Shown: positions 1 through 56,871 of the stretch, piece after piece | Numbering within the stretch: position 1 is the stretch's first letter | Layout: each line of letters opens with the position of its first letter | Position numbers and translations under genes: made by a program | Notes under the pieces: generated by a model | The model's database searches: none | What the model was told of the DNA's origin: nothing | What the model saw: only the letters and a program-made list of their open reading frames with translations | Assembly (NCBI GenBank): GCA_016869595.1 | Contig: VGDT01000020.1 | Location: 1-56,871 of the forward strand | Length of the DNA stretch: 56,871 nt | Reading direction: 5' to 3' | Source: Alphaproteobacteria bacterium | Lineage (GTDB): Bacteria; Pseudomonadota; Alphaproteobacteria; Rhizobiales; Beijerinckiaceae

Positions 1-105
1 CGCTGGCGGCGCCTCGTGCGAGACTATGAAAAGCGCATCGACGTCTCAAAAGCCATGATCCACGTCGCAATGGGCGGCCTCATCTTGCGAAGGATCGCTC
101 ATTGA
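1..105 (+). mobile_element. IS5-family transposase, C-terminal fragment (runs off window start)
   Basis: The first 34 codons are open from base 1 and end in TGA at 103-105. The peptide contains VRDYEKRIDVSKAMIHVAMG followed by GLILRRIAH. This is the conserved tail of IS5-group DDE transposases, the region after the catalytic glutamate in which R-DYE-R and the hydrophobic last helix are typical. Only the C-terminus is present, so the rest of the element lies upstream of the window. The right terminal repeat probably falls between the stop and about base 130, because the neighbouring minus-strand gene loses its expected C-terminus there. I cannot define the exact terminal inverted repeat or target duplication without the other end. 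Confidence 0.75.
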
Positions 106-114
106 ACGACATTC

Positions 115-1254
115 TCAAACGGACTCTGAGAGAACGTCATCCTTGCCCGCGCCGCGTGTTACTAGGTTATCGATCGCCAGCAATTCGTCGCCGACCTCGA
201 CATCCAACGGCCCTTGCAATTGCGTCCGCGTCCGCGCGATCCCGCCAATTACGTAGCGCTCTCCCTGACGCACCAATGTAATCGGCGGCTGGTCCAGCTC
301 TGTTGGGTCTGGCACCCGCTGCCGGCGCCAATAGCTCATGCGGTTGGGATAGTCGATCGTCAGCTCATAGTCTCGTAGGGCATTGCCGCCGAGCCAGCCG
401 ATGACGGGCGCCGGCGCAGCCTTACGCCAGTTGTCCCAGAAGAGGTCACCGAAAAGTCCCTCTGCGAATGACCCCAGAACGGGCGCCGTGCCTAAAAAAC
501 CGAGCTCACTAAATCCCACGTCGCCGATGCGCACGCTCGGAATGCGCAGCACGTCGCCTTCCTTCTCGAAAGCGAAATCCACCATATTGGTGTTGGCCGC
601 GCCGACGGCGCCATGGGCGCGCCGCCAGTCTGGGCGTCGCACCAGAAGGTCGCGCGCCACATCGCCACGCATCCAGCTGTAGCCGCTGCCGGCGTCAATC
701 GCGAGCGCTCGGGTCTCGTCACCAATTTGCGCTTCGACAGCGGCGACGCCAGTGTCCGCATTGAGGAGTAGCGGAACAGGAGAACCTTCCGGATGCTTAG
801 CGCCTGGCGCATTCAGTGCGAGAACACGCCGGTTGTAATCGATACGCAAGACGTAATCCGTAAACATCGCCGCGGGCAGCATCGCTTCGACCCGCCGCGG
901 CGCAAAGAGATGGTTGAAGGTGGGAACGCCAACGCCGCCGTCGCCGTCCACAACTTGATCCGCTCGCGCTTCCAGCCGCCGCTCGCCAATGCGCATCTGT
1001 AAGATCCCGCCGCGATTGATGCCGAGCTCTCGATATAGATCATGCGTGAGAATAGGCGAGGCCATGCCCATGTTGAACCAGGCGAGCGCTTTTCGCTCGC
1101 GCCCTTCCGGAGTCGTAAGGACGACGTCGAGAAGGATGCGGTTCGAGTCGAGAATAAACGGAACGCCTTGCGGCAGCGACGGCAGCTTGCGCGCAGCGGC
1201 TAATACGGGAATGAAGAGGAACGCCGCGAATAGCGAGGCAATCGCTCGACGCAT
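115..1254 (-). CDS. Secreted retropepsin-like aspartyl protease, probably 3'-truncated by the adjacent IS
   Basis: This 379-residue protein starts with a signal peptide (MRRAIASLFAAFLFIPVLAA, cleavage near residue 21), so it is probably periplasmic. It has two retropepsin-like halves. The second shows an aspartyl-protease-type D-A-G-S motif at about residues 187-190 (AIDAGSGYSW), and no clear D-T/S-G is visible in the first half. The last 35 residues (LDVEVGDELLAIDNLV) look like the start of a PDZ fold, which normally carries on through a helix and strand. Here the frame stops within 16 codons, next to the IS5 tail, so the gene is probably interrupted and its last residues are IS-encoded. The start has AAAGGA upstream. 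Catalytic activity is not assured. Family assignment is by motif only. Confidence 0.65.
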   Translation of the reverse strand: MRRAIASLFAAFLFIPVLAAARKLPSLPQGVPFILDSNRILLDVVLTTPEGRERKALAWFNMGMASPILTHDLYRELGINRGGILQMRIGERRLEARADQVVDGDGGVGVPTFNHLFAPRRVEAMLPAAMFTDYVLRIDYNRRVLALNAPGAKHPEGSPVPLLLNADTGVAAVEAQIGDETRALAIDAGSGYSWMRGDVARDLLVRRPDWRRAHGAVGAANTNMVDFAFEKEGDVLRIPSVRIGDVGFSELGFLGTAPVLGSFAEGLFGDLFWDNWRKAAPAPVIGWLGGNALRDYELTIDYPNRMSYWRRQRVPDPTELDQPPITLVRQGERYVIGGIARTRTQLQGPLDVEVGDELLAIDNLVTRGAGKDDVLSESV

Positions 1255-1281
1255 GACAATGTCCTTTCTGAAATGAGAAAA

Positions 1282-1518
1282 CTATCCAGCCTTCTGTTGC
1301 GCCTCGACCTGTTCATCCGGCACATATTCGAGGAGATCGCCGGGCTGGCAATCGAGGGCCCGGCAGATGGCGGCGAGCGTCGAGAAGCGAACGCCATTGA
1401 CCTTGCCGGATTTCAGCAGCGACAGATTGGCCTCGGTCACGCCGACGATCTGCGCGAGGGTTTTCGAGCGCATGCGGCGCTTGGCGAGCATGACATCAAG
1501 GCGCATAACGATCGGCAT
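1282..1518 (-). CDS. Small XRE/Cro-type HTH transcriptional regulator (YozG-like)
   Basis: This 78-residue protein is essentially a single helix-turn-helix domain. The sequence LAQIVGVTEANLSLLKSGKV is a classic Cro/CI-type HTH, followed by FSTLAAICRALDCQPGDLLE, the usual last helices of YozG/XRE regulators. The start ATG overlaps the stop of the upstream DUF2975 gene as TGATG, which implies translational coupling. HTH plus DUF2975 is a recurrent two-gene module in bacteria. The membrane partner is thought to sense a signal and the HTH protein to regulate the pair, but the signal is unknown. The frame stays open far upstream of this ATG, but that stretch overlaps the DUF2975 gene in another frame, so the short start is preferred. 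Confidence 0.8.
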   Translation of the reverse strand: MPIVMRLDVMLAKRRMRSKTLAQIVGVTEANLSLLKSGKVNGVRFSTLAAICRALDCQPGDLLEYVPDEQVEAQQKAG

Positions 1519-2117
1519 CAGATGAATCCGTCTCTGTCGCGTTCGATCTCGTGTCCGAACTCCATGACGTCGGCCACGACATACGTGAGCGCGCCAAAAA
1601 CAAGGGCGAGAACCTCGTCTGCATGAAACCAGACAGGATCGTTCGTCAGTCCTGCAAGAAGTATCGTTCGGTTGGCGGCGAAAGGCGCAAATGCGTATGC
1701 GGCGAGGCAGGCGGCCATGGATTTGATCAGGCGCGCATTCGCCGGCGTGAAGACGACGCCTTGCGCATAGAGCCGGAAAAGTCTCCTCGCGTAAAAAAGA
1801 ATCGCCAGCACAGGGGCCGTAAGAAATGCGATGGCGAGCGCGCCGGCGAGCCTTTGCGCGAAGGTGAATGTCGAAAGCGAAACGCGCCCGAGCGCTGGGT
1901 CGGGGCCGTGGCCGATCCATAAGCCGCCAGGCCCGAAAGAGAGCATCGGGCCGTCGTAGAAAAGTACGGCGGTCGTCAGCAGCGCGGTCGCGCAAAGCGC
2001 TATGAAAAACGTCCAGGTCAGCGCGGCGGCCAATCGCGCGCTTCTGCGCCTGATCGCTTGTCGGCGGGCAGGCTCGATGGGCGCCGCGGGTTGCGGTATT
2101 TGAACGACATTCGTCAT
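1518..2117 (-). CDS. DUF2975 family membrane protein
   Basis: This 199-residue inner-membrane protein has about four hydrophobic segments: residues ~28-52, ~88-108 (AGALAIAFLTAPVLAILFYA), ~130-150 and ~165-185. The arrangement, with the loop FRLYAQGVVFTPANARLIKS between helices, matches DUF2975. It is the first gene of a two-gene operon with the HTH regulator, whose ATG overlaps its stop codon. The upstream 130 bp is AT-rich and shared with the divergent anmK, so the promoter probably lies there. No biochemical function is established for DUF2975. A role in membrane signal sensing for the linked HTH protein is inferred from the pairing. Confidence 0.75.
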   Translation of the reverse strand: MTNVVQIPQPAAPIEPARRQAIRRRSARLAAALTWTFFIALCATALLTTAVLFYDGPMLSFGPGGLWIGHGPDPALGRVSLSTFTFAQRLAGALAIAFLTAPVLAILFYARRLFRLYAQGVVFTPANARLIKSMAACLAAYAFAPFAANRTILLAGLTNDPVWFHADEVLALVFGALTYVVADVMEFGHEIERDRDGFI

Positions 2118-2245
2118 GGCTGCCTCAAAAAATTATCGTAATATATAAAATAATTTAATCAATACAATAATTTTTTTGGAGCGCCGAGCACGCACGCGTG
2201 CTGACCTGAACCTTGCTACTCTTTTGATGCTTGGAGAGATTCGCA
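2118..2245. promoter_or_regulatory. AT-rich divergent intergenic region between DUF2975/HTH pair and anmK
   Basis: The block from about 2128 to 2178 is strongly AT-rich in an otherwise GC-rich window (runs such as AATATATAAAATAATTTAAT). It lies between divergent starts and so should hold both promoters and possibly the operator of the HTH regulator. I see no clean -35/-10 pair or perfect palindrome. GGAGAG at 2233-2238 is the likely ribosome-binding site of anmK and sets its TTG start. Confidence 0.4.
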
Positions 2246-3355
2246 TTGCCCAATTATCGCGCCATCGGCCTCATGTCCGGCACGTCCATGGACGGCGTCG
2301 ACGTCGCGCTCATCGAAACAGACGGCGACGCCGCCGTCGCCTTCGGGCCGACGGGACACTACCCTTATAATGACGCCGACCGCGCGCTCTTACGCAATGC
2401 GCTCGCCGAAGCCGCGACTCTCGAAGACCGAAACGCGCGGCCAGGCGTTCTCGCCTTCGCCGAACGGATGGTGACCGACCGCCACGCCGAAGCGGTCGAG
2501 GCGTTGTTGCGCGAGAATGAAATCGACCCGGCGAGCGTCGATATCGTCGGCTTTCACGGCCAGACGGTGCTGCACCGTCCGAAGCAAGGACTCACCATTC
2601 AAATCGGCGACGGGCCGGCGCTCGCGGCGCGGCTCGGCATCGATGTCGCCTATGATTTTCGCGCCGCCGACATCGCCGCCGGCGGCGAGGGCGCGCCGAT
2701 CGTGCCCGTCTTCCACCGCGCGCTCGTCGTCGCCGGCGGCATGAAAGGCGAAGTGGCGTTGCTCAACATCGGCGGCGTCGCAAACGTCACCTACGTTGCG
2801 GAAGACGAGCAGCCGATCGCTTGCGATACAGGCCCTGGCAATGCGCTCATCGACGATCTGATGCTCCAGCGCACGGGCGCGCCGATCGACCGGCATGGCC
2901 ATATGGCGGCGCGCGGACGCGTCAACGAAGCGGCGCTGCTCAAGATGCTGGCGCATCCGTTCTTCGATCAGCCGCCGCCGAAATCGCTCGACCGTAATGC
3001 CTTCGCGCTCGACGCTGTCGCCAAGCTTTCGACCGAGGACGCCGCCGCGACGCTCACCGCCTTTACCGCGGCTTCGGTGCTGCGGCTTTTTCCGCATCTG
3101 CCGACGCAACCGCAATTGCTCATCGTTTGCGGCGGCGGCGCGCGCAATCCGATCCTCGTGCGCGAGCTCGTCATGCGCCTGCCGTGCAAGGTGACGACGG
3201 CGGACGCCGTCGGCTGGTCGGCGGATTCGATGGAGGCGCAGGCCTTCGCCTATCTCGCCGTGCGTCTACTGGAAGGGCTGCCGATCACTTTCCCGACGAC
3301 GACCGGCGCGCCGGAGGCCATGCGCGGCGGGGTGCTCGCGCGGGCGGCCGCCTAA
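2246..3355 (+). CDS. anmK: Anhydro-N-acetylmuramic acid kinase
   Basis: AnmK phosphorylates and hydrolytically opens 1,6-anhydro-MurNAc to MurNAc-6-phosphate in cytosolic murein recycling. The N-terminal ATPase-fold signature GLMSGTSMDGVDVALIE is present, followed by GFHGQTVLH, the ADIAAGGEGAPIVPVFH substrate loop, LLNIGGVANVT and CDTGPGNALIDDLM. A glycine-rich phosphate loop (VCGGGARNP) is near the C-terminus. The length of about 369 residues is normal. The start is taken as TTG at 2246, seven bases after GGAGAG. A TTG five codons upstream is in frame but would contain that site. No other murein-recycling gene adjoins it. Confidence 0.95.
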   Translation: MPNYRAIGLMSGTSMDGVDVALIETDGDAAVAFGPTGHYPYNDADRALLRNALAEAATLEDRNARPGVLAFAERMVTDRHAEAVEALLRENEIDPASVDIVGFHGQTVLHRPKQGLTIQIGDGPALAARLGIDVAYDFRAADIAAGGEGAPIVPVFHRALVVAGGMKGEVALLNIGGVANVTYVAEDEQPIACDTGPGNALIDDLMLQRTGAPIDRHGHMAARGRVNEAALLKMLAHPFFDQPPPKSLDRNAFALDAVAKLSTEDAAATLTAFTAASVLRLFPHLPTQPQLLIVCGGGARNPILVRELVMRLPCKVTTADAVGWSADSMEAQAFAYLAVRLLEGLPITFPTTTGAPEAMRGGVLARAAA

Positions 3356-3367
3356 TGGTCATTGCGC

Positions 3368-3488
3368 GTGTCATTCCCGGCAGGCCGAAGGCCGCGAATG
3401 GCAAGCCGCTGTTGTCATTGCGAGCGAAGCGAAGCAATCCAGCAACCATCCCCTGGGTTGCTTCGTCGCTTGCGCTCCTCGCAATGAC
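3368..3488. repeat. Dispersed palindromic repeats (two units) after anmK
   Basis: Two units are visible. Bases 3368-3391 hold a 24-base stretch beginning GTGTCATTCCCGGC that recurs exactly, reverse-complemented, at 37270-37293. Bases 3414-3488 form an imperfect inverted repeat whose arms begin GTCATTGCGAGCGAAGCGAA and end CTCGCAATGAC, with a short non-pairing centre. Such elements are common between alphaproteobacterial genes. This one lies between convergent anmK and the hydrolase gene and could fold in RNA and act as a bidirectional terminator. Confidence 0.75.
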
Positions 3489-3492
3489 GGCT

Positions 3493-4167
3493 TCAATCTC
3501 CGCGCGCGGGAATAGCGATCCTCGGCGGATTGCCGAGACGCTTGTCGAGATAGGCGTCGACATGCGCGATCAGCGGCTCGACCCTGTTTTCGAAGAAGTG
3601 GTTCGCGCCCTCGACCACCGCATGTTCAATGAGAATGCCCTTCTGGGTTTTGAGCTTCTCAATGAGCCCCGTCACTTCCTTGAGCGGCGCGACGCGATCC
3701 TGGTCGCCATGAATGAAAAGGCCCGATGAGGGACAGGGCGCGAGAAACGAGAAGTCGAAACGGTTCGCTGGCGGCGCAACCGAGATGAAGCCCTCGATCT
3801 CCGGCCGGCGCATGAGAAGCTGCATACCGATCCAAGAGCCGAAAGAGACGCCCGCGATCCAGCAGGCGCGCGCTTCCGGGTTGACCGCCTGCGCCCAGTC
3901 GAGCGCGGCCGCCGCGTCGGAAAGCTCGCCCGAGCCATGGTCGAAGGAGCCCTGCGAACGACCGACGCCGCGGAAATTGAAGCGCAGGACTGAAAAACCG
4001 CGCTCCGCGAAGGAGTAGTACAGGTGGTAGACAATCTGGTTGTTCATCGTGCCGCCGAATTGGGGATGCGGATGCAGCACGATCGCGATCGGCGCGCCGC
4101 GCGTGGCGGACTGATGGAAGCGGCCCTCGAGCCTGCCGGCCGGACCGGTGAAGATAACCTCGGGCAT
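3493..4167 (-). CDS. Alpha/beta hydrolase (COG2945-type)
   Basis: This 224-residue cytosolic alpha/beta hydrolase has the short-form fold. The oxyanion/strand motif is VLHPHPQFGGTMNN, the nucleophile elbow is GVSFGSW (Ser at about residue 107), the acid is in HGDQDRV and the catalytic His in EGANHFF, so the triad looks complete. The family has no fixed substrate. In many Rhizobiales a gene of this family sits immediately before the cysteine desulfurase of the suf operon. Here it is nearby but on the opposite strand, separated by the AAA+ gene, so co-transcription is not expected. The start ATG is at 4167. Its 3' end lies five bases from a dispersed palindrome. Confidence 0.85.
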   Translation of the reverse strand: MPEVIFTGPAGRLEGRFHQSATRGAPIAIVLHPHPQFGGTMNNQIVYHLYYSFAERGFSVLRFNFRGVGRSQGSFDHGSGELSDAAAALDWAQAVNPEARACWIAGVSFGSWIGMQLLMRRPEIEGFISVAPPANRFDFSFLAPCPSSGLFIHGDQDRVAPLKEVTGLIEKLKTQKGILIEHAVVEGANHFFENRVEPLIAHVDAYLDKRLGNPPRIAIPARGD

Positions 4168-4253
4168 TCGGAATCCTTGCGAAACTGGCAGGCGCGCCTT
4201 CTACCACGCGGGCCACAGTGAATTGCAAGGAAATTCGACCCTCGACCGGCGAC

Positions 4254-5951
4254 TTAGGCGGCGCGCGCGATCTCCAGCCCACGGAAAATGGCGCAGCGCT
4301 GGAAAACCGGCAGGCTCGGCGCAACGTTTTTCTGGTGGCAGAACTTGGCGGTCAGTTTCGCGAGGCCCTTGATATCGCGGCCTGTCGCCTCGGGGAAAGT
4401 CATCACCAGCCGCTCAATCAGCGCATCGTCCAAGGCGAGCTCGAACTGGCCGGCCATGACGCGCCAGATGCGACGCCGCGCCTCGTCGTCCGGCGGCGCG
4501 TAGCGGATGAGCGCGATACAGCGCGAAACGATCGCTTCGTCAATGTCATCGACCCGGTTCGTCGTGAGAAACAGCAGGCCGTTGAAATATTCGAGCACGC
4601 GCAGGAAGACGCCGACGACGGCGTTCATGGCGATATTGTCGTCGCGCCGCTTGATATAAACATCGGCTTCGTCAATCAGCATCACGGCGCCCCAGCGCTG
4701 CGCGCGCGTCAGAATATCTTTCAGCGCCGTCTCCATCGTAGAAACATTGAGGCCGAGCTGGCCTGAATGGACGCGATAGAGCGGGCGCTGGATGATCTCG
4801 GAATAGACCTCCGCCGTCAGCGTCTTGCCGACGCCGGGCGGTCCTGCGCAGAGCACGGTCGTGCCGCCGGATTTGCCCTGAACGATGTCGTCCATCAGCA
4901 CATCCATTTCGGCGGTCAGAATGTCGATGAGATCTGTCTGCTCCTCAGGAAGAATAAGCTTATCCCGCAACTCCGGCTGATAGCGATAGGGATGCATCTC
5001 GTCGACATGCACCCAGACGTAGTGATGCAGATCGAGATGGAACATGAAGATGTAAGGATGCACCGGAATCTGCGTGAAGAGGCCTTCGGGGATCAGCTCC
5101 TTGAGTTCCGCAAGTTCGTCTTCGGCGGCGAAGCGATTGCTCTTGCCGGCTTTGCGGAGGAAATGGCCGAGGACGTCGCCAGGCGCCTCCAGCGTCAGGC
5201 TGCGGCCTGTGAGAATGCTTTCGTCATTGACGAGACGCGCCTCCGAACCGTTGCTCGACAGCACGATGATGTCCTTGCGCGACCAATCGGTGTCGCGATG
5301 CGTCGACGTCGGATCTTCGGCATGAAAGCCGATGCCTTTCGCCGAAAATTGCGCGCCGTATCGACCGCGCCAGTCGTAATAGGTCTCGCTCGCGGCGTCG
5401 AAAGCTTCGATCAACGCTGGCGTTTCCCGCACGAAACCTCGCGCCGCAAGTATTTCGCCAATGGTCCGGCCGGCGATGTCCGAACTCATGATGCGAATGA
5501 GGTTCGACTGCAGCGTGCCCTTGGCGTTGGCCTTCAGTTCGATCAGGATTTTTCCAGCTTCGTCGTTGGAGGCCGGAACATAGTCGAAACGCGTGATGAC
5601 GTAAGGCAGGGGTTTCGCGGTGACATTGGCGGTGAAAAGCCAGCCGCGGATCGCATCCGTCGTCAGATAGCGCACCAGCGCTGGCAATACGTCTTCGAGA
5701 TCCTCTGCCGCAAAGCGCGCGCTCTTGGCTTCCATCGCGGCGCGCAGGGTCGCGAGCTGCGCGGCCCGGGCGCGGAGCTGCGGGCCAGCGTCGTGGTACA
5801 GCGCGCCGAGAAAATCGAGCTCCTCGGGACTGAAATGTGAGATGTCCGCCTCGACGCGGTCTGAAAAGCGCAACTGCGCAGAGAGGCCAGCGTGAGCCGG
5901 AAAGCGTGCGACGAGCGCCTCCACATGGGGCTTGTCGATCTCGATCTGCAT
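4254..5951 (-). CDS. AAA+ family ATPase, function unknown
   Basis: This 565-residue protein has a ~350-residue N-terminal region that I do not recognise, then a single AAA+ module. The module shows Walker A GPPGVGKT at 370-377, Walker B AVMLIDEAD at 422-430, sensor-1 LTTNR around 463-466 and a candidate arginine finger at SRC (about 477). The start is set at the ATG opening MQIEIDKPH, which has AAAGG upstream. The frame remains open a further 15 codons 5'. It is divergent from the Fe-S operon with only 89 bp between starts, so the promoters are shared or adjacent. The N-terminal half has no signal peptide or transmembrane segment. It is likely a cytosolic remodelling ATPase whose substrate cannot be named from sequence. 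Confidence 0.8.
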   Translation of the reverse strand: MQIEIDKPHVEALVARFPAHAGLSAQLRFSDRVEADISHFSPEELDFLGALYHDAGPQLRARAAQLATLRAAMEAKSARFAAEDLEDVLPALVRYLTTDAIRGWLFTANVTAKPLPYVITRFDYVPASNDEAGKILIELKANAKGTLQSNLIRIMSSDIAGRTIGEILAARGFVRETPALIEAFDAASETYYDWRGRYGAQFSAKGIGFHAEDPTSTHRDTDWSRKDIIVLSSNGSEARLVNDESILTGRSLTLEAPGDVLGHFLRKAGKSNRFAAEDELAELKELIPEGLFTQIPVHPYIFMFHLDLHHYVWVHVDEMHPYRYQPELRDKLILPEEQTDLIDILTAEMDVLMDDIVQGKSGGTTVLCAGPPGVGKTLTAEVYSEIIQRPLYRVHSGQLGLNVSTMETALKDILTRAQRWGAVMLIDEADVYIKRRDDNIAMNAVVGVFLRVLEYFNGLLFLTTNRVDDIDEAIVSRCIALIRYAPPDDEARRRIWRVMAGQFELALDDALIERLVMTFPEATGRDIKGLAKLTAKFCHQKNVAPSLPVFQRCAIFRGLEIARAA

Positions 5952-6040
5952 GAATCGCCTTTCGCAGGGGAGCGGAACGCTTAGGCGCGGATACAAGAAA
6001 TGCGCCGGAGCCGCCGCGTTCTGCTAAAATGGGCGCCAAC

Positions 6041-7198
6041 ATGTCCACCCGCGTCTATCTCGATCACAACGCTACGTCGCCGCTACGCCCCGAGGCCCGG
6101 GCGGCGATGCTCAACGCGCTTGAGACGCTCGGCAACCCCTCCTCCGTTCATGCCGAGGGCAGGGCGGCCAAGGCATTGCTCGAAGACGCCCGATCTGTGG
6201 TCGCCCAGGCGGTCGGCGCGCCTCGCCGGAGCGTCGTCTTTACGAGCGGCGCGACCGAGGCGGCGAGCCTGGCGCTTTCGCCGATGCTTCGCCGAGAGGG
6301 CGACGAAGCGCCGATCGATGTATTGCTGATCAGCGCCGGTGAACATCTCTGCGTCATGCAGGGCCACCGCTTCCCGCTGGCCGCCGTGGAAACCATTCCG
6401 CTCAGCCGCGAGGGCGTGATCTCGCTCGAAGCGCTGGAGGCGGCGCTCGCGGGGCATTCCGGCGAGCGCGTGATGCTGGCGCTGCAGGCCGTCAATAATG
6501 AGACTGGCGTCATTCAGCCGGTCGCGGAAGCCGCTGCGCTGATTCACGGAGCGAATGGGGTCGTCGTCTGCGACGCCGTGCAATCGGTCGGCCGGCTCGA
6601 AACGACATTCGCGACGACCGATGCGGACATATTGTTCTTTTCCTCACATAAGCTCGGCGGACCCATGGGCGTCGGCGCGCTCGCCTTCCGCGACGAGAGC
6701 CTTCATCTGGAGGCCCCGATTCTACGCGGCGGCGGCCAGGAATTCGGACGCCGCGCTGGGACGGAGAATGTCGCCGGAATCGCCGGCTTTGCAGCGGCGT
6801 TGAGAGCGGCGACGGCAGATTTGGCCAAAGAGGCGGCGCGGCTCGCAGATTTGCGCGACGCTCTTGAGCGGCAAGTCTTGAAAGTCGCGCCGGACGCCCG
6901 ATTCTACGGTTCAAGGGCGTCGCGGGCGCCCAACGCCAGCGCTTTCTCAATTCCTAGCCTCGCCCCGCGCACCATGCTGATGGCGCTCGACCTCGAGAAT
7001 GTCGCGCTATCAGCGGGCTCGGCCTGTTCTTCAGGCAAAATGGCGGAATCGCATGTGCTTGCTGCGATGGGCGCGCCGGAAAGGGAAGCGCTGAGGGCCA
7101 GTTTGGGTTGGTCTTCGACGCAAGAGGATGTAGAAGAGTTTGGAAAGGTTCTTGCACATGTCGTGGATCGCATAAGATCCCGACATTCCGCCGCCTAG
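6041..7198 (+). CDS. Cysteine desulfurase, NifS/IscS-type, first gene of suf operon
   Basis: This PLP-dependent class V aminotransferase-fold enzyme converts cysteine to alanine and passes persulfide sulfur to Fe-S assembly. The N-terminal YLDHNATSPLRPEA, the PLP lysine in SSHKLGGPMGVGAL (about residue 200) and the mobile-loop cysteine in SAGSACSSGK are all present. The 385-residue length is normal. The ATG at 6041 is chosen because the family begins three or four residues before YLDHNAT. An ATG at 6029 is also in frame and neither has a good Shine-Dalgarno. It heads a run of seven same-strand Fe-S genes, and a second desulfurase (SufS) occurs later in the operon. No IscR-type regulator precedes it, unlike many relatives. 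Confidence 0.92.
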   Translation: MSTRVYLDHNATSPLRPEARAAMLNALETLGNPSSVHAEGRAAKALLEDARSVVAQAVGAPRRSVVFTSGATEAASLALSPMLRREGDEAPIDVLLISAGEHLCVMQGHRFPLAAVETIPLSREGVISLEALEAALAGHSGERVMLALQAVNNETGVIQPVAEAAALIHGANGVVVCDAVQSVGRLETTFATTDADILFFSSHKLGGPMGVGALAFRDESLHLEAPILRGGGQEFGRRAGTENVAGIAGFAAALRAATADLAKEAARLADLRDALERQVLKVAPDARFYGSRASRAPNASAFSIPSLAPRTMLMALDLENVALSAGSACSSGKMAESHVLAAMGAPEREALRASLGWSSTQEDVEEFGKVLAHVVDRIRSRHSAA

Positions 7199-7276
7199 TC
7201 GACGCCCAAAGAGGCCAGGCGGAGGCGGAACGATCGGCCGGCGGGCCTTGAACCCGTCGTGACGAGGAGAATAGGA

Positions 7277-8746
7277 ATGGCGGCTCTTAAGGAGACCGTT
7301 GCGGCTGTCGAGTCGATTGATGTTGACGCCTATAAATACGGGTTCTCGACAGACATCGAATCGGAAAAGGCCCCGAAGGGCCTGAATGAAGACATCGTCC
7401 GTTTCATCTCGGCCAAGAAGAGCGAGCCGCAATGGCTCACCGACTGGCGCCTCGAGGCCTATCGGCGTTGGCTGACCATGCCCGAGCCGAAGTGGGCGCG
7501 CGTGCATTATCCGCCGATCGACTATCAGGATCTCTATTATTACGCCGCGCCGAAATCGACGCCGGGCCCGAAGTCGCTCGACGACGTCGATCCAGAGCTG
7601 CTGCGCACTTACGAGAAGCTTGGCATTCCGCTGCGCGAGCAGGAGATTCTGGCGGGCGTCGAAACGCGTAAAGTAGCGGTCGACGCGGTGTTCGACTCTG
7701 TGTCGGTGGCGACAACCTTCAAGGAAGAACTGGCGAAAGCGGGCGTGATCTTTTGTCCGATCTCCGAGGCGGTGCAGACGCATCCTGAGCTGGTGCGCAA
7801 ATATCTCGGCTCGGTCGTGCCGGCGACCGACAATTTCTATGCGACGCTCAATAGCGCGGTGTTCTCCGACGGCTCCTTCGTCTATGTGCCGAAAGGCGTT
7901 CGCTGCCCGATGGAGCTTTCGACTTACTTTCGCATCAATGAGCAGAAGACCGGGCAGTTCGAGCGCACGCTGATCATCGCGGACGAAGGCGCCTATGTGA
8001 GCTATCTCGAAGGCTGCACGGCGCCTAAGCGCGACGAAAATCAGCTTCACGCGGCGGTCGTCGAACTCGTCGCGCTCGATGACGCCGAGATCAAATATTC
8101 GACGGTGCAGAACTGGTATCCCGGCGACAGCGAGGGCAGGGGCGGCATTTACAATTTCGTGACGAAGCGCGGCGATTGCCGCGGCCGCAACTCGCATATC
8201 TCTTGGACTCAGGTCGAGACGGGCTCGGCGATCACCTGGAAATATCCGTCCTGCATTTTGCGCGGCGAGGGTTCGCAAGGCGAGTTCTATTCGATCGCGG
8301 TGTCGAACGGCTATCAGCAGGTCGACAGCGGCACCAAGATGCTGCATCTCGGCAAGAACACGAAGAGCCGGATCATCTCCAAGGGCATTTCGGCGGGCAG
8401 GTCGCAGAACACCTATCGCGGCCAGGTTTCCGCGCATCGTAAGGCGGACGGCGCGCGCAATTTTACGCAGTGCGACAGCCTGCTGATCGGCCATGACTGC
8501 GGCGCGCATACGGTTCCTTATATCGAATCGAAGAACCCCAGCGCCCAGTTCGAGCATGAGGCGACGACCTCGAAGATTTCCGAGGATCAGCTGTTCTATG
8601 CGATGCAGCGCGGGCTCTCTGAGGAAGAGGCGACGGCGCTGATCGTCAACGGCTTCGTGCGCGACGTGCTGCAACAGCTGCCGATGGAGTTCGCCGTCGA
8701 GGCGCAGAAGCTGATCTCCATCTCGCTCGAAGGAAGCGTGGGGTGA
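7277..8746 (+). CDS. sufB: Fe-S cluster assembly scaffold subunit SufB
   Basis: SufB is the core subunit of the SufBC2D scaffold, where [4Fe-4S] clusters are built. The 489-residue protein carries the family landmarks [20 protein letters not shown] at the N-terminus, [20 protein letters not shown] in the beta-helix and the C-terminal [20 protein letters not shown], which holds conserved Cys and His residues. It ends with the [15 protein letters not shown] helix shared with SufD. The start is the ATG at 7277, with GAGGAG about ten bases upstream. The frame is open six more codons 5' but they contain that site. It follows the desulfurase by 78 bp and precedes sufC by 145 bp, a gap filled by a palindromic element. 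Confidence 0.97.
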
Positions 8747-8758
8747 TGGTTTTAGCGC

Positions 8759-8866
8759 GTCATGGCCGGGTTTGTCACGGCCATCCACGCCAAGCCGCAG
8801 CGCGACGCTCGGGGAAAGATTGCGGAACGCCAAAACGTGGATGGCCGGCTCAAGGCCGGCCATGAC
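8759..8866. repeat. Long imperfect inverted repeat between sufB and sufC
   Basis: Two 31-base arms (8759-8789 and 8836-8866) are imperfect reverse complements, with a 46-base centre. The outer ends begin GTCATGGCCGG and end CCGGCCATGAC. This looks like a dispersed extragenic palindrome inserted in the otherwise compact suf operon. In the transcript it would form a strong hairpin between the sufB stop and the sufC ribosome-binding site and might modulate relative expression. No second copy is in this window. Confidence 0.75.
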
Positions 8867-8891
8867 GCCAGAGACCGGAAAGAGTTTAACA

Positions 8892-9644
8892 ATGCTTGAG
8901 ATTAGAAATCTGCACGTCTCCGTCGGCGACCGCAAAATCTTGCAGGGTCTGACGCTGAGCGTAAAGGCCGGAGAAGTCGCGGCGATCATGGGGCCGAACG
9001 GGACAGGCAAGTCGACGCTGTCATACGTTATCTCCGGGCGCGAAGGCTATGACATCACGGAGGGCGAAGTCCTGCTCGACGGCGAGAACATTCTTGCTCT
9101 TGAGCCGCATGAGCGTGCGGCGAAGGGCGTCTTTCTCGCCTTTCAATATCCGGTCGAAATTCCCGGCGTTGCGACCATGACGTTTCTCAAGGCGGCGATG
9201 AACGCTCAGCGTCGCGCGCGCGGCGAGGAGGAACTGGCGACGCCGGATTTCATGAAGCGCGTCAAGGACGCCGCAGCGTCGCTCGGCGTTTCGCAGGACA
9301 TGCTGCGTCGGCCGCTTAATTCCGGTTTTTCCGGCGGCGAAAAGAAGCGTATGGACATTCTGCAGATGGCGCTGCTGCAGCCGAAGCTCGGCATTCTGGA
9401 TGAGACCGACTCCGGGCTCGACATCGACGCGCTGCGCGTGGTTGCGGACGGCGTCAATGCGCTGCGCGCGCCTGAGCGCGCCTTTGTCGTCATCACGCAC
9501 TATCAACGCCTGCTCGAATATATCAAACCCGACACGGTGCATGTGATGGCCAAGGGCCGCATCCAGCGCTCTGGCGGGCCGGAGCTCGCGCTGGAGCTCG
9601 AAAAGCACGGCTATCAGGAATATCTCGCGGAAGAGGCGGCATAG
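8892..9644 (+). CDS. sufC: Fe-S cluster assembly ATPase SufC
   Basis: SufC is the ABC-type ATPase of the SufBC2D complex. It drives conformational change in the scaffold and is cytosolic rather than a transporter. The 250-residue protein has Walker A GPNGTGKS (34-41), Q-loop FLAFQYPVEIPGV, signature SGGEKKRMDILQ, Walker B LGILDETDSGLDID and H-loop VITHYQRLL, the standard SufC set. The start is the ATG giving MLEIRNLHVS, with GGAAAGAG upstream. The frame stays open 40 more codons, but those encode part of the palindromic repeat and are not family-like. It is followed three bases later by sufD. Confidence 0.97.
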   Translation: MLEIRNLHVSVGDRKILQGLTLSVKAGEVAAIMGPNGTGKSTLSYVISGREGYDITEGEVLLDGENILALEPHERAAKGVFLAFQYPVEIPGVATMTFLKAAMNAQRRARGEEELATPDFMKRVKDAAASLGVSQDMLRRPLNSGFSGGEKKRMDILQMALLQPKLGILDETDSGLDIDALRVVADGVNALRAPERAFVVITHYQRLLEYIKPDTVHVMAKGRIQRSGGPELALELEKHGYQEYLAEEAA

Positions 9645-9647
9645 ACG

Positions 9648-10940
9648 ATGGTCAAGCTGGCGAGCGAAGCAGAAGCGGCGTTCTCTTCATTCTACGAAGA
9701 GATGCGCGACAAGGGCGCGCAGCGCCTGCGCGCGGCCGCTTGGGCGGCGTTCTCGGAGTTCGGTCTGCCAAACCGCCGCATCGAGTCTTGGCACTACACT
9801 GACCTCAAAACGGCGTTGAGCAGGCCAGCGCCGCTCGCTGCCGCTTCGCATGGCGCTTTGTCGCTGCCGCGCGCGCATGACTCGCTCCGGCTTGTCACGC
9901 TCGACGGCGTTTTCCGGCCCGATCTCTTCGATATCGCGCGGCTTCCCGATGGCGTCGCCATACAATCGCTGCGCGACGCGCTGGCGGAGGGCGAGCTGCA
10001 TGTCATGTCGGCGCTCGCCAGCGCCGATATTGGCGCCCAGGACTCGATGCTCGCGCTCAATGCGGCGCTGATGCAGGACGGCGTCGTCATTCAGATTACT
10101 TCCGGAGCGCGGATCGACCGCGCAATCGAGCTAGTGACATTTACGTCCGCGGAAGCGGCGCAGTCGACATATACGCGCGCGCTCGTGATGCTGGGCGAGG
10201 GCGCTCAAGCGACTTTGATCGAAACTCTTGGCGCGCTGACGGCGGCTCCGGCGCAGGACAATAGCGCGCTCCTGCTTCGGTTGGCGCCGAATGCGCGTGT
10301 CGATCTCGTCACGCATGTTTCAGGCGGCGTCGATCAATCGATCCGCGTCGCCTCGTTGCTCGCGCATCTTGATGCTGACGCAACGATCAATTCCTTCGCG
10401 TTGACTGAAGGCGATGGGCTCAATCGCCGGCAGATTTTCGCGCGCCTCGACGGGGAGAAGGCGAGCGCCGTCTTCAATGGCGCGACCCTAGGACGTGGAC
10501 GGCTGCATGCTGATACGACCCTGATCGTCGACCATGTGAAGCCGAACGGCCAAAGCCGTGAAGTTTTTCGCAATATTCTCGACGATCAGAGCGTGGGCGT
10601 GTTTCAAGGCAAGGTCATCGTGCGTCCCGGCGCCCAAAAGACGGACGGGGTCATGCAGTCGAAGGCGCTGCTGCTCTCAGATCAGGCGACGATGAACAAC
10701 AAGCCGGAGCTCGAAATCTTCGCCGACGATGTGCAGTGCGGGCATGGGGCGACTTGCGGCAGGCTCGATAAGGACCAGTTGTTCTATCTTGGCGCGCGCG
10801 GACTGCCGCGCCGCGAGGCTGAAGCCCTGCTGATCGAGGGCTTCGCCAATGAGGCGATGGAGACGCTCGAGGACGAGCAGTTGAAGGCGTTTCTTAGCGA
10901 GCGCGTCAGCGCGTGGCTTTCTCGAAGGATCAATCGATGA
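9648..10940 (+). CDS. sufD: Fe-S cluster assembly scaffold subunit SufD
   Basis: SufD is the SufB paralogue in the SufBC2D scaffold and is needed for iron acquisition or complex stability. The 430-residue protein has a helical N-terminus with RRIESWHYTDLKTAL, a central beta-helix, and the C-terminal block containing FADDVQCGHGATCGRLDKDQ and the LFYLGARGLPRREAEALLI helix. The histidine of CGHG, in the SufB-SufD interface region, is present. It starts three bases after the sufC stop, and its stop overlaps the sufS start (ATGA at 10937-10940), so the genes are translationally coupled. Confidence 0.95.
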   Translation: MVKLASEAEAAFSSFYEEMRDKGAQRLRAAAWAAFSEFGLPNRRIESWHYTDLKTALSRPAPLAAASHGALSLPRAHDSLRLVTLDGVFRPDLFDIARLPDGVAIQSLRDALAEGELHVMSALASADIGAQDSMLALNAALMQDGVVIQITSGARIDRAIELVTFTSAEAAQSTYTRALVMLGEGAQATLIETLGALTAAPAQDNSALLLRLAPNARVDLVTHVSGGVDQSIRVASLLAHLDADATINSFALTEGDGLNRRQIFARLDGEKASAVFNGATLGRGRLHADTTLIVDHVKPNGQSREVFRNILDDQSVGVFQGKVIVRPGAQKTDGVMQSKALLLSDQATMNNKPELEIFADDVQCGHGATCGRLDKDQLFYLGARGLPRREAEALLIEGFANEAMETLEDEQLKAFLSERVSAWLSRRINR

Positions 10941-12181
10941 ACGAGATTGCGCGCATTGAAACGGCGTACGACATCGAAGCGGTTCGTGCCGACTTCCCGA
11001 TTCTTGCCGAGCGCCCCTATGGAAAGCCGCTTGCCTATCTTGATAACGCTGCCTCGGCGCAAAAGCCGCGCGCCGTTATCGAGCGTCTAACGCATTTCTA
11101 CGAGCACGAATACGCCAACGTGCATCGCGGGCTGCATTATCTCGCCAACGCCGCGACGGAAGGGTATGAGGGCGCGCGCGAAAAGGTGCGCCGCTTCCTC
11201 AATGCGCAATCGACGGACGAGATTATTTTCACCCGCGGCGCGACCGAAGCTTTGAATCTCGTCGCCGCCTCCTTCGGCGAGGCGCATATTCGCGAAGGCG
11301 ACGAGATCATCCTCTCGGTGATGGAGCATCACTCCAATATCGTTCCTTGGCATTTCCTGCGCGAGCGCAAAGGCGCTGTGCTGAAGTGGCTCGAGGTCGA
11401 CGACGACGGCCGCTTCGACCTTGAGGCGCTCGAGAGGCTCATTTCGAAGCGAACGAAGATCGTTACGCTCACGCACATGTCGAATGTGCTCGGCGCGCCA
11501 GTTCCGATCGCTGATGTCACGCGCATCGCGCATGCGCATGGGGTTCCGCTCTGCGTCGACGGTTCGCAGGGCGCTGTGCATCTCGATGTCGACGTGCACG
11601 CGCTCGACGCCGACTTCTATGTGCTGACCGGCCATAAGCTCTATGGCCCGACTGGAATTGGCGCGCTTTACGGCAAGCGTAAATGGCTGGAAGCATTGCC
11701 GCCCTATGCTGGCGGCGGCGAGATGATCGAAACGGTGACGCTCGACGCCGTCACTTATAACGACCCGCCGCACCGCTTCGAAGCAGGCACGCCCCCCATC
11801 GCCCAGGCCGTCGGGCTCGGCGCCGCGCTCGACTATATGGAGCGCATTGGCCGAGATGCGATCCGGGAGCATGAAGCTGGTCTGACGGCATACGCGCATC
11901 AGAGACTGTCGCAGATCGAGGGGCTAAGAATCTATGGTCAGGCGCCGGACAAAGGGCCGATTGTGTCCTTCGACATGGCGGCGGCGCATGCGCACGACAT
12001 CGCCACGGTGATCGATCGCTCCGGCATCGCGGTGCGGGCTGGAACGCATTGCGCCATGCCGCTCCTGTCCCGTTTCGGCGTCACCTCCACCTGTCGCGCC
12101 TCCTTTGCGCTATACAATACGCGCGAGGAAATCGACCGGCTGGCGGAAGCGCTGGAAAAGGCCCGCTCTCTTTTCGCCTGA
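10937..12181 (+). CDS. sufS: SufS-type cysteine desulfurase
   Basis: This group II cysteine desulfurase provides sulfur to the SUF scaffold. The 414-residue protein has the SufS N-terminus (DFPILAERPYGKPLAYLDNA), EHHSNIVPWH, the PLP lysine in VLTGHKLYGPTGIGALYGK and the active-site cysteine in RAGTHCAMPLLSRFG. The ATG overlaps the sufD stop by four bases. An in-frame start eight codons upstream exists but lies inside sufD. This is the second desulfurase in the operon. The first is NifS/IscS-like, a pairing seen in several alphaproteobacteria. No SufE or SufU partner lies in the operon. Confidence 0.96.
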   Translation: MNEIARIETAYDIEAVRADFPILAERPYGKPLAYLDNAASAQKPRAVIERLTHFYEHEYANVHRGLHYLANAATEGYEGAREKVRRFLNAQSTDEIIFTRGATEALNLVAASFGEAHIREGDEIILSVMEHHSNIVPWHFLRERKGAVLKWLEVDDDGRFDLEALERLISKRTKIVTLTHMSNVLGAPVPIADVTRIAHAHGVPLCVDGSQGAVHLDVDVHALDADFYVLTGHKLYGPTGIGALYGKRKWLEALPPYAGGGEMIETVTLDAVTYNDPPHRFEAGTPPIAQAVGLGAALDYMERIGRDAIREHEAGLTAYAHQRLSQIEGLRIYGQAPDKGPIVSFDMAAAHAHDIATVIDRSGIAVRAGTHCAMPLLSRFGVTSTCRASFALYNTREEIDRLAEALEKARSLFA

Positions 12182-12191
12182 GGAGAATTTC

Positions 12192-12575
12192 GTGTTCATG
12201 AACGATGCTCCGAACACAAGCGAAACCGATCGCGCCTCGGCGGCGGATCAAACGTCTCAGGCCATTGAAAATGAGCGCTTGGCGGACGACATCGTAAAGG
12301 CGCTGAAGACGGTCTACGATCCGGAAATTCCGGCCGATATCTACGAGCTCGGCCTGATCTACCGGGTCGACATCTCCGACGAGGGACTTGTCGAAATCGA
12401 CATGACGCTGACCGCGCCAGGCTGTCCAGTCGCGGGCGAAATGCCGATCTGGGTCAAGAATGCGGTCAGCGCCGTGCCCGGCGTCAGCGACGTGATGGTG
12501 AACATGGTGTTTGATCCCCCTTGGGATCAGAGCCGTATGTCCGACGAAGCGCGCATCGCGCTCGACATGTGGTGA
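12192..12575 (+). CDS. sufT: SufT/DUF59 (MIP18-type) Fe-S assembly protein
   Basis: This protein of about 127 residues has a variable acidic N-terminus and a DUF59 domain: IVKALKTVYDPEIPADIYEL, LIYRVDISDEG, and TLTAPGCPVAGEMP with the conserved cysteine, ending in VFDPPWDQSRMSDEARIALD. SufT proteins assist Fe-S maturation, particularly under high cluster demand. AGGAG at 12181-12185 is six bases from a GTG at 12192, the start chosen here. An ATG two codons later (12198) is possible. The gene begins ten bases after the sufS stop, and sufA follows. Confidence 0.93.
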   Translation: MFMNDAPNTSETDRASAADQTSQAIENERLADDIVKALKTVYDPEIPADIYELGLIYRVDISDEGLVEIDMTLTAPGCPVAGEMPIWVKNAVSAVPGVSDVMVNMVFDPPWDQSRMSDEARIALDMW

Positions 12576-12605
12576 ACGCGCGTTCTTAGGGGAAGAATTT
12601 TACAA

Positions 12606-12998
12606 ATGACTACTATCCAGAAAATGAGCGTGATGAATGTCAGTCCCGCGGCGGCCGAGCGCGTGCGCGCGCTGTTGGCCACGGCCGAAGAAGGGCAAGG
12701 GCTGCGCGTCTCAGTGGAGAAGGGCGGCTGCGCCGGCATGTCCTACAAAATGGACATCGCCGAACCCAAAAAGGGCGACGAGATCATCGACGTTGAGGGC
12801 GGCCGCGTGATCGTCGACGCCGCGGCGGTGCTCTATCTCCTTGGGACGACGATGGACGTGAAAACGACGCAGTTCGCGTCGACTTTCGTATTCGAAAACC
12901 CCAATCAGACATCGGCCTGCGGATGTGGCGAGAGCGTCGAACTGAAGCCCGCCGACCTTGGAAAGGTCGATGCAGCGTCGGGGATTGGAGACTCTTGA
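12606..12998 (+). CDS. sufA: A-type Fe-S carrier (SufA/IscA/HesB family)
   Basis: This 130-residue HesB/IscA-family protein carries or transfers Fe-S clusters to apo-targets. Three conserved cysteines are visible: one in EKGGCAGMSYKMD and two in the C-terminal SACGCGES. After the CGCG motif there is a 25-residue tail, slightly long for the family. It is the last clear gene of the suf operon. The next gene, with a TfoX-N domain, starts 16 bp after its stop and may be co-transcribed. Whether it is strictly SufA or ErpA-like cannot be told from sequence alone. Confidence 0.92.
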   Translation: MTTIQKMSVMNVSPAAAERVRALLATAEEGQGLRVSVEKGGCAGMSYKMDIAEPKKGDEIIDVEGGRVIVDAAAVLYLLGTTMDVKTTQFASTFVFENPNQTSACGCGESVELKPADLGKVDAASGIGDS

Positions 12999-13014
12999 TT
13001 TCATCGAGGCCGTC

Positions 13015-13419
13015 ATGGACCGCGAGCGCATCGAAGAGCTTTTTGCCCCATTCGCCGCGGTGTCCGTCAAGCGCATGTTCAGCGGCCATGGCGTTTACGT
13101 CGACGGCCTCTTCTTTGCCATTGAAGCCGGCGGCGAAATCTACCTAAAGGCCGATCGCCATAGCGCGCCGCAGTTTCAAGCGGCAGGCTGCCGGCCTTTC
13201 ACCTATCAGGGCAAAGATCGACCGATCACCATTTCCTATTGGAGCCTTCCTGATGGGGCGCTCGAAGACGATGACGAACTCGCTCGCTGGGCCAAATTGG
13301 CGGTCGAGGCCGCGCTTCGGGCGGGTGCAAAACAGCAGAAGCCGGCCGTTGGAAAGCCAGAGACGGCAAAAGGCCGGCGGCCGTCGACAAAGATCGCTAA
13401 CAAGACGATAAACGACTGA
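13015..13419 (+). CDS. TfoX/Sxy N-terminal domain protein
   Basis: This 134-residue protein has a TfoX-N domain: MDRERIEELFAPFAAVSVKR, then MFSGHGVYVDGLFFAIEAGG, LKADRHSAPQFQAAG and ITISYWSLPDGALEDDDEL. The C-terminal 30 residues are lysine-rich and probably disordered. In gamma-proteobacteria TfoX/Sxy regulates competence, but that role is not established for stand-alone TfoX-N proteins of alphaproteobacteria. The ATG at 13015 has GAGG five bases upstream. The open frame reaches further 5' into the end of sufA but is not family-like. The gene follows sufA closely and could be read from the suf promoter. Confidence 0.85.
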   Translation: MDRERIEELFAPFAAVSVKRMFSGHGVYVDGLFFAIEAGGEIYLKADRHSAPQFQAAGCRPFTYQGKDRPITISYWSLPDGALEDDDELARWAKLAVEAALRAGAKQQKPAVGKPETAKGRRPSTKIANKTIND

Positions 13420-13517
13420 ATTATCTTGATCTTCTTGAGCCACAGATGCTGGCGTCGCGCGCTCGAATCGCCTATAGAAATGTGACGCAAAACGCTCTTT
13501 TCTGAACTGGCGCACAA

Positions 13518-16244
13518 TTGGCCGACGACGAGACCAAAAAAGACGACTCCGACAAGCCCGGCTCCGACATAAAGCCGGTCTCGATCACCGACGAGATGAA
13601 GCGCAGCTATCTCGATTACGCGATGAGCGTGATCGTTTCGCGCGCGCTGCCGGACGTCCGTGACGGTTTGAAGCCGGTGCATCGTCGCATTCTGTTTTCG
13701 ATGCATGAGAACGGGCATACGCCGGACAAGGCCTATGTGAAGTCGGCGCGCATCGTCGGTGACGTGATGGGTAAATACCACCCGCATGGCGACGCAGCGA
13801 TTTACGACGCGCTTGTGCGCATGGCTCAGCCATTTTCGATGCGCCTGCCGCTCATCGACGGGCAGGGCAATTTCGGTTCCGTCGACAATGATCCGCCGGC
13901 GGCGATGCGCTACACCGAGTCGCGGCTCGCGAAACCTGCGCTCGCGCTGCTCGAAGACATTGACGAAGGCACGGTCGATTTCCAGGCCAATTACGACGGC
14001 AAGGAGCAGGAGCCGACGGTCCTGCCGGCCCGTTTTCCCAATCTGCTGGTCAATGGCGCCGGCGGCATCGCTGTCGGCATGGCGACGAACATTCCGCCGC
14101 ATAATCTTGGCGAGGTGATCGACGCCTGCATCGCGATGATCGATCGGCCCGACATCGGCGTCGCTGAGCTGATGGAGATCGTGCCGGGTCCGGACTTTCC
14201 GACCGCGGCGACGATCCTCGGTCGCGGCGGCATTCGCAGCGCCTTCGCGACCGGCCGCGGTTCAATTATCATGCGCGCGAAGTCGGAAATCGAAACTTTG
14301 CGCAAGGATCGCGAAGCGATCATCTTCACCGAAATTCCCTATCAGGTGAACAAGGCGGCGTTGATCGAGCGCATTGCCGATTTGGTGCGGGAGAAGAAGA
14401 TCGAGGGCGTCGCCGATCTGCGCGACGAGTCCGATCGCGACGGCATGCGAATCGTCGTCGAATTGAAGCGCGAAGCCGTCGCCGACGTTGTTTTGAACCA
14501 GCTTTGGCGTCACACCGCGCTTCAGACAAGTTTTCCCGTCAATATGATCGCGCTGAATGGCGGGCGCCCGGAGCTGATGACGCTCCATGACGTGTTGCGC
14601 TCCTTCGTCGATTTCCGAGAAACGGTCGTCACCCGGCGCACCAAGTTCCGCCTCGCCAAGGCGCGGGACAACGCGCATCTACAGGTCGGCCTCGCGATTG
14701 CTGTCGCGAATATCGACGAGGTGATCCGCCTCATCCGCACCTCGCCTGATGCAGCCGCGGCGCGCGAGGCGCTGATGGGACGCGATTGGCCTGCGAAAGA
14801 CATGGCGCCGCTCGTCGAGCTGATTGCTGATCCGCGACATAAGCTCACCGATGACGGAACCATCCGGCTGTCGGAAGCGCAGGCGCGCGCCATTCTCGAT
14901 TTGCGTCTGCAACGCCTGACGGCGCTCGGTCGGGAAGAGATCTCCGAAGCCTTAAATAAGCTTGCCGCCGAGATCGCCGATTACCTCGATATTTTGCGCT
15001 CACGCGAACGTCTCTTCGGCATCGTCAAGGATGAACTGTTGGCGGTGAGGGAGGCGTACGCCACGCCACGCCGCACGCAAATCATCGAGGCGGACGGCGA
15101 GGTAGAGGATGAGGACCTGATCGCGCGCGAAGACATGGTCGTCACCGTCTCGCACGCCGGCTACATCAAGCGTGTGCCGCTCTCGACCTATCGCGCGCAG
15201 AGGCGCGGCGGCAAAGGCCGTTCCGGCATGCAGACGAAGGAGGAGGATTTCGTCCATCGGCTCTTCGTCGCCAATACCCATACGCCGGTGCTGTTCTTTT
15301 CGTCTCTTGGCAAGGCTTACAAGGAAAAGGTCTGGCGATTGCCGCTCTCGGCGCCGCAGGCGCGCGGCAAGGCGCTCGTCAATCTCCTACCGCTTGAGCA
15401 AAACGAGCGGATCACCACCATCATGCCGCTGCCCGAGGACGAGCAGAGTTGGGCGACGCTCGACGTCATTTTCGCGACGACGGGTGGCACAGTAAGGCGC
15501 AACAAACTCTCGGATTTCGTCGATGTGCGCCGCAACGGCCTCATCGCCATGAAGCTTGACGAAGGCGAAGCCATCGTCGACGTCGCGACCGCGACCGAGC
15601 GTGACGACGTGTTGCTGACGACGCGCGACGGGCAATGCATCCGCTTCGCCGTGCCGGAAGTCCGCGTCTTTCAGGGGCGCACTTCAATGGGCGTGCGCGG
15701 CGTCGCCTTAGGAAACGGCGACCGGGTCATTTCGCTCTCCATCCTCAATCATTTCGAGGCTGCCGGCGAGGAGCGCGCCGCTTATCTGAAGCGCGCCAAT
15801 GCGCTGCGCCGACGAATGGGCGAAGACGTTTCGCCGGAGGCGGGGGCCGAGGCCGAAGAGGCCGCTGCGGTGGAGCTGTCGGATACGCGCTTTTACGAGA
15901 TGCAGGCGGCGGAGCAGATCATTCTCACCGTCTCAGAGAATGGTTACGGTAAGCGGACAAGCTCTTACGAATATCGTACGACAGGGCGTGGCGGCAAAGG
16001 CATCGTCGCCATGGCGGTGAACGCCAGGAATGGCAAGCTCGTGGCCTCTTTTCCCGTCGGCCATGGCGACGAAATCATGCTGGTGACGGACGGCGGCCAG
16101 TTGATCCGCTGTTCGGTCGACGGCATCCGCATCGCCGGGCGCGGGACTCAAGGCGTCATCGTGTTCGACACGGCTGAAGACGAGCGCGTCGTCTCCGTTG
16201 AGCATATCGGCGATGTCGGCGAAGGTGAGGACGCCGAGGGCTAA
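13518..16244 (+). CDS. gyrA: DNA gyrase subunit A
   Basis: GyrA is the DNA breakage-reunion subunit of gyrase (A2B2), which introduces negative supercoils. The 908-residue protein begins at a TTG codon. The N-terminal [20 protein letters not shown], the active-site tyrosine in AMRYTESRL (Y132, E. coli Y122) and the GyrA-box-like [14 protein letters not shown] in the C-terminal beta-pinwheel domain identify it. In the quinolone-resistance region the sequence is [15 protein letters not shown]. The E. coli Ser83 position is Ala (residue 93) and Asp87 is kept, which fits the reduced fluoroquinolone susceptibility known in related alphaproteobacteria. The C-terminal region carries an acidic insertion ([13 protein letters not shown]). 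No strong ribosome-binding site precedes the TTG. Confidence 0.97.
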
Positions 16245-16272
16245 TTCACGCACCCAACAATGGGGTAGGCGC

Positions 16273-17043
16273 ATGAGCGAGGGCGACGACGCAAACGGGC
16301 CCGTGTTGGTCACCGGCGCGCCGCGGCGTATCGGCCTCGCCATCGCCGAACGGTTCACGCGCGAAGGCCGGCCGGTCGTGCTGCATGCATCTCCGCGCTC
16401 GGCTGAGGAGGTGGAGCTCGCTGCGCATGCAATCAGGCAGCGCGGCGGCCGCGCGGCGATCGCGATTGCCGATCTTGCCGACGCAGCTTCGACACAGCGC
16501 CTGATCGAGGAAGCGGGCGAAGCCTTTGGACCCTTAAGGCTCCTCGTCAACAACGCCTCGATTTTCGAGATCGACGCGGCGAAGGATTTTTCACTGGAGC
16601 TTTATGAGCGGCAGATGCAGATCAATCTGCGCGCGCCGCTGCTGCTGTCGCGCGACTTTGCTGCGGCGCTGCCCGCGAGCGCCAATGGCGCGATCATAAA
16701 TATGCTCGACCAACGGGTCTGGCGTCTGACGCCGCGTCACTTCTCCTACACATTGTCGAAGTCGGCGCTGTGGTCGGCGACGCTCACCATGGCGCAGGCT
16801 TTCGCCCCTCGTATCCGCGTGAATGCGGTCGGGCCAGGGCCGGTCTTTCCCAACGCCGCGCTTGGCGAGCGGGAGTTCGAAATGGAAGCGCGCGGGGTGC
16901 CGCTAGAGCGCGCCGCTGACGTCTCGGGCGTAGTGGACGCCGTCGTCTACCTCAGTCGAGCCAAAAGCGTGACCGGGCAGATGATCGCCGTCGACAGCGG
17001 CCAGCATCTGGGCTGGCGCACGCCGGACGTCGCCCCGGAATAG
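16273..17043 (+). CDS. SDR family oxidoreductase, pteridine-reductase/FolM-like
   Basis: This 256-residue short-chain dehydrogenase/reductase has a Rossmann dinucleotide motif VLVTGAPRRIGLAIAERF. The arginine-rich TG-x-x-RRIG form is typical of FolM/pteridine reductases, which use NADPH. NNASIFEID follows, then the catalytic Tyr-x-x-x-Lys in FSYTLSKSALW, and the C-terminal SVTGQMIAVDSGQHLGW. A role in reducing dihydromonapterin or dihydrofolate is inferred from these motifs and not proven. It starts 28 bases after gyrA on the same strand, with an AGG site before the ATG at 16273. Confidence 0.85.
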   Translation: MSEGDDANGPVLVTGAPRRIGLAIAERFTREGRPVVLHASPRSAEEVELAAHAIRQRGGRAAIAIADLADAASTQRLIEEAGEAFGPLRLLVNNASIFEIDAAKDFSLELYERQMQINLRAPLLLSRDFAAALPASANGAIINMLDQRVWRLTPRHFSYTLSKSALWSATLTMAQAFAPRIRVNAVGPGPVFPNAALGEREFEMEARGVPLERAADVSGVVDAVVYLSRAKSVTGQMIAVDSGQHLGWRTPDVAPE

Positions 17044-17052
17044 GCCTGGCGA

Positions 17053-17295
17053 CTAGTCGGCGCTCGGCAGCCGGCGGATCGTAAACTCGATGCGGCCGTC
17101 GTCCAGTTCGCGCCAGAACTCGATCTCGGTCATATAGGCGGCCTTGGGGAAGCGCTCGAACCATTCGCGCGCCTTGGCCCGCGCTTCGCTTCTCTCCAGC
17201 GTGAAGGTCTCGCGCCGCCAGCCATTTGTGCGCGCGCTCCGCTTCTCGGCGACTCTCTTCGCAATATCCTTCGGCGTGTTTTTCGATATGGGCAT
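17053..17295 (-). CDS. Small conserved-looking hypothetical protein
   Basis: This 80-residue basic soluble protein has an N-terminal MPISKNTPKDIAKRVAEKRS and a C-terminal YMTEIEFWRELDDGRIEFTI. It has no signal peptide or membrane segment. I do not recognise a named domain. The frame is compact, ends nine bases from the convergent SDR gene, and its composition matches real genes of the window. It stands alone, with metG divergent on the other strand. Confidence 0.6.
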   Translation of the reverse strand: MPISKNTPKDIAKRVAEKRSARTNGWRRETFTLERSEARAKAREWFERFPKAAYMTEIEFWRELDDGRIEFTIRRLPSAD

Positions 17296-17447
17296 TGCCG
17301 CGCTCCCGCGAGCAATTTAGCGCAGTCCGAGAGACAGAGGAGCCTCGTTCATTTTGAGGTAAATACATTCTGTTAACTTAGTTTGAACCCTCCCGACGCG
17401 CCTGGATGCGCTTTCCTATCCGCCTGAAGCAAGCTAAATCCCAACTC

Positions 17448-19034
17448 ATGTCTGAGCGCCCCCCCTATATGATCACGACAGCCATTCCTTATGCGAATGG
17501 CGCGCCGCATATCGGCCACGCCTATGAGCGCATCGCGACCGACGCCTTCGCCCGATGGAGGAGGCTCGATGGCTATGACGTGCTGTTCGTCACCGGCATG
17601 GACGAGCATGGGCAGAAAATGCAGCGCACGGCTGAGAAGGAAGGGCTGACGCCGCTGGCGCTCGCCGACCGAACCGCTGCGCAATTCGCCCGCATGGGCG
17701 AGGCGCTGAACGCCCGCGCAGACGACATCGTGCGCACGACTCAGGAGCGCCATAAGCAAACGGTGCTCGAAATCTGGCGGCGCATGGAGGCGAATGGCGA
17801 TCTCTATCTCTCGAAATACGCCGGCTGGTATTCGGTGCGCGACGAGGCTTATTACGACGAAGACGAACTCACCGAACGGGATGGCAAGAAATTCGCGCCA
17901 ACCGGCACGCCGGTTGAATGGGTGGAAGAGGAGAGCTGGTTCTTCAAACTGTCTGCCTACGCGGAAAGGCTACTTGCCCATTACGAGAGGCATCCCGAAT
18001 TCATAACGCCGGAACACTATCGGAACGAGATTGTCGCCTTCGTGAAGCGGGGACTGACCGATCTCTCGGTCTCCCGTACCACCTTCGACTGGGGCATCGA
18101 GATTCCGCCGGGCCCACACACCAGCGCAAAGCACGTAATGTATGTCTGGGTCGACGCTCTTACGAATTACGTAACTGCTACAGGATATCTTACGGAAGGC
18201 GGAAACAGAGCGCGCTTCTGGCCCGCCGACGCTCATGTCATCGGCAAGGACATCACGCGCTTTCACGCCATTTACTGGCCGGCATTCCTGATGTCCGCAG
18301 GCACGCCATTGCCCAAGCAGATCGTGGTGCACGGCTTCCTGTTCTCCAAGGGCGAGAAGATGTCAAAGTCGGTCGGCAATGTCGTCGATCCGATCGATCT
18401 CGCTGAGCGCTATGGCGTCGATCAGCTGCGCTATTTCTTCCTGCGCGAAATTCCGTTCGGGCAAGACGGCAATTATTCGCACGAGGCGATCGTCAACCGC
18501 ATCAACGCTGACCTCGCCAATGACCTCGGCAATCTTGCGCAACGATCGCTGTCGATGATCGCCAAAAATTGTATGGGCGCCGTACCGCGTAAACATACGC
18601 TTGCGGATGCGGACAGGGACATTCTCGCCCAAGCGGCCGACGTTCTTGAGAAGGCGCGCGCCGCGATGGAGAGTTACGCGCCGCATCATGCGCTCGCTGA
18701 AATTTTTCGCGTCATCGCCGAAGCCAATCGCTATTTCGCGGCGGAGGAGCCCTGGGCGAAGAAGAAAACCGATCCGGCGCGCATGGAGACCGTGCTTTAC
18801 GTCACGGCCGAGACGCTGCGCCGGCTGGCGATTCCTTTGCAACCGTTCATGCCTGATTCGGCCAGCAAGCTTCTCGATCTTCTGGACGTCGGTCCGGACG
18901 AGCGGGACTTCGCTCACGCAGGCGAGGGGAATGCGCTTCAGGAAGGGGCGCCGCTGCCGCCGCCAACGCCCGTATTCCCGCGATTTATCGACGAGGAGAC
19001 AGCCGGTCTAGCTTCGCCGCCAGCAGGGAAATAG
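17448..19034 (+). CDS. metG: Methionyl-tRNA synthetase
   Basis: This enzyme charges tRNA-Met for initiation and elongation. The class I signatures are HIGH at residues 21-24 ([15 protein letters not shown]) and KMSKS in [20 protein letters not shown]. The 528-residue form lacks the C-terminal dimerisation/tRNA-binding domain and also lacks the four-cysteine zinc knuckle in the connective peptide, where the region reads [15 protein letters not shown]. This is the usual short alphaproteobacterial type. The start is placed at the ATG giving [11 protein letters not shown]. An in-frame ATG 14 codons earlier is less family-like and also lacks a ribosome-binding site. Confidence 0.96.
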
Positions 19035-19298
19035 CCATTTCGACGGTAGATTGAAAGATTAAGCTGACCTGCCTCGCCACGCGCTCACCACAATCGGGCG
19101 TTTCAAATGGCGGGGCGGCGGCGAAATGGCGTTGGTCTTCACGGGCTTGTTCGACTAAGCCTAGGCGTGCGAGTATGAACGTCGGCTCCTCCCTAAGGAG
19201 TTCTCGTGGGCCGCTCGGTCGAGCGCTCGCACAGCGGCGTCCGCCTTCGTTGCGTCAAATCTTCGGGACGGTTTTTTTCTCACAGAGGGACTCACGGA

Positions 19299-19790
19299 AT
19301 GGCGCGTGGCATTTCAACAATCCTGACGGCGGTCATCTTCGGCGCGCTCGGCTTTGGACTGGGCATCTACGCCGCGCCGACCGAAGGCGTCGCCAATCTC
19401 AAGGCCGCGATCGAGGGCCGCTTCAAACCGGCGGCTCCGACGGAAGAGGCGGCGCCGAGCGATGCAGCGGCGACGCCAGTCGAATCGGAGCCCGCACAAC
19501 CCGACACGGCGGCGACCCCGGCGCCTGAAGCGCCTCCGGCCGAGCAGCCGGCAGTCGTCGAGACTCCGCCAGCAGAGAGCGCGCCTGCGCCCGCTCCTGC
19601 TCCCGCGGTTACCGAAGCGCCGCCTCCAGCTCCGGCGCCCGCGCCGGCGGCCACGCCTGTGGCTGCGCCTGATCCAGCGGCTGCGGAGCCCGCGCCAAAG
19701 CCGAAGCCCAAGCCCAAGCCGAAGGCTAAACCCAAGCCGAAGCCGGCCGCTCCGGAGGAGCCTGCGGCCGAACAGCCGGCGCAGCAATAA
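19299..19790 (+). CDS. Pro/Ala/Lys-rich single-pass membrane protein, hypothetical
   Basis: This 163-residue protein has a hydrophobic N-terminal segment (ISTILTAVIFGALGFGLGIY) and then about 135 residues of low complexity: an acidic Pro/Ala/Glu-rich stretch followed by alternating Lys-Pro repeats (about residues 130-150) and an Ala/Glu tail. This is the architecture of an anchored, extended linker that could span the periplasm, as in TonB-like proteins, but no TonB C-terminal domain follows. AGAGGGA precedes the ATG at 19299. A GTG at 19206 with an excellent AAGGAG five bases before it would add 31 arginine-rich residues, so the start is uncertain. Function unknown. Confidence 0.6.
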   Translation: MARGISTILTAVIFGALGFGLGIYAAPTEGVANLKAAIEGRFKPAAPTEEAAPSDAAATPVESEPAQPDTAATPAPEAPPAEQPAVVETPPAESAPAPAPAPAVTEAPPPAPAPAPAATPVAAPDPAAAEPAPKPKPKPKPKAKPKPKPAAPEEPAAEQPAQQ

Positions 19791-19883
19791 AGCGACTAAC
19801 AGCGCGCCGCCGACGCACGAACCTAAGAGCAGGGACGCGTCGGGCGGCGGGCTGCCGTCTTCCGCTTCGAAACTGACATTGTG

Positions 19884-20687
19884 ATGAGCGACGCTGCACG
19901 CTTCGTCGGCGATATTCCCACGCACTACGACCGCAGCCTCGGCCCGGTAATCTTTGAAGATTACGCAGCGGACATTGCGCGTCGTGTCGCCGAGAGCGCT
20001 GCGACCGATGTGCTCGAAACGGCGGCCGGCACGGGAATCGTCAGGCGCAAGCTGCGCGATGCGCTCGGCCCGCAGGCGCGACTGACCGCGACCGACCTCA
20101 ATGAACCGATGCTCAAGGTGGCGAAGTCGAAATTCGGCTCTGGGGAGCAGGTGACGTTCCGCCCGGCCGATGCGACGGCGCTGCCTTTCGACGACGGGGC
20201 ATTCGATGCGATCGTCTGTCAGTTCGGGCTGATGTTCTTTCCCGATAAAGACCTTGCGCATCGCGAGGCGCGACGCTTACTGCGGCCGAGCGGTCGCTAT
20301 TTCTTCAGCGTCTGGGATTCGCCGCGCTACAATCCTTTCCCCCGCCTGGGGCTAAAGGTGATCGAACGTTTTTTTCCTGGCGATCCGCCACAATTTCTTG
20401 CTTTTTCATGCGCCGAGATCGATCCGATCAAAGAATCGCTGCTCGGCGCCGGCTTCACGGACATCACTGTTTCCGTTCAGTCGCGCGTCAAGGACGTGGC
20501 TAACCCGGTGGATTTCGCCAAGGGACTCGTTTTCGGCAGTCCGCTCTTTGAGCAGCTCCGTGAACGCGGCGGCGTGTGCGCCGAGACGATTGTCGAAGCG
20601 CTGGCGAAAAGGCTCACGGAAGAGCTCGGCCAAAATCCCATGCGCCTGCCGATGCAGGCGATTCTCTACGAGGCGCGGGCAGCGTAG
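19884..20687 (+). CDS. Class I SAM-dependent methyltransferase (UbiE-like)
   Basis: This 267-residue protein has the Rossmann methyltransferase core: motif I VLETAAGTGIVRRKL, motif II acidic end TATDLNEPM, motif post-I PADATALPFDDGAFDAIVCQ and the DLAHREARRLLRPSGRYFF segment. It resembles UbiE/COQ5-type enzymes but does not carry their full signature, so the substrate is unknown. GTG at 19881 directly precedes the ATG at 19884, and neither has a clear ribosome-binding site. It is convergent with the VOC gene, eight bases away. Confidence 0.85.
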   Translation: MSDAARFVGDIPTHYDRSLGPVIFEDYAADIARRVAESAATDVLETAAGTGIVRRKLRDALGPQARLTATDLNEPMLKVAKSKFGSGEQVTFRPADATALPFDDGAFDAIVCQFGLMFFPDKDLAHREARRLLRPSGRYFFSVWDSPRYNPFPRLGLKVIERFFPGDPPQFLAFSCAEIDPIKESLLGAGFTDITVSVQSRVKDVANPVDFAKGLVFGSPLFEQLRERGGVCAETIVEALAKRLTEELGQNPMRLPMQAILYEARAA

Positions 20688-20694
20688 CGCAGCG

Positions 20695-21063
20695 CTACTG
20701 CGGCGCGGTCATCAGCTCGAGCACATGGCCGTCGGGACTTTTGAAATAGACGCCGCGGCCGCCGTTCCAATCGTTGAGCTGGCCGTCCGTAAACCGTCCC
20801 GGCGCGCTACCAAAGGCTATGCCTTCGTCCTTCACGCGTCCGAAGATCTCGTCAAATTCTTTGTCGGTAACGTGGAACGCATAGTGGCTGGACCCGAAGC
20901 CTTCATCCTTATCGAACAGCAGGGTTAGTTCGCTGTTGATCTTCACCGGCGCGAAATGGCCCTTGGAGCCGTCGTAGCGCAAACCAAAAATATGCGCGAA
21001 CCAGCGCGCCGCCGCGTCGTTGTCACGCGCCGGCACGATTGTGTGATTGAGGATGATGGCCAT
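20695..21063 (-). CDS. VOC (glyoxalase/bleomycin-resistance/dioxygenase) family protein
   Basis: This 122-residue single-domain protein has the vicinal-oxygen-chelate fold: LNHTIVPARDNDAAARWFAH at the N-terminus with a metal-ligand His, FGSSHYAFHVTDKEFDEIF in the middle and GVYFKSPDGHVLELMT at the end, with a terminal Glu metal ligand. Enzyme specificity cannot be read from sequence. The start is the ATG at 21063. It is transcribed away from the CapA-type gene on the same strand, with a 73-bp gap. Confidence 0.88.
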   Translation of the reverse strand: MAIILNHTIVPARDNDAAARWFAHIFGLRYDGSKGHFAPVKINSELTLLFDKDEGFGSSHYAFHVTDKEFDEIFGRVKDEGIAFGSAPGRFTDGQLNDWNGGRGVYFKSPDGHVLELMTAPQ

Positions 21064-21136
21064 CGATCAAGCTCCGCTTGTCTGTTGACGGATAGAGATG
21101 GGAATTGGCGCGCCGCCAGTCACGAGCGTTGCGGCG

Positions 21137-22282
21137 TCATTCTCCGTCGGACCAGGAGGCTGACAACGCCCCATCCGAGTGTCGCACGCGAACGCCAAAT
21201 GGCGCGCTTTCGCGATCGAGCGTCTGCGCGAGCCATTCGGCGTCAGCTGTCGACGCGCGTTCGAGGCGTAAGCGGCGCATATGCAAGGGGACCACTCGAA
21301 GTCGGGTGAGATCGCCGCTCGCCGCATCGACATCCGCGAAATACATCAGCGAAAGATCGCCGCGATAGCTTTCATACCCGCTGATGCCTTCATAGTCGTT
21401 CAGGAAGTCGCCGCAGCCATAAAGGACCAAACGGTTGCGATAGACCTCAAACCCCTTCGGATGGTGCGACGAATGTCCGTGAATAATGGAGGCGCCGGCC
21501 TCTTCGGCCAGCCGATGCGCGAATTGTCGTTGGGCGTTTGAAACGTGATAGCCCCAGTTCGAGCCCCAGTGGATCGAAATCACCAGAATGTCGCCGGGCA
21601 GTGCAGCGCGTCTCGCCAACTCGCAGGCCAAGTCGATGTTTTCGGCGGAAAGGTCAGGCAGAAGATTGACTCCCGGCGCAGCGCGCGTCGCCGCCCAGTC
21701 GATGGGCGTCCCGCTGTCGGGCAGGGCGAAGGACATGACGACGACGCGTCCCTTTTGAGGGATGTCCAGGATGGCCGGTCGCCGCGCCTCGTCGATCGTG
21801 CATCCCGCGCCGGTGGCGGAAATGCCCAGACGCGCAAGCGTGTCGAGCGTCTCGATAAGGCCGGACGGCCCCCAATCAAGAACATGATTGTTCGCGAGCG
21901 AACAACAATCGATTCCGGCGACGCGTAGACATTCTGCGTTCTGCGGACTGACGCGATAATTGATCGCCTTGTGTTCGGCTGTCTCGCTGCGCGTCACGCT
22001 GGTTTCGAGATTGACGATGCGGGCGTCAGGCGCGTCGTCGCGAAGCTCAGCGAGCGCGTCGCCCCAGATATAGGAAAGATCGACGCCCCGTGGAATCGGC
22101 CCGGACGCCGCTTCGGCTAAGCGAACATATCCTTCGGCCGACGAAACATATTCTTCGTAGAGCTTGGGTGGGCAGGGCGAGGGAAGGATCTGGTCGACGC
22201 CCCGGCCGATCATGACGTCGCCGCACAGGAAGAGCCTGACAGTCTGCGCGCCGTCTCGGCGTGGCGGCGCGCCGACCCTCAT
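21137..22282 (-). CDS. CapA-family protein (metallophosphatase fold)
   Basis: This 381-residue protein is related to CapA/PgsA of poly-gamma-glutamate synthesis, which has a calcineurin-like metallophosphatase fold. FLCGDVMIGRGVDQILPSPC near the N-terminus, a conserved VNLETSVT, NNHVLDWG, SIHWGSNWGYHVSNAQRQFA and IIHGHSSHHPKGFEVYRNRL carry the Asp/Asn/His metal ligands. No signal peptide is visible, unlike secreted relatives. There are no capB/capC genes, so polyglutamate synthesis is not implied. Its ATG overlaps the stop of the upstream 88-residue gene (ATGA), showing coupled translation. Confidence 0.85.
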   Translation of the reverse strand: MRVGAPPRRDGAQTVRLFLCGDVMIGRGVDQILPSPCPPKLYEEYVSSAEGYVRLAEAASGPIPRGVDLSYIWGDALAELRDDAPDARIVNLETSVTRSETAEHKAINYRVSPQNAECLRVAGIDCCSLANNHVLDWGPSGLIETLDTLARLGISATGAGCTIDEARRPAILDIPQKGRVVVMSFALPDSGTPIDWAATRAAPGVNLLPDLSAENIDLACELARRAALPGDILVISIHWGSNWGYHVSNAQRQFAHRLAEEAGASIIHGHSSHHPKGFEVYRNRLVLYGCGDFLNDYEGISGYESYRGDLSLMYFADVDAASGDLTRLRVVPLHMRRLRLERASTADAEWLAQTLDRESAPFGVRVRHSDGALSASWSDGE

Positions 22283-22545
22283 ATCGTGGGCGGAAGATTC
22301 TCATCATCGTCGCCGCCGAGAAGCGAGATGATTTCTCCTGCGACGTCCTTAAGCGGCGCGCCGGCGCCGAAGACGTCCCGGTCGCCCGACATCCACATCG
22401 ACGCTTCCTCGACATCGGCGATCGTCGGGCGCAAATCCATGATCGCCGACAGCGTCGCGTCGTCGACATCTCCGAGAATGTCGGTCACGTCCTTGATCGT
22501 CGCCAGTTGGCGGCCGTCGCCGCCCTGCGTGGAAGACTGCGTCAA
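22279..22545 (-). CDS. Small hypothetical protein coupled to CapA-like gene
   Basis: This 88-residue acidic protein is rich in Asp/Glu and contains IKDVTDILGDVDDATLSAIM and VEEASMWMSGDRDVFGAGAP. The start is TTG at 22545, six bases after a perfect AGGAGG-type site. The longer open frame (31 more codons) is rejected because it would bury that site. The stop overlaps the ATG of the CapA-like gene. I recall similar small proteins next to other rhizobial genes but assign no function. It probably acts in the cytosol. Confidence 0.7.
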   Translation of the reverse strand: MTQSSTQGGDGRQLATIKDVTDILGDVDDATLSAIMDLRPTIADVEEASMWMSGDRDVFGAGAPLKDVAGEIISLLGGDDDENLPPTI

Positions 22546-22839
22546 TGATGTCCTCCTCGGTTTGCGTACGCTCCGGCAGAGCTTTCGACGCGATTCGCGG
22601 CGAGCTTGAGGCGCGACTTCGTGGCGAGGTTCGTCCAAGGGGTAAACTGATAGCTCCGCATGGCCAAAAATATAGCGCCGCGCTTCATAGCCGCGAAGGA
22701 GCCCGGGCTAAATATTTGTGTTTTTCAGCCGCAGAGCCATATTGCGGCATTGGCTCAAGCGCATCATCGAAAGCTTGGAACAGCCGGCGAACGACTGTGC
22801 TCGGACAATCAAGATAATGCTCCTTCCCGACTGAACCTG

Positions 22840-23631
22840 ATGCTCATCGACACCCATTGCCACCTGGATTTTCCCGATTTCGCGCCCGAACTCGCGGAGA
22901 CGATCGCGCGCGCCAAAGCGCGCGGCGTCGGCAGAATGATCACGATCTCGACGCATCTGTCGCGCTTCGATCGCGTGAAGGCGATTGCGGAGGCCTATCC
23001 GGACGTTTTCTGCACAGTAGGAACGCATCCACACCATTCGCATGAGGAAGCCGAGCCGACGGTCGAAACGCTCGTCACTCTGTCGCAGCATCCAAAATGC
23101 GTCGGATTGGGCGAAGCAGGTCTCGATTATCACTATGACCATGCGCCGCGCGACGTGGCGCAGCGCATTTTCCGCATTCACGTCCAAGCCGCCCGCGAAA
23201 CAGGATTGCCGCTCGTCATCCACACCCGTGACGCCGACGAGGACTGCGCCGCCATTCTGAAAGACGAAATGGGGAAGGGGGCTTTCCCCGCCCTGCTCCA
23301 TTGCTTCACGAGCGGGGCCGCGCTTGCCCAAACGGCTCTCAATCTCGGCCTCTATATTTCTTTTTCCGGCGTCGTGACCTTCAAGAACGCTGAATATCTA
23401 CGCGAGATCGCCCGCGACGTGCCCTTGGAGCGGATGCTGGTCGAAACCGACGCGCCTTTCCTTGCGCCAACGCCCCATCGCGGCAGGCGCAATGAACCGG
23501 CGTTCGTCGTCGACACGGCGCGTGCGCTCGCCGAGATCAAGGGGATCAGCGCCGCCGAACTTGCGATCGCCACAACCGAAAACGCGCTGCGGCTCTTTTC
23601 CAAAATGCCGCCTCTGGACTCCGCCGCGTGA
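22840..23631 (+). CDS. TatD-family metal-dependent hydrolase/deoxyribonuclease
   Basis: This 263-residue TIM-barrel amidohydrolase-fold protein begins with the metal-binding MLIDTHCHLDFPDFAPEL. It then shows TVGTHPHHSHEE, GLGEAGLDYHYDHAPRDVQ-like, LPLVIHTRDADEDC, ALLHCFTS and the catalytic Asp in MLVETDAPFLAPTPHRGRRN. All metal ligands of TatD DNases are in place. The YcfH-like subgroup usually sits next to metG in proteobacteria, and here metG lies 4 kb upstream. The start is the ATG at 22840. The frame stays open 60 codons further 5' but lacks family similarity. The stop overlaps the next gene's GTG start. Confidence 0.93.
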   Translation: MLIDTHCHLDFPDFAPELAETIARAKARGVGRMITISTHLSRFDRVKAIAEAYPDVFCTVGTHPHHSHEEAEPTVETLVTLSQHPKCVGLGEAGLDYHYDHAPRDVAQRIFRIHVQAARETGLPLVIHTRDADEDCAAILKDEMGKGAFPALLHCFTSGAALAQTALNLGLYISFSGVVTFKNAEYLREIARDVPLERMLVETDAPFLAPTPHRGRRNEPAFVVDTARALAEIKGISAAELAIATTENALRLFSKMPPLDSAA

Positions 23632-24422
23632 GCCTCAGGATCAGGATTCTCGGTTGCAGCTCGTCAGGCGGCGTGCCGCGCGTCGGGCAGGGTTGGGGGA
23701 AGTGCAATCCGGACAATCCGAAGAACCGGCGCCGTCGCTGCTCTATTCTCGTTTCGCGCGGGCCGACCGATGCGGCGACGCAGGTGCTCGTGGACACGGG
23801 TCCAGATCTGCGCGAGCAGCTCATCGACGCTGAGGTCAAGCGGCTCGATGCGATCCTCTATACCCATCCGCACGCCGATCACACGCATGGCGTCGACGAC
23901 GTGCGCGGCCTGGTCATTATGAGCGGACGACGCATTCCAGCCTATATGGACGAGCCGACGTCGCGATCCTTCGCGACGAAGTTCGACTACATCTTCAAGA
24001 CGCCGCCCGGCAGCTTCTATCCGCCGCTAATGACCGAACATCGGCTGCATCTCGGGCGCGATGTGACGGTCGACGGACCCGGTGGGGCGATCGTCGCGAC
24101 GCCTTTTCGCCTCGACCATGGCGACATGGACGCGCTCGGCTTTCGCTTCGACAATGTGGCCTATACGCCCGATCTTCACGCCATTCCGCCAGAGAGCGCG
24201 CAATATCTCGAAGGGCTCGATCTCTGGATCATCGACGCGCTACGTCATCAGCGACACGGCACGCATCTCTCCGTCAGCCAGGCGCTGGATTTCATCGCGC
24301 ATTTCAAACCGAAGCGGGCCGTGCTGACGGATTTGCATGTCGATCTGGACTATGATGCGCTCGCCGCGACGCTGCCGGAAAATGTCACGCCGGCATTCGA
24401 CGGAATGCTGCTGGAAGTCTGA
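23628..24422 (+). CDS. MBL-fold metallohydrolase (PhnP/RNase Z-like)
   Basis: This 264-residue metallo-beta-lactamase-fold hydrolase has IRILGCSSSGGVPRVGQGWG at the N-terminus and the metal motif YTHPHADHTHGVDDVR (H-x-H-x-D-H). Downstream ligands sit in RLDHGDMDALGF and LTDLHVDLDYD. A CNPDNPKNRRRRCS pair of cysteines near the N-terminus resembles the zinc site of PhnP-type phosphodiesterases. The substrate is unknown. It starts with GTG overlapping the tatD stop (GTGA), so the two form an operon, a pairing common in alphaproteobacteria. Confidence 0.92.
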   Translation: MSLRIRILGCSSSGGVPRVGQGWGKCNPDNPKNRRRRCSILVSRGPTDAATQVLVDTGPDLREQLIDAEVKRLDAILYTHPHADHTHGVDDVRGLVIMSGRRIPAYMDEPTSRSFATKFDYIFKTPPGSFYPPLMTEHRLHLGRDVTVDGPGGAIVATPFRLDHGDMDALGFRFDNVAYTPDLHAIPPESAQYLEGLDLWIIDALRHQRHGTHLSVSQALDFIAHFKPKRAVLTDLHVDLDYDALAATLPENVTPAFDGMLLEV

Positions 24423-24944
24423 TGTCACGGGGCCGGCATATGGGCATAGATATATGTTCCATAATATCGATTATGCGAATCATGGATGAGGCTCTCGGCG
24501 ACGACGCTCCTATCGCCGGCGGAAGGGCTCTCGAGAGATACAGGCCGGTATTCCCCATACCCCCATAAGCGGCAGGCGTCGTGGTCTTCACAGTGGCGCT
24601 TTGCGTTGACAAGCGACGGGCGCGAAAATCCCAAAAGGCGTCAAAATTTCGGTGCGCCGCTCATCTAAGGTCCTGCAAACGCAAACATTCCCGCTCGTGC
24701 AGGAATCGGCCGTCCGCTGTCAAACCATGGCGACTGTTTGGATTTTTGGATCAGGTCATGGAATTCGCTGGCCTTCCGGGGCGAAACTCTGGTAAAAGGC
24801 TCGCTGCGCGGGACTATATGCATTCAAGAGGCACATCATCGTCGTTTTCGAACGCGCGCGTTTTCGCGACGCGAATGGGAACGCCTGGGCGCACAAGGTT
24901 GGCATAGCGGTCTTGCCGTTTTTGGCGGAGACGAGCAGGTAAAC
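24423..24944 (+). promoter_or_regulatory. 522-bp gene-free region, probable long leader of the cold-shock gene
   Basis: No convincing gene is present. A TTGACA hexamer lies at 24606-24611 but has no good -10 at 16-18 bases. The last ~130 bases before the cold-shock start contain a GC/AT-alternating stretch around 24840-24870 (CGCGCGTTTTCGCGACGCG) that can fold. Cold-shock genes often have long structured leaders, so a thermosensing 5' UTR is plausible but unproven. Confidence 0.35.
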
Positions 24945-25610
24945 ATGAGCAAAGGTAGAGATTTTCGGGGCCCCCGCAAACGCGGATTCGATGACGACGC
25001 CCCGTTCGGTTATGACGCGCCGCGGCCGAGCCGGCCGCCGCGTTCACCATTTGGAGGCGGCGGATTTCCTGACGCGCCGCCGCCGATGTCGAATGAGCCG
25101 GCCGTTGACGCCATCGTGAAGTGGTTCAAGCCCGATAAGGGCTTCGGCTTCGTGGAGCTGGCCAATGGCACCGGTGACGCCTTCCTCCATATCGGCGCCG
25201 TTCAGGCGGCGGGATATGACTCATTGCCGCCGGGCGCGAAATTGCAGGTGCAGGTCACGAGCTCGGTGAAAGGCCAGCAAGTGGCGCGCGTTCTCGAGGT
25301 CGATCTGGCTGGAGCGGCTGAGCGCGCCCCGCCGCCGCGCACCGGTGGCGGCGGCTTTGACAGCCCCCGGCCCCGTCGTCAGGCGCCCGATCCGTCGACC
25401 GCAGTGCCGGTTTCCGGCAAGGTCAAATGGTTCGACGAGACCAAGGGCTTCGGCTTTGTGCAGTCGAACGATGGCGGCAAGGACGTGTTCGTCCACATTT
25501 CGATTCTGGGCCCGTCGGGCGTGAATCGTCTCGCCGAGGGACAACCTGTCACGATGCAGGTGGTGGACACGGCGAAAGGCCGAGAAGCGCTGTCGATCAC
25601 CCTGGATTGA
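24945..25610 (+). CDS. Double cold-shock-domain RNA-binding protein
   Basis: This 221-residue protein has a disordered Arg/Gly/Pro-rich N-terminus and two cold-shock domains. The first (about 55-120) has AIVKWFKPDKGFGFVELANG and DAFLHIGAVQ. The second (about 150-221) has GKVKWFDETKGFGFVQSNDG and KDVFVHISILG. Each shows the RNP1 (KGFGFV) and RNP2 (DVFVH or DAFLH) motifs that bind single-stranded RNA/DNA. Two-domain CspA proteins are typical of alphaproteobacteria. The start is the ATG of MSKGRDFRGPRKRG with an AGCAGG site. Upstream in-frame codons are not family-like. It is followed by a rho-independent terminator. Confidence 0.93.
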   Translation: MSKGRDFRGPRKRGFDDDAPFGYDAPRPSRPPRSPFGGGGFPDAPPPMSNEPAVDAIVKWFKPDKGFGFVELANGTGDAFLHIGAVQAAGYDSLPPGAKLQVQVTSSVKGQQVARVLEVDLAGAAERAPPPRTGGGGFDSPRPRRQAPDPSTAVPVSGKVKWFDETKGFGFVQSNDGGKDVFVHISILGPSGVNRLAEGQPVTMQVVDTAKGREALSITLD

Positions 25611-25630
25611 GCCGCGCTACGTCATCGACG

Positions 25631-25670
25631 CGCCGCGATCCTCTTTAGAGGGCCGCGGCGCTTTTCTTTT
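25631..25670 (+). terminator. Rho-independent terminator after the cold-shock gene
   Basis: The stem CGCCGCG (25631-25637) pairs with CGCGGCG (25654-25660), extended by an inner CCTC/GAGG, and is followed by CTTTTCTTTT (25661-25670). It lies 20 bases after the cold-shock stop and just before the mazG ribosome-binding site (GAGGAAAG). Confidence 0.85.
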
Positions 25671-25681
25671 GAGGAAAGCTC

Positions 25682-26503
25682 ATGTCGGCCCGACCGCGCG
25701 GCGACATCGCCCGGCTGATCGAAATCATGGCGGCGCTGCGCGCGCCGGGCAGCGGCTGCCCCTGGGACCTCGAGCAGGATTTTCGTTCGATCGCGCCCTA
25801 CACGATCGAAGAGGCGTACGAAGTCGCCGACGCCATCGAGCGCGATGACCTTGCCGATCTCAAGGATGAATTGGGCGATCTCTTGCTGCAGGTCGTGTTC
25901 CACGCCCGGATGGCGCAGGAGCTGAGCGCCTTCGCATTCCCGGACGTCGTCGACGCGATCTGCGACAAGCTCGTCCGCCGGCATCCGCATGTCTTCGGAG
26001 ACGGAAGGACGCTCGACGCCGACGGTGTGACGGCGCAGTGGAGCGCGATCAAAGCGCGCGAGAAGGCGGCGAAGAAGGGGGCCCAGCCGGAGAGCCTGCT
26101 CGACGGCGTGCCGCTCGCCCTACCCGCGCTGACACGCGCGCTAAAGCTGCAACAAAAGGCGTCGAAAGTCGGTTTCGACTGGGACGACGCGCAACAGGTC
26201 CTCAACAAGATTCGCGAAGAAACCGAGGAAGTCGCCGCGGAACTCGCCCTTCCCGGCGTGCAGGCTTCGCCGGCGCTCGAAGAGGAGATCGGCGATCTGC
26301 TGTTCGTCGTCGCCAATCTTGCGCGTCACGCAAAGGTCGATCCCGAGCAGGCGCTGCGCCGCGCCAACGCCAAATTCGAGCGGCGTTTCCGACATATCGA
26401 GCAACGCCTCGCCGAGGCAGGGCGTTCGCCTGAAGCGGCGTCCCTCGACGAGATGGAGTCGTTGTGGGTTGAGGCAAAAGGCGCCGAGCGCAAGCCGCGC
26501 TGA
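25682..26503 (+). CDS. mazG: Nucleoside triphosphate pyrophosphohydrolase MazG
   Basis: MazG hydrolyses (d)NTPs, including aberrant ones, to NMP and pyrophosphate, and can lower ppGpp. The 273-residue protein has the N-terminal LRAPGSGCPWDLEQDFRSIA, the first EExxE/D metal motif in EEAYEVADAIERDDLADLKD and ELGDLLLQVVFHARMAQE. The second MazG repeat has EETEEVAAEL and EEIGDLLFVVANLARH. The ATG at 25682 has GAGGAAAG upstream. It converges on hflX, 19 bases away. The mazG-hflX-hfq-ntrX arrangement is conserved in Rhizobiales. Confidence 0.95.
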   Translation: MSARPRGDIARLIEIMAALRAPGSGCPWDLEQDFRSIAPYTIEEAYEVADAIERDDLADLKDELGDLLLQVVFHARMAQELSAFAFPDVVDAICDKLVRRHPHVFGDGRTLDADGVTAQWSAIKAREKAAKKGAQPESLLDGVPLALPALTRALKLQQKASKVGFDWDDAQQVLNKIREETEEVAAELALPGVQASPALEEEIGDLLFVVANLARHAKVDPEQALRRANAKFERRFRHIEQRLAEAGRSPEAASLDEMESLWVEAKGAERKPR

Positions 26504-26522
26504 CGGGTTCGCGGCGCCTCGA

Positions 26523-27902
26523 TTACGACGCGGCTCGCCGGCGCCATGCTCCCGTTTCACGCACTCTTTCAGCTTGCGGAAAGCGTCTCGCGAGACCGTC
26601 CGAACGCTCGGGATCGACGCGAACGACAAGGTGGACGCCGCCTTGCGGCAGCGCGTCGCGTTTGAGCACTTCGGTATGGGCGTGAAGCCAGGCCAATCCG
26701 GCGCCGTCGGCGGCGTCCAAATCGAGCTCAAACCGAATGCGGCCGGCCGCGAGCGTCGCTTCGATCCGCGCCAGCAGTTCGTCGAGCCCTTGCGTGGTCA
26801 AGGCCGACACCAGCGTCGGACGGCGGTCAGCCGCGATCCCCCGTGCGGCAGCTTGAAGCGCCGACAGCCGCTCTGGATCGAGCGCGTCAATCTTGTTCCA
26901 CACCTCGAGGATACGGCCCTCGGCTTCGCCTTTCAGACCGAGTTCGCCGAGGATTGTCTCGACGTCCTTCGCCTGCGCTTCCCAGTCTTCGTGCGAAACG
27001 TCGCGAATGTGGAGAACCACGTCGGCGAGCGTGACTTCTTCGAGCGTCGCCCGGAAGGCCGAGACGAGCATCGTCGGAAGATCCGATATGAAGCCCACCG
27101 TGTCGGAAAGTAGGATTCGCGCGCCATGCGGCAGTTTGATCTGGCGCAGCGTGGGATCGAGGGTCGCGAAGAGCATGTCCCGCGCGAGCACTTCGGCGCG
27201 GGTCAGCCGATTGAAAAGCGTCGACTTTCCAGCGTTTGTGTAGCCGACGAGCGCAACTACGGGATAAGGGACGTCGCGCCGCGTCTTGCGATGCAATGCG
27301 CGGGTCCGCTTCACCTTGTCGAGATCGTGTTCGATGCGCCGCATCCGCTCTTCGATCAGGCGCCGGTCGGTCTCGATCTGAGTTTCGCCGGGGCCGCCGA
27401 GAAAGCCAAAGCCGCCACGCTGGCGTTCAAGGTGGGTCCAGGAGCGCACGAGCCGCGACTTCTGATAGGCGAGATGCGCAAGCTCGACCTGCAGCGCGCC
27501 CTCCTTGGTGCGGGCGCGCTCTCCGAAAATTTCGAGAATGAGCCCGGTCCTGTCGATGACCTTGGCGTCCCACGCCTTTTCAAGATTGCGCTGCTGCACG
27601 GGCGAAAGCTGGCAGTCCATGCTGACGAGCGCGGCGTCTTTCGCCCTGACGATCTCGGCGATCTCCTCGACCTTGCCCTTCCCAAGATAGCTTGCCGGTC
27701 GGACCTCGTTGAGCGATATGACCGATTGGCCGACGACATCGAGATCGATCGCCTGTGCGAGTCCCACGGCCTCTGCGAGGCGCGCCGCGGGGTCTCTCTC
27801 GCGCGCCGCGCTGGCCTGGGCCAGATAGGGGCCAATAACCAGCGCCCGCGTCTCGCCGCCGTTCCGCGTCGCGCCGTTCCTTGCTTCCCTATCTGCCCTC
27901 AA
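26523..27902 (-). CDS. hflX: Ribosome-associated GTPase HflX
   Basis: HflX is an Obg-HflX-superfamily GTPase that binds and can split 70S ribosomes. The 459-residue protein has the N-terminal HflX domain (GQSVISLNEVRPASYLGKGK), the glycine-rich linker (RGGFGFLGGPGETQIETDRR) and the G domain: G1 VALVGYTNAGKSTLF (about 216-230), G3 SDTVGFISDLP and G4 NKID. It starts with TTG at 27902, five bases after the hfq stop, so the two are co-transcribed as in E. coli. TAGGG precedes the TTG. An extension beyond the G domain (about 395-459) is typical. Confidence 0.95.
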   Translation of the reverse strand: MRADREARNGATRNGGETRALVIGPYLAQASAARERDPAARLAEAVGLAQAIDLDVVGQSVISLNEVRPASYLGKGKVEEIAEIVRAKDAALVSMDCQLSPVQQRNLEKAWDAKVIDRTGLILEIFGERARTKEGALQVELAHLAYQKSRLVRSWTHLERQRGGFGFLGGPGETQIETDRRLIEERMRRIEHDLDKVKRTRALHRKTRRDVPYPVVALVGYTNAGKSTLFNRLTRAEVLARDMLFATLDPTLRQIKLPHGARILLSDTVGFISDLPTMLVSAFRATLEEVTLADVVLHIRDVSHEDWEAQAKDVETILGELGLKGEAEGRILEVWNKIDALDPERLSALQAAARGIAADRRPTLVSALTTQGLDELLARIEATLAAGRIRFELDLDAADGAGLAWLHAHTEVLKRDALPQGGVHLVVRVDPERSDGLARRFPQAERVRETGAWRRRAAS

Positions 27903-27907
27903 TCGCC

Positions 27908-28171
27908 CTACCGCTGCTTGTCGACCTGCGCTTCTTCATCGCCCGGCTCAAACATTTGTATGGGGTGTCCAGGCATGATCGTCGAGATGGCGTGCTTATA
28001 GACGAGCTGAGAATGCCCGTCTCGGCGCAGCAATAGGCAAAAATTGTCAAACCAGGTGACGATGCCCTGGAGCTTGACGCCGTTGACGAGGAAGATGGTA
28101 AGCGGGACTTTATTCTTCCGGACGAAATTCAAAAATGTATCTTGCAGATTTTGCGAACGCTCTGACGACAT
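27908..28171 (-). CDS. hfq: RNA chaperone Hfq
   Basis: Hfq is the hexameric Sm-like RNA chaperone that pairs sRNAs with mRNAs. The core [16 protein letters not shown] (Sm1), [20 protein letters not shown] and the Sm2 motif [14 protein letters not shown] are textbook, followed by a short acidic tail. The ATG giving [10 protein letters not shown] (87 residues) matches the family start and has AGGA upstream. An in-frame ATG at 28255 with AAAGG five bases before it would add 28 residues ([15 protein letters not shown]...), so a longer isoform is possible. hflX follows after five bases. Confidence 0.96.
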
Positions 28172-28399
28172 CGGCTGTCCTGTTCTGTTTTTTGAGCCGA
28201 GCGGAATGACGCCGCCCCCAAGGGATCGTTCTTCTTGTTTCGCCGCCATGTTCATTAGAACCTTTCAAAAGGCGAAGCGCAAGGTGCGAGTCATGCGGTT
28301 GGCCATGCCAATTCATCGAAGGCGTGGTTTCGAAGACCGCGCCAGCTCATATCAGGAACCTAAAGCGATACTTTAATAGCTTCGCCTATCTCAATGTTT

Positions 28400-29767
28400 T
28401 TATGACTCTACCGACAGCGACTTAAGTTTTCGGTGTAAGGCCGAGCGCTCCATGCCGATGAACTCCGCCGTGCGGGATATATTCCCCGAGAAGCGGTTGA
28501 GTTGCGCGACGAGATATTCGCGTTCGAAAACTTCCCGCGCTTCGCGGAGCGGCAGACTCATCAATTTCTCGCCGCGCACGCCGGCGGGCGTCGCGGGAAC
28601 GAGTTCGCCGACATCAGGCGGCAACATTTCGGCGGTGATCGTCGCGCCAGGATCGCCCGAAGTGAGGATCATCAGGCGCTCCACGTTGTTCTTCAACTGA
28701 CGGATGTTGCCCGGCCAGTCGTGCAATTGCAGAACCGCGAGCGCGTCCTCGGAGATCCGCCGACGCGGCATGCCGGAGGCGAGCGACATGTTTTCCATAA
28801 AATAGTTGATGAGCGCAGGAATATCCTCGCGCCGCTCCGCCAGCGAGGGAATTCGGATTGGCACGACGGCGAGGCGGTGAAACAGATCCTCGCGCAGCGC
28901 GCCCTCCTCGATCGCCGAGGCGAGATCGCGCGCTGAGGACGAGATGATGCGCACATCGACGTGGACCTTGTTCGATCCGCCAACCCGCTGGAATGTCTGG
29001 TCGACCAGCACCCGCAGGATTTTCGCCTGTGTGTCCTTCGGCATGTCGGCGATTTCATCGAGGAACAGCGTTCCGCCGTGCGCCTCCTCAAGCGCGCCGA
29101 TCTTGCGCTCGCCATCGGCGCCTTCGCGTCCGAACAGCTCGATTTCCATGTTTTCTGGCGTGATGGTCGCCGAATTGATGACAACGAAGGGCCCGCCGGC
29201 GCGACTCGAGGCCTCATGGATGCAGCGGGCGGCGAGTTCCTTGCCGCTTCCGGGCGCGCCGGTGATCAGAACGCGCGAATTTACTGGCGCAACGCGGGCG
29301 ATGAGCTGCTGCAGCTGATGGGCCGCCGGGGAATCGCCGACGATGCGGTCGAACGCCCCTGCACGTTGGCGCAACGCGGAAAGTTCTCGCCGCAGCTGAT
29401 AGGCCTCAAGCGCGCGTTCGGCGACGAGCACCAGCCGGTCCGCCTTGAAGGGCTTCTCAATAAAATCATAAGCGCCGATCTTGATGGCGCTGACCGCGGT
29501 CTCGATGTTGCCGTGGCCTGAGATCATGACAACCGGCAAGCCCTTGTGCTGCTTCTGCACCAGCTCGAGCACTTGAAGGCCGTCAAGCCGCGATCCCTGC
29601 AGCCAGATGTCGAGAAAAACGAGATGTGGACGCCTGCTGGCGATCGCCGCAAGCGCTTCGTCGGAATCTTTGGCGGTTCGGACCCCATGCCCTTCATCGC
29701 TCAGAATTCCAGCGACGAGCTCCCTGATGTCCGCTTCATCGTCGACAATCAAAATATCAGTGGCCAT
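28400..29767 (-). CDS. ntrX: Nitrogen-related response regulator NtrX
   Basis: NtrX is the response regulator of the NtrY sensor, involved in nitrogen metabolism, envelope and redox control. The 455-residue protein has a receiver domain (phospho-acceptor D53 in LVFLDIWLQG) and a AAA+ domain with Walker A ITGAPGSGKE and Walker [14 protein letters not shown] Fis-type HTH is at the C-terminus (NISRTAEFIGMERSALHRKL). The sigma-54-contact loop GAFTGA of NtrC-type activators is missing: the region reads ELFGREGADGERKIGALEEA. This is a known trait of alphaproteobacterial NtrX and argues against classical sigma-54 activation. Its ATG overlaps the ntrY stop (TAATG). Confidence 0.95.
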   Translation of the reverse strand: MATDILIVDDEADIRELVAGILSDEGHGVRTAKDSDEALAAIASRRPHLVFLDIWLQGSRLDGLQVLELVQKQHKGLPVVMISGHGNIETAVSAIKIGAYDFIEKPFKADRLVLVAERALEAYQLRRELSALRQRAGAFDRIVGDSPAAHQLQQLIARVAPVNSRVLITGAPGSGKELAARCIHEASSRAGGPFVVINSATITPENMEIELFGREGADGERKIGALEEAHGGTLFLDEIADMPKDTQAKILRVLVDQTFQRVGGSNKVHVDVRIISSSARDLASAIEEGALREDLFHRLAVVPIRIPSLAERREDIPALINYFMENMSLASGMPRRRISEDALAVLQLHDWPGNIRQLKNNVERLMILTSGDPGATITAEMLPPDVGELVPATPAGVRGEKLMSLPLREAREVFEREYLVAQLNRFSGNISRTAEFIGMERSALHRKLKSLSVES

Positions 29768-32055
29768 TATGCCCCGCTCTGCCCCGCCTCGTTTGCATGC
29801 GCCGGGGCGTTGTCAGCTTCAACGCCAGCGCCGCGCGGCTCTTCCTTTGACGATGTCTCCGCGGCGAGGGGCACGATAAGCCTTACGCAGGCGCCCCGAC
29901 CCGACGGCGCGTCCAGCAACTCTAGCCGGCCCCCGTGATCCTCGATGATCTTGGCGACGATCGGCAGACCTAGTCCGGTGCCGTCCGACCGCGTGGTCAT
30001 GTAAGGTTCGAGCAGGCGCTGCCGGTTCATCGCCGGGAAGCCCTTACCATTATCAATCACATCGATTTCGGCCATGCGATCGCGCACATCCAATTTGATT
30101 TCGACTCGTCCCTTTTCCTGACCGTCTTTTTCTTCCCGTGCGGCGATGCCTTCGACGGCGTTCTTAACGATATTGGTGAGCGCCTGCGACAGCAAGCGGC
30201 GATCGAATTGGGCGATGACCGGCGTTTCAGGCAATTCTTCGACGATATCGAGATCGGCGTTGCCGACGCGCATGAGGAACGCCACCTGCCGGATGCATTC
30301 GTTAAGATCGTCGCGCTCGGGACGCGCCTTCGGCATACGCGCAAAAGATGAAAACTCGTCGACCATGCGCTTGATGTCGTCGACTTGGCGAACGATCGTA
30401 TCCGTGCATTGGTCGAAAACGTCGCGATCGTCCTGAATGACCTTGCCGTATTTTCGGCGGAGTCTTTCGGCCGAAAGCTGGATCGGCGTCAAGGGATTCT
30501 TAATTTCATGCGCGATGCGCCGCGCAACGTCCGCCCAGGCTGACGTGCGCTGCGCCATCACAAGATCGGTGATGTCGTCAAGCGTCACGACGTAAGTTGG
30601 ATTTCCCTCTTCGGCGCGCGCCGAGGTGACGCGCACATTCAAAGTGCGTTCGGCGACGCCGCGCTTGATGGTGATCTGGCTTTGCACCGCGCGCGGGAAG
30701 ACTTCCGCCGCATCCTCCAGAATCGGGACGATTTCTGGTAGGACTGCCCCGACATCGGCGCCCACCGTCGCCTGCCCCTTTGCGTCCGTAAGCGACAATT
30801 CCTCGGCGGAGCGGTTGAGAATGGTGACGACGCTCTCCGAGTCCACGCCCATGACCGCAACCGGAACGCCAGCGAGAACCGCCTCGGTGAATTCGCGGCG
30901 TTCGTCATTGATGCGGTTAGCTTCGATCAGGCGGCTCTGCTGAAGATTGAGTTCGGTTGTCATCTTGTTGAAGACGTCGCCGAGACGCGCCAATTCGCCG
31001 TGTTGCTTATCGACATTGACGCGAACGTCCAGATTGCCCGCCGAAACTTCGTCGGTTGCGGCGATCAGGTCACGGATCGGCGTCACGAGCCGGTCGGCGA
31101 AATCGAGCCCGAACCAGATCGACGACAGCAGCATGATCGTCGTCAGAAAGGCGTACATCATCACGAAGGCGCGCTGCACCGCCGTGCGATAAGAATCGAA
31201 GGCGTCGTAGCTGTTGATAAGGCTCTCAGCCTGTTTTGGGAATTCGACCGCTATCGGATCGATTGGCCGGGTGACGTAAAGGAACGTGTCCTGAAAGGCG
31301 TTGAGCGCGCGCAACGCGACGAAGCTTTTGCCGTCGTCGATCACGAGACATAAAGGCTCCCCGCGCCGGGCGTCGTCGAACTCGGATTTCGGCGGCGCGA
31401 TAATGATCGAAGCGGCGTTTTGCGCGACGTCGATACGGTCAAGAATCTCTCCGCTGGATTTCACCAGCGCCGCGACCGAGAAACCCAAGAAATAGGCTCG
31501 CGACTGAAAGATCTGATGAAAGTAAGGCCGGTCGGAGTTGTAGAGTATGGCTGCGCGGTCGAGGTCGGACGCCGTGAGCTGCGCTTCCTGAAGCAGCGCC
31601 CGGCACTGGCTTTCACGAAACACAGCCGCCGCTTCGGCGGTATTGTGGACGAAGACCTTGACGCTGGACATGAAGGCCGGATTGAGCACGCGCTCGACCG
31701 TCAGCGAGCCGGCAATCGCGAGTAAAATCGCCGGCATCAAAGCGATGACCGAGAAGAAGCCGACCGTGCGCACATGAAGGCGCGCCGCCGCTTCGCCGCG
31801 CCGCCAGACGCGGTAAAGGCGCCAGGCCTTGACGAGCACCATGGCGAGCAGAACGCTGACGAAGACGCCATTGACGACGAGCAGCGGCAACACGCGGTCG
31901 TCGGTCGGCGACACAATGCCGAATTCCGCCACAACCAGAAATGTGGCCAAAGCACAGCCAACGGCCCCGATCACGATGATCGGGCCGAACCACCTGCGAA
32001 ACGGCGTCCCGCCTTTCGCCTTTAGCGGAGAAGGCGCGTCTCCGGTCAGGGCCAT
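29767..32055 (-). CDS. ntrY: Nitrogen sensor histidine kinase NtrY
   Basis: This 762-residue membrane sensor kinase is the partner of NtrX. N-terminal hydrophobic helices occur at about residues 25-50, 58-78 and 95-118, and a fourth near 300-320 encloses a periplasmic sensor region. HAMP and PAS domains follow, then the HisKA/HATPase pair with the phospho-acceptor His in [20 protein letters not shown] and the N/G boxes IVKNAVEGIA, DNGKGFP and GTGLGLPIVAKI. Its stop overlaps the ntrX ATG by one base, and ntrC lies 55 bp upstream on the same strand, so ntrBC and ntrYX may be one transcript. Confidence 0.95.
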   Translation of the reverse strand: MALTGDAPSPLKAKGGTPFRRWFGPIIVIGAVGCALATFLVVAEFGIVSPTDDRVLPLLVVNGVFVSVLLAMVLVKAWRLYRVWRRGEAAARLHVRTVGFFSVIALMPAILLAIAGSLTVERVLNPAFMSSVKVFVHNTAEAAAVFRESQCRALLQEAQLTASDLDRAAILYNSDRPYFHQIFQSRAYFLGFSVAALVKSSGEILDRIDVAQNAASIIIAPPKSEFDDARRGEPLCLVIDDGKSFVALRALNAFQDTFLYVTRPIDPIAVEFPKQAESLINSYDAFDSYRTAVQRAFVMMYAFLTTIMLLSSIWFGLDFADRLVTPIRDLIAATDEVSAGNLDVRVNVDKQHGELARLGDVFNKMTTELNLQQSRLIEANRINDERREFTEAVLAGVPVAVMGVDSESVVTILNRSAEELSLTDAKGQATVGADVGAVLPEIVPILEDAAEVFPRAVQSQITIKRGVAERTLNVRVTSARAEEGNPTYVVTLDDITDLVMAQRTSAWADVARRIAHEIKNPLTPIQLSAERLRRKYGKVIQDDRDVFDQCTDTIVRQVDDIKRMVDEFSSFARMPKARPERDDLNECIRQVAFLMRVGNADLDIVEELPETPVIAQFDRRLLSQALTNIVKNAVEGIAAREEKDGQEKGRVEIKLDVRDRMAEIDVIDNGKGFPAMNRQRLLEPYMTTRSDGTGLGLPIVAKIIEDHGGRLELLDAPSGRGACVRLIVPLAAETSSKEEPRGAGVEADNAPAHANEAGQSGA

Positions 32056-32110
32056 GGCGCCTGTATAGGCTCCGCCGGCGCCGCTTGCAATTAAACGGCG
32101 CGGTAAGTAG

Positions 32111-33577
32111 TTACCGCGGCGAACGCATCAGTCGGATATCGAGATCGTTAACTTTTTTGCGCAGCGTATTGCGATTCAATCCGAGCAGTTCAGCCGCCTT
32201 GATCTGATTGCCGCGCGTCGCCGCAAGGGCGGCTGACACAAGCGGAATTTCGATCTCGCGGATGATGCGGTGATAAAGACCGGGTGGCGGCAGCTGATCG
32301 CCATAATCGCGGAAGAGTTTCGCAAGATGGAGCTCGACCGAGGTCGAGAGCGTCTGGCCGTCAGGCAACTCCTGCGACGGCGCGGCGGCGGCGCTCTTCT
32401 CGGGCTCCGCCTGCCGAATCTCGTGTTCGAGTTCGGTTTGAACGAGCTGGTCGGAGATCACCTCCTGCGGGTGCAGGGCGGCGAGCCTGCGGATGAGGTT
32501 CTCGAGTTCGCGGATGTTGCCCGGCCAGCGATATTTCTTCATCCGGTCGAGCGCGGCCTGCTCAATGTATTTCTGCGGCAGTCCTTCGCTCGCAGCCACC
32601 TTGAAGAAGTGATGGACGAGATCTGGAATGTCCTCGACGCGCTCGCGCAGCGGCGGCAGCCGAAGCGGCACGACGTTCAGGCGGAAATAGAGATCCTCGC
32701 GGAACAGGCCCTGCTGAATGAGGATGCGAAGATCCTTGTTTGTCGCGGCGATGATCCGGACATTGGTCTTGATCGGCGTGCGTCCGCCGACGGTCGTATA
32801 TTCGCCCTGCTGCAGCACGCGCAGCAGCCTTGTCTGCGCCTCCATTGGCATATCGCCGATTTCGTCGAGAAACAGCGTGCCGCCCTCGGCCTGCTCGAAG
32901 CGGCCGGCCGAGCGCTGGTTGGCGCCGGTGAAGGCGCCTTTCTCATGGCCGAAAAGCTCGCTCTCGATCAGATCGCGCGGAATCGCCGCCATATTGACAG
33001 CGACGAAGGGGCCTTTCTTGCGCTTGCCATAGTCGTGCAAAGCGCGGGCGACGAGCTCCTTGCCTGTGCCTGACTCGCCATTGATCATCACCGTCAGGTC
33101 GGTCTGCATCAACCGCGCCAGCGAGCGATAGATTTCCTGCATCGCCGGGGAGCGGCCGACGAGCGGCATACCCTCGATTTCGTCATGACCGTCGTTTTCG
33201 GGGTGCTTGCGCGGCTCCGCCATCGCGCGCCCGACGATGCCGACAAGCTCTTTCAGGTCGAAGGGCTTGGGCAGATAGTCGTAGGCGCCCCGCTCCGACG
33301 CGCGAATGGCGGTCATGAAGGTGTTCTGCGCGCTCATGACGATGATCGGCAGCTCGGGACGAAGCTTCTTGATGCGCGGCAGAAGCTCGAAAGCATTCTC
33401 ATCGGGCATGACGACATCGGTGACGACGAGGTCGCCCTCGCCCGACTGCACCCAGCGCCAAAGCGTCGCCGCCGCCCCCGTCGTGCGCACCTCATAGCCG
33501 GCGCGTGAAAGCGCCTGCGCCACAACCGTGCGGATCGAAGCGTCGTCGTCAGCGACCAGAATCTCTCCTCGCGTCAT
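32111..33577 (-). CDS. ntrC: Nitrogen regulation response regulator NtrC (NR(I))
   Basis: NtrC is a sigma-54-dependent activator of nitrogen-assimilation genes, phosphorylated by NtrB. The 488-residue protein has the receiver (D54 in [14 protein letters not shown]) and a AAA+ domain with Walker [11 protein letters not shown] and an intact GAFTGA loop ([16 protein letters not shown]). Walker B is [12 protein letters not shown], and the C-terminal Fis HTH is in [20 protein letters not shown]. The ATG at 33577 has GGGAGAA seven bases upstream. A longer in-frame start exists 12 codons earlier inside ntrB. It overlaps nothing downstream but is close to ntrY. Confidence 0.97.
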
Positions 33578-33605
33578 TGATCGGTTCTCCCGCCTTTGCG
33601 AGATG

Positions 33606-34778
33606 TCATGCACGCCGTTCCTCGCGTTGATCGGGCCGTTTCACCCTGTACATCGGCATCAGCACCCGAAACGTCGTGCGTCTGGGGAGGGAGTCGCACT
33701 CCACGATGCCGCCGTGGTCGTTGACGATCTTCGCAACCAGTGCAAGTCCGAGGCCAGTTCCTGTCGACTTCGTCGTGACAAAGGGATCGAAGAGGTGCGC
33801 CGCGATGTCCTCGGGCACGCCCGGGCCGTTGTCGCGCACGCAGAATTCGAGCGGCAACCCGATGGGGCTCTTCTCGCCCATGGCTCGCAGGCTGACGCCC
33901 GGCCGGAAGGCGGTCGAAAGTTCGATCTCGCCATCGACGGCTTCGCCGACCGCCTCCGCAGCGTTCTTCACAAGATTGAGGAAGGCCTGCACCAGTTGGT
34001 CGCGATTGGCGTAAACCGGCGGCAACGACGGGTCGTAGTTCTCGACAAAGCGAATGTTTCGCGCAAATCCGCTTTGCGCGACGCGCTTCACATGGTCGAG
34101 CACGGAATGAATATTGACCTGCTCACGCTTCAGCGGACGCGCATCGGAGAAAACCTCCATCCGGTCGACGAGACGCACGATCCGATCGGTTTCGTCGCAA
34201 ATGAGCCGCGTCAGCGCGCGATCCTGATCGCCCAGCGAGGATTCGAGCAGCTGCGCGGCCCCACGAATGCCCGAAAGCGGATTTTTGATTTCATGCGCGA
34301 GCATCGAAGCGAGCCCCGAAACTGAGCGGACAGCGCCGCGATGCGTCAGCTGTCTGTCTATTTTATCGGCAATTGTTCGCTCCTGCAGCATGACCAGCAC
34401 GAGTCCGTCACCTTCTGCAAGCGGCGCGCAGTGAACGTCGACGCGTCGGTCGGCGTCCTGGCCGGGCCGTCCGAGATCGACCTTGTATTCATTGATGGTC
34501 GCGCCGCGCTCGCGGACCTGCTCGATGAGCGCGGTGAGCGGCGATCCGAACGGCAGCAGGCGATCGAGCGACTGGCCGATGAGCAAAGGCTTGCCAAGCT
34601 CGAAAAAGGCCTCGGCGGCGGCGTTGGCGTCCTCGATGACGCCGTCGCGCGCGACCGTCAGGATCGGGTTCGGCAAGGCCTCAAGCATGCAGGATCGGCC
34701 AGCCTCATTGATGACCTTGAGCGGCTCATAGCTGCTGCAATGCGCGCCATTCCGGCGGGGGCGATCGGAAATGCTCAT
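33606..34778 (-). CDS. ntrB: Nitrogen regulation sensor kinase/phosphatase NtrB (NR(II))
   Basis: NtrB is a cytosolic kinase/phosphatase controlled by PII that sets the phosphorylation of NtrC. The 390-residue protein has an N-terminal PAS domain ([20 protein letters not shown]), the HisKA phospho-acceptor His162 in [20 protein letters not shown], the N box [21 protein letters not shown] and [18 protein letters not shown]. There is no transmembrane segment, as expected. Its ATG overlaps the dusB stop (ATGA), and ntrC starts 28 bases after its stop, making a dusB-ntrB-ntrC operon. Confidence 0.96.
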
Positions 34779-35812
34779 GCCGCGGCGTCCTGCTCTGCTG
34801 ATTGTCCTTTCAGGAAGATCAGCCCGATCAGCCGCTCTGCCTCATCGGCCGATTCAGTCGTGACCAGCGCGCGACGCGCATGGGCGGGCGTCGCTTTCCC
34901 AAGGCGATCGACATAGGCGGCGAGATGCTTGCGCGCATGCCTGAGGCCGGCCGACGCGCCCATCGAGCGAACCAGGCCTTCAAGATGTTCGCGCACAATT
35001 TCCGCGCGCCGCGCAGCAGTCGGAGGCGCGCGCCGCTTCCCGCTCTTTAAGAAATGCGCGATGTCGCCCACGATCCAGGGCTGCCCCATCGCCGCCCGAC
35101 CGATCATGACTCCATCGGCGCCGGAATTTTCCAGCATCTCGACCGCGTCGTCTTCGCCGGCGCAGTCGCCATTGGCGATCACCGGAATTCGCACTGCCGC
35201 TTTAACCGTCGCGATCGCCTGCCAGTCGGCCCGGCCTGAATAAAACTGCTGACGCGTACGTCCATGCACGGTGATCATCGCCGCGCCCTCAGCTTCCGCG
35301 CGCCGCGCCAGCCCCGCCGCGTTGCGGCTCGAATCGTCCCACCCCAGCCGCATCTTCACGCTGAGCGGCACGCATATTGCCTCTCGAGCTGCAGAGATCA
35401 GCCGCGCCGCCTGATCGAGATCACGCATCAGCGCGGCGCCCGCAAGGCCTCCGGTGACACGCTTGCAAGGACAGCCCATGTTGATGTCGATCCATTCAGC
35501 CCCGGCCGCTTCGGCGCATCTGGCGGCGACCGCTATTTCTTCCGGCTCGCGCGCGGCGATCTGAATGACGCGCGGCCCCTCGCCGGCCCTTTCGAGTCGC
35601 ATTGAGGTTTCGCGATCGCCGCGGGCGACGCCAGCGGCCGTCACCATCTCGCTCACCGTCGCCGACGCCCCAAGGCGCGAAGCGATGCGGCGCATCGTGG
35701 GGTCGGTTACGCCGGCCATCGGCGCGAGCAGCGCGCGGCCCGTCAGCGTAACTCCGCCAATGCTCAGAGGCGCAGCGTCGAAGCCAGCGCCTAGATTTTC
35801 GGCAGTAGTCAT
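34775..35812 (-). CDS. dusB: tRNA-dihydrouridine synthase B (nifR3-type)
   Basis: This FMN enzyme reduces specific uridines to dihydrouridine in tRNA. The 345-residue protein has the TIM-barrel start [16 protein letters not shown], the signature [20 protein letters not shown] with the catalytic cysteine, [33 protein letters not shown] and the FMN-phosphate site [15 protein letters not shown]. The start is the ATG of MTTAENLG at 35812. The frame extends 93 codons further 5', but that part overlaps ispDF on the opposite strand and is not family-like. It heads the ntr operon, the classic nifR3-ntrBC order, and its 3' end overlaps ntrB. Confidence 0.96.
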
Positions 35813-35912
35813 CTTGCCCACAGCATAAGCAGTTCCCTTCGCACTTGCAACATAGCATTTCCCTTGCGCACCGCCATTTGACGCGGCTGGCGAAAACCGA
35901 CAGAGAGCGGCC

Positions 35913-37124
35913 ATGGGCGCCGCTCCGGACCATTCTTCCATCGCCATCCTCATCGTCGCCGGCGGGCGCGGCTCACGGGCAGGCGACGGCCCGCCAAAAC
36001 AATACCGATCGATCGCCGGAAAGACGCTGCTCGCGCGCACGCTGCATGGGCTGCATATGGCCATGCCCGAGGCTACCCTAAAGGTCGTCATCCATAAGGA
36101 CGATCTTGACCATTATGCTGCAAGCGCGGCGGAGCTTTCCCCTTCCGATCTGGAGCGCCTTCTGCCGCCGGCCTTTGGTGGCGCAAGCCGACAAGAAAGC
36201 GTCAGGAATGGGCTGGAGGCGCTGGCCGTGGCGGGCGCTCCCGACGTCGTGTTGATCCATGACGCGGCGCGCCCCTTCGCGGACGCGGCGCTGATCGCGC
36301 GCGCGATCGAAGCCGCCTCGATTCATGGGGCCGCCGCGCCCGGCGTGCCGCTCGCTGACACGATAAAGGAGATAGACGATTCAGGCGCTGTGGTCGCGAC
36401 GCCCGACCGGGCGAGGCTCTGCGCCGTGCAGACGCCCCAGTCATTTCGCTTCGACATCATATTGAAGGCGCATCGGGCCGCGGCGGCCGGCGGGCGCGAC
36501 TGTACCGACGACGCCATGGTCGCGGAGGCGGCCGGCGTGAAGGTGCATATTTTCGAAGGCGACGCCGCCAATTTCAAACTTACGACGCAACAGGATTTCG
36601 CTCGCGCCATGGAGCTCTTAAAGCGACCCGCATTCGCCGATCTGTCCGATATTCGCATGGGCCAGGGCTACGATGTCCACGCCTTTGGACCCGGCGACGC
36701 GGTCTGGCTCGGCGGGGTCGCGATCCCACATACGCATGGCCTCGCCGGCCATTCCGACGCCGACGTGCTGTCCCATGCGATCACCGACGCCATTCTCGGC
36801 GCCATCGCCGAAGGCGATATCGGCGCACATTTCCCCGCGTCCGATCCGCAGTGGAAGGGCGCGGCGTCATCGATTTTCCTGGCGCATGCCTGCGAACTTG
36901 TTCGCGCGCGCGGCGGCGCAATCGCCAATGTGGACGCCACGATCATTTGCGAAGCGCCCAAGATCGGCCCGCACCGCGAACGCATTCGCGAGAAACTGGC
37001 GGAGACGATGGGCGTCGAGATCGGCCGCATCGCGATCAAGGCGACGACGACCGAAAGGCTGGGATTTACCGGCCGGCAAGAAGGCATGGCGGCGCTGGCG
37101 ATCGCGACGGTGCGGCTGCCGTGA
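35913..37124 (+). CDS. ispDF: Bifunctional IspD/IspF, MEP isoprenoid pathway
   Basis: This is one polypeptide of 403 residues for two steps of the non-mevalonate pathway: 2-C-methyl-D-erythritol 4-phosphate cytidylyltransferase and 2-C-methyl-D-erythritol 2,4-cyclodiphosphate synthase. The IspD half (about 1-235) has ILIVAGGRGSRAGDGPPKQY and LIHDAARPFAD. The IspF half (about 245-403) has GQGYDVHAFGPGD with the metal-binding D-x-H, LAGHSDADVLSHAITDAILG and KATTTERLGFTGRQEG. This fusion is typical of alphaproteobacteria. It is divergent from dusB with 100 bp between starts, and AGAG precedes its ATG. Confidence 0.97.
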   Translation: MGAAPDHSSIAILIVAGGRGSRAGDGPPKQYRSIAGKTLLARTLHGLHMAMPEATLKVVIHKDDLDHYAASAAELSPSDLERLLPPAFGGASRQESVRNGLEALAVAGAPDVVLIHDAARPFADAALIARAIEAASIHGAAAPGVPLADTIKEIDDSGAVVATPDRARLCAVQTPQSFRFDIILKAHRAAAAGGRDCTDDAMVAEAAGVKVHIFEGDAANFKLTTQQDFARAMELLKRPAFADLSDIRMGQGYDVHAFGPGDAVWLGGVAIPHTHGLAGHSDADVLSHAITDAILGAIAEGDIGAHFPASDPQWKGAASSIFLAHACELVRARGGAIANVDATIICEAPKIGPHRERIREKLAETMGVEIGRIAIKATTTERLGFTGRQEGMAALAIATVRLP

Positions 37125-37149
37125 GAGCGTGAGTTGCGACGCCTTGAAT

Positions 37150-37293
37150 GTCATTCCCGACGCGCGTTTGCCGCCCATCGATGTCATTCCCGACGCGCGC
37201 TTTGCGCGCGATCGGGAATCCAGACTCCTAACAAACGTCCTTGAATGTTGCCCTGGATTCCCGGTCAGTCCTTCGGCCTGCCGGGAATGACAC
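37150..37293. repeat. Compound dispersed palindromic repeat between ispDF and arfB
   Basis: Two direct copies beginning GTCATTCCCGACGCGCG start at 37150 and 37183. A right-hand portion ends at 37293 with GCCGGGAATGACAC, which closes the palindrome. The last 24 bases (37270-37293) are the exact reverse complement of 3368-3391, so both sites carry the same repeat family in opposite orientation. No coding sequence is evident in this gap. Confidence 0.75.
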
Positions 37294-37404
37294 CGAAGTC
37301 GCGCCTGCGCCCACGAGTGTCTCCTCTTCGCTCCGATCGCAAGCGCAGCGCCGCCTGCAGGGCGCGATCTGCTATAAAGCCGCCTCACAAAGCCGAGGGC
37401 AGCC

Positions 37405-37830
37405 ATGATCCGCGTGACCGAAAGAATCGCGCTCCACGATTGGGAGATCGTGGAGGAATTCGCGCGCGCCTCCGGTCCCGGCGGACAGAATGTGCAGAAG
37501 GTCGAAACGGCGGTTCGGCTGCGCTTCGACGTCCGTAACTCGCCCAGCCTGCCGGATGAGGTGAAGGCGCGGCTCGCGCGACTCGCCGGCCGGCGCTTGA
37601 CCAAGGAAGGCGTGGTCCTGATCGAGGCGCGCCGCTACCGTACGCAAGAACGCAACCGCGCCGACGCGCTCGAACGTCTCGTGGCGCTGATCCGTGCCGC
37701 CGCCGAACCTCCCCCGCCGCCGCGCAAGAAAACCCGGCCGACGCTTGCGTCAAAACTCAGGCGGCTTGCCGGCAAGAAGCAGCGCGGCGACGTAAAGGCG
37801 CTGCGCGCCAAACCGACAGGCAATTTATGA
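37405..37830 (+). CDS. arfB: Alternative ribosome-rescue factor ArfB (peptidyl-tRNA hydrolase)
   Basis: ArfB (YaeJ) enters stalled ribosomes lacking an A-site codon and hydrolyses peptidyl-tRNA. The 141-residue protein has the release-factor GGQ motif (ASGPGGQNVQKVETAVRLRF, GGQ at 26-28). It lacks codon-recognition domains and ends in a Lys/Arg-rich tail (about residues 105-135) that occupies the mRNA channel in known family members. The ATG at 37405 follows a dispersed repeat by about 110 bp. It lies between ispDF and cinA, a place where many relatives have nothing, and is transcribed in the same direction as both. Confidence 0.93.
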   Translation: MIRVTERIALHDWEIVEEFARASGPGGQNVQKVETAVRLRFDVRNSPSLPDEVKARLARLAGRRLTKEGVVLIEARRYRTQERNRADALERLVALIRAAAEPPPPPRKKTRPTLASKLRRLAGKKQRGDVKALRAKPTGNL

Positions 37831-37832
37831 AT

Positions 37833-37885
37833 AACGTAATCATCATTTACGAGATACGTAATGGATAATAATACGGCATACGTAA
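37833..37885 (+). promoter_or_regulatory. Cluster of ACGTAA/TTTACG motifs with TACGTA palindromes over the cinA start
   Basis: ACGTAA occurs at 37834-37839, TTTACG at 37846-37851, and TACGTAA at 37855-37861 and 37879-37885. The two palindromic TACGTA cores are 24 bases apart and flank the cinA ATG at 37861. The block is AT-rich relative to its surroundings. It looks like an operator, but no regulator is assignable. Confidence 0.35.
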
Positions 37886-38370
37886 AAGCTAATACACTCC
37901 TTGACGACGCTCGCGCCAAGAGCTTGCGTTTGGCGATGGCCGAATCCTGCACCGGCGGGCTCATCGCCGCGGCGCTCACCGAAATCGCCGGCGCTTCGGA
38001 CGTGTTCGACCGCGGCTTCGTCACCTACTCCAACGCCGCCAAATGCGAGATGCTGGGCGTTCCCAAGGAACTGATCGCAGCGCATGGCGCCGTGAGCGCA
38101 GAGGCCGCGCGCGCGATGGCGCTCGGCGCGATCGATCGATCCGCGGCGGACGTCGCGGTTGCGGTCACGGGCATCGCAGGACCTGGCGGCGGATCGCCGA
38201 AAAAGCCGGTGGGGCTCGTTTATTTCGCCTGCGCCCGCCGCGGCGGCGATGTCTCTCTTATCGAGCGGCGCTATGGGTCGCTCTCTCGCGCCGAAATCCG
38301 CGCCGCCTCCGTCCTGCAAGCGCTGGACATGATGATCGAAGCCGTCAACGCTGTTCAGCGACGGCCGTAA
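37861..38370 (+). CDS. CinA C-terminal-domain protein, nicotinamide-nucleotide amidase
   Basis: This 169-residue stand-alone CinA_C (PncC-type) protein deamidates NMN to nicotinic acid mononucleotide in pyridine-nucleotide salvage. The conserved LRLAMAESCTGGLIAAALTE, GFVTYSNAAKCEMLGVP and VAVTGIAGPGGGSPKKPVGL blocks contain the catalytic Ser/Lys residues of the family. The N-terminal CinA domain is absent, as in many proteobacteria. The ATG at 37861 is embedded in an AT-rich motif cluster and has only a weak ribosome-binding site. Its 3' end overlaps the convergent ratA-like gene by 16 bases. Confidence 0.9.
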   Translation: MDNNTAYVKANTLLDDARAKSLRLAMAESCTGGLIAAALTEIAGASDVFDRGFVTYSNAAKCEMLGVPKELIAAHGAVSAEAARAMALGAIDRSAADVAVAVTGIAGPGGGSPKKPVGLVYFACARRGGDVSLIERRYGSLSRAEIRAASVLQALDMMIEAVNAVQRRP

Positions 38371-38825
38371 ACCTCGTCCGCGCGTTTGGCGAAGGCGTCC
38401 GCATATTTATGGAACGCCCTGTCGAACATCGCGCCCATCAGCAGGCCCAGCGCCGCGCTCTTGAATTCATAGGCGATGAAAAAATCGACCGTTGACTTGG
38501 ACGCCGCGCCGCTCGCTCCCGGCTCGTCGCGAAAGGTCCAGCGATTGTCGAGCTTGCGAAACGGTCCTTCGGTACACTCGACCCTGATGTCCAGTTTGTT
38601 GGAGTCGCAGCAGACGCGGCTCACATAGCGCTCACAGATCGCTTTGAAGCCGACCTGCATCTCGACGAACAACAGCTCGACCCCCGGCGCGATTTCCGAC
38701 CGGCGGCGGATTCGGATGGCCTCGCAGAGCGGCACAAACTTCGGATAGGATTCGACGTCACAGACCAGCGCGAACATTTCTTGGGCGGTGTGGGGCACAT
38801 GGCGACGGTTGCGGAAACTCTTCAT
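38355..38825 (-). CDS. RatA/Coq10-like SRPBCC (START-fold) protein
   Basis: This 156-residue helix-grip-fold protein opens with VPHTAQEMFALVCDVESYPK and FVPLCEAIRI, followed by VGFKAICERYVSRV, FRKLDNRWTF and VDFFIAYEFKSAALGLLMGA, the pattern of the Coq10/RatA group. Eukaryotic Coq10 binds ubiquinone. In E. coli RatA was described as a ribosome-associated toxin, and the bacterial role is debated. In Rhizobiales this gene normally sits between lipA and cinA. That order is kept here, with a hypothetical gene intervening. The start is the ATG at 38825, and its stop lies within cinA. Confidence 0.88.
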   Translation of the reverse strand: MKSFRNRRHVPHTAQEMFALVCDVESYPKFVPLCEAIRIRRRSEIAPGVELLFVEMQVGFKAICERYVSRVCCDSNKLDIRVECTEGPFRKLDNRWTFRDEPGASGAASKSTVDFFIAYEFKSAALGLLMGAMFDRAFHKYADAFAKRADEVYGRR

Positions 38826-38961
38826 GAGCCGAAGCTTCTAATTCATTGACGGTGGCGGCAAAAGCCGACCTTACACGCGGCCGGAACAATCGCGCCGGAG
38901 AGCAGTTCTGTCGACGAGTTCTGGCGGCTCCTGATAGGCGCAGCATTGCAGGGAGGACACC

Positions 38962-39456
38962 ATGGCGGATAAATCGAATTTCTCGGCCGACGAATGGAAG
39001 AAAGTTTTGGAATCGCCGCTGCTTGCCGGCTTCGCGGTCAGCGCCGGGGACCCCAGCGGCTTCATCGGGACGTTGCAGGAGGGGTTCGCCAGCGCCAAGG
39101 CTTTGGCCGCCGCCAAGTCAGATCCGAAAGCGGATGCGCTGATCAAGGCGGTCGTCAATGATCTTTTAACGCCGGAGGGACGCATGGCCGCCCGTGACGG
39201 CGTGAAGGGCGTGGTGGACGGCGCCAAGGTGGACGAATTCAAGGACCGTGCGCTCGGCGAGTTGCGCCGCACCGCCTCGATTCTCGATTCCAAGGCGCCC
39301 AATGAGTCGAAGGCCTTCAAGAACTGGCTCAACCATATCGCCAATCTGGTGGCTGAAGCCGGAGTCGAAGGCGGCTTTTTGGGCTTTGGCGGCGTGAAGG
39401 TCACCGACGCCGAACGCGCCACTCTGGCTGAAATCTCCACGGCGCTTGGGGCTTAA
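38962..39456 (+). CDS. Conserved-looking hypothetical protein, soluble
   Basis: This 164-residue, mostly helical, cytosolic protein has FSADEWKKVLESPLLAGFAV at the N-terminus, AMAARDGVKGVVDG-like Ala/Lys/Asp-rich helices in the middle and LVAEAGVEGGFLGFGGVKVT near the C-terminus. GGGAGGA lies six bases before the ATG, a strong ribosome-binding site. No catalytic motif or named domain is recognised. It sits between divergent ratA-like and convergent lipA genes and is a probable single-gene transcript ending at a GC-rich repeat. Confidence 0.7.
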   Translation: MADKSNFSADEWKKVLESPLLAGFAVSAGDPSGFIGTLQEGFASAKALAAAKSDPKADALIKAVVNDLLTPEGRMAARDGVKGVVDGAKVDEFKDRALGELRRTASILDSKAPNESKAFKNWLNHIANLVAEAGVEGGFLGFGGVKVTDAERATLAEISTALGA

Positions 39457-39469
39457 TCGAGCTTCCGCA

Positions 39470-39598
39470 CTACCTCCCCCTTTGCGGTGAGCTCGCTGAG
39501 CGGGGTGGGGTTGGTCTCCAAACCAGCGCGCTCACCCCACCCGGTTCGCTCCGCGAACCACCCCTCCCCGTCTCAAGGGGAGGGATTGCGCCCCTCCT
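39470..39598. repeat. GC-rich palindromic intergenic repeat between convergent genes
   Basis: The block contains GGTGAGCTCGCTGAGCGGGG near the left end, partly mirrored by AGCGCGCTCACCCCACCC. A second hairpin (CCTCCCC, seven-base loop, GGGGAGG) lies near the right end, at about 39566-39586. It lies between the convergent hypothetical gene and lipA, so it may act as a bidirectional terminator. It resembles dispersed repeats common in rhizobial genomes. No other copy is in the window. Confidence 0.6.
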
Positions 39599-39601
39599 GC
39601 G

Positions 39602-40582
39602 TTACCGCGCGGCCTGGAGCCGCCGCCGCGCCTCGCGCAGCTTGGCGAAATCGTCGCCAGCATGGTGCGACGAGCGGGTCAGCGGCGATGACGCGACATA
39701 AAGAAAGCCCTTGGCGTAGGCGAGCGTCTTATAGGAGTCGAACTCCTCTGGCGTCACGAAGCGGTCAATGGCGTGGTGCTTGCGCGTCGGCTGGAGATAT
39801 TGGCCGATCGTGATGAAGTCGACGTCGGCGGAACGCATGTCGTCCATCACCTGCATCACTTCGATGCGGCTCTCCCCAAGCCCCACCATGATGCCGGACT
39901 TAGTGAAAAGCGACGGGTTCAGCTCCTTGGCGCGCTGAAGCAGCCGCAGCGAGTGGAAATAGCGCGCGCCGGGCCGGACAGTGACATAGAGCGACGGCAC
40001 GGTCTCGAGATTATGGTTGAAGACGTCGGGCCCCGCTTCGACCACCCGCTCCAGCGCTCCAGGCTTTCTCGGGAAGTCTGGAGTCAGCACCTCGATTGTC
40101 GTTTGCGGACAGGCCGAACGGATGGCGGCGATGGTTTCGGCGAAATGGCCCGCGCCGCCGTCATCGAGATCGTCGCGATCGACCGAAGTGACGACGACAT
40201 GCGAGAGGCCGAGTGCGCGCGTGGCGTCCGCCACCCTCCCCGGCTCGGTCGGATCGAGCAGCGTCGGCAGACCGGTGGCGACATTGCAAAACGCGCAGGC
40301 GCGCGTGCAGATCTCGCCCATGATCATGAAGGTCGCGTGCTTCTTCTCCCAGCATTCGCCGATGTTGGGACAAGCGGCCTCCTGACAGACCGTTGCAAGG
40401 CCGGCGTCCTTTAAGAGCCCGCTCGTCTCCGCCCAGGCCTTCGAGCCTGGCGCTTTTACCCTGATCCAAGGCGGCTTGCGCAGGATGGGCGTATCGGGCC
40501 TGCCCGCTTTTTCGGGATGACGGATAGGCGACGCCGCCCGCTTCTTCCGGGGATCGTCGTTCAAGAGATCGAGAACGGTCAA
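39602..40582 (-). CDS. lipA: Lipoyl synthase
   Basis: This radical-SAM enzyme inserts two sulfurs into octanoyl groups on lipoyl domains. The 326-residue protein has the auxiliary cluster motif [12 protein letters not shown] (C66, C71, C77) and the radical-SAM motif CTRACAFC (C92, C96, C99), followed by [20 protein letters not shown] and the C-terminal [11 protein letters not shown] with the conserved Arg-Ser-Ser. The start is a TTG at 40582. There is no Met before the conserved region, and GAGGAG lies rather far upstream. A small membrane-protein gene precedes it by 36 bp on the same strand and may share its transcript. Confidence 0.96.
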
Positions 40583-40618
40583 AGGCAGAGAGACTCCTCT
40601 CCCACCAAGCTAGGCGCA

Positions 40619-40936
40619 TCAAGGACGAACGGCAATGTGGGCCGGGCCATGGAAATGCCTCAGCGCGCGCCAGGCGAGGCAGAACAGCGCCGCGCCGATC
40701 GCGCCTGCGATCAATACTGGGTCGGCGCCGCGTTGGCCGACGCCGGCGCCAACCGCGAACTCGGCGGCAAGCCACGCCCCCGTGACGGCCGCCAGCAGCA
40801 AAGCGCCTGACTGGACGTCCACACGCGAGAGCTTCGTCGCGCACCACCCGATCGCGCCGCTGATGAACAGCAGGGCGAGGAATTGCGCATTGGGCGCGCC
40901 GATGAAGGCGGCCGCAGTGGAGAGCGTCGCGTCCAT
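40619..40936 (-). CDS. Small multi-pass membrane protein, hypothetical
   Basis: This 105-residue protein has three hydrophobic segments (about residues 14-32, 45-65 and 72-92) and ends in a His/Arg-rich tail (RALRHFHGPAHIAVRP). GGGAGA lies a few bases before the ATG at 40936. An open frame continues 47 codons upstream but crosses an AT-rich region and is not favoured. I recognise no named family. Its position just upstream of lipA does not suggest a function. Confidence 0.65.
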   Translation of the reverse strand: MDATLSTAAAFIGAPNAQFLALLFISGAIGWCATKLSRVDVQSGALLLAAVTGAWLAAEFAVGAGVGQRGADPVLIAGAIGAALFCLAWRALRHFHGPAHIAVRP

Positions 40937-41075
40937 GGATGTCTCCCGCGAGTAGGGAAAGGTTGCAACTTTACGCTGATGGCCGCTCAACGAACTTGGC
41001 GGTTTTTTGTTCCAAACGCTCCACAGGAAAAAGTTCAGACTGAGCGCGCCCACGCTGATGAAGTACAAAAATATC

Positions 41076-41117
41076 ATAAGTTACATAAACTTATAACTTA
41101 AAGTTATAGCTTAAGTT
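41076..41117. promoter_or_regulatory. AT-rich cluster of alternating TAAGTT/AACTTA repeats
   Basis: Within 42 bases the words TAAGTT, AACTTA, TAACTT and AAGTTA follow one another in alternating orientation, including the perfect inverted pair ATAACTT-A-AAGTTAT. The block lies between the dnaE stop (41127) and the small membrane-protein gene (start 40936), both minus strand. It could be an operator for the latter or a weak dnaE terminator. Confidence 0.4.
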
Positions 41118-41126
41118 GAAATCGCG

Positions 41127-44100
41127 TCAAAGATACTCGACCTCCAACACGCCGGGTATGGCGCGCAGCGCCCCCGCGACTTCCGGATTGACCGAATAGC
41201 CCCCAGGCAAGCGAATTTCGATCTCCTCCTGTCCCGCTTCGCGCTTCAGAAGGATCGACACCTCGCCTTCGCCTCGTCCGCTTAGCCGCATCTTGATCCT
41301 GTCGAGCGGCCCCTCGCCGCTGACGACGACGCGCAGCCCCTTCTGCGCACGCGCCGCTGCAGCCGCCAAAGGTTCGACCGTAACGATGCGCGCGCGAACG
41401 TCCTCGCCCTCGACAGCCGCAGAAAGGGTGACGAGAACCGCTGCGCCCTTCTCCAAGAGATCGCGGTATTGCGTGAGCCCTTCCTGGAAGAGGATCGCCT
41501 CATATTGGCCGCTCACGTCCGAAAGCTGCACGATGCCCATTTTGGAGCCGGATTTCGTCCGCTTCTCGGAGCGGTCGAGCACCACGGCGGCGAGCCGGCC
41601 CGCGGTCGCCCCGCGCTTGACCGAGGCCGCGAATTCGCTCCAGCGCGACACGCGCAGCTTCGGCAAAAGCCCAGCGTAAGCGTCGAGGGGATGGCCTGAA
41701 AGGAAAAAGCCAGCGGCCTCATACTCGCGCCGTAACGTCTCCGCCGCCGGCCAGGGCGGCGTTTTTGGAACCGCGAGATCAGCCGGCTCGGCTTCGCCGA
41801 ATAGCGCGTTTTGTCCGACCTGCCGATCATCGGCATGCCGGTTGGCGGCGGCCAGCATCGGCTCGATTGCGGCGAAGGCTTTGGCCCGATTGGGTTCGAC
41901 CTCGTCGAAGGCGCCGCAGGCCGCAAGGCTTTCGAGCGTCTTTTTATTCACTTCACGGGGATTCAGTCGCCTCGCGACATCGGCGAGACTGGCAAAGCGT
42001 CGGTCTCCCCGCGAGCGCACGAGGGACTCGGCTTGCGCTTCGCCGACGCCCTTGATCGCCGAAAGGGCGTAGCGGATCGCGAGCCTGCCGTCGGCGCCGC
42101 GCGCAACGTCGAAATCGACCCCCGAATGATTGATCGACGGCGGTTCAACGGCGATGCCCATTCGCCGAGCTTCGTCACGAAACTCGGAGAGCTTGTCGGT
42201 CTGGCTCTTGTCGAAGGTCATTGAGGCGGCGAGGAACTCCGCTGGATAATGCGTCTTGAACCAAGCGGTCTGATAAGCGATCAGCGCATAGGCCGCCGCA
42301 TGGCTTTTGTTGAAGCCATAATCGGCGAATTTCGCCAGCAGGTCGAAGATTTCATTGGCCTTCTGCTTCGTGAGCCGCCGCTCCACCGCTCCGCTGACGA
42401 AGCGGTCGCGCTGAGCGGCCATCTCCGCCTTGATCTTCTTGCCCATGGCGCGACGCAGATTATCGGCCTCGCCCAGCGAGTAGCCGGAGAGGACCTGAGC
42501 GATCTGCATCACCTGCTCCTGGTATATGATGACGCCGAAGGTCTCCTTCAGAATGGGCTCGATCGCCGGATGAATATAGTCGGGCTCTTCGTCTCCGAGT
42601 TTGACCGCGCAGTAGGTGGGGATATTGGCCATCGGTCCAGGGCGATAGAGCGCCACGAGCGCGATGATGTCCTCGAAGCGGTCGGCGTGCATTTCGACAA
42701 GCGCCTTGCGCATGCCGGCGCTTTCCAGCTGGAACACCCCGACCGTCTCGCCGCGGCCGAGCAGCGCATAGGTCGCCGGATCGTCGAGCGGGACTTTTGC
42801 GAGATCGAAATCGGGATCTCGCCGGCGCGCCAGCGCGCTCGCCGTCGCAAGCACGGTGAGCGTCTTCAGTCCAAGAAAGTCGAATTTGATCAGTCCCGCC
42901 GGCTCGACCCATTTCATATTGAACTGAGTTGCCGGCATATCGGACTTAGGATCGCGATAAAGTGGCGTCACCTCATGCAGCGGCCGATCGCCGATGACGA
43001 CGCCGGCGGCGTGGGTCGAGGCGTTGGAATACAACCCTTCAAGCGAGCCGGCGATTTTGAAGAGACGGCTGACGCGCTCGTCCTCTTCAACGGCCTCGCG
43101 CAACTTCTGCTCGCTCGCCAGCGCCTCGGCGAGGGTGACCGGCTTCGCCGGATTTTGCGGAACGAGCTTGGCGAGCTTGTCGACCTGCCCGAGCGGCATT
43201 TCGAGCACGCGGCCGACGCTGCGCAGGACGCCGCGCGCCAAAAATGAGCCGAAGGTGATGATCTGCGCGACGCGGTCCGCGCCATAGCGGCGCCTCACAT
43301 AGTCGATGACCTCGCCGCGGCGCGTCTGGCAGAAATCGATGTCGAAGTCCGGCATCGAGTTGCGCTCTGGGTTCAGGAAGCGCTCGAAAAAGAGGCCGAA
43401 GCGGACGGGATCGAGGTCGGTGATGGTGAGCGCATAGGCGACAAGCGAACCTGCCCCCGAACCGCGGCCGGGGCCGACGGGGATTCCCTGCAACTTCGCG
43501 AATTTGATGAAGTCCGAGACGATGAGGAAGTAACCTGGAAAGCGCATCTTCTCGATGACGGAAAGTTCGAAGTGGAGTCGTGCGGCGTATTCTTCGCGCG
43601 TCCGGCCCTCCGCCGGCCCATGGGCGGCGAGGCGCTGCTCCAGTCCTTCGGTCGCCTGACAGCGCAGCTCTTGCGCCTCGATCTCGTCGAGAGAATGCGC
43701 GTCTCGCGTCTCCTGAACGAAGCGCGGCATGATCGGCTTGCGGGTCTGCGGCCTGAAGCTGACGCGGCGCGCAATCTCCAGCGTGTTGGCGGTCGCCTCT
43801 TCGAGATCGGCGAAAAGCGCGCACATTTCCGCGCGGGTTTTGAAGTAATGCTCGGGGGACACGCGCCGCCGCTCGTCTGCGCTCGTCACGGCGCCTTCGG
43901 CGATACACAGCAGCGCATCATGGGCTTCGAAATCGGCGGGCTGCGCGAAGTAGGGCTCATTTGTCGCAACAAGCGGCAGACCGCGGCGATAGGCGAGGTC
44001 GAGCAACTGCGGCTCAACCTCCCGCTCGGACGGCAAATTGTGTCGCTGGATTTCGACATAAAGCCGGTCGCCATAGAGACGTTCGAGCGCGGCGAGGCGC

Positions 44101-44588
44101 GCGCGCGCTTGCTCCGGCCTGCCCTCCGCCAGGGCGCGGTCTAACGCGCCATCCGGTCCGCCCGTCAGCGCGATCAACTCGTCCGCGTCGGCGCCGAGCG
44201 CGTCAAGAGATAGATGCGGCTCGTCGCCTTGCTCGGTATCGAGAAAGGCGCGCGAGGCGATTCGCATGAGATTGCGGTAGCCCGTCTCGGTCTTGGCGAG
44301 GAGCACGATGTTGGCGAAGCGATCGTCTCTCGCCGCGCCTGCCCCGCCCTTGCCATCACCGAAATCGACGCGAAGCTGCGCGCCAGCGATCGGCTGAATT
44401 CCTGCCTTCGCGGACTTTTCCGAAAATTCGAGCGCGGCGAAGAGATTGTTGGTGTCGGTTACGGCGAGCGCCGGCTGTTGATCGCGCGCCGCCAGGTCGA
44501 TGAGCTTGCCAAGCGTCAGCGCGCCCTCACGCAGCGAATAGGCGGTGTGGACATGCAGATGAATGAAGCCGGCTTCAGCGGCTGGCAT
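41127..44588 (-). CDS. dnaE: DNA polymerase III alpha subunit (DnaE1)
   Basis: This is the replicative polymerase catalytic subunit. The 1153-residue protein has the N-terminal PHP domain (FIHLHVHTAYSLREGALTLG), then the C-family polymerase palm with the catalytic PDFDIDFCQTRRGEV and the third Asp in GLIKFDFLGLKTL. It also has VGPGRGSGAGSLVAYAL and helix-hairpin-helix/OB regions near the C-terminus (LAAVVLDRSEKRTKSGSKMG). The length fits DnaE1 rather than DnaE2/ImuC. The start is the ATG at 44588 with a weak AGGCG site. It stands as a single gene. Confidence 0.97.
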   Translation of the reverse strand: MPAAEAGFIHLHVHTAYSLREGALTLGKLIDLAARDQQPALAVTDTNNLFAALEFSEKSAKAGIQPIAGAQLRVDFGDGKGGAGAARDDRFANIVLLAKTETGYRNLMRIASRAFLDTEQGDEPHLSLDALGADADELIALTGGPDGALDRALAEGRPEQARARLAALERLYGDRLYVEIQRHNLPSEREVEPQLLDLAYRRGLPLVATNEPYFAQPADFEAHDALLCIAEGAVTSADERRRVSPEHYFKTRAEMCALFADLEEATANTLEIARRVSFRPQTRKPIMPRFVQETRDAHSLDEIEAQELRCQATEGLEQRLAAHGPAEGRTREEYAARLHFELSVIEKMRFPGYFLIVSDFIKFAKLQGIPVGPGRGSGAGSLVAYALTITDLDPVRFGLFFERFLNPERNSMPDFDIDFCQTRRGEVIDYVRRRYGADRVAQIITFGSFLARGVLRSVGRVLEMPLGQVDKLAKLVPQNPAKPVTLAEALASEQKLREAVEEDERVSRLFKIAGSLEGLYSNASTHAAGVVIGDRPLHEVTPLYRDPKSDMPATQFNMKWVEPAGLIKFDFLGLKTLTVLATASALARRRDPDFDLAKVPLDDPATYALLGRGETVGVFQLESAGMRKALVEMHADRFEDIIALVALYRPGPMANIPTYCAVKLGDEEPDYIHPAIEPILKETFGVIIYQEQVMQIAQVLSGYSLGEADNLRRAMGKKIKAEMAAQRDRFVSGAVERRLTKQKANEIFDLLAKFADYGFNKSHAAAYALIAYQTAWFKTHYPAEFLAASMTFDKSQTDKLSEFRDEARRMGIAVEPPSINHSGVDFDVARGADGRLAIRYALSAIKGVGEAQAESLVRSRGDRRFASLADVARRLNPREVNKKTLESLAACGAFDEVEPNRAKAFAAIEPMLAAANRHADDRQVGQNALFGEAEPADLAVPKTPPWPAAETLRREYEAAGFFLSGHPLDAYAGLLPKLRVSRWSEFAASVKRGATAGRLAAVVLDRSEKRTKSGSKMGIVQLSDVSGQYEAILFQEGLTQYRDLLEKGAAVLVTLSAAVEGEDVRARIVTVEPLAAAAARAQKGLRVVVSGEGPLDRIKMRLSGRGEGEVSILLKREAGQEEIEIRLPGGYSVNPEVAGALRAIPGVLEVEYL

Positions 44589-44741
44589 ATTCTGGCGCCT
44601 AGGGGTGGGGCGTGCGGATTCGAAATGAATTTTACAGTTTCGCGTCTCTTAGCGAAACTCCGCGCGCGGCCTCTTCCCCAGATTGCGCATGAAGCAGCGC
44701 CCCGCCTGATGGTTCAGGCCGGGGCCAGCATAAGCTCCCGC

Positions 44742-45065
44742 CTAAAACGTGAAGCGGCGAACGTCCACGCCATACTCGTTGAGGAGCCTGTGCATCGCGG
44801 GAGAAAGACGGACCACGCGAAAGGCTTTTTGATTGGAGCTGCAGTCGTTTCTCAGCCCGACATATTTGGCGTGGAGCGCGTTTGCTTCGCTCTCGCCGAC
44901 GCTCGAGCGCACCTGATCGATCACCATGCTCACTTCCGAGCCGTCATAGGTGCGGACCAGGGAACATCCGACCCGCAAATCCTCCGCAGACGCCGGAGAC
45001 AAGGGGACGCTCAAAACAAAAGCGCCAAACAACGCGCCGGCAAAAGCCAGCTTTTTGTGACTCAC
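44742..45065 (-). CDS. Small secreted hypothetical protein
   Basis: This 107-residue protein has a clear signal peptide (LAFAGALFGAFVLSVPLSPA, cleaved after about residue 27), so it is probably periplasmic. The mature part contains two cysteines (VGCSLVR and LRNDCSSNQ) that could form a disulfide. GTG is the start, with AGGAG seven bases upstream. No family is recognised. The gene is isolated between dnaE and the phasin gene. Confidence 0.7.
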   Translation of the reverse strand: MSHKKLAFAGALFGAFVLSVPLSPASAEDLRVGCSLVRTYDGSEVSMVIDQVRSSVGESEANALHAKYVGLRNDCSSNQKAFRVVRLSPAMHRLLNEYGVDVRRFTF

Positions 45066-45151
45066 GTGATTGCTCCTGAGGTAAAGTCGCCCGTTCCCGC
45101 TCGCTGGACAAAAGGTCTCAGCGAAAAGCGGCGAAACTGCGTTAAGCCGAA

Positions 45152-45181
45152 AGCCCGGCGGAGGCCCCGCCTCCCCGGGCT
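45152..45181 (-). terminator. Probable terminator of the phasin gene
   Basis: AGCCCGG at 45152-45158 pairs with CCGGGCT at 45175-45181, extended inward by GGAGG/CCTCC, and lies 40 bases after the phasin stop. Reading leftward, it is followed by only TTT CGGCTT, so the U-tract is weak. A factor-independent terminator is likely but not certain. Confidence 0.55.
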
Positions 45182-45221
45182 CAAAATCCTAGCCGCGTCG
45201 GACGAACGCTCTTAGCGCCTA

Positions 45222-45560
45222 TTACTCGGCGGGGCTGTAGGCTTTCGCCGCCGACTCGATCGGCTTGAAAACTTCCTTGGCGATCGAGGTATAGAGCTCG
45301 CCAATCTTCGTCGCTTCGGCGAGGAAGTCCTCATAGGTGCTCTTCGCGAAGTCCGACTGAAGCTGTAAGGCTTCGTCCAACTTCTTGACCGCAATCAGCT
45401 TTTCAGCAAGAACACGGCTCTTCTCGAAGGATTTCTTGGAATAGTCGGTGGTCTCGGCGGCAATGCTCTGCCAGCCTTTCGTCACCGCAGCGGCGGCGGC
45501 GGAAACGGCCTCGAACTGCTCTTTTCCGATCTTCTGAACGTTATCGAAGTTAGCTACCAT
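45222..45560 (-). CDS. Phasin family protein
   Basis: This 112-residue amphipathic helical protein coats polyhydroxyalkanoate granules. FEAVSAAAAAVTKGWQSIAA, then TTDYSKKSFEKSRVLAEKLI and SDFAKSTYEDFLAEATKIGE form the Phasin_2-type heptad-rich core. It starts at ATG 45560 (MVANFDNVQK). An upstream in-frame Met nine codons earlier is less family-like. Type II methanotrophs store PHB under nutrient limitation, so the gene fits the organism. Two TGC-N3-GCA palindromes lie about 75-110 bp upstream and may bind the regulator PhaR. Confidence 0.9.
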   Translation of the reverse strand: MVANFDNVQKIGKEQFEAVSAAAAAVTKGWQSIAAETTDYSKKSFEKSRVLAEKLIAVKKLDEALQLQSDFAKSTYEDFLAEATKIGELYTSIAKEVFKPIESAAKAYSPAE

Positions 45561-45631
45561 GGGTTCGCCCTCATGACTTTGGCGCAAAAGCGCCCAATGC
45601 GGCGCTATCGCCCGCTGACGATTGATTTATA

Positions 45632-45673
45632 TGCAATGCACAAAATAAAGTCAATCGAAATGTTGCGATGCAA
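45632..45673 (-). promoter_or_regulatory. Candidate PhaR-type operator pair upstream of the phasin gene
   Basis: TGC-AAT-GCA occurs at 45632-45640 and TTGC-GAT-GCAA at 45663-45673, with centres about 32 bases (three helical turns) apart. PhaR proteins of alphaproteobacteria bind TGC-rich palindromes of this spacing type before phasin genes. That the protein binds here is inferred. Confidence 0.45.
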
Positions 45674-45802
45674 AATAGCCATCGCCAGCGTTTCCGTTTA
45701 ACTCCCAAGTAACTGCAATCCCATAGTGTACCCCAATTGTCGTTCTCTGCGCCTAAGGGCGGCGGGGCGCGTCATGGAGCGGGCGAAGTTTAAGAGGCGT
45801 TT

Positions 45803-47497
45803 ATGCTGAGATCGAGTTTGTTGGACCGCATCGCGCGGCCCCGCTCCCTCGCGGCCATCTTTGCGACGAGTGCTGTCCTAATCGGCGCGACGACAATCCC
45901 CGCTGAAGCGCGCCGCTATGGTTGGGGCTCGCATCACCGCGCAGATTATCGCGACTATGTCCGCCATCGTGGCGATGGTGAGGAGCGTCACTCCGCCGCG
46001 CGGACACGAGCCAATGCGGGCAACGACGACATCATCGGCGAGCATCGCGGCTTTTCGGCAATCGTGGTCGACGCTAACAGCGGCCATACGCTGTTTGCCC
46101 GTTCGGAGCACGAACTGCGTCATCCCGCCTCGGTCACGAAAGTGATGACGCTTTACCTTTTGTTCGAGCAACTCGAAAAAGGGCGGCTGCGCCTGGATTC
46201 GCCGCTCATGATTTCGCAGCACGCCGCGGCGCAGGCGCCCTCAAAACTGGGCCTGCGACCTGGCCAGACGATCACCGTCGAAAACGCGATCAAGGCGGTG
46301 GTCACCAAATCCGCTAACGACATCGCCTGCGCGGTCGCAGAAAACATTGCGGGCGACGAACATAGTTTCGCGCAGATGATGACGCGCAAGGCGCGTGCGC
46401 TTGGCATGCGGAACACGAACTATGAGAACGCCTCCGGCCTTCCCGATCCAAATCAGGTGACGACCGCCTACGACCTCGCGGTGCTCGGACGCGCCATTCA
46501 GGATCGCTTCCCCCGCTACTATCGGTATTTCTCGACGCCGAGCTTCGCCTACAACGGCGAGCTGCACCGAAATCACAATCATCTGCTCGGCCAGGTTGAG
46601 GGCATGGACGGCATCAAGACCGGCTATACCCGCGCATCCGGCTTTAATCTTCTAACCTCGGTACGCCGGCGCGGCCATCACATCGTAGCTGTGGTGATGG
46701 GCGGTCGGACCGCCTACGCCCGGGATCGGGTGATGGCGGGGCTGATCGAGGAAAACATCGACGCCGGCGCGAACATCAAAACTGCGGCAGCCGTCACCGA
46801 AGACTCACGCGCCGTCGAGACGCAAGAGCGAGTCGCCCATGAACAGGCGCAGCGCGCCGAGCGTGCAGCCGAGCGCGCCCAGCAAGTCGCCACGGAGCGG
46901 CTGGCCTATGCCGAGCCTCAGGAAGAGCTCGCCGCGGAGGAGCCCGCGCCGTTCGCCCGTCCTCGCCCGCCGGCGGCGATCCCACAGCAGGATAGCGCCG
47001 AGCGACCCACTGTTCGGCCCGCCTTCGTCTCTGGCGGTCAGAAGCGCACGGCCGATGCGAGCGACAATGAACGCAAGGGCGTCTCGCCGAGCGCTCACTC
47101 GCGCGGCGCAACGCCGGTCGCCGCGCGAGATGGATCGACGACAAGCGGCGCGCGCAAGATCGACGTCACCGTCGTATCCACAACCCCTTCAGCCATACGG
47201 AACGAACCCAAATCGCAGACCGGCGCTAAGGCCGAAGCCGCTCGTCCTGCTCGCCCGGGATGGATGATCCAGGTGGGCGCCACCGAAGACCAGGAAAAAG
47301 CCAACCAGCTGCTCATTCGCGCGCGCAGCCAGCTTCAGGGCTTTCCCGCCACCGCCAAGGCGTTCACCGAGAAAGTGCAGAAGGGATCTGAGACGCTCTA
47401 CCGGGCGCGTTTCGCCGGGCTTGATGAAGATGTTGCGCAATCGGCGTGCAAGGCGCTCAAGCGCTCCGGCTTCGCCTGCTTCACGACAAAGAACTGA
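45803..47497 (+). CDS. D-alanyl-D-alanine carboxypeptidase (class C-type PBP5/6 fold) with SPOR domain
   Basis: This 564-residue exported enzyme trims peptidoglycan pentapeptides. A signal peptide (about 1-36) precedes the S11 peptidase domain with S-x-x-K (S110-V-T-K113 in HPASVTKVM), S-x-N (S170-A-N in VTKSANDIACAV) and the K-T-G box in MDGIKTGYTRASGF. A long Ala/Glu/Arg-rich coiled and Pro-rich linker (about 330-480) leads to a C-terminal SPOR-like domain (WMIQVGATEDQEKANQLLIR) that binds septal glycan. The fusion is typical for alphaproteobacteria and suggests a role at division. The ATG has AAGAGG upstream. It stands alone. Confidence 0.92.
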   Translation: MLRSSLLDRIARPRSLAAIFATSAVLIGATTIPAEARRYGWGSHHRADYRDYVRHRGDGEERHSAARTRANAGNDDIIGEHRGFSAIVVDANSGHTLFARSEHELRHPASVTKVMTLYLLFEQLEKGRLRLDSPLMISQHAAAQAPSKLGLRPGQTITVENAIKAVVTKSANDIACAVAENIAGDEHSFAQMMTRKARALGMRNTNYENASGLPDPNQVTTAYDLAVLGRAIQDRFPRYYRYFSTPSFAYNGELHRNHNHLLGQVEGMDGIKTGYTRASGFNLLTSVRRRGHHIVAVVMGGRTAYARDRVMAGLIEENIDAGANIKTAAAVTEDSRAVETQERVAHEQAQRAERAAERAQQVATERLAYAEPQEELAAEEPAPFARPRPPAAIPQQDSAERPTVRPAFVSGGQKRTADASDNERKGVSPSAHSRGATPVAARDGSTTSGARKIDVTVVSTTPSAIRNEPKSQTGAKAEAARPARPGWMIQVGATEDQEKANQLLIRARSQLQGFPATAKAFTEKVQKGSETLYRARFAGLDEDVAQSACKALKRSGFACFTTKN

Positions 47498-47551
47498 ACA
47501 AGCGACATGTCCACCACCTGGGACCATGATTACGGCGGCGAGCGGCGCGCT

Positions 47552-48271
47552 TCAGTGCTGATGACGCCGCATCAGGACGTCCTTGGCTTCATTCACCCGG
47601 GCCGCCAGATCCGTCGTCCCGCCAAGATCTGGATGAAGCTTTTTCATCAGATCGCGGTGAGCGCGCGCAATGTCCGCCGCCGCGGCGCCACGCTTGAGAC
47701 CGAGAATTTCGTAAGCCTCGTCTTCCGAAATCGCGCCAGGACGACGCGCGTTGCGCTCGCCCGAGCGGAAACTCCCAGAGTCCGTGTGCGCATCGCTTGT
47801 CGAACGCCATCCGGAAAATCGGCGGTCAAGATAAGCTTCTAGAAGCTTCGCGCCATCAGGATCGTCGCGCCGGCAAACGCTGTAGAGTTCGAGCAAGGCG
47901 GGTCGCGTCAATGAATCAAGAGGCGCGCCCTCATGCTGGCCGGCGAGGACGACGCCACGGATCGCCCCGGTGGAATGGTCGAGCTCCATCTCGATCATTG
48001 CCGATCGGACCCGCGATACGCCGCCGGCGCCAGCATTGCGGAAACCGCGAAGCGGGCTTCCGCCGATCCCAATGAGCCACACGCCGAAGCCTAAAAGCGC
48101 CATGCCGAGGTCGAGGCGCCCACGCGCGAGAAGCAGAGCGCCGAGCGCCATGGCGAGAAATCCGCCGCCGCGCTTGAGGATGATCGCCAATAGCGCCGGC
48201 GATGTCTTGGTATAGGCGTTGAGCGCCAAGATTGTCAGGACCAGGGCGATCAGTCCGATCAAAATGGGCAT
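47552..48271 (-). CDS. Membrane-anchored J-domain protein
   Basis: This 239-residue protein has two to three N-terminal hydrophobic segments (about residues 3-20, 30-50 and 58-75) and a C-terminal DnaJ domain (about 180-239). The J-domain shows DEAYEILGLKRGAAAADIAR, then the HPD motif (KKLHPDLGGTT). In topology it resembles a Pam18/DjlA-type co-chaperone presenting its J-domain in the cytosol to DnaK. GAGGATAAGAGG precedes the ATG. It lies four bases downstream of the VWA gene and the two form an operon, a pairing I recall from other Rhizobiales. Confidence 0.88.
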   Translation of the reverse strand: MPILIGLIALVLTILALNAYTKTSPALLAIILKRGGGFLAMALGALLLARGRLDLGMALLGFGVWLIGIGGSPLRGFRNAGAGGVSRVRSAMIEMELDHSTGAIRGVVLAGQHEGAPLDSLTRPALLELYSVCRRDDPDGAKLLEAYLDRRFSGWRSTSDAHTDSGSFRSGERNARRPGAISEDEAYEILGLKRGAAAADIARAHRDLMKKLHPDLGGTTDLAARVNEAKDVLMRRHQH

Positions 48272-48275
48272 CCTC

Positions 48276-48989
48276 TTATCCTCGACCGATCTGAGACAGA
48301 AGCAGCCGCGCCGCGCCCTCGCCTTCGTCGGCGCGCCGCTCCAATTCCAGTCTGCCGCCGACGGCGTAGGCCGCCGCGGCGGCGAGCAACTCGGCCAGGC
48401 GGCGGGGCGCCGTGGCGTCGAACGTCGCATAGGCCCCGCCCGTCAGGCGCGCGATCTCGCGGTAGGCGTGCTGCGTGGCCGCGTCCTGGCCTTCCTGAAA
48501 CATGAACGTCTTGACGCCGAGGAGCCCCAGCTCCCCAGCCGCAGCCGCAAGAGAGTCGACCCGCTCCTCCATGGCGTCGCCAATGTAGACGAGCGCCCCG
48601 ACGCGCGCCGCGCGCGACTCGTCGAGCGCATGACGCAGAACCTTGCCGATCTGCGTGCGGCCTCCCCGGCAGGAGATTCGCGACATTAGCGCGCCAAGCC
48701 CCTCCCCTCCGGAGACAAAGCGAGACGCGCGGCATTCTCCAAAACCGCGGAAATAGACGAGCTGAACGTCAAGTCCGCCCTGCGCGGCGGTCGTGCGAAA
48801 CATCTCGCCCTGAATCGATTGCGCCATGTTCCAGGTCGGCTGTCTGCTCATTGTCGCGTCGAGCGCGAAAATCAGTCTGCCGCGCGAGGCGGACTCCGTG
48901 ACGCCTCGCGCCTTCTCCAGGAAGGCTTCGATCGAGCCCGACTGCGCGGAGCCCTGAGCTGCTGGCGGTTTAGGTGAATGATCGCCCAC
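48276..48989 (-). CDS. VWA-domain protein, paired with J-domain protein
   Basis: This 237-residue cytosolic protein has a von Willebrand factor A fold. The MIDAS-type start is LIFALDATMSRQPTW (D-x-T/S-x-S variant: D-A-T-M-S). LDVQLVYFRGFGECRASRF and GALVYIGDAMEERVDSLAAA supply the later metal-site strand. It begins with GTG at 48989 without a strong ribosome-binding site. The frame runs to four bases before the J-domain gene, so the two are translated from one message. Partner proteins and metal dependence are unknown. Confidence 0.85.
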   Translation of the reverse strand: MGDHSPKPPAAQGSAQSGSIEAFLEKARGVTESASRGRLIFALDATMSRQPTWNMAQSIQGEMFRTTAAQGGLDVQLVYFRGFGECRASRFVSGGEGLGALMSRISCRGGRTQIGKVLRHALDESRAARVGALVYIGDAMEERVDSLAAAAGELGLLGVKTFMFQEGQDAATQHAYREIARLTGGAYATFDATAPRRLAELLAAAAAYAVGGRLELERRADEGEGAARLLLSQIGRG

Positions 48990-49108
48990 TGCGGTTCACG
49001 TCGATTTCTTTGACGCTCTATTTAAAATCGGCCGCGCGCTCTGATAAACAAGAGGCTCACCGCGCCAGCTAAAACATAGGCTTTTTCTGAGCGCTCGGCG
49101 AGGATTCG

Positions 49109-49681
49109 ATGACCATTCCAAGCGAAGAATCTGAAGTTTTGAGCGGCGCCCCGCTGACGGCTACGTCCGGATGGACCAGCATCGCGGCGCTTCCTGCCGA
49201 GGACAGCGCGCATGTCCAGTCGCTGATGCAGGCCTTCGCCGAAGAACTGATGCAGTCCGGCGTTCGCGTCGGCGGCGTAACTCAGACTCGCGGCGCAGAT
49301 TCATCCGGCCGATCGGGAATCATGCTGCGCGACGTCGCGACTGGCGCCTTCTATCCAATATCCCAAGACCTTGGTCCCGGTTCGGTCGCCTGCAATCTCG
49401 ACACGAGCGAGTTGGCGCTCGCCTGCGCAGCGATCGAGCGTTCGGCGCGGGGCGGCGCGCATCTGATCATCATCAGCAAGTTCTCCAAACAGGAAGCTGG
49501 CCGCGGCGGGCTCTGCGACGCGTTTCGAGCGGCAATGACGGCGCGCGTTCCGGTGATCGCGGCAGTGTCCCCTCACTATCGCGAGGAGTGGCGCGCCTTC
49601 GCCGGGCCGCTCGCGGAAGATGTCGCGCCAGAACGTCAGGCGCTGGCGGAATGGTGGGAGAAAGTCCAGCGGATTATCTGA
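49109..49681 (+). CDS. DUF2478 family protein
   Basis: This 190-residue protein has IAALPAEDSAHVQSLMQAFA near the N-terminus and ERSARGGAHLIIISKFSKQE in the middle. The [SK]F-[GS]-KQEA motif is the hallmark of DUF2478. VPVIAAVSPHYREEWRAFAG follows. DUF2478 proteins resemble P-loop NTPases of the THEP1 type but often lack a full Walker A, and none is visible here. Some occur next to molybdate transport genes, but no such genes are near. Its 3' end overlaps the convergent amino-acid-binding gene by eight bases. Confidence 0.8.
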   Translation: MTIPSEESEVLSGAPLTATSGWTSIAALPAEDSAHVQSLMQAFAEELMQSGVRVGGVTQTRGADSSGRSGIMLRDVATGAFYPISQDLGPGSVACNLDTSELALACAAIERSARGGAHLIIISKFSKQEAGRGGLCDAFRAAMTARVPVIAAVSPHYREEWRAFAGPLAEDVAPERQALAEWWEKVQRII

Positions 49682-50705
49682 CAGGCGGCGCATACATCAG
49701 TCCGCCTTTGGTCCACAATGCGTTCAGCCGTCGCTCCATGGCGAAGGGCGCCCCTTGCCCGAGATTGCGTTCGAAAACGTCGGCGTAATTGCCGACGTGC
49801 TTGATGATGCGATAGGCCCAGTCCTGAGAGAGACCGAGATCGTCGCCATGTGCGCCGTCGACGCCGAGCAGTCGACGGATTTGCGGATTCTCGGAGGTTA
49901 AGGCGGCGTCGGCGTTCGCCTTCGATACTTCCAGCTCCTCGGCGTCGATCATCGCAAAAAGCGTCCAGCGGACGATGTTAAGCCATTGATCGTCGCCTTG
50001 CCGCACAAGCGGACCGCGCGGCGCTTTGGAGAGGAGGTCGGGCAGCACCGCGTGATCCTCCGGGGCTGCCAGCCCTGTTCGAACGCCGTGCAGCGTCGAA
50101 ACGTCGGCCGTCAGCGCGTCGCATTTTCCCTCGTCATAGGCCTTTGCCGCTTCCTCTAGGCTTGGAAACAGTTTGGGGTCATATTTCGCCTTGTGGGCCC
50201 GGAAAAAGTCGACGACCTCAAGTTCATAGGGCGTGCCCTGCTCAATGCAGATCGAAGCGCCGTCGAGGTCTTGGACTGACGCCGAGCTGCGCTGCCGGCG
50301 CACCAAAAACCCCTGACCATCGTGGAGCAACACGCCCGCGTAGATGAGCTTCTGGCCGGCGTCGCGGGCCTGGGTCCACGGCGAGGCGCTGGCGAGCAGG
50401 TCGACGGTCCCCGTCTGCAATGCGCCCGCCCGCTCTTTCGGGGAGAGCTCGATGAAGCGCGCCTTTGCGGGATCGTCGAGAACGGCGCTCGCGACGGCGC
50501 GGCAGAAATCGACGTCAAAGCCGCGCCATTCTCCTGCTCCGTCGCGTTGCGCGAAGCCCGGCGCATCGGTCACGCCACAGGTCACATAGCCGCGCTTTAT
50601 GACCTGACCGAGCGTTGGTCCGATATCCGTTTGCGCTCGCGCGTCGAAAGCGATGAACCCGCAGGCGAAAATCGCAACGAGGGCGAGAATTTGGCGGCGC
50701 ATCAT
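49674..50705 (-). CDS. Periplasmic amino-acid-binding protein, AapJ-like, orphan
   Basis: This 343-residue exported solute-binding protein of the polar amino-acid family has a signal peptide of about 25 residues (ILALVAIFACGFIAFDARAQ). It then shows VIKRGYVTCGVTDAPGFAQR and GEWRGFDVDFCRAVASAVLD, and the C-terminal LGLSQDWAYRIIKHVGNYAD. The family normally feeds general L-amino-acid ABC permeases (AapQMP), but no permease or ATPase gene is adjacent, so the partner would be elsewhere or the protein may have another role. The start is the first of two consecutive ATGs at 50705. It is divergent from the lyase gene. Confidence 0.88.
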   Translation of the reverse strand: MMRRQILALVAIFACGFIAFDARAQTDIGPTLGQVIKRGYVTCGVTDAPGFAQRDGAGEWRGFDVDFCRAVASAVLDDPAKARFIELSPKERAGALQTGTVDLLASASPWTQARDAGQKLIYAGVLLHDGQGFLVRRQRSSASVQDLDGASICIEQGTPYELEVVDFFRAHKAKYDPKLFPSLEEAAKAYDEGKCDALTADVSTLHGVRTGLAAPEDHAVLPDLLSKAPRGPLVRQGDDQWLNIVRWTLFAMIDAEELEVSKANADAALTSENPQIRRLLGVDGAHGDDLGLSQDWAYRIIKHVGNYADVFERNLGQGAPFAMERRLNALWTKGGLMYAPPVR

Positions 50706-50780
50706 AGCGGGCTCGGCATCCGGCGGCGGATATACTACGGTCGCGCGGCGCGCGCGCAAAGGCGACTCGTCAGAGGCTGC

Positions 50781-51965
50781 ATGTCCGAAGAAAAGCGAAA
50801 AACAAAGAGCAAATTAAGGCCCGCCACTCTTGTGACGCAAGCCGGCCGCGCGCCCTTCGATCATTTCGGCTTCGTCAACCCGCCGATATATCGCGGCTCG
50901 ACGGTGCTGTTTCCGACGGTCGCCGCCCTCGAGGGGCTACGCCAGCCATACACATACGGCACCAAGGGAACGCCAACCACTCGCGCGCTCGAACAGGCTT
51001 GGAGCGAGATCGCCGGCGCCGCCGATACGGTGCTGACGCCCTCCGGCCTTGCGGCGATCGGGTTGGCGCTTCTGACCGCGACGCACGCCGGCGCGCATGC
51101 GCTCATCGTCGATTCCGCCTATCAGCCGACGCGGATCTTCTGCGACAGTCTTCTTACGCGTTTCGGCGTGAAGGTCGAATATTACGATCCCCTGATCGGC
51201 GGCGGCATCGCGGCGATGATGAGGCCGGAGACGACAGCGGTGCTCGTTGAATCGCCGGGTTCACAAAGCATGGAAGTCCAAGACATTCCCGCGATCGCCG
51301 CCGTCGCCCATGCCCACGGCGCCTGCGTCATCGCGGACAACACCTGGGCGACGCCTCTTTTCTTCCCGCCGCATGAGCGCGGCTGCGACCTCGCGATCGA
51401 GGCCGGCACGAAATATCTTTCGGGTCACGCGGACGTCCTCATGGGTCTTGTTTCCGCCAATTCAAAATGGGCGAAGCGCCTGCGCGCGACCTTCAACGCT
51501 TTCAGCATGGGCTCCAGTCCCGACGACGCCTCGCTCGCGCTGCGCGGCCTGCGCACTATGGCCTTGCGCCTGCGCGAACAGGAGCGCGCCGGGCTCGACA
51601 TCGCGCAGTGGCTCGAAGCCCGGCCCGAAGTTTCGCGCGTGCTGCACCCCGCCCTTCCGGCGCATCCTGGACATGAGTTGTGGAGACGGGATTTTAGCGG
51701 CGCCGCTGGCGTTTTTTCGGTCATCCTTAAGCCAGCGTCAAAGAAAACGGTCGCCGCTCTTGTTGACGGATTGGAATTGTTTGGAATCGGCTTTTCATGG
51801 GGCGGCTATGAAAGCCTTGTCCTGCCTTTCGATTGCTCTTCATACAGGACAGCGACCCGATGGATGCCGGAAGGACCGGCGCTGCGCTTCTCGGTCGGAC
51901 TCGAAGACGTCGCCGATCTGAAAGCGGACCTCGAGGCGGGGTTCGCTCGGCTCAACGCCTCTTGA
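50781..51965 (+). CDS. metC: Cystathionine beta-lyase-like PLP enzyme
   Basis: This 394-residue Cys/Met-metabolism PLP enzyme probably cleaves cystathionine to homocysteine in methionine synthesis. VNPPIYRGSTVLFPTVAALE, YTYGTKGTPTTRALEQAWSE, VLTPSGLAAIGLALL, the PLP lysine in IEAGTKYLSGHADVLMG and the C-terminal FGIGFSWGGYESLVLPFDCS are typical of MetC of alphaproteobacteria. The ATG at 50781 has AGAGG a few bases upstream. The open frame extends far 5' but only as a shadow of the divergent gene. Cystathionine gamma-synthase activity cannot be excluded by sequence alone. Confidence 0.9.
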   Translation: MSEEKRKTKSKLRPATLVTQAGRAPFDHFGFVNPPIYRGSTVLFPTVAALEGLRQPYTYGTKGTPTTRALEQAWSEIAGAADTVLTPSGLAAIGLALLTATHAGAHALIVDSAYQPTRIFCDSLLTRFGVKVEYYDPLIGGGIAAMMRPETTAVLVESPGSQSMEVQDIPAIAAVAHAHGACVIADNTWATPLFFPPHERGCDLAIEAGTKYLSGHADVLMGLVSANSKWAKRLRATFNAFSMGSSPDDASLALRGLRTMALRLREQERAGLDIAQWLEARPEVSRVLHPALPAHPGHELWRRDFSGAAGVFSVILKPASKKTVAALVDGLELFGIGFSWGGYESLVLPFDCSSYRTATRWMPEGPALRFSVGLEDVADLKADLEAGFARLNAS

Positions 51966-52033
51966 AGGCGGCTCGCTCGCGGTGCATTTCAACGCTGGGT
52001 TCCTGTCTCGCGAAGTTTTTGAGGATTAGAAGC

Positions 52034-52381
52034 ATGAGGGTCGCCGTTTTTAAGTTTGCCGCTTATGCGGTTGTCTGCGGCTTATGGCTGGGGGGCGTGG
52101 GGCCAGCGCTGGCGGCCAGCGGCCAGGACTTTCCGAACGCCACTTGCGCCTGCAAGGGCTGCGGCCAAAACAAGTCGGACCTGACAGGCAAGTGCCCCGA
52201 CGTCTGCAAGGACAAAACGGTTTACACGCTTGGAGATAAGGCCGCCCCCGCGACGGCGGCTAAGGGCAAAAGGGATAGGGCCGCGAAAACCTCCGAGCCT
52301 GCGGACTTTTGCAAGGCTGCGCGGATGAAGCTGCCGAAGGGTTGGATGCGCGCCGAACCTCCAGCGGCCAAATCGCACTAG
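52034..52381 (+). CDS. Small secreted Cys-rich protein, convergent with pmoCAB
   Basis: This 115-residue protein has an N-terminal signal peptide (FAAYAVVCGLWLGGVGPALA) and a mature region with a tight cysteine cluster (NATCACKGCGQNKSDLTGKC then PDVCKDK), plus one later cysteine (PADFCKAA). The C-x-C-x-x-C pattern is suited to disulfides or to binding a metal such as copper, but no known family is recognised. GAGGATTAG lies just before the ATG. It starts 68 bp after metC on the same strand and converges on pmoB, separated by a terminator. Its place next to the copper enzyme operon is suggestive only. Confidence 0.65.
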   Translation: MRVAVFKFAAYAVVCGLWLGGVGPALAASGQDFPNATCACKGCGQNKSDLTGKCPDVCKDKTVYTLGDKAAPATAAKGKRDRAAKTSEPADFCKAARMKLPKGWMRAEPPAAKSH

Positions 52382-52440
52382 CGCAATTATTTTCAAAGAG
52401 GCTGATTTCGAGCGGCGGCGACGAAGCGGCGTTCTCATGA

Positions 52441-52471
52441 CAAAAAGCCCGCCCAAGCAGCTTGGGCGGGC
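52441..52471 (-). terminator. Rho-independent terminator of pmoCAB
   Basis: GCCCGCCCAAG pairs with CTTGGGCGGGC (52447-52471, loop CAG). Reading the minus strand, the hairpin is followed by TTTTTG. It lies 50-80 bases after the pmoB stop (52519) and ends the operon. On the plus strand no T-run follows, so it does not serve the convergent gene strongly. Confidence 0.9.
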
Positions 52472-52518
52472 AAGGTTTCATACGCGCTCGCAAAGAGCGC
52501 GCAACGACGCACGCAAGA

Positions 52519-53808
52519 TCAGAGTGCGGCTCCCGCCTGGAACCTCGGAATCACCGGGCCGCCGACTTCAGCCTTTTGACGCTCGCCCGACGGGCTGAAG
52601 AAGAACAGCAGTCCGCCGAACTGGCTGTCGGTGTCATAAGCGAGATCAGACAGGCGTTCGATGTCAAAGCGGGCGTCTTGCACGATCACTTCCAAATCGC
52701 GGGTCTCGCCCGGCGCAATCGGATTGGGATCGCTCACGGAAAGTCCGCGGTCAGCAAGGAGATAGTCCGGGAAGTCGGGCCTTGTCGTGAAGACTTCCGG
52801 ATTGAGGAAGCGCAGACCGGCGGACGTGAATTCGCCAAGCCTGACCGGCTCCTTGCCATTGTTGGCGACCTTCACCCTGATGCGCAGTTCGCGGCCAGGC
52901 ACAGTGTAGGAGCCGCCTTTGAACTGAACGGCGACGGTCGACCGCGGCTCGTCAATTGGGGAGATGCCGGTCAGCAAGCCGGCCTGCATCGGCAGCGTGC
53001 GCGGGAACTCCTTGTTGGCCGCAGCATAGAAGACGACCACAGCCAACAGAACGGCGGCAAGCGTGATCGCGCCGATCCGCTTCTCGTCTTGGCCGATCAG
53101 CTCCGCGCCCTTGCCGGCCTTGACCTGCCAATACCGAACAATGATCCCCTTGGTCATGAACCAGTAGAGAATCCAAGCGGCGGCGGCGGCCATCCAGAAG
53201 AAATGATAGATGTAGGTCCAAGTGATCCCATAAGTCTCGAGATCGATCGTGGAGCCTTCAAGGAGCGTCACCGGATTAGTGAAATCCTTCATGTCGCCCT
53301 TGATGGTGATCCATTGGCCCGGACCGACGATGGGACCGCCGTCCTTGACGTTGATCTGGACATGGACGTGATAACGGCCTTGGCGACGCGCTTTCAGGAC
53401 GATCTTATATTCGTAGTCCTTGCCCACATCCATGGAGAAGGTGCGCGGCACCGGCACTTCGCCGACATAGGCGCTCTTGCGAATGAGCACCGGCCCCGGC
53501 TCGCCGACATTGAGGAACGACTCGCCGGGTTTGGCGACAGCCTGCGGCCAACCGGAGAACACATGCACCTTGCCAGTGAGCTCCATCTCGTCGTTGACGT
53601 TGAGTTCGGTCTTCGACCATTTGACGTCGTACCAGTTGAGCGTGCGCATGCGCAGGAACGCCTGCTGCGAACGTTCGCCATGCGCAGCGGCGGGCGTCGC
53701 CGCCGGCAAGGTGGTTATCGCGCCAGCGACCGCTAATCCGAAGATCCAAAGGCGAACGGCGCGCGCCGTCACGCATTTGGCCATCGATTGGATATTCAAG
53801 CTTTTCAT
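52519..53808 (-). CDS. pmoB: Particulate methane monooxygenase subunit B
   Basis: PmoB is the large, mostly periplasmic subunit of pMMO, with two cupredoxin-like domains joined by two membrane helices. The 429-residue protein has an N-terminal leader up to about residue 42, so the mature N-terminus is His43 (AAHGERSQQ). The copper ligands corresponding to His33, His137 and His139 of the Methylococcus enzyme are His43, His147 and His149 (GRYHVHVQI), with exactly conserved spacing. The residue equivalent to Methylococcus His48 is Asn58 (TLNWYD), as in type II methanotrophs. Two helices occur around 225-245 and 265-285, and the C-terminal cupredoxin ends in FFSPSGERQK. It is the last gene of pmoCAB. 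Confidence 0.97.
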   Translation of the reverse strand: MKSLNIQSMAKCVTARAVRLWIFGLAVAGAITTLPAATPAAAHGERSQQAFLRMRTLNWYDVKWSKTELNVNDEMELTGKVHVFSGWPQAVAKPGESFLNVGEPGPVLIRKSAYVGEVPVPRTFSMDVGKDYEYKIVLKARRQGRYHVHVQINVKDGGPIVGPGQWITIKGDMKDFTNPVTLLEGSTIDLETYGITWTYIYHFFWMAAAAAWILYWFMTKGIIVRYWQVKAGKGAELIGQDEKRIGAITLAAVLLAVVVFYAAANKEFPRTLPMQAGLLTGISPIDEPRSTVAVQFKGGSYTVPGRELRIRVKVANNGKEPVRLGEFTSAGLRFLNPEVFTTRPDFPDYLLADRGLSVSDPNPIAPGETRDLEVIVQDARFDIERLSDLAYDTDSQFGGLLFFFSPSGERQKAEVGGPVIPRFQAGAAL

Positions 53809-53840
53809 TTGGAGCTACTCCCTTGAATTCTCTTTCGCCG

Positions 53841-53862
53841 CCGGAGCCGGGACCGGCTCCGG
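53841..53862 (-). promoter_or_regulatory. Stem-loop in the pmoA-pmoB intercistronic gap
   Basis: CCGGAGCCGG pairs with CCGGCTCCGG around a GA centre, giving a near-perfect 10-bp stem between the pmoA stop (53883) and the pmoB ribosome-binding site. It has no U-tract, so it is more likely an mRNA stability or processing element than a terminator. Confidence 0.6.
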
Positions 53863-53882
53863 TCTGATGGTTCGTTGGCGTT

Positions 53883-54653
53883 CTAGACCTCTTCGATTTC
53901 GAGATATTTCGTCGTCGAGAACCATTTGCCCATGTTCCACCACAGGAAGTAGACGAGCATCGAGATGAAGCCGGAGAAGAAGGCCGCGACCGGCACAACG
54001 TCCTTACCGAAGGTGCGCAGCGTGCCGCGCTCGACCATGCGGATATATTCCGGCGTGCCGGTGCGGACGTAGTTGAAGCCGATGAGGTCGGCGAGCGTGA
54101 GCAGCACGCCGTCGATTTCAGCGGCCTGATGATATTGCGCCAAGACGGGCCAATTGATCGGATAGAACAACAGGCCCCAGCCAAGGCCGCCGACGACCGC
54201 CGTGATGAGCCAGCTGCCCGAGATCATCAGCACGATATCCAGCCAGAAGCCCATGGGAATGAGCGCCGACGGGAAAACGAGGTTGATCGGGAAGAAGGTC
54301 CAGCCCCAGAAGTTGTCGTAGCGGTTGATCCACTCGCCAACGAGCAGGGCCAGCACCACGGTCGTTGCGCCGATCGGTAACCGGAACCTCGTCCAGAAGA
54401 AGGACTGCGAGGCGGCGGCGAAGCACATGGCGACAATCGGCGCCACGGTCGGCCACATGCGGCGGTCCTTAAAATCGATCCAGAAGTCCCAGTCGCCGGC
54501 GAGCAGCATGTAGTGGATGTGGAAAGAGCCGAGCAGCACGGCGAATAGGATCACCAGAAGGATCCAGTCCGTCAGGATGACGCAGCCGAGAAACTCTTCC
54601 TTCGATTTCCAGGTCTTGCCAGCCGGCGAGCCTGTTTCAGTCGATGCCGACAT
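53883..54653 (-). CDS. pmoA: Particulate methane monooxygenase subunit A
   Basis: PmoA is the second membrane subunit of pMMO. The 256-residue protein has seven or so hydrophobic helices and the family signatures HIHYMLLAGDWDFWIDFKDR, GEWINRYDNFWGWTFFPINL and YIRMVERGTLRTFGKDVVPV, all diagnostic of methane or ammonia monooxygenase A subunits. The ATG giving MSASTETGSP has GAGAGG upstream and is preferred over an open extension 54 codons further 5'. Sequence details (for example FHIHYMLLAGDW and the RTGTPEYIRM form) differ from the canonical Methylocystis/Methylosinus PmoA1 as I recall it and lean in part towards PmoA2 or Methylocapsa types. Ammonia oxidation is unlikely given the genomic context. 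Confidence 0.97.
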   Translation of the reverse strand: MSASTETGSPAGKTWKSKEEFLGCVILTDWILLVILFAVLLGSFHIHYMLLAGDWDFWIDFKDRRMWPTVAPIVAMCFAAASQSFFWTRFRLPIGATTVVLALLVGEWINRYDNFWGWTFFPINLVFPSALIPMGFWLDIVLMISGSWLITAVVGGLGWGLLFYPINWPVLAQYHQAAEIDGVLLTLADLIGFNYVRTGTPEYIRMVERGTLRTFGKDVVPVAAFFSGFISMLVYFLWWNMGKWFSTTKYLEIEEV

Positions 54654-54683
54654 GTTTTCCTCTCTTATGATTGATCTGTTGAA

Positions 54684-54734
54684 AGGAAGCGGCGGCCCGC
54701 CGGGCTCCGCCCTGTGATTGGCGGCCGCTTTCCT
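54684..54734 (-). promoter_or_regulatory. Stem-loop in the pmoC-pmoA intercistronic gap
   Basis: AGGAAGCGGC (54684-54693) pairs with GCCGCTTTCCT (54724-54734) with one bulge, with further GGC/GCC pairing inside. In pmo mRNA it lies between the pmoC stop (54772) and the pmoA ribosome-binding site. On the plus strand it is followed by GTTTTTTT, so it could also stop antisense transcripts. Hairpins in this gap are known from type II operons and may stabilise the downstream message. Confidence 0.55.
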
Positions 54735-54771
54735 GTTTTTTTGTTGCGTTGATGAACGAGTTCGTGCGCCG

Positions 54772-55548
54772 TTAGAGCGCGAGCGCGTCCTTCTCGTACT
54801 CTTTGCTGAGTTCAATCACGCGGTCGAGCACCTGACGCGCCACGCCAAAAACGGCGAGCGCAAACCAGCCGAAGAACACGAAGCCCCAGTGCAGCGGCGC
54901 CGTGAACAGCTCTTCCATGAACCAGAAGGTGTGTCCCCACTCATTCAGGCCGATATTCGGGAAGATCATGAACGGCCCGGCGAAGAACATCAGAAAGGCG
55001 AGCGAGATTCTCTTCGCGAACTGCGGAATGCGCGTATGCGCGTACATGAAGGCGCCCCAGCCGCAGATGATGTAGATCGGATAGCTGAGGTAGAACTCCA
55101 GGATGTGGCTCGGCGTGAAGTCGGTGTCGCGAATGACCGTCTGGTGCCAGGTGCCGTCCTGCTCGGTGAAGTAAGACGCGCCCCAATAGACCGAGAAGGC
55201 GTAAACCGCGAGCCAGCCGATGAGCGTCAAGATGCGACGCATCTCTTCTCGCGGCGCGACGGCGTCGATATTGCGATCGCGCGTCTTCCACAGATAGCCG
55301 CCGATGCCGCAGAAGGCGACGAACTCGAGCGGCAGCTCTGTCCACATCAAGTTCATCCAATAGGTCTGGAATTCAGGCGCGAAAGAGTCGAGGCCGGCCT
55401 TCCATCCAAAATATTGCTCATAGATGCGGATGCCGACGTAGAACACCAGCATGACGCCCATGGTGATATAGGCGGGCTTGTAGTTCACGATCGTATCGAC
55501 TTCGCCGGCTCGTGCGACGCCGGCGGCTTTTTCTGTCGTCAGATTCAT
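54772..55548 (-). CDS. pmoC: Particulate methane monooxygenase subunit C
   Basis: PmoC is the membrane subunit carrying the best-supported catalytic copper site. The 258-residue protein has about six helices. The CuC ligands equivalent to Asp156, His160 and His173 of Methylococcus are D131, H135 and H148 (FTEQDGTWHQ and FTPSHILEFY). The neighbouring CuD-type ligands Asn227, His231 and His245 correspond to N202, H206 and H220 (LNEWGHTFWF and APLHWG), and all spacings match. The ATG of MNLTTEKAAG has GGAGAGG seven bases upstream. Fifty further open codons 5' are rejected. It is the first gene of pmoCAB and is preceded by a 503-bp AT-rich region. Confidence 0.97.
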   Translation of the reverse strand: MNLTTEKAAGVARAGEVDTIVNYKPAYITMGVMLVFYVGIRIYEQYFGWKAGLDSFAPEFQTYWMNLMWTELPLEFVAFCGIGGYLWKTRDRNIDAVAPREEMRRILTLIGWLAVYAFSVYWGASYFTEQDGTWHQTVIRDTDFTPSHILEFYLSYPIYIICGWGAFMYAHTRIPQFAKRISLAFLMFFAGPFMIFPNIGLNEWGHTFWFMEELFTAPLHWGFVFFGWFALAVFGVARQVLDRVIELSKEYEKDALAL

Positions 55549-56051
55549 CAATGCCTCTCCTCTTTGGGTTCGAGACGTTTGCCGTCTCGGTTGGCGCTGG
55601 GCCTCCCGTTGCTGTGATTCTCGACGCGGCGCTGATCGCCGCCGCTTGAAGCGGCCGCGATCGCTTTGCGCGTTGACCGCTCGCGACGTGCAAACCATGA
55701 CGCGGCGGCATTCACAGCTGGAAAGACGCTATCATGCGAATACCAAGAACAATATAGTATTCGGCGTGCGACAATTTGTGCTAAATGCTGTTTAGAACTA
55801 ATTAAATTGTCTATAATTCTGAGACGCTGTTTTGTATTTAACTTGATACATTAGTAACTTTGCAGCGTTAAGTCGAGTTTAGATGTATTATAATATGAAA
55901 CTGCGCCATTTTAGAATGATCTCAAACACAATATAGCCAGAATTGCGACATGTTGACGCAAGTTATACCTATTGTGCGCAGAATTGAATCGGTGAAGATC
56001 GAGTCAGCGCTGATCGGCAGCGTTCCGCGGCAGTCCACATGAGAGGAACGG
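55549..56051. promoter_or_regulatory. 503-bp AT-rich divergent region upstream of pmoC
   Basis: From about 55730 to 55950 the sequence is strongly AT-rich, against a GC-rich window. It contains TATTATAATA (55886-55895, a perfect palindrome) and other TATAAT-like hexamers on both strands, but I find no TTGACA-like -35 at the right spacing for either direction. The pmoC promoter must lie here, and known pmo operons use sigma-70-type promoters. No gene is convincing on either strand; a minus-strand frame at 55922-56158 is antisense to the 37-residue gene and unlike any family. The first 180 bases (55549-55730) are GC-rich leader. Confidence 0.6.
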
Positions 56052-56165
56052 ATGAAGACTTTGCACTCGATCAATGAACTCGGCTGGGTCGCCTTTTGGG
56101 TCGCCTTTTGCGTGTTTCTCTTTGCGATCTTTATTCCAACCGTGAACAGAGCGCTCAATCTTTAA
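56052..56165 (+). CDS. 37-residue single-helix membrane microprotein divergent from pmoC
   Basis: This short frame begins ATG at 56052 with GAGAGGA four to ten bases upstream and ends TAA at 56163-56165. The peptide starts MKTLHSINELGWVAFWVAFC and continues VFLFAIFIPTVNRALNL. It has a charged/polar N-terminus, one 20-residue aromatic-rich transmembrane segment and a short polar tail, like small accessory subunits of membrane enzymes. A 12-base direct repeat (GGGTCGCCTTTT twice) encodes the duplicated WVAF. It is transcribed away from pmoC and followed by a strong stem-loop. No family is recognised. Its position next to pmoC suggests, but does not prove, a link with pMMO. Confidence 0.6.
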   Translation: MKTLHSINELGWVAFWVAFCVFLFAIFIPTVNRALNL

Positions 56166-56204
56166 CCGTAACGCGGTTCGTCCTCTTCCCTCCCCCAGGC
56201 GCCC

Positions 56205-56241
56205 GATCGTCCCGACTCGATCTCCCCGAGTCGGGACGATC
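56205..56241 (+). terminator. 15-bp perfect stem-loop after the microprotein gene
   Basis: GATCGTCCCGACTCG (56205-56219) pairs perfectly with CGAGTCGGGACGATC (56227-56241) around a seven-base loop, 40 bases after the microprotein stop. TCTATCC follows, so the U-tract is poor. It is still a likely transcription end. Confidence 0.6.
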
Positions 56242-56593
56242 TCTATCCAAGACGCAGAACCCTGGAAGGGAAGCTAAAAGACAAGGTCAATATGGCGTCC
56301 TATTGCTCGACGCTGTCACCTCATGTTTTTTTTTGGACTGTCGCAATGTACGCTCACTGCCGGGAGACTCAAGGAAGCAGCGTTAAAGACGCGATACGCG
56401 TGAAGTGAATCGCTCCCAAGAAGAGACGGCTGCAGCGCGCCCATGTTGGATTGGCTTCCCGTGCATTTACAAGAAACAGGCGCCGCCTCTGTAACTCTGG
56501 CCGCGCTATGTCTGAACTGAGCGTGAGCAGGAGCTCGTTGACGCTACTCAGAGAATAACAGTCGCCAAAAAAGAGCAACAAAAGAGCGAATAA
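56242..56593. other. Gene-free stretch, nothing recognised
   Basis: These 352 bases hold no frame that I can support. A run of ten T's near 56325 has no stem before it. Base composition is less GC-rich than the core genome, consistent with a degraded accessory region. Confidence 0.5.
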
Positions 56594-56797
56594 ATGAGCG
56601 GCAACTTTGAAGAAGACCATCGTCTGAAATCCTGCAAGCGGCGGGAAGACGCTCTCCGCCAGCTTCTGACGGAAACCGTGGATAAACCTTCGAGGGAAAT
56701 CGTCGAGGAGCTAAAAAAAGACTTGGGCGTCAGCCGCGCGACCGGGTCCCGTCGCGAATCGTGTTGGAATTTGCTGACGCAGTTCCGAGCGGGATGA
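56594..56797 (+). pseudogene. HTH fragment resembling a transposase N-terminus
   Basis: This 67-codon frame has RREDALRQLLTETVDKPSRE and then IVEELKKDLGVSRATGSRRE. The last part is the recognition-helix pattern LGVSRAT seen in Mu-type and related transposase HTH domains. After SRAT the sequence departs from the expected continuation, and the frame stops soon after. No catalytic DDE part follows. A truncated or frameshifted transposase is the best reading; a free-standing small HTH protein is the alternative. No good ribosome-binding site precedes the ATG. Confidence 0.4.
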
Positions 56798-56807
56798 TGC
56801 TATCCGA

Positions 56808-56871
56808 TCAAGCGGCGAGGTCAATGAGCTGATCGGAAGGCTTTTCGGCGAGGCTCTCCCAGCCGTCCACC
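56808..56871 (-). CDS. C-terminal end of an unidentified gene running off the window
   Basis: Reading the minus strand, a frame open from the window end gives VDGWESLAEKPSDQLIDLAA and then TGA. With only 20 residues a family cannot be fixed. The W-x-x-L-x-x-x-P pattern is reminiscent of the tails of some IS transposases, which would fit the adjacent HTH remnant. Confidence 0.3.
   Translation of the reverse strand, partial: VDGWESLAEKPSDQLIDLAA

What the first reader, a model, noticed from the sequence alone, without database searches (positions are those of the whole stretch)
56052..56165. Unannotated 37-residue membrane microprotein divergent from pmoC
A well-formed small gene (GAGAGGA site, ATG, one 20-residue aromatic-rich helix, TAA, then a 15-bp stem-loop) faces away from pmoC across a shared 503-bp regulatory region. 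As I recall, crystal structures of type II pMMOs contain an extra helix near PmoC that could not be assigned to PmoA, B or C. This peptide has the right size and character to be such a subunit, or an assembly factor. The link to pMMO is my hypothesis; the gene structure is seen directly.
Basis: partly seen in the sequence, partly recalled or inferred. Interest (0 to 1): 0.75.

Follow-up and report, generated by a model that had tools for sequence, protein, structure and literature searches.

The report
Microprotein partnered with high-affinity methane monooxygenase
Next to the genes for the second, high-affinity form of a bacterial methane-oxidising enzyme sits a tiny conserved gene for a 37-residue membrane protein that accompanied that enzyme form, and only that form, in the genomes examined, so it is probably an overlooked partner of the enzyme.

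Summary
The 37-codon gene at 56052-56165 is real. Its neighbour is not the conventional pmoC but pmoCAB2, which encodes the high-affinity isozyme pMMO2. In 39 genomes of the genus, the 16 with the peptide are exactly the 16 with a pmoC2. In 298 genomes of the family the two sets of 20 also coincide, and 23 genomes with only other pmoC genes have no strong hit. All 26 ortholog loci keep the frame at 35-38 residues. pN/pS is 0.12-0.32 in this frame against 0.58-2.2 in the other five. Between lineages the intergenic DNA is little above shuffled level, yet a RegA/RegR-like palindrome lies at -102 to -150 in 26 of 26. I read the peptide as a dedicated single-helix accessory protein of pMMO2, probably a small fourth subunit; binding is inferred, not shown.

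The parts
56052..56165 (+). 37-aa single-helix microprotein gene dedicated to pMMO2
   Evidence: Orthologs at 26 loci in 25 genomes, frame and length kept; pN/pS 0.115-0.32
56041..56047 (+). Shine-Dalgarno-like GAGAGGA; a purine-rich stretch precedes the ATG in the 26 loci (judged by eye)
55945..55959 (+). RegA/RegR/PrrA-like palindrome GCGACATGTTGACGC, 107 bp upstream of the ATG
   Evidence: A best or equal-best match with at most one mismatch lies at -102 to -150 in 26 of 26 loci. Within this window alone a one-mismatch match means little (21 found, 14.6 expected)
55768..55782 (+). Second, degenerate copy of the same palindrome on the pmoC side of the shared region
   Evidence: A match with at most 3 mismatches at -281 to -338 is printed for 19 of 26 loci (at most six hits printed per locus); the window's own copy has more than 3 mismatches
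56205..56241 (+). 15-pair stem-loop after the stop codon, possible end of a one-gene transcript
   Evidence: In 8 sequences two pairs show changes on both sides, 13 never vary, none is broken. A hairpin follows the stop in 26 of 26 loci (no shuffle control)
54772..55548 (-). pmoC2 of the divergent pmoCAB2 operon
   Evidence: clade of peptide-bearing PmoC with support 100/99
53883..54653 (-). pmoA2
52519..53808 (-). pmoB2

Best explanation
The gene makes a 35-38 residue, single-helix inner-membrane protein that serves only the high-affinity methane monooxygenase pMMO2. SHOWN: it is a protein-coding gene under purifying selection, and it is linked one-to-one with pmoCAB2 in the genomes examined. 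SEEN IN THE SEQUENCE: a ribosome-site-like stretch before it and a hairpin after it. INFERRED: it is transcribed from its own promoter, together with pmoCAB2, under a RegA/ActR-type redox regulator that reads the palindromes between the two genes. Its helix (aromatic W12, W16, F24, F27, ending at P29, with the tail VN(R/K)xLN) packs against the pMMO2 membrane core as a small fourth subunit, in the way CydX serves cytochrome bd or AmoX/Y/Z serve archaeal AMO. There it stabilises or tunes the pMMO2 trimer. The invariant His5 and Glu9, one helix turn apart at the membrane edge, could touch a copper or a PmoC2 loop. My probabilities: real conserved gene 0.98; acts in pMMO2 biogenesis or function 0.9; stable subunit rather than transient factor about 0.5.
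For: Co-occurrence: the same 16 of 39 genus genomes have pmoC2 and the peptide, G033 with two of each. In the family, 20 of 20 genomes with PmoC at 83% identity or more have it; 0 of 23 with only other PmoC and 0 of 255 without a PmoC match have a strong hit. Named loci: 14 of 14 pmoC2 loci, with pmoA and pmoB following in all 14, carry it, and 0 of 66 others do at tblastn E<0.05 (the 80 loci are the best of 316 matches). Single origin: the peptide-bearing PmoCs form one clade, 100/99, in a tree of 56 rows. Selection: on a 33-codon core, pN/pS 0.115 (close group), 0.19 (Methylosinus), 0.32 (all 24 distinct sequences); other five frames 0.58-2.2; no stop in frame. Thirteen of 37 columns are invariant among 19 sequences. 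Shared regulation: palindrome at a similar place in 26 of 26, while the surrounding intergenic DNA is within 0.02 of shuffled identity in 11 of 21 lineage pairs and 0.03-0.09 above it in 10; the genome holds an ActR/PrrA/RegA protein above the family cut-off.
Against: No binding, expression or peptide evidence. No solved structure contains it by sequence, but the best PDB match of the window's PmoC is 3rfr, of the other isozyme type, so pMMO2 itself seems unsolved. A test for one conserved helix face, expected of a packed subunit, was not significant (p 0.16-0.55). The gene is divergent, not in the operon, so equal stoichiometry is not implied. Methylocapsa and Skermanella enzymes, grouped with pMMO2 in the tree (fork support 94/67), have no recognisable homologue at the loci examined, so pMMO chemistry does not need it. 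The RegA-like box in the window has one mismatch and is unremarkable by itself; per-locus shuffle frequencies were 0.00-0.06.
Confidence: 0.55

Rival explanations
1. Transient assembly or quality-control factor: the peptide helps insert, copper-load or protect pMMO2 subunits, for example as an FtsH adaptor, or keeps pMMO2 subunits from mixing with pMMO1 subunits, and is not part of the finished enzyme.
For: A separate transcription unit suits a factor needed in other amounts. In one search, 19 of the 20 pmoC2 genomes also carry other pmoC genes (the window's draft genome is the exception), so isozyme sorting is a real task. PMC3794950 (passage) reports ftsH beside lone pmoC genes.
Against: No direct evidence; conservation of the tail VN(R/K)xLN and of H5/E9 fits either role.
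Confidence: 0.28
2. It is the ortholog of the unassigned helix in type II pMMO crystals.
For: Right size and character. An unidentified helix is drawn in the Rockwell pMMO structure (PMC8098663 legend).
Against: That structure is of the other isozyme. The Rockwell-like genome G010 lacks peptide and pmoC2. Table 1 of PMC7285482 lists no pMMO2 for ATCC 49242 or OB3b. Only two hydrophobic small ORFs, not related to each other, were found at the flanks of 10 pmoCAB1 loci.
Confidence: 0.03
3. Small membrane regulator that senses the membrane or redox state and adjusts pMMO2 activity or pmoCAB2 expression, with no structural role.
For: RegA-like boxes in the shared region point to redox-controlled expression.
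Against: No cytoplasmic domain; nothing beyond possible co-regulation supports it.
Confidence: 0.1
4. Small hydrophobic toxin, or an sRNA or leader with a chance reading frame.
For: Short hydrophobic ORF, probably on its own short transcript.
Against: pN/pS is lowest by far in this frame; one-to-one linkage with pmoCAB2 in 25 of 25 genomes.
Confidence: 0.02

Closest known systems
AmoX, AmoY, AmoZ of archaeal ammonia monooxygenase (PMC10030591, passages seen)
   Same: Small helical membrane proteins found by co-occurrence and linkage with a copper membrane monooxygenase; same enzyme superfamily
CydX/CbdX class small subunits of cytochrome bd oxidase (recalled)
   Same: About 37 residues, one helix, dedicated to one membrane oxidase
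   Different: CydX is encoded in the operon and its binding is shown (recalled); here the gene is divergent and binding is unknown
PmoD/AmoD (PMC6189053, passages seen)
   Same: Membrane-anchored partner encoded beside pmo genes of alphaproteobacterial methanotrophs
   Different: PmoD has a signal peptide and a periplasmic domain that forms a CuA site; this is a bare helix and goes with pMMO2 only
[quoted passage not shown]
   Same: A single helix beside a type II pMMO
   Different: Belongs to a strain without pmoCAB2 or this peptide

Membership tests
pMMO2 (pmoCAB2) locus | PmoC belongs to a clade separate from pMMO1 and is followed by pmoA and pmoB | tested here: met
   Clade support 100/99. 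All 14 named pmoC2 loci have pmoA and pmoB after pmoC, one cut by its contig end. Methylocystis sp. B8, Methylosinus sporium DSM 17706 and Methylosinus sp. Ce-a6 carry the peptide and are listed with pMMO2 in PMC7285482 Table 1; the four pmoC loci of M. rosea SV97, listed without it, have none
Unassigned helix of type II pMMO structures | Gene present in the genome of the crystallised strain | tested here: not met
   G010, PmoC 244 of 244 to 4phz, has no match at E<=0.05
Supernumerary small subunit of a membrane oxidase (CydX/AmoX-like) | Strict co-occurrence with one enzyme | tested here: met
Supernumerary small subunit of a membrane oxidase (CydX/AmoX-like) | Physically bound in the enzyme complex | not testable with these tools
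   No complex prediction or proteomics available; the single-chain prediction did not complete
Known protein family in Pfam, NCBIfam or PDB | Match above cut-off | tested here: not met
   Pfam best 15.8 bits against a cut-off of 27; NCBIfam none; PDB best E 0.36 by sequence and 4.3 by profile
PmoD | Periplasmic cysteine-containing domain plus C-terminal helix | tested here: not met
   37 residues, one Cys at position 20 that varies among orthologs
RegA/RegR/PrrA target promoter | GCG-type inverted repeat near the promoter | tested here: inconclusive
   Present at a similar place in 26 of 26 loci, but one match in the window is unremarkable. Consensus GNGRCRTTNNGNCGC is recalled; similar RegA ChIP sites are printed in PMC5359404. 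Binding not tested

The most novel reading that the evidence does not exclude
pMMO2 is a four-subunit enzyme. The peptide is an isozyme-specific subunit that arose once with the pMMO2 clade and is needed for its distinctive behaviour: high methane affinity, or keeping pMMO2 trimers pure in cells that also make pMMO1. It is switched on with pmoCAB2 by a redox regulator. It could explain part of the difficulty of studying pMMO2 apart from pMMO1.
Probability: 0.3. Interest if true: 0.85.

Novelty: new variant of a known kind. Interest (0 to 1): 0.62.

Why it matters
pMMO2 is described as the high-affinity enzyme that lets type II methanotrophs oxidise methane at low concentration (PMC7285482 and PMC3794950, passages). 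None of the paper listings I obtained points to a fourth pMMO2 component (searches; titles and abstract starts only, open-licence papers only). A strictly linked peptide gives a concrete target: purify or express pMMO2 with it, delete it, and look for it in the map. It also warns that expressing pmoCAB2 alone may be incomplete, and it separates two questions, since the unassigned helix in the Rockwell crystal must come from elsewhere.

Tried and rejected
Unassigned crystal helix as ortholog: rejected.

Paralog beside other pmoC genes: small ORFs in the 1.5 kb upstream of 38 loci outside the pmoC2 set were clustered, and hydrophobic small ORFs on both flanks of 10 pmoCAB1 loci. The first gave one hydrophobic family, a different helix ORF near lone pmoC genes. 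The second found only two hydrophobic ORFs and no family. A scan of 1.2 kb upstream of pmoC at 15 non-pmoC2 loci and 4 pmoC2 loci found, outside the pmoC2 loci, one hydrophobic small ORF: a 66-residue TTG-start frame in Skermanella, unrelated in sequence. The three Methylocapsa loci in that scan (L062, L069, L088) had none.

Conserved helix face: not significant. Sigma-70 promoter scan and terminator scan in 55540-56400: no hit. Plasmid collection: no match. Order-wide profile search, a sample drawn evenly: 1 of 297 genomes, the window's own.

Neighbouring HTH gene as an obligate part of the module: it lies near the peptide in 11 of 11 loci compared (11 of the 14 named pmoC2 loci), but in G025 and G007 the only listed homologues lie far from pmoCAB2, and G201 and G034, without pmoC2, have strong homologues. 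It was left out of the parts.

Methods notes: weak hits (E 0.0155-1) were treated as chance. In one search the start codon was chosen by script as an ATG/GTG/TTG, ATG preferred, within six residues of the [LF]H motif; all 32 were ATG. Six of those 32 loci (L038, L039, L040, L045, L114, L123) were dropped, as judged copies of loci from the same genomes, before the counts of 26. One search looked at 420 bp upstream and printed at most six sites per locus; L003 and L119 have a second site with equally few mismatches. The sites compared were chosen by motif match, so their likeness is partly by choice, and the aligned stretches include them. That the genus is Methylocystis is inferred from named near-identical loci.

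Full report
WHAT IS THERE. The frame 56052-56165 (+) encodes MKTLHSINELGWVAFWVAFCVFLFAIFIPTVNRALNL, preceded by GAGAGGA and followed by TAA and a 15-pair stem-loop at 56205-56241. The gap to the pmoC start codon is 503 bp.

IT IS A GENE. A tblastn search of 61 genomes gave 16 strong matches in 15 genomes, every one divergent from a pmoC, about 450-605 bp away. With a profile, 26 loci in 25 genomes were collected. All 26 have ATG, a purine-rich stretch before it (judged by eye), 35-38 codons and a stop. On a 33-codon core of 24 distinct nucleotide sequences pN/pS is 0.32 overall, 0.115 in the window's close group and 0.19 in the Methylosinus group. The other five frames give 0.58-2.2, and no sequence has a stop in the real frame. 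Of 37 columns 13 are invariant among 19 sequences: H5, E9, W12, V13, W16, F24, F27, I28, P29, V31, N32, L35, N36.

IT BELONGS TO pMMO2, NOT pMMO1. The window's PmoC is at least 83% identical to a set of Methylocystis and Methylosinus PmoCs and at most 73% to the others listed. In a tree of 56 PmoC rows (a choice of named loci, the Rockwell-like genome, three gammaproteobacterial rows and the window) the 15 peptide-bearing rows form one clade with support 100/99, and the Rockwell-like PmoC lies in the other type II group. Named strains with the peptide (Methylocystis sp. B8, Methylosinus sporium DSM 17706, Methylosinus sp. Ce-a6) are listed with pMMO2 in Table 1 of PMC7285482; the four pmoC loci of M. 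rosea SV97, listed without pMMO2, have none. That paper calls pMMO2 high-affinity (passages; sections 14 and 24 read).

STRICT LINKAGE. In the genus, 16 of 39 genomes have the peptide and 16 of 39 have a pmoC2. They are the same 16, and G033, which shows two pmoC2 genes, also shows two peptides. In 298 genomes of the family, 20 have a strong peptide hit and the same 20 have PmoC at 83% identity or more; the other 23 genomes with some PmoC have no strong hit. One of those 23 (G034), and a second place in G025, gave weak matches at E 0.016-0.021 inside long frames, taken as chance. Across 297 genomes sampled from the order only the window's own genome matched. Among the 80 best of 316 named PmoC matches, 14 of 14 pmoC2 loci have the peptide and 0 of 66 others do. 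Gammaproteobacterial genomes were not profile-searched (one search failed); the gammaproteobacterial loci among the 66 had no match.

THE CRYSTAL HELIX. A genome whose PmoC equals the 4phz chain over 244 of 244 residues (G010) has no peptide at E<=0.05 and no pmoC2. Table 1 of PMC7285482 lists no pMMO2 for ATCC 49242 and OB3b, and PMC3794950 counts pMMO2 among the features unique to SC2 against Rockwell and OB3b (passage). So the unidentified helix drawn in the Rockwell structure (PMC8098663 legend) cannot be this protein. I looked for a counterpart beside pmoCAB1 and found no family.

REGULATION. Within the window's close group the intergenic region holds conserved blocks. A palindrome of the form GCGACA-N3-TGnCGC, with at most one mismatch to the RegR-type consensus (recalled), lies 102-150 bp before the ATG in 26 of 26 loci. 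A weaker copy nearer pmoC is printed for 19 of 26 with up to three mismatches. Between seven lineages the region is within 0.02 of shuffled identity in 11 of 21 pairs and 0.03-0.09 above it in 10, while the sites agree at 10-13 of 15 bases (the sites were chosen by motif, so part of this is by choice). RegA ChIP sites printed in PMC5359404 look alike, for example GCGACCGTTCGTCGC and GTGACAATTTGTCCC (passages). The RegR boxes of PMC4064962 are looser (section 16), and a PrrA study found no strong motif (PMC4263372, passage). The genome has an ActR/PrrA/RegA protein above the family cut-off. Against this: in the window alone 21 matches with up to one mismatch stand against 14.6 expected, so one match means little. 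A stricter pattern occurs 27 times in the genome against 6 for a reversed control. Regulation by RegA is therefore a suggestion.

TRANSCRIPT END. A hairpin of 9 or more pairs starts 17-62 nt after the stop in 26 of 26 loci, with a T-run in several. Such hairpins are common in GC-rich DNA and no shuffle control was run. In eight close relatives 15 pairs are kept, two of them with changes on both sides and 13 invariant. The terminator scan of the window found none.

HOW IT PROBABLY WORKS. Shown: a conserved gene, bound by descent to pmoCAB2. Inferred: a single-helix protein that sits in the membrane with pMMO2. The strict one-to-one link and the constrained aromatic helix and tail favour a stoichiometric small subunit, comparable with AmoX/Y/Z (PMC10030591, passages) or CydX (recalled). 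A transient assembly factor or isozyme-sorting factor is the main rival. A helix-face test gave no significant result, and no structure prediction was obtained, so the docking site is unknown.

NOVELTY. Pfam, NCBIfam and PDB give no family. The paper searches listed nothing on such a peptide in the titles and abstract starts shown; of the papers cited I saw passages or named sections, not whole texts. The original pMMO2 paper was not held, and whether databases annotate the gene as hypothetical could not be checked.

Noticed in passing
L070:1078-1233, L075:2504-2662, L077:1645-1803, L082:1658-1816, L083:2615-2770, L086:2601-2759: A different conserved single-helix ORF (about 52-63 aa, e.g. ...ALAIAVILFGNVALVRAMDVALDTLVH) lies 1.2-2.2 kb upstream of pmoC genes without a following pmoA or pmoB, on the same strand; the one sequence scanned has no Pfam match.
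   Followed up: partly
window 56594-56797: Start of a helix-turn-helix gene that follows the peptide in 11 of 11 relatives compared; here it breaks off near the contig end and may continue on contig C45:20092-20385 of the same genome, while another copy is on C95, so an insertion or an assembly break is likely. In a Methylosinus relative a Mu-transposase-like ORF follows.
   Followed up: partly
window about 52034-52381: Small Cys-containing, probably exported protein (115 aa) just beyond pmoB2, convergent with it; no Pfam family.
   Followed up: no
genome G000: Only one pmoC was found in the window's assembly, although PMC7285482 says all members of the group have pmoCAB1; the repeated pMMO1 operons are probably lost from this draft.
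   Followed up: partly
PmoC tree: The pMMO2 clade sits with Methylocapsa/USC-alpha and Skermanella rather than with pMMO1, though that fork is weakly supported (94/67) and the root was set at the midpoint.
   Followed up: no
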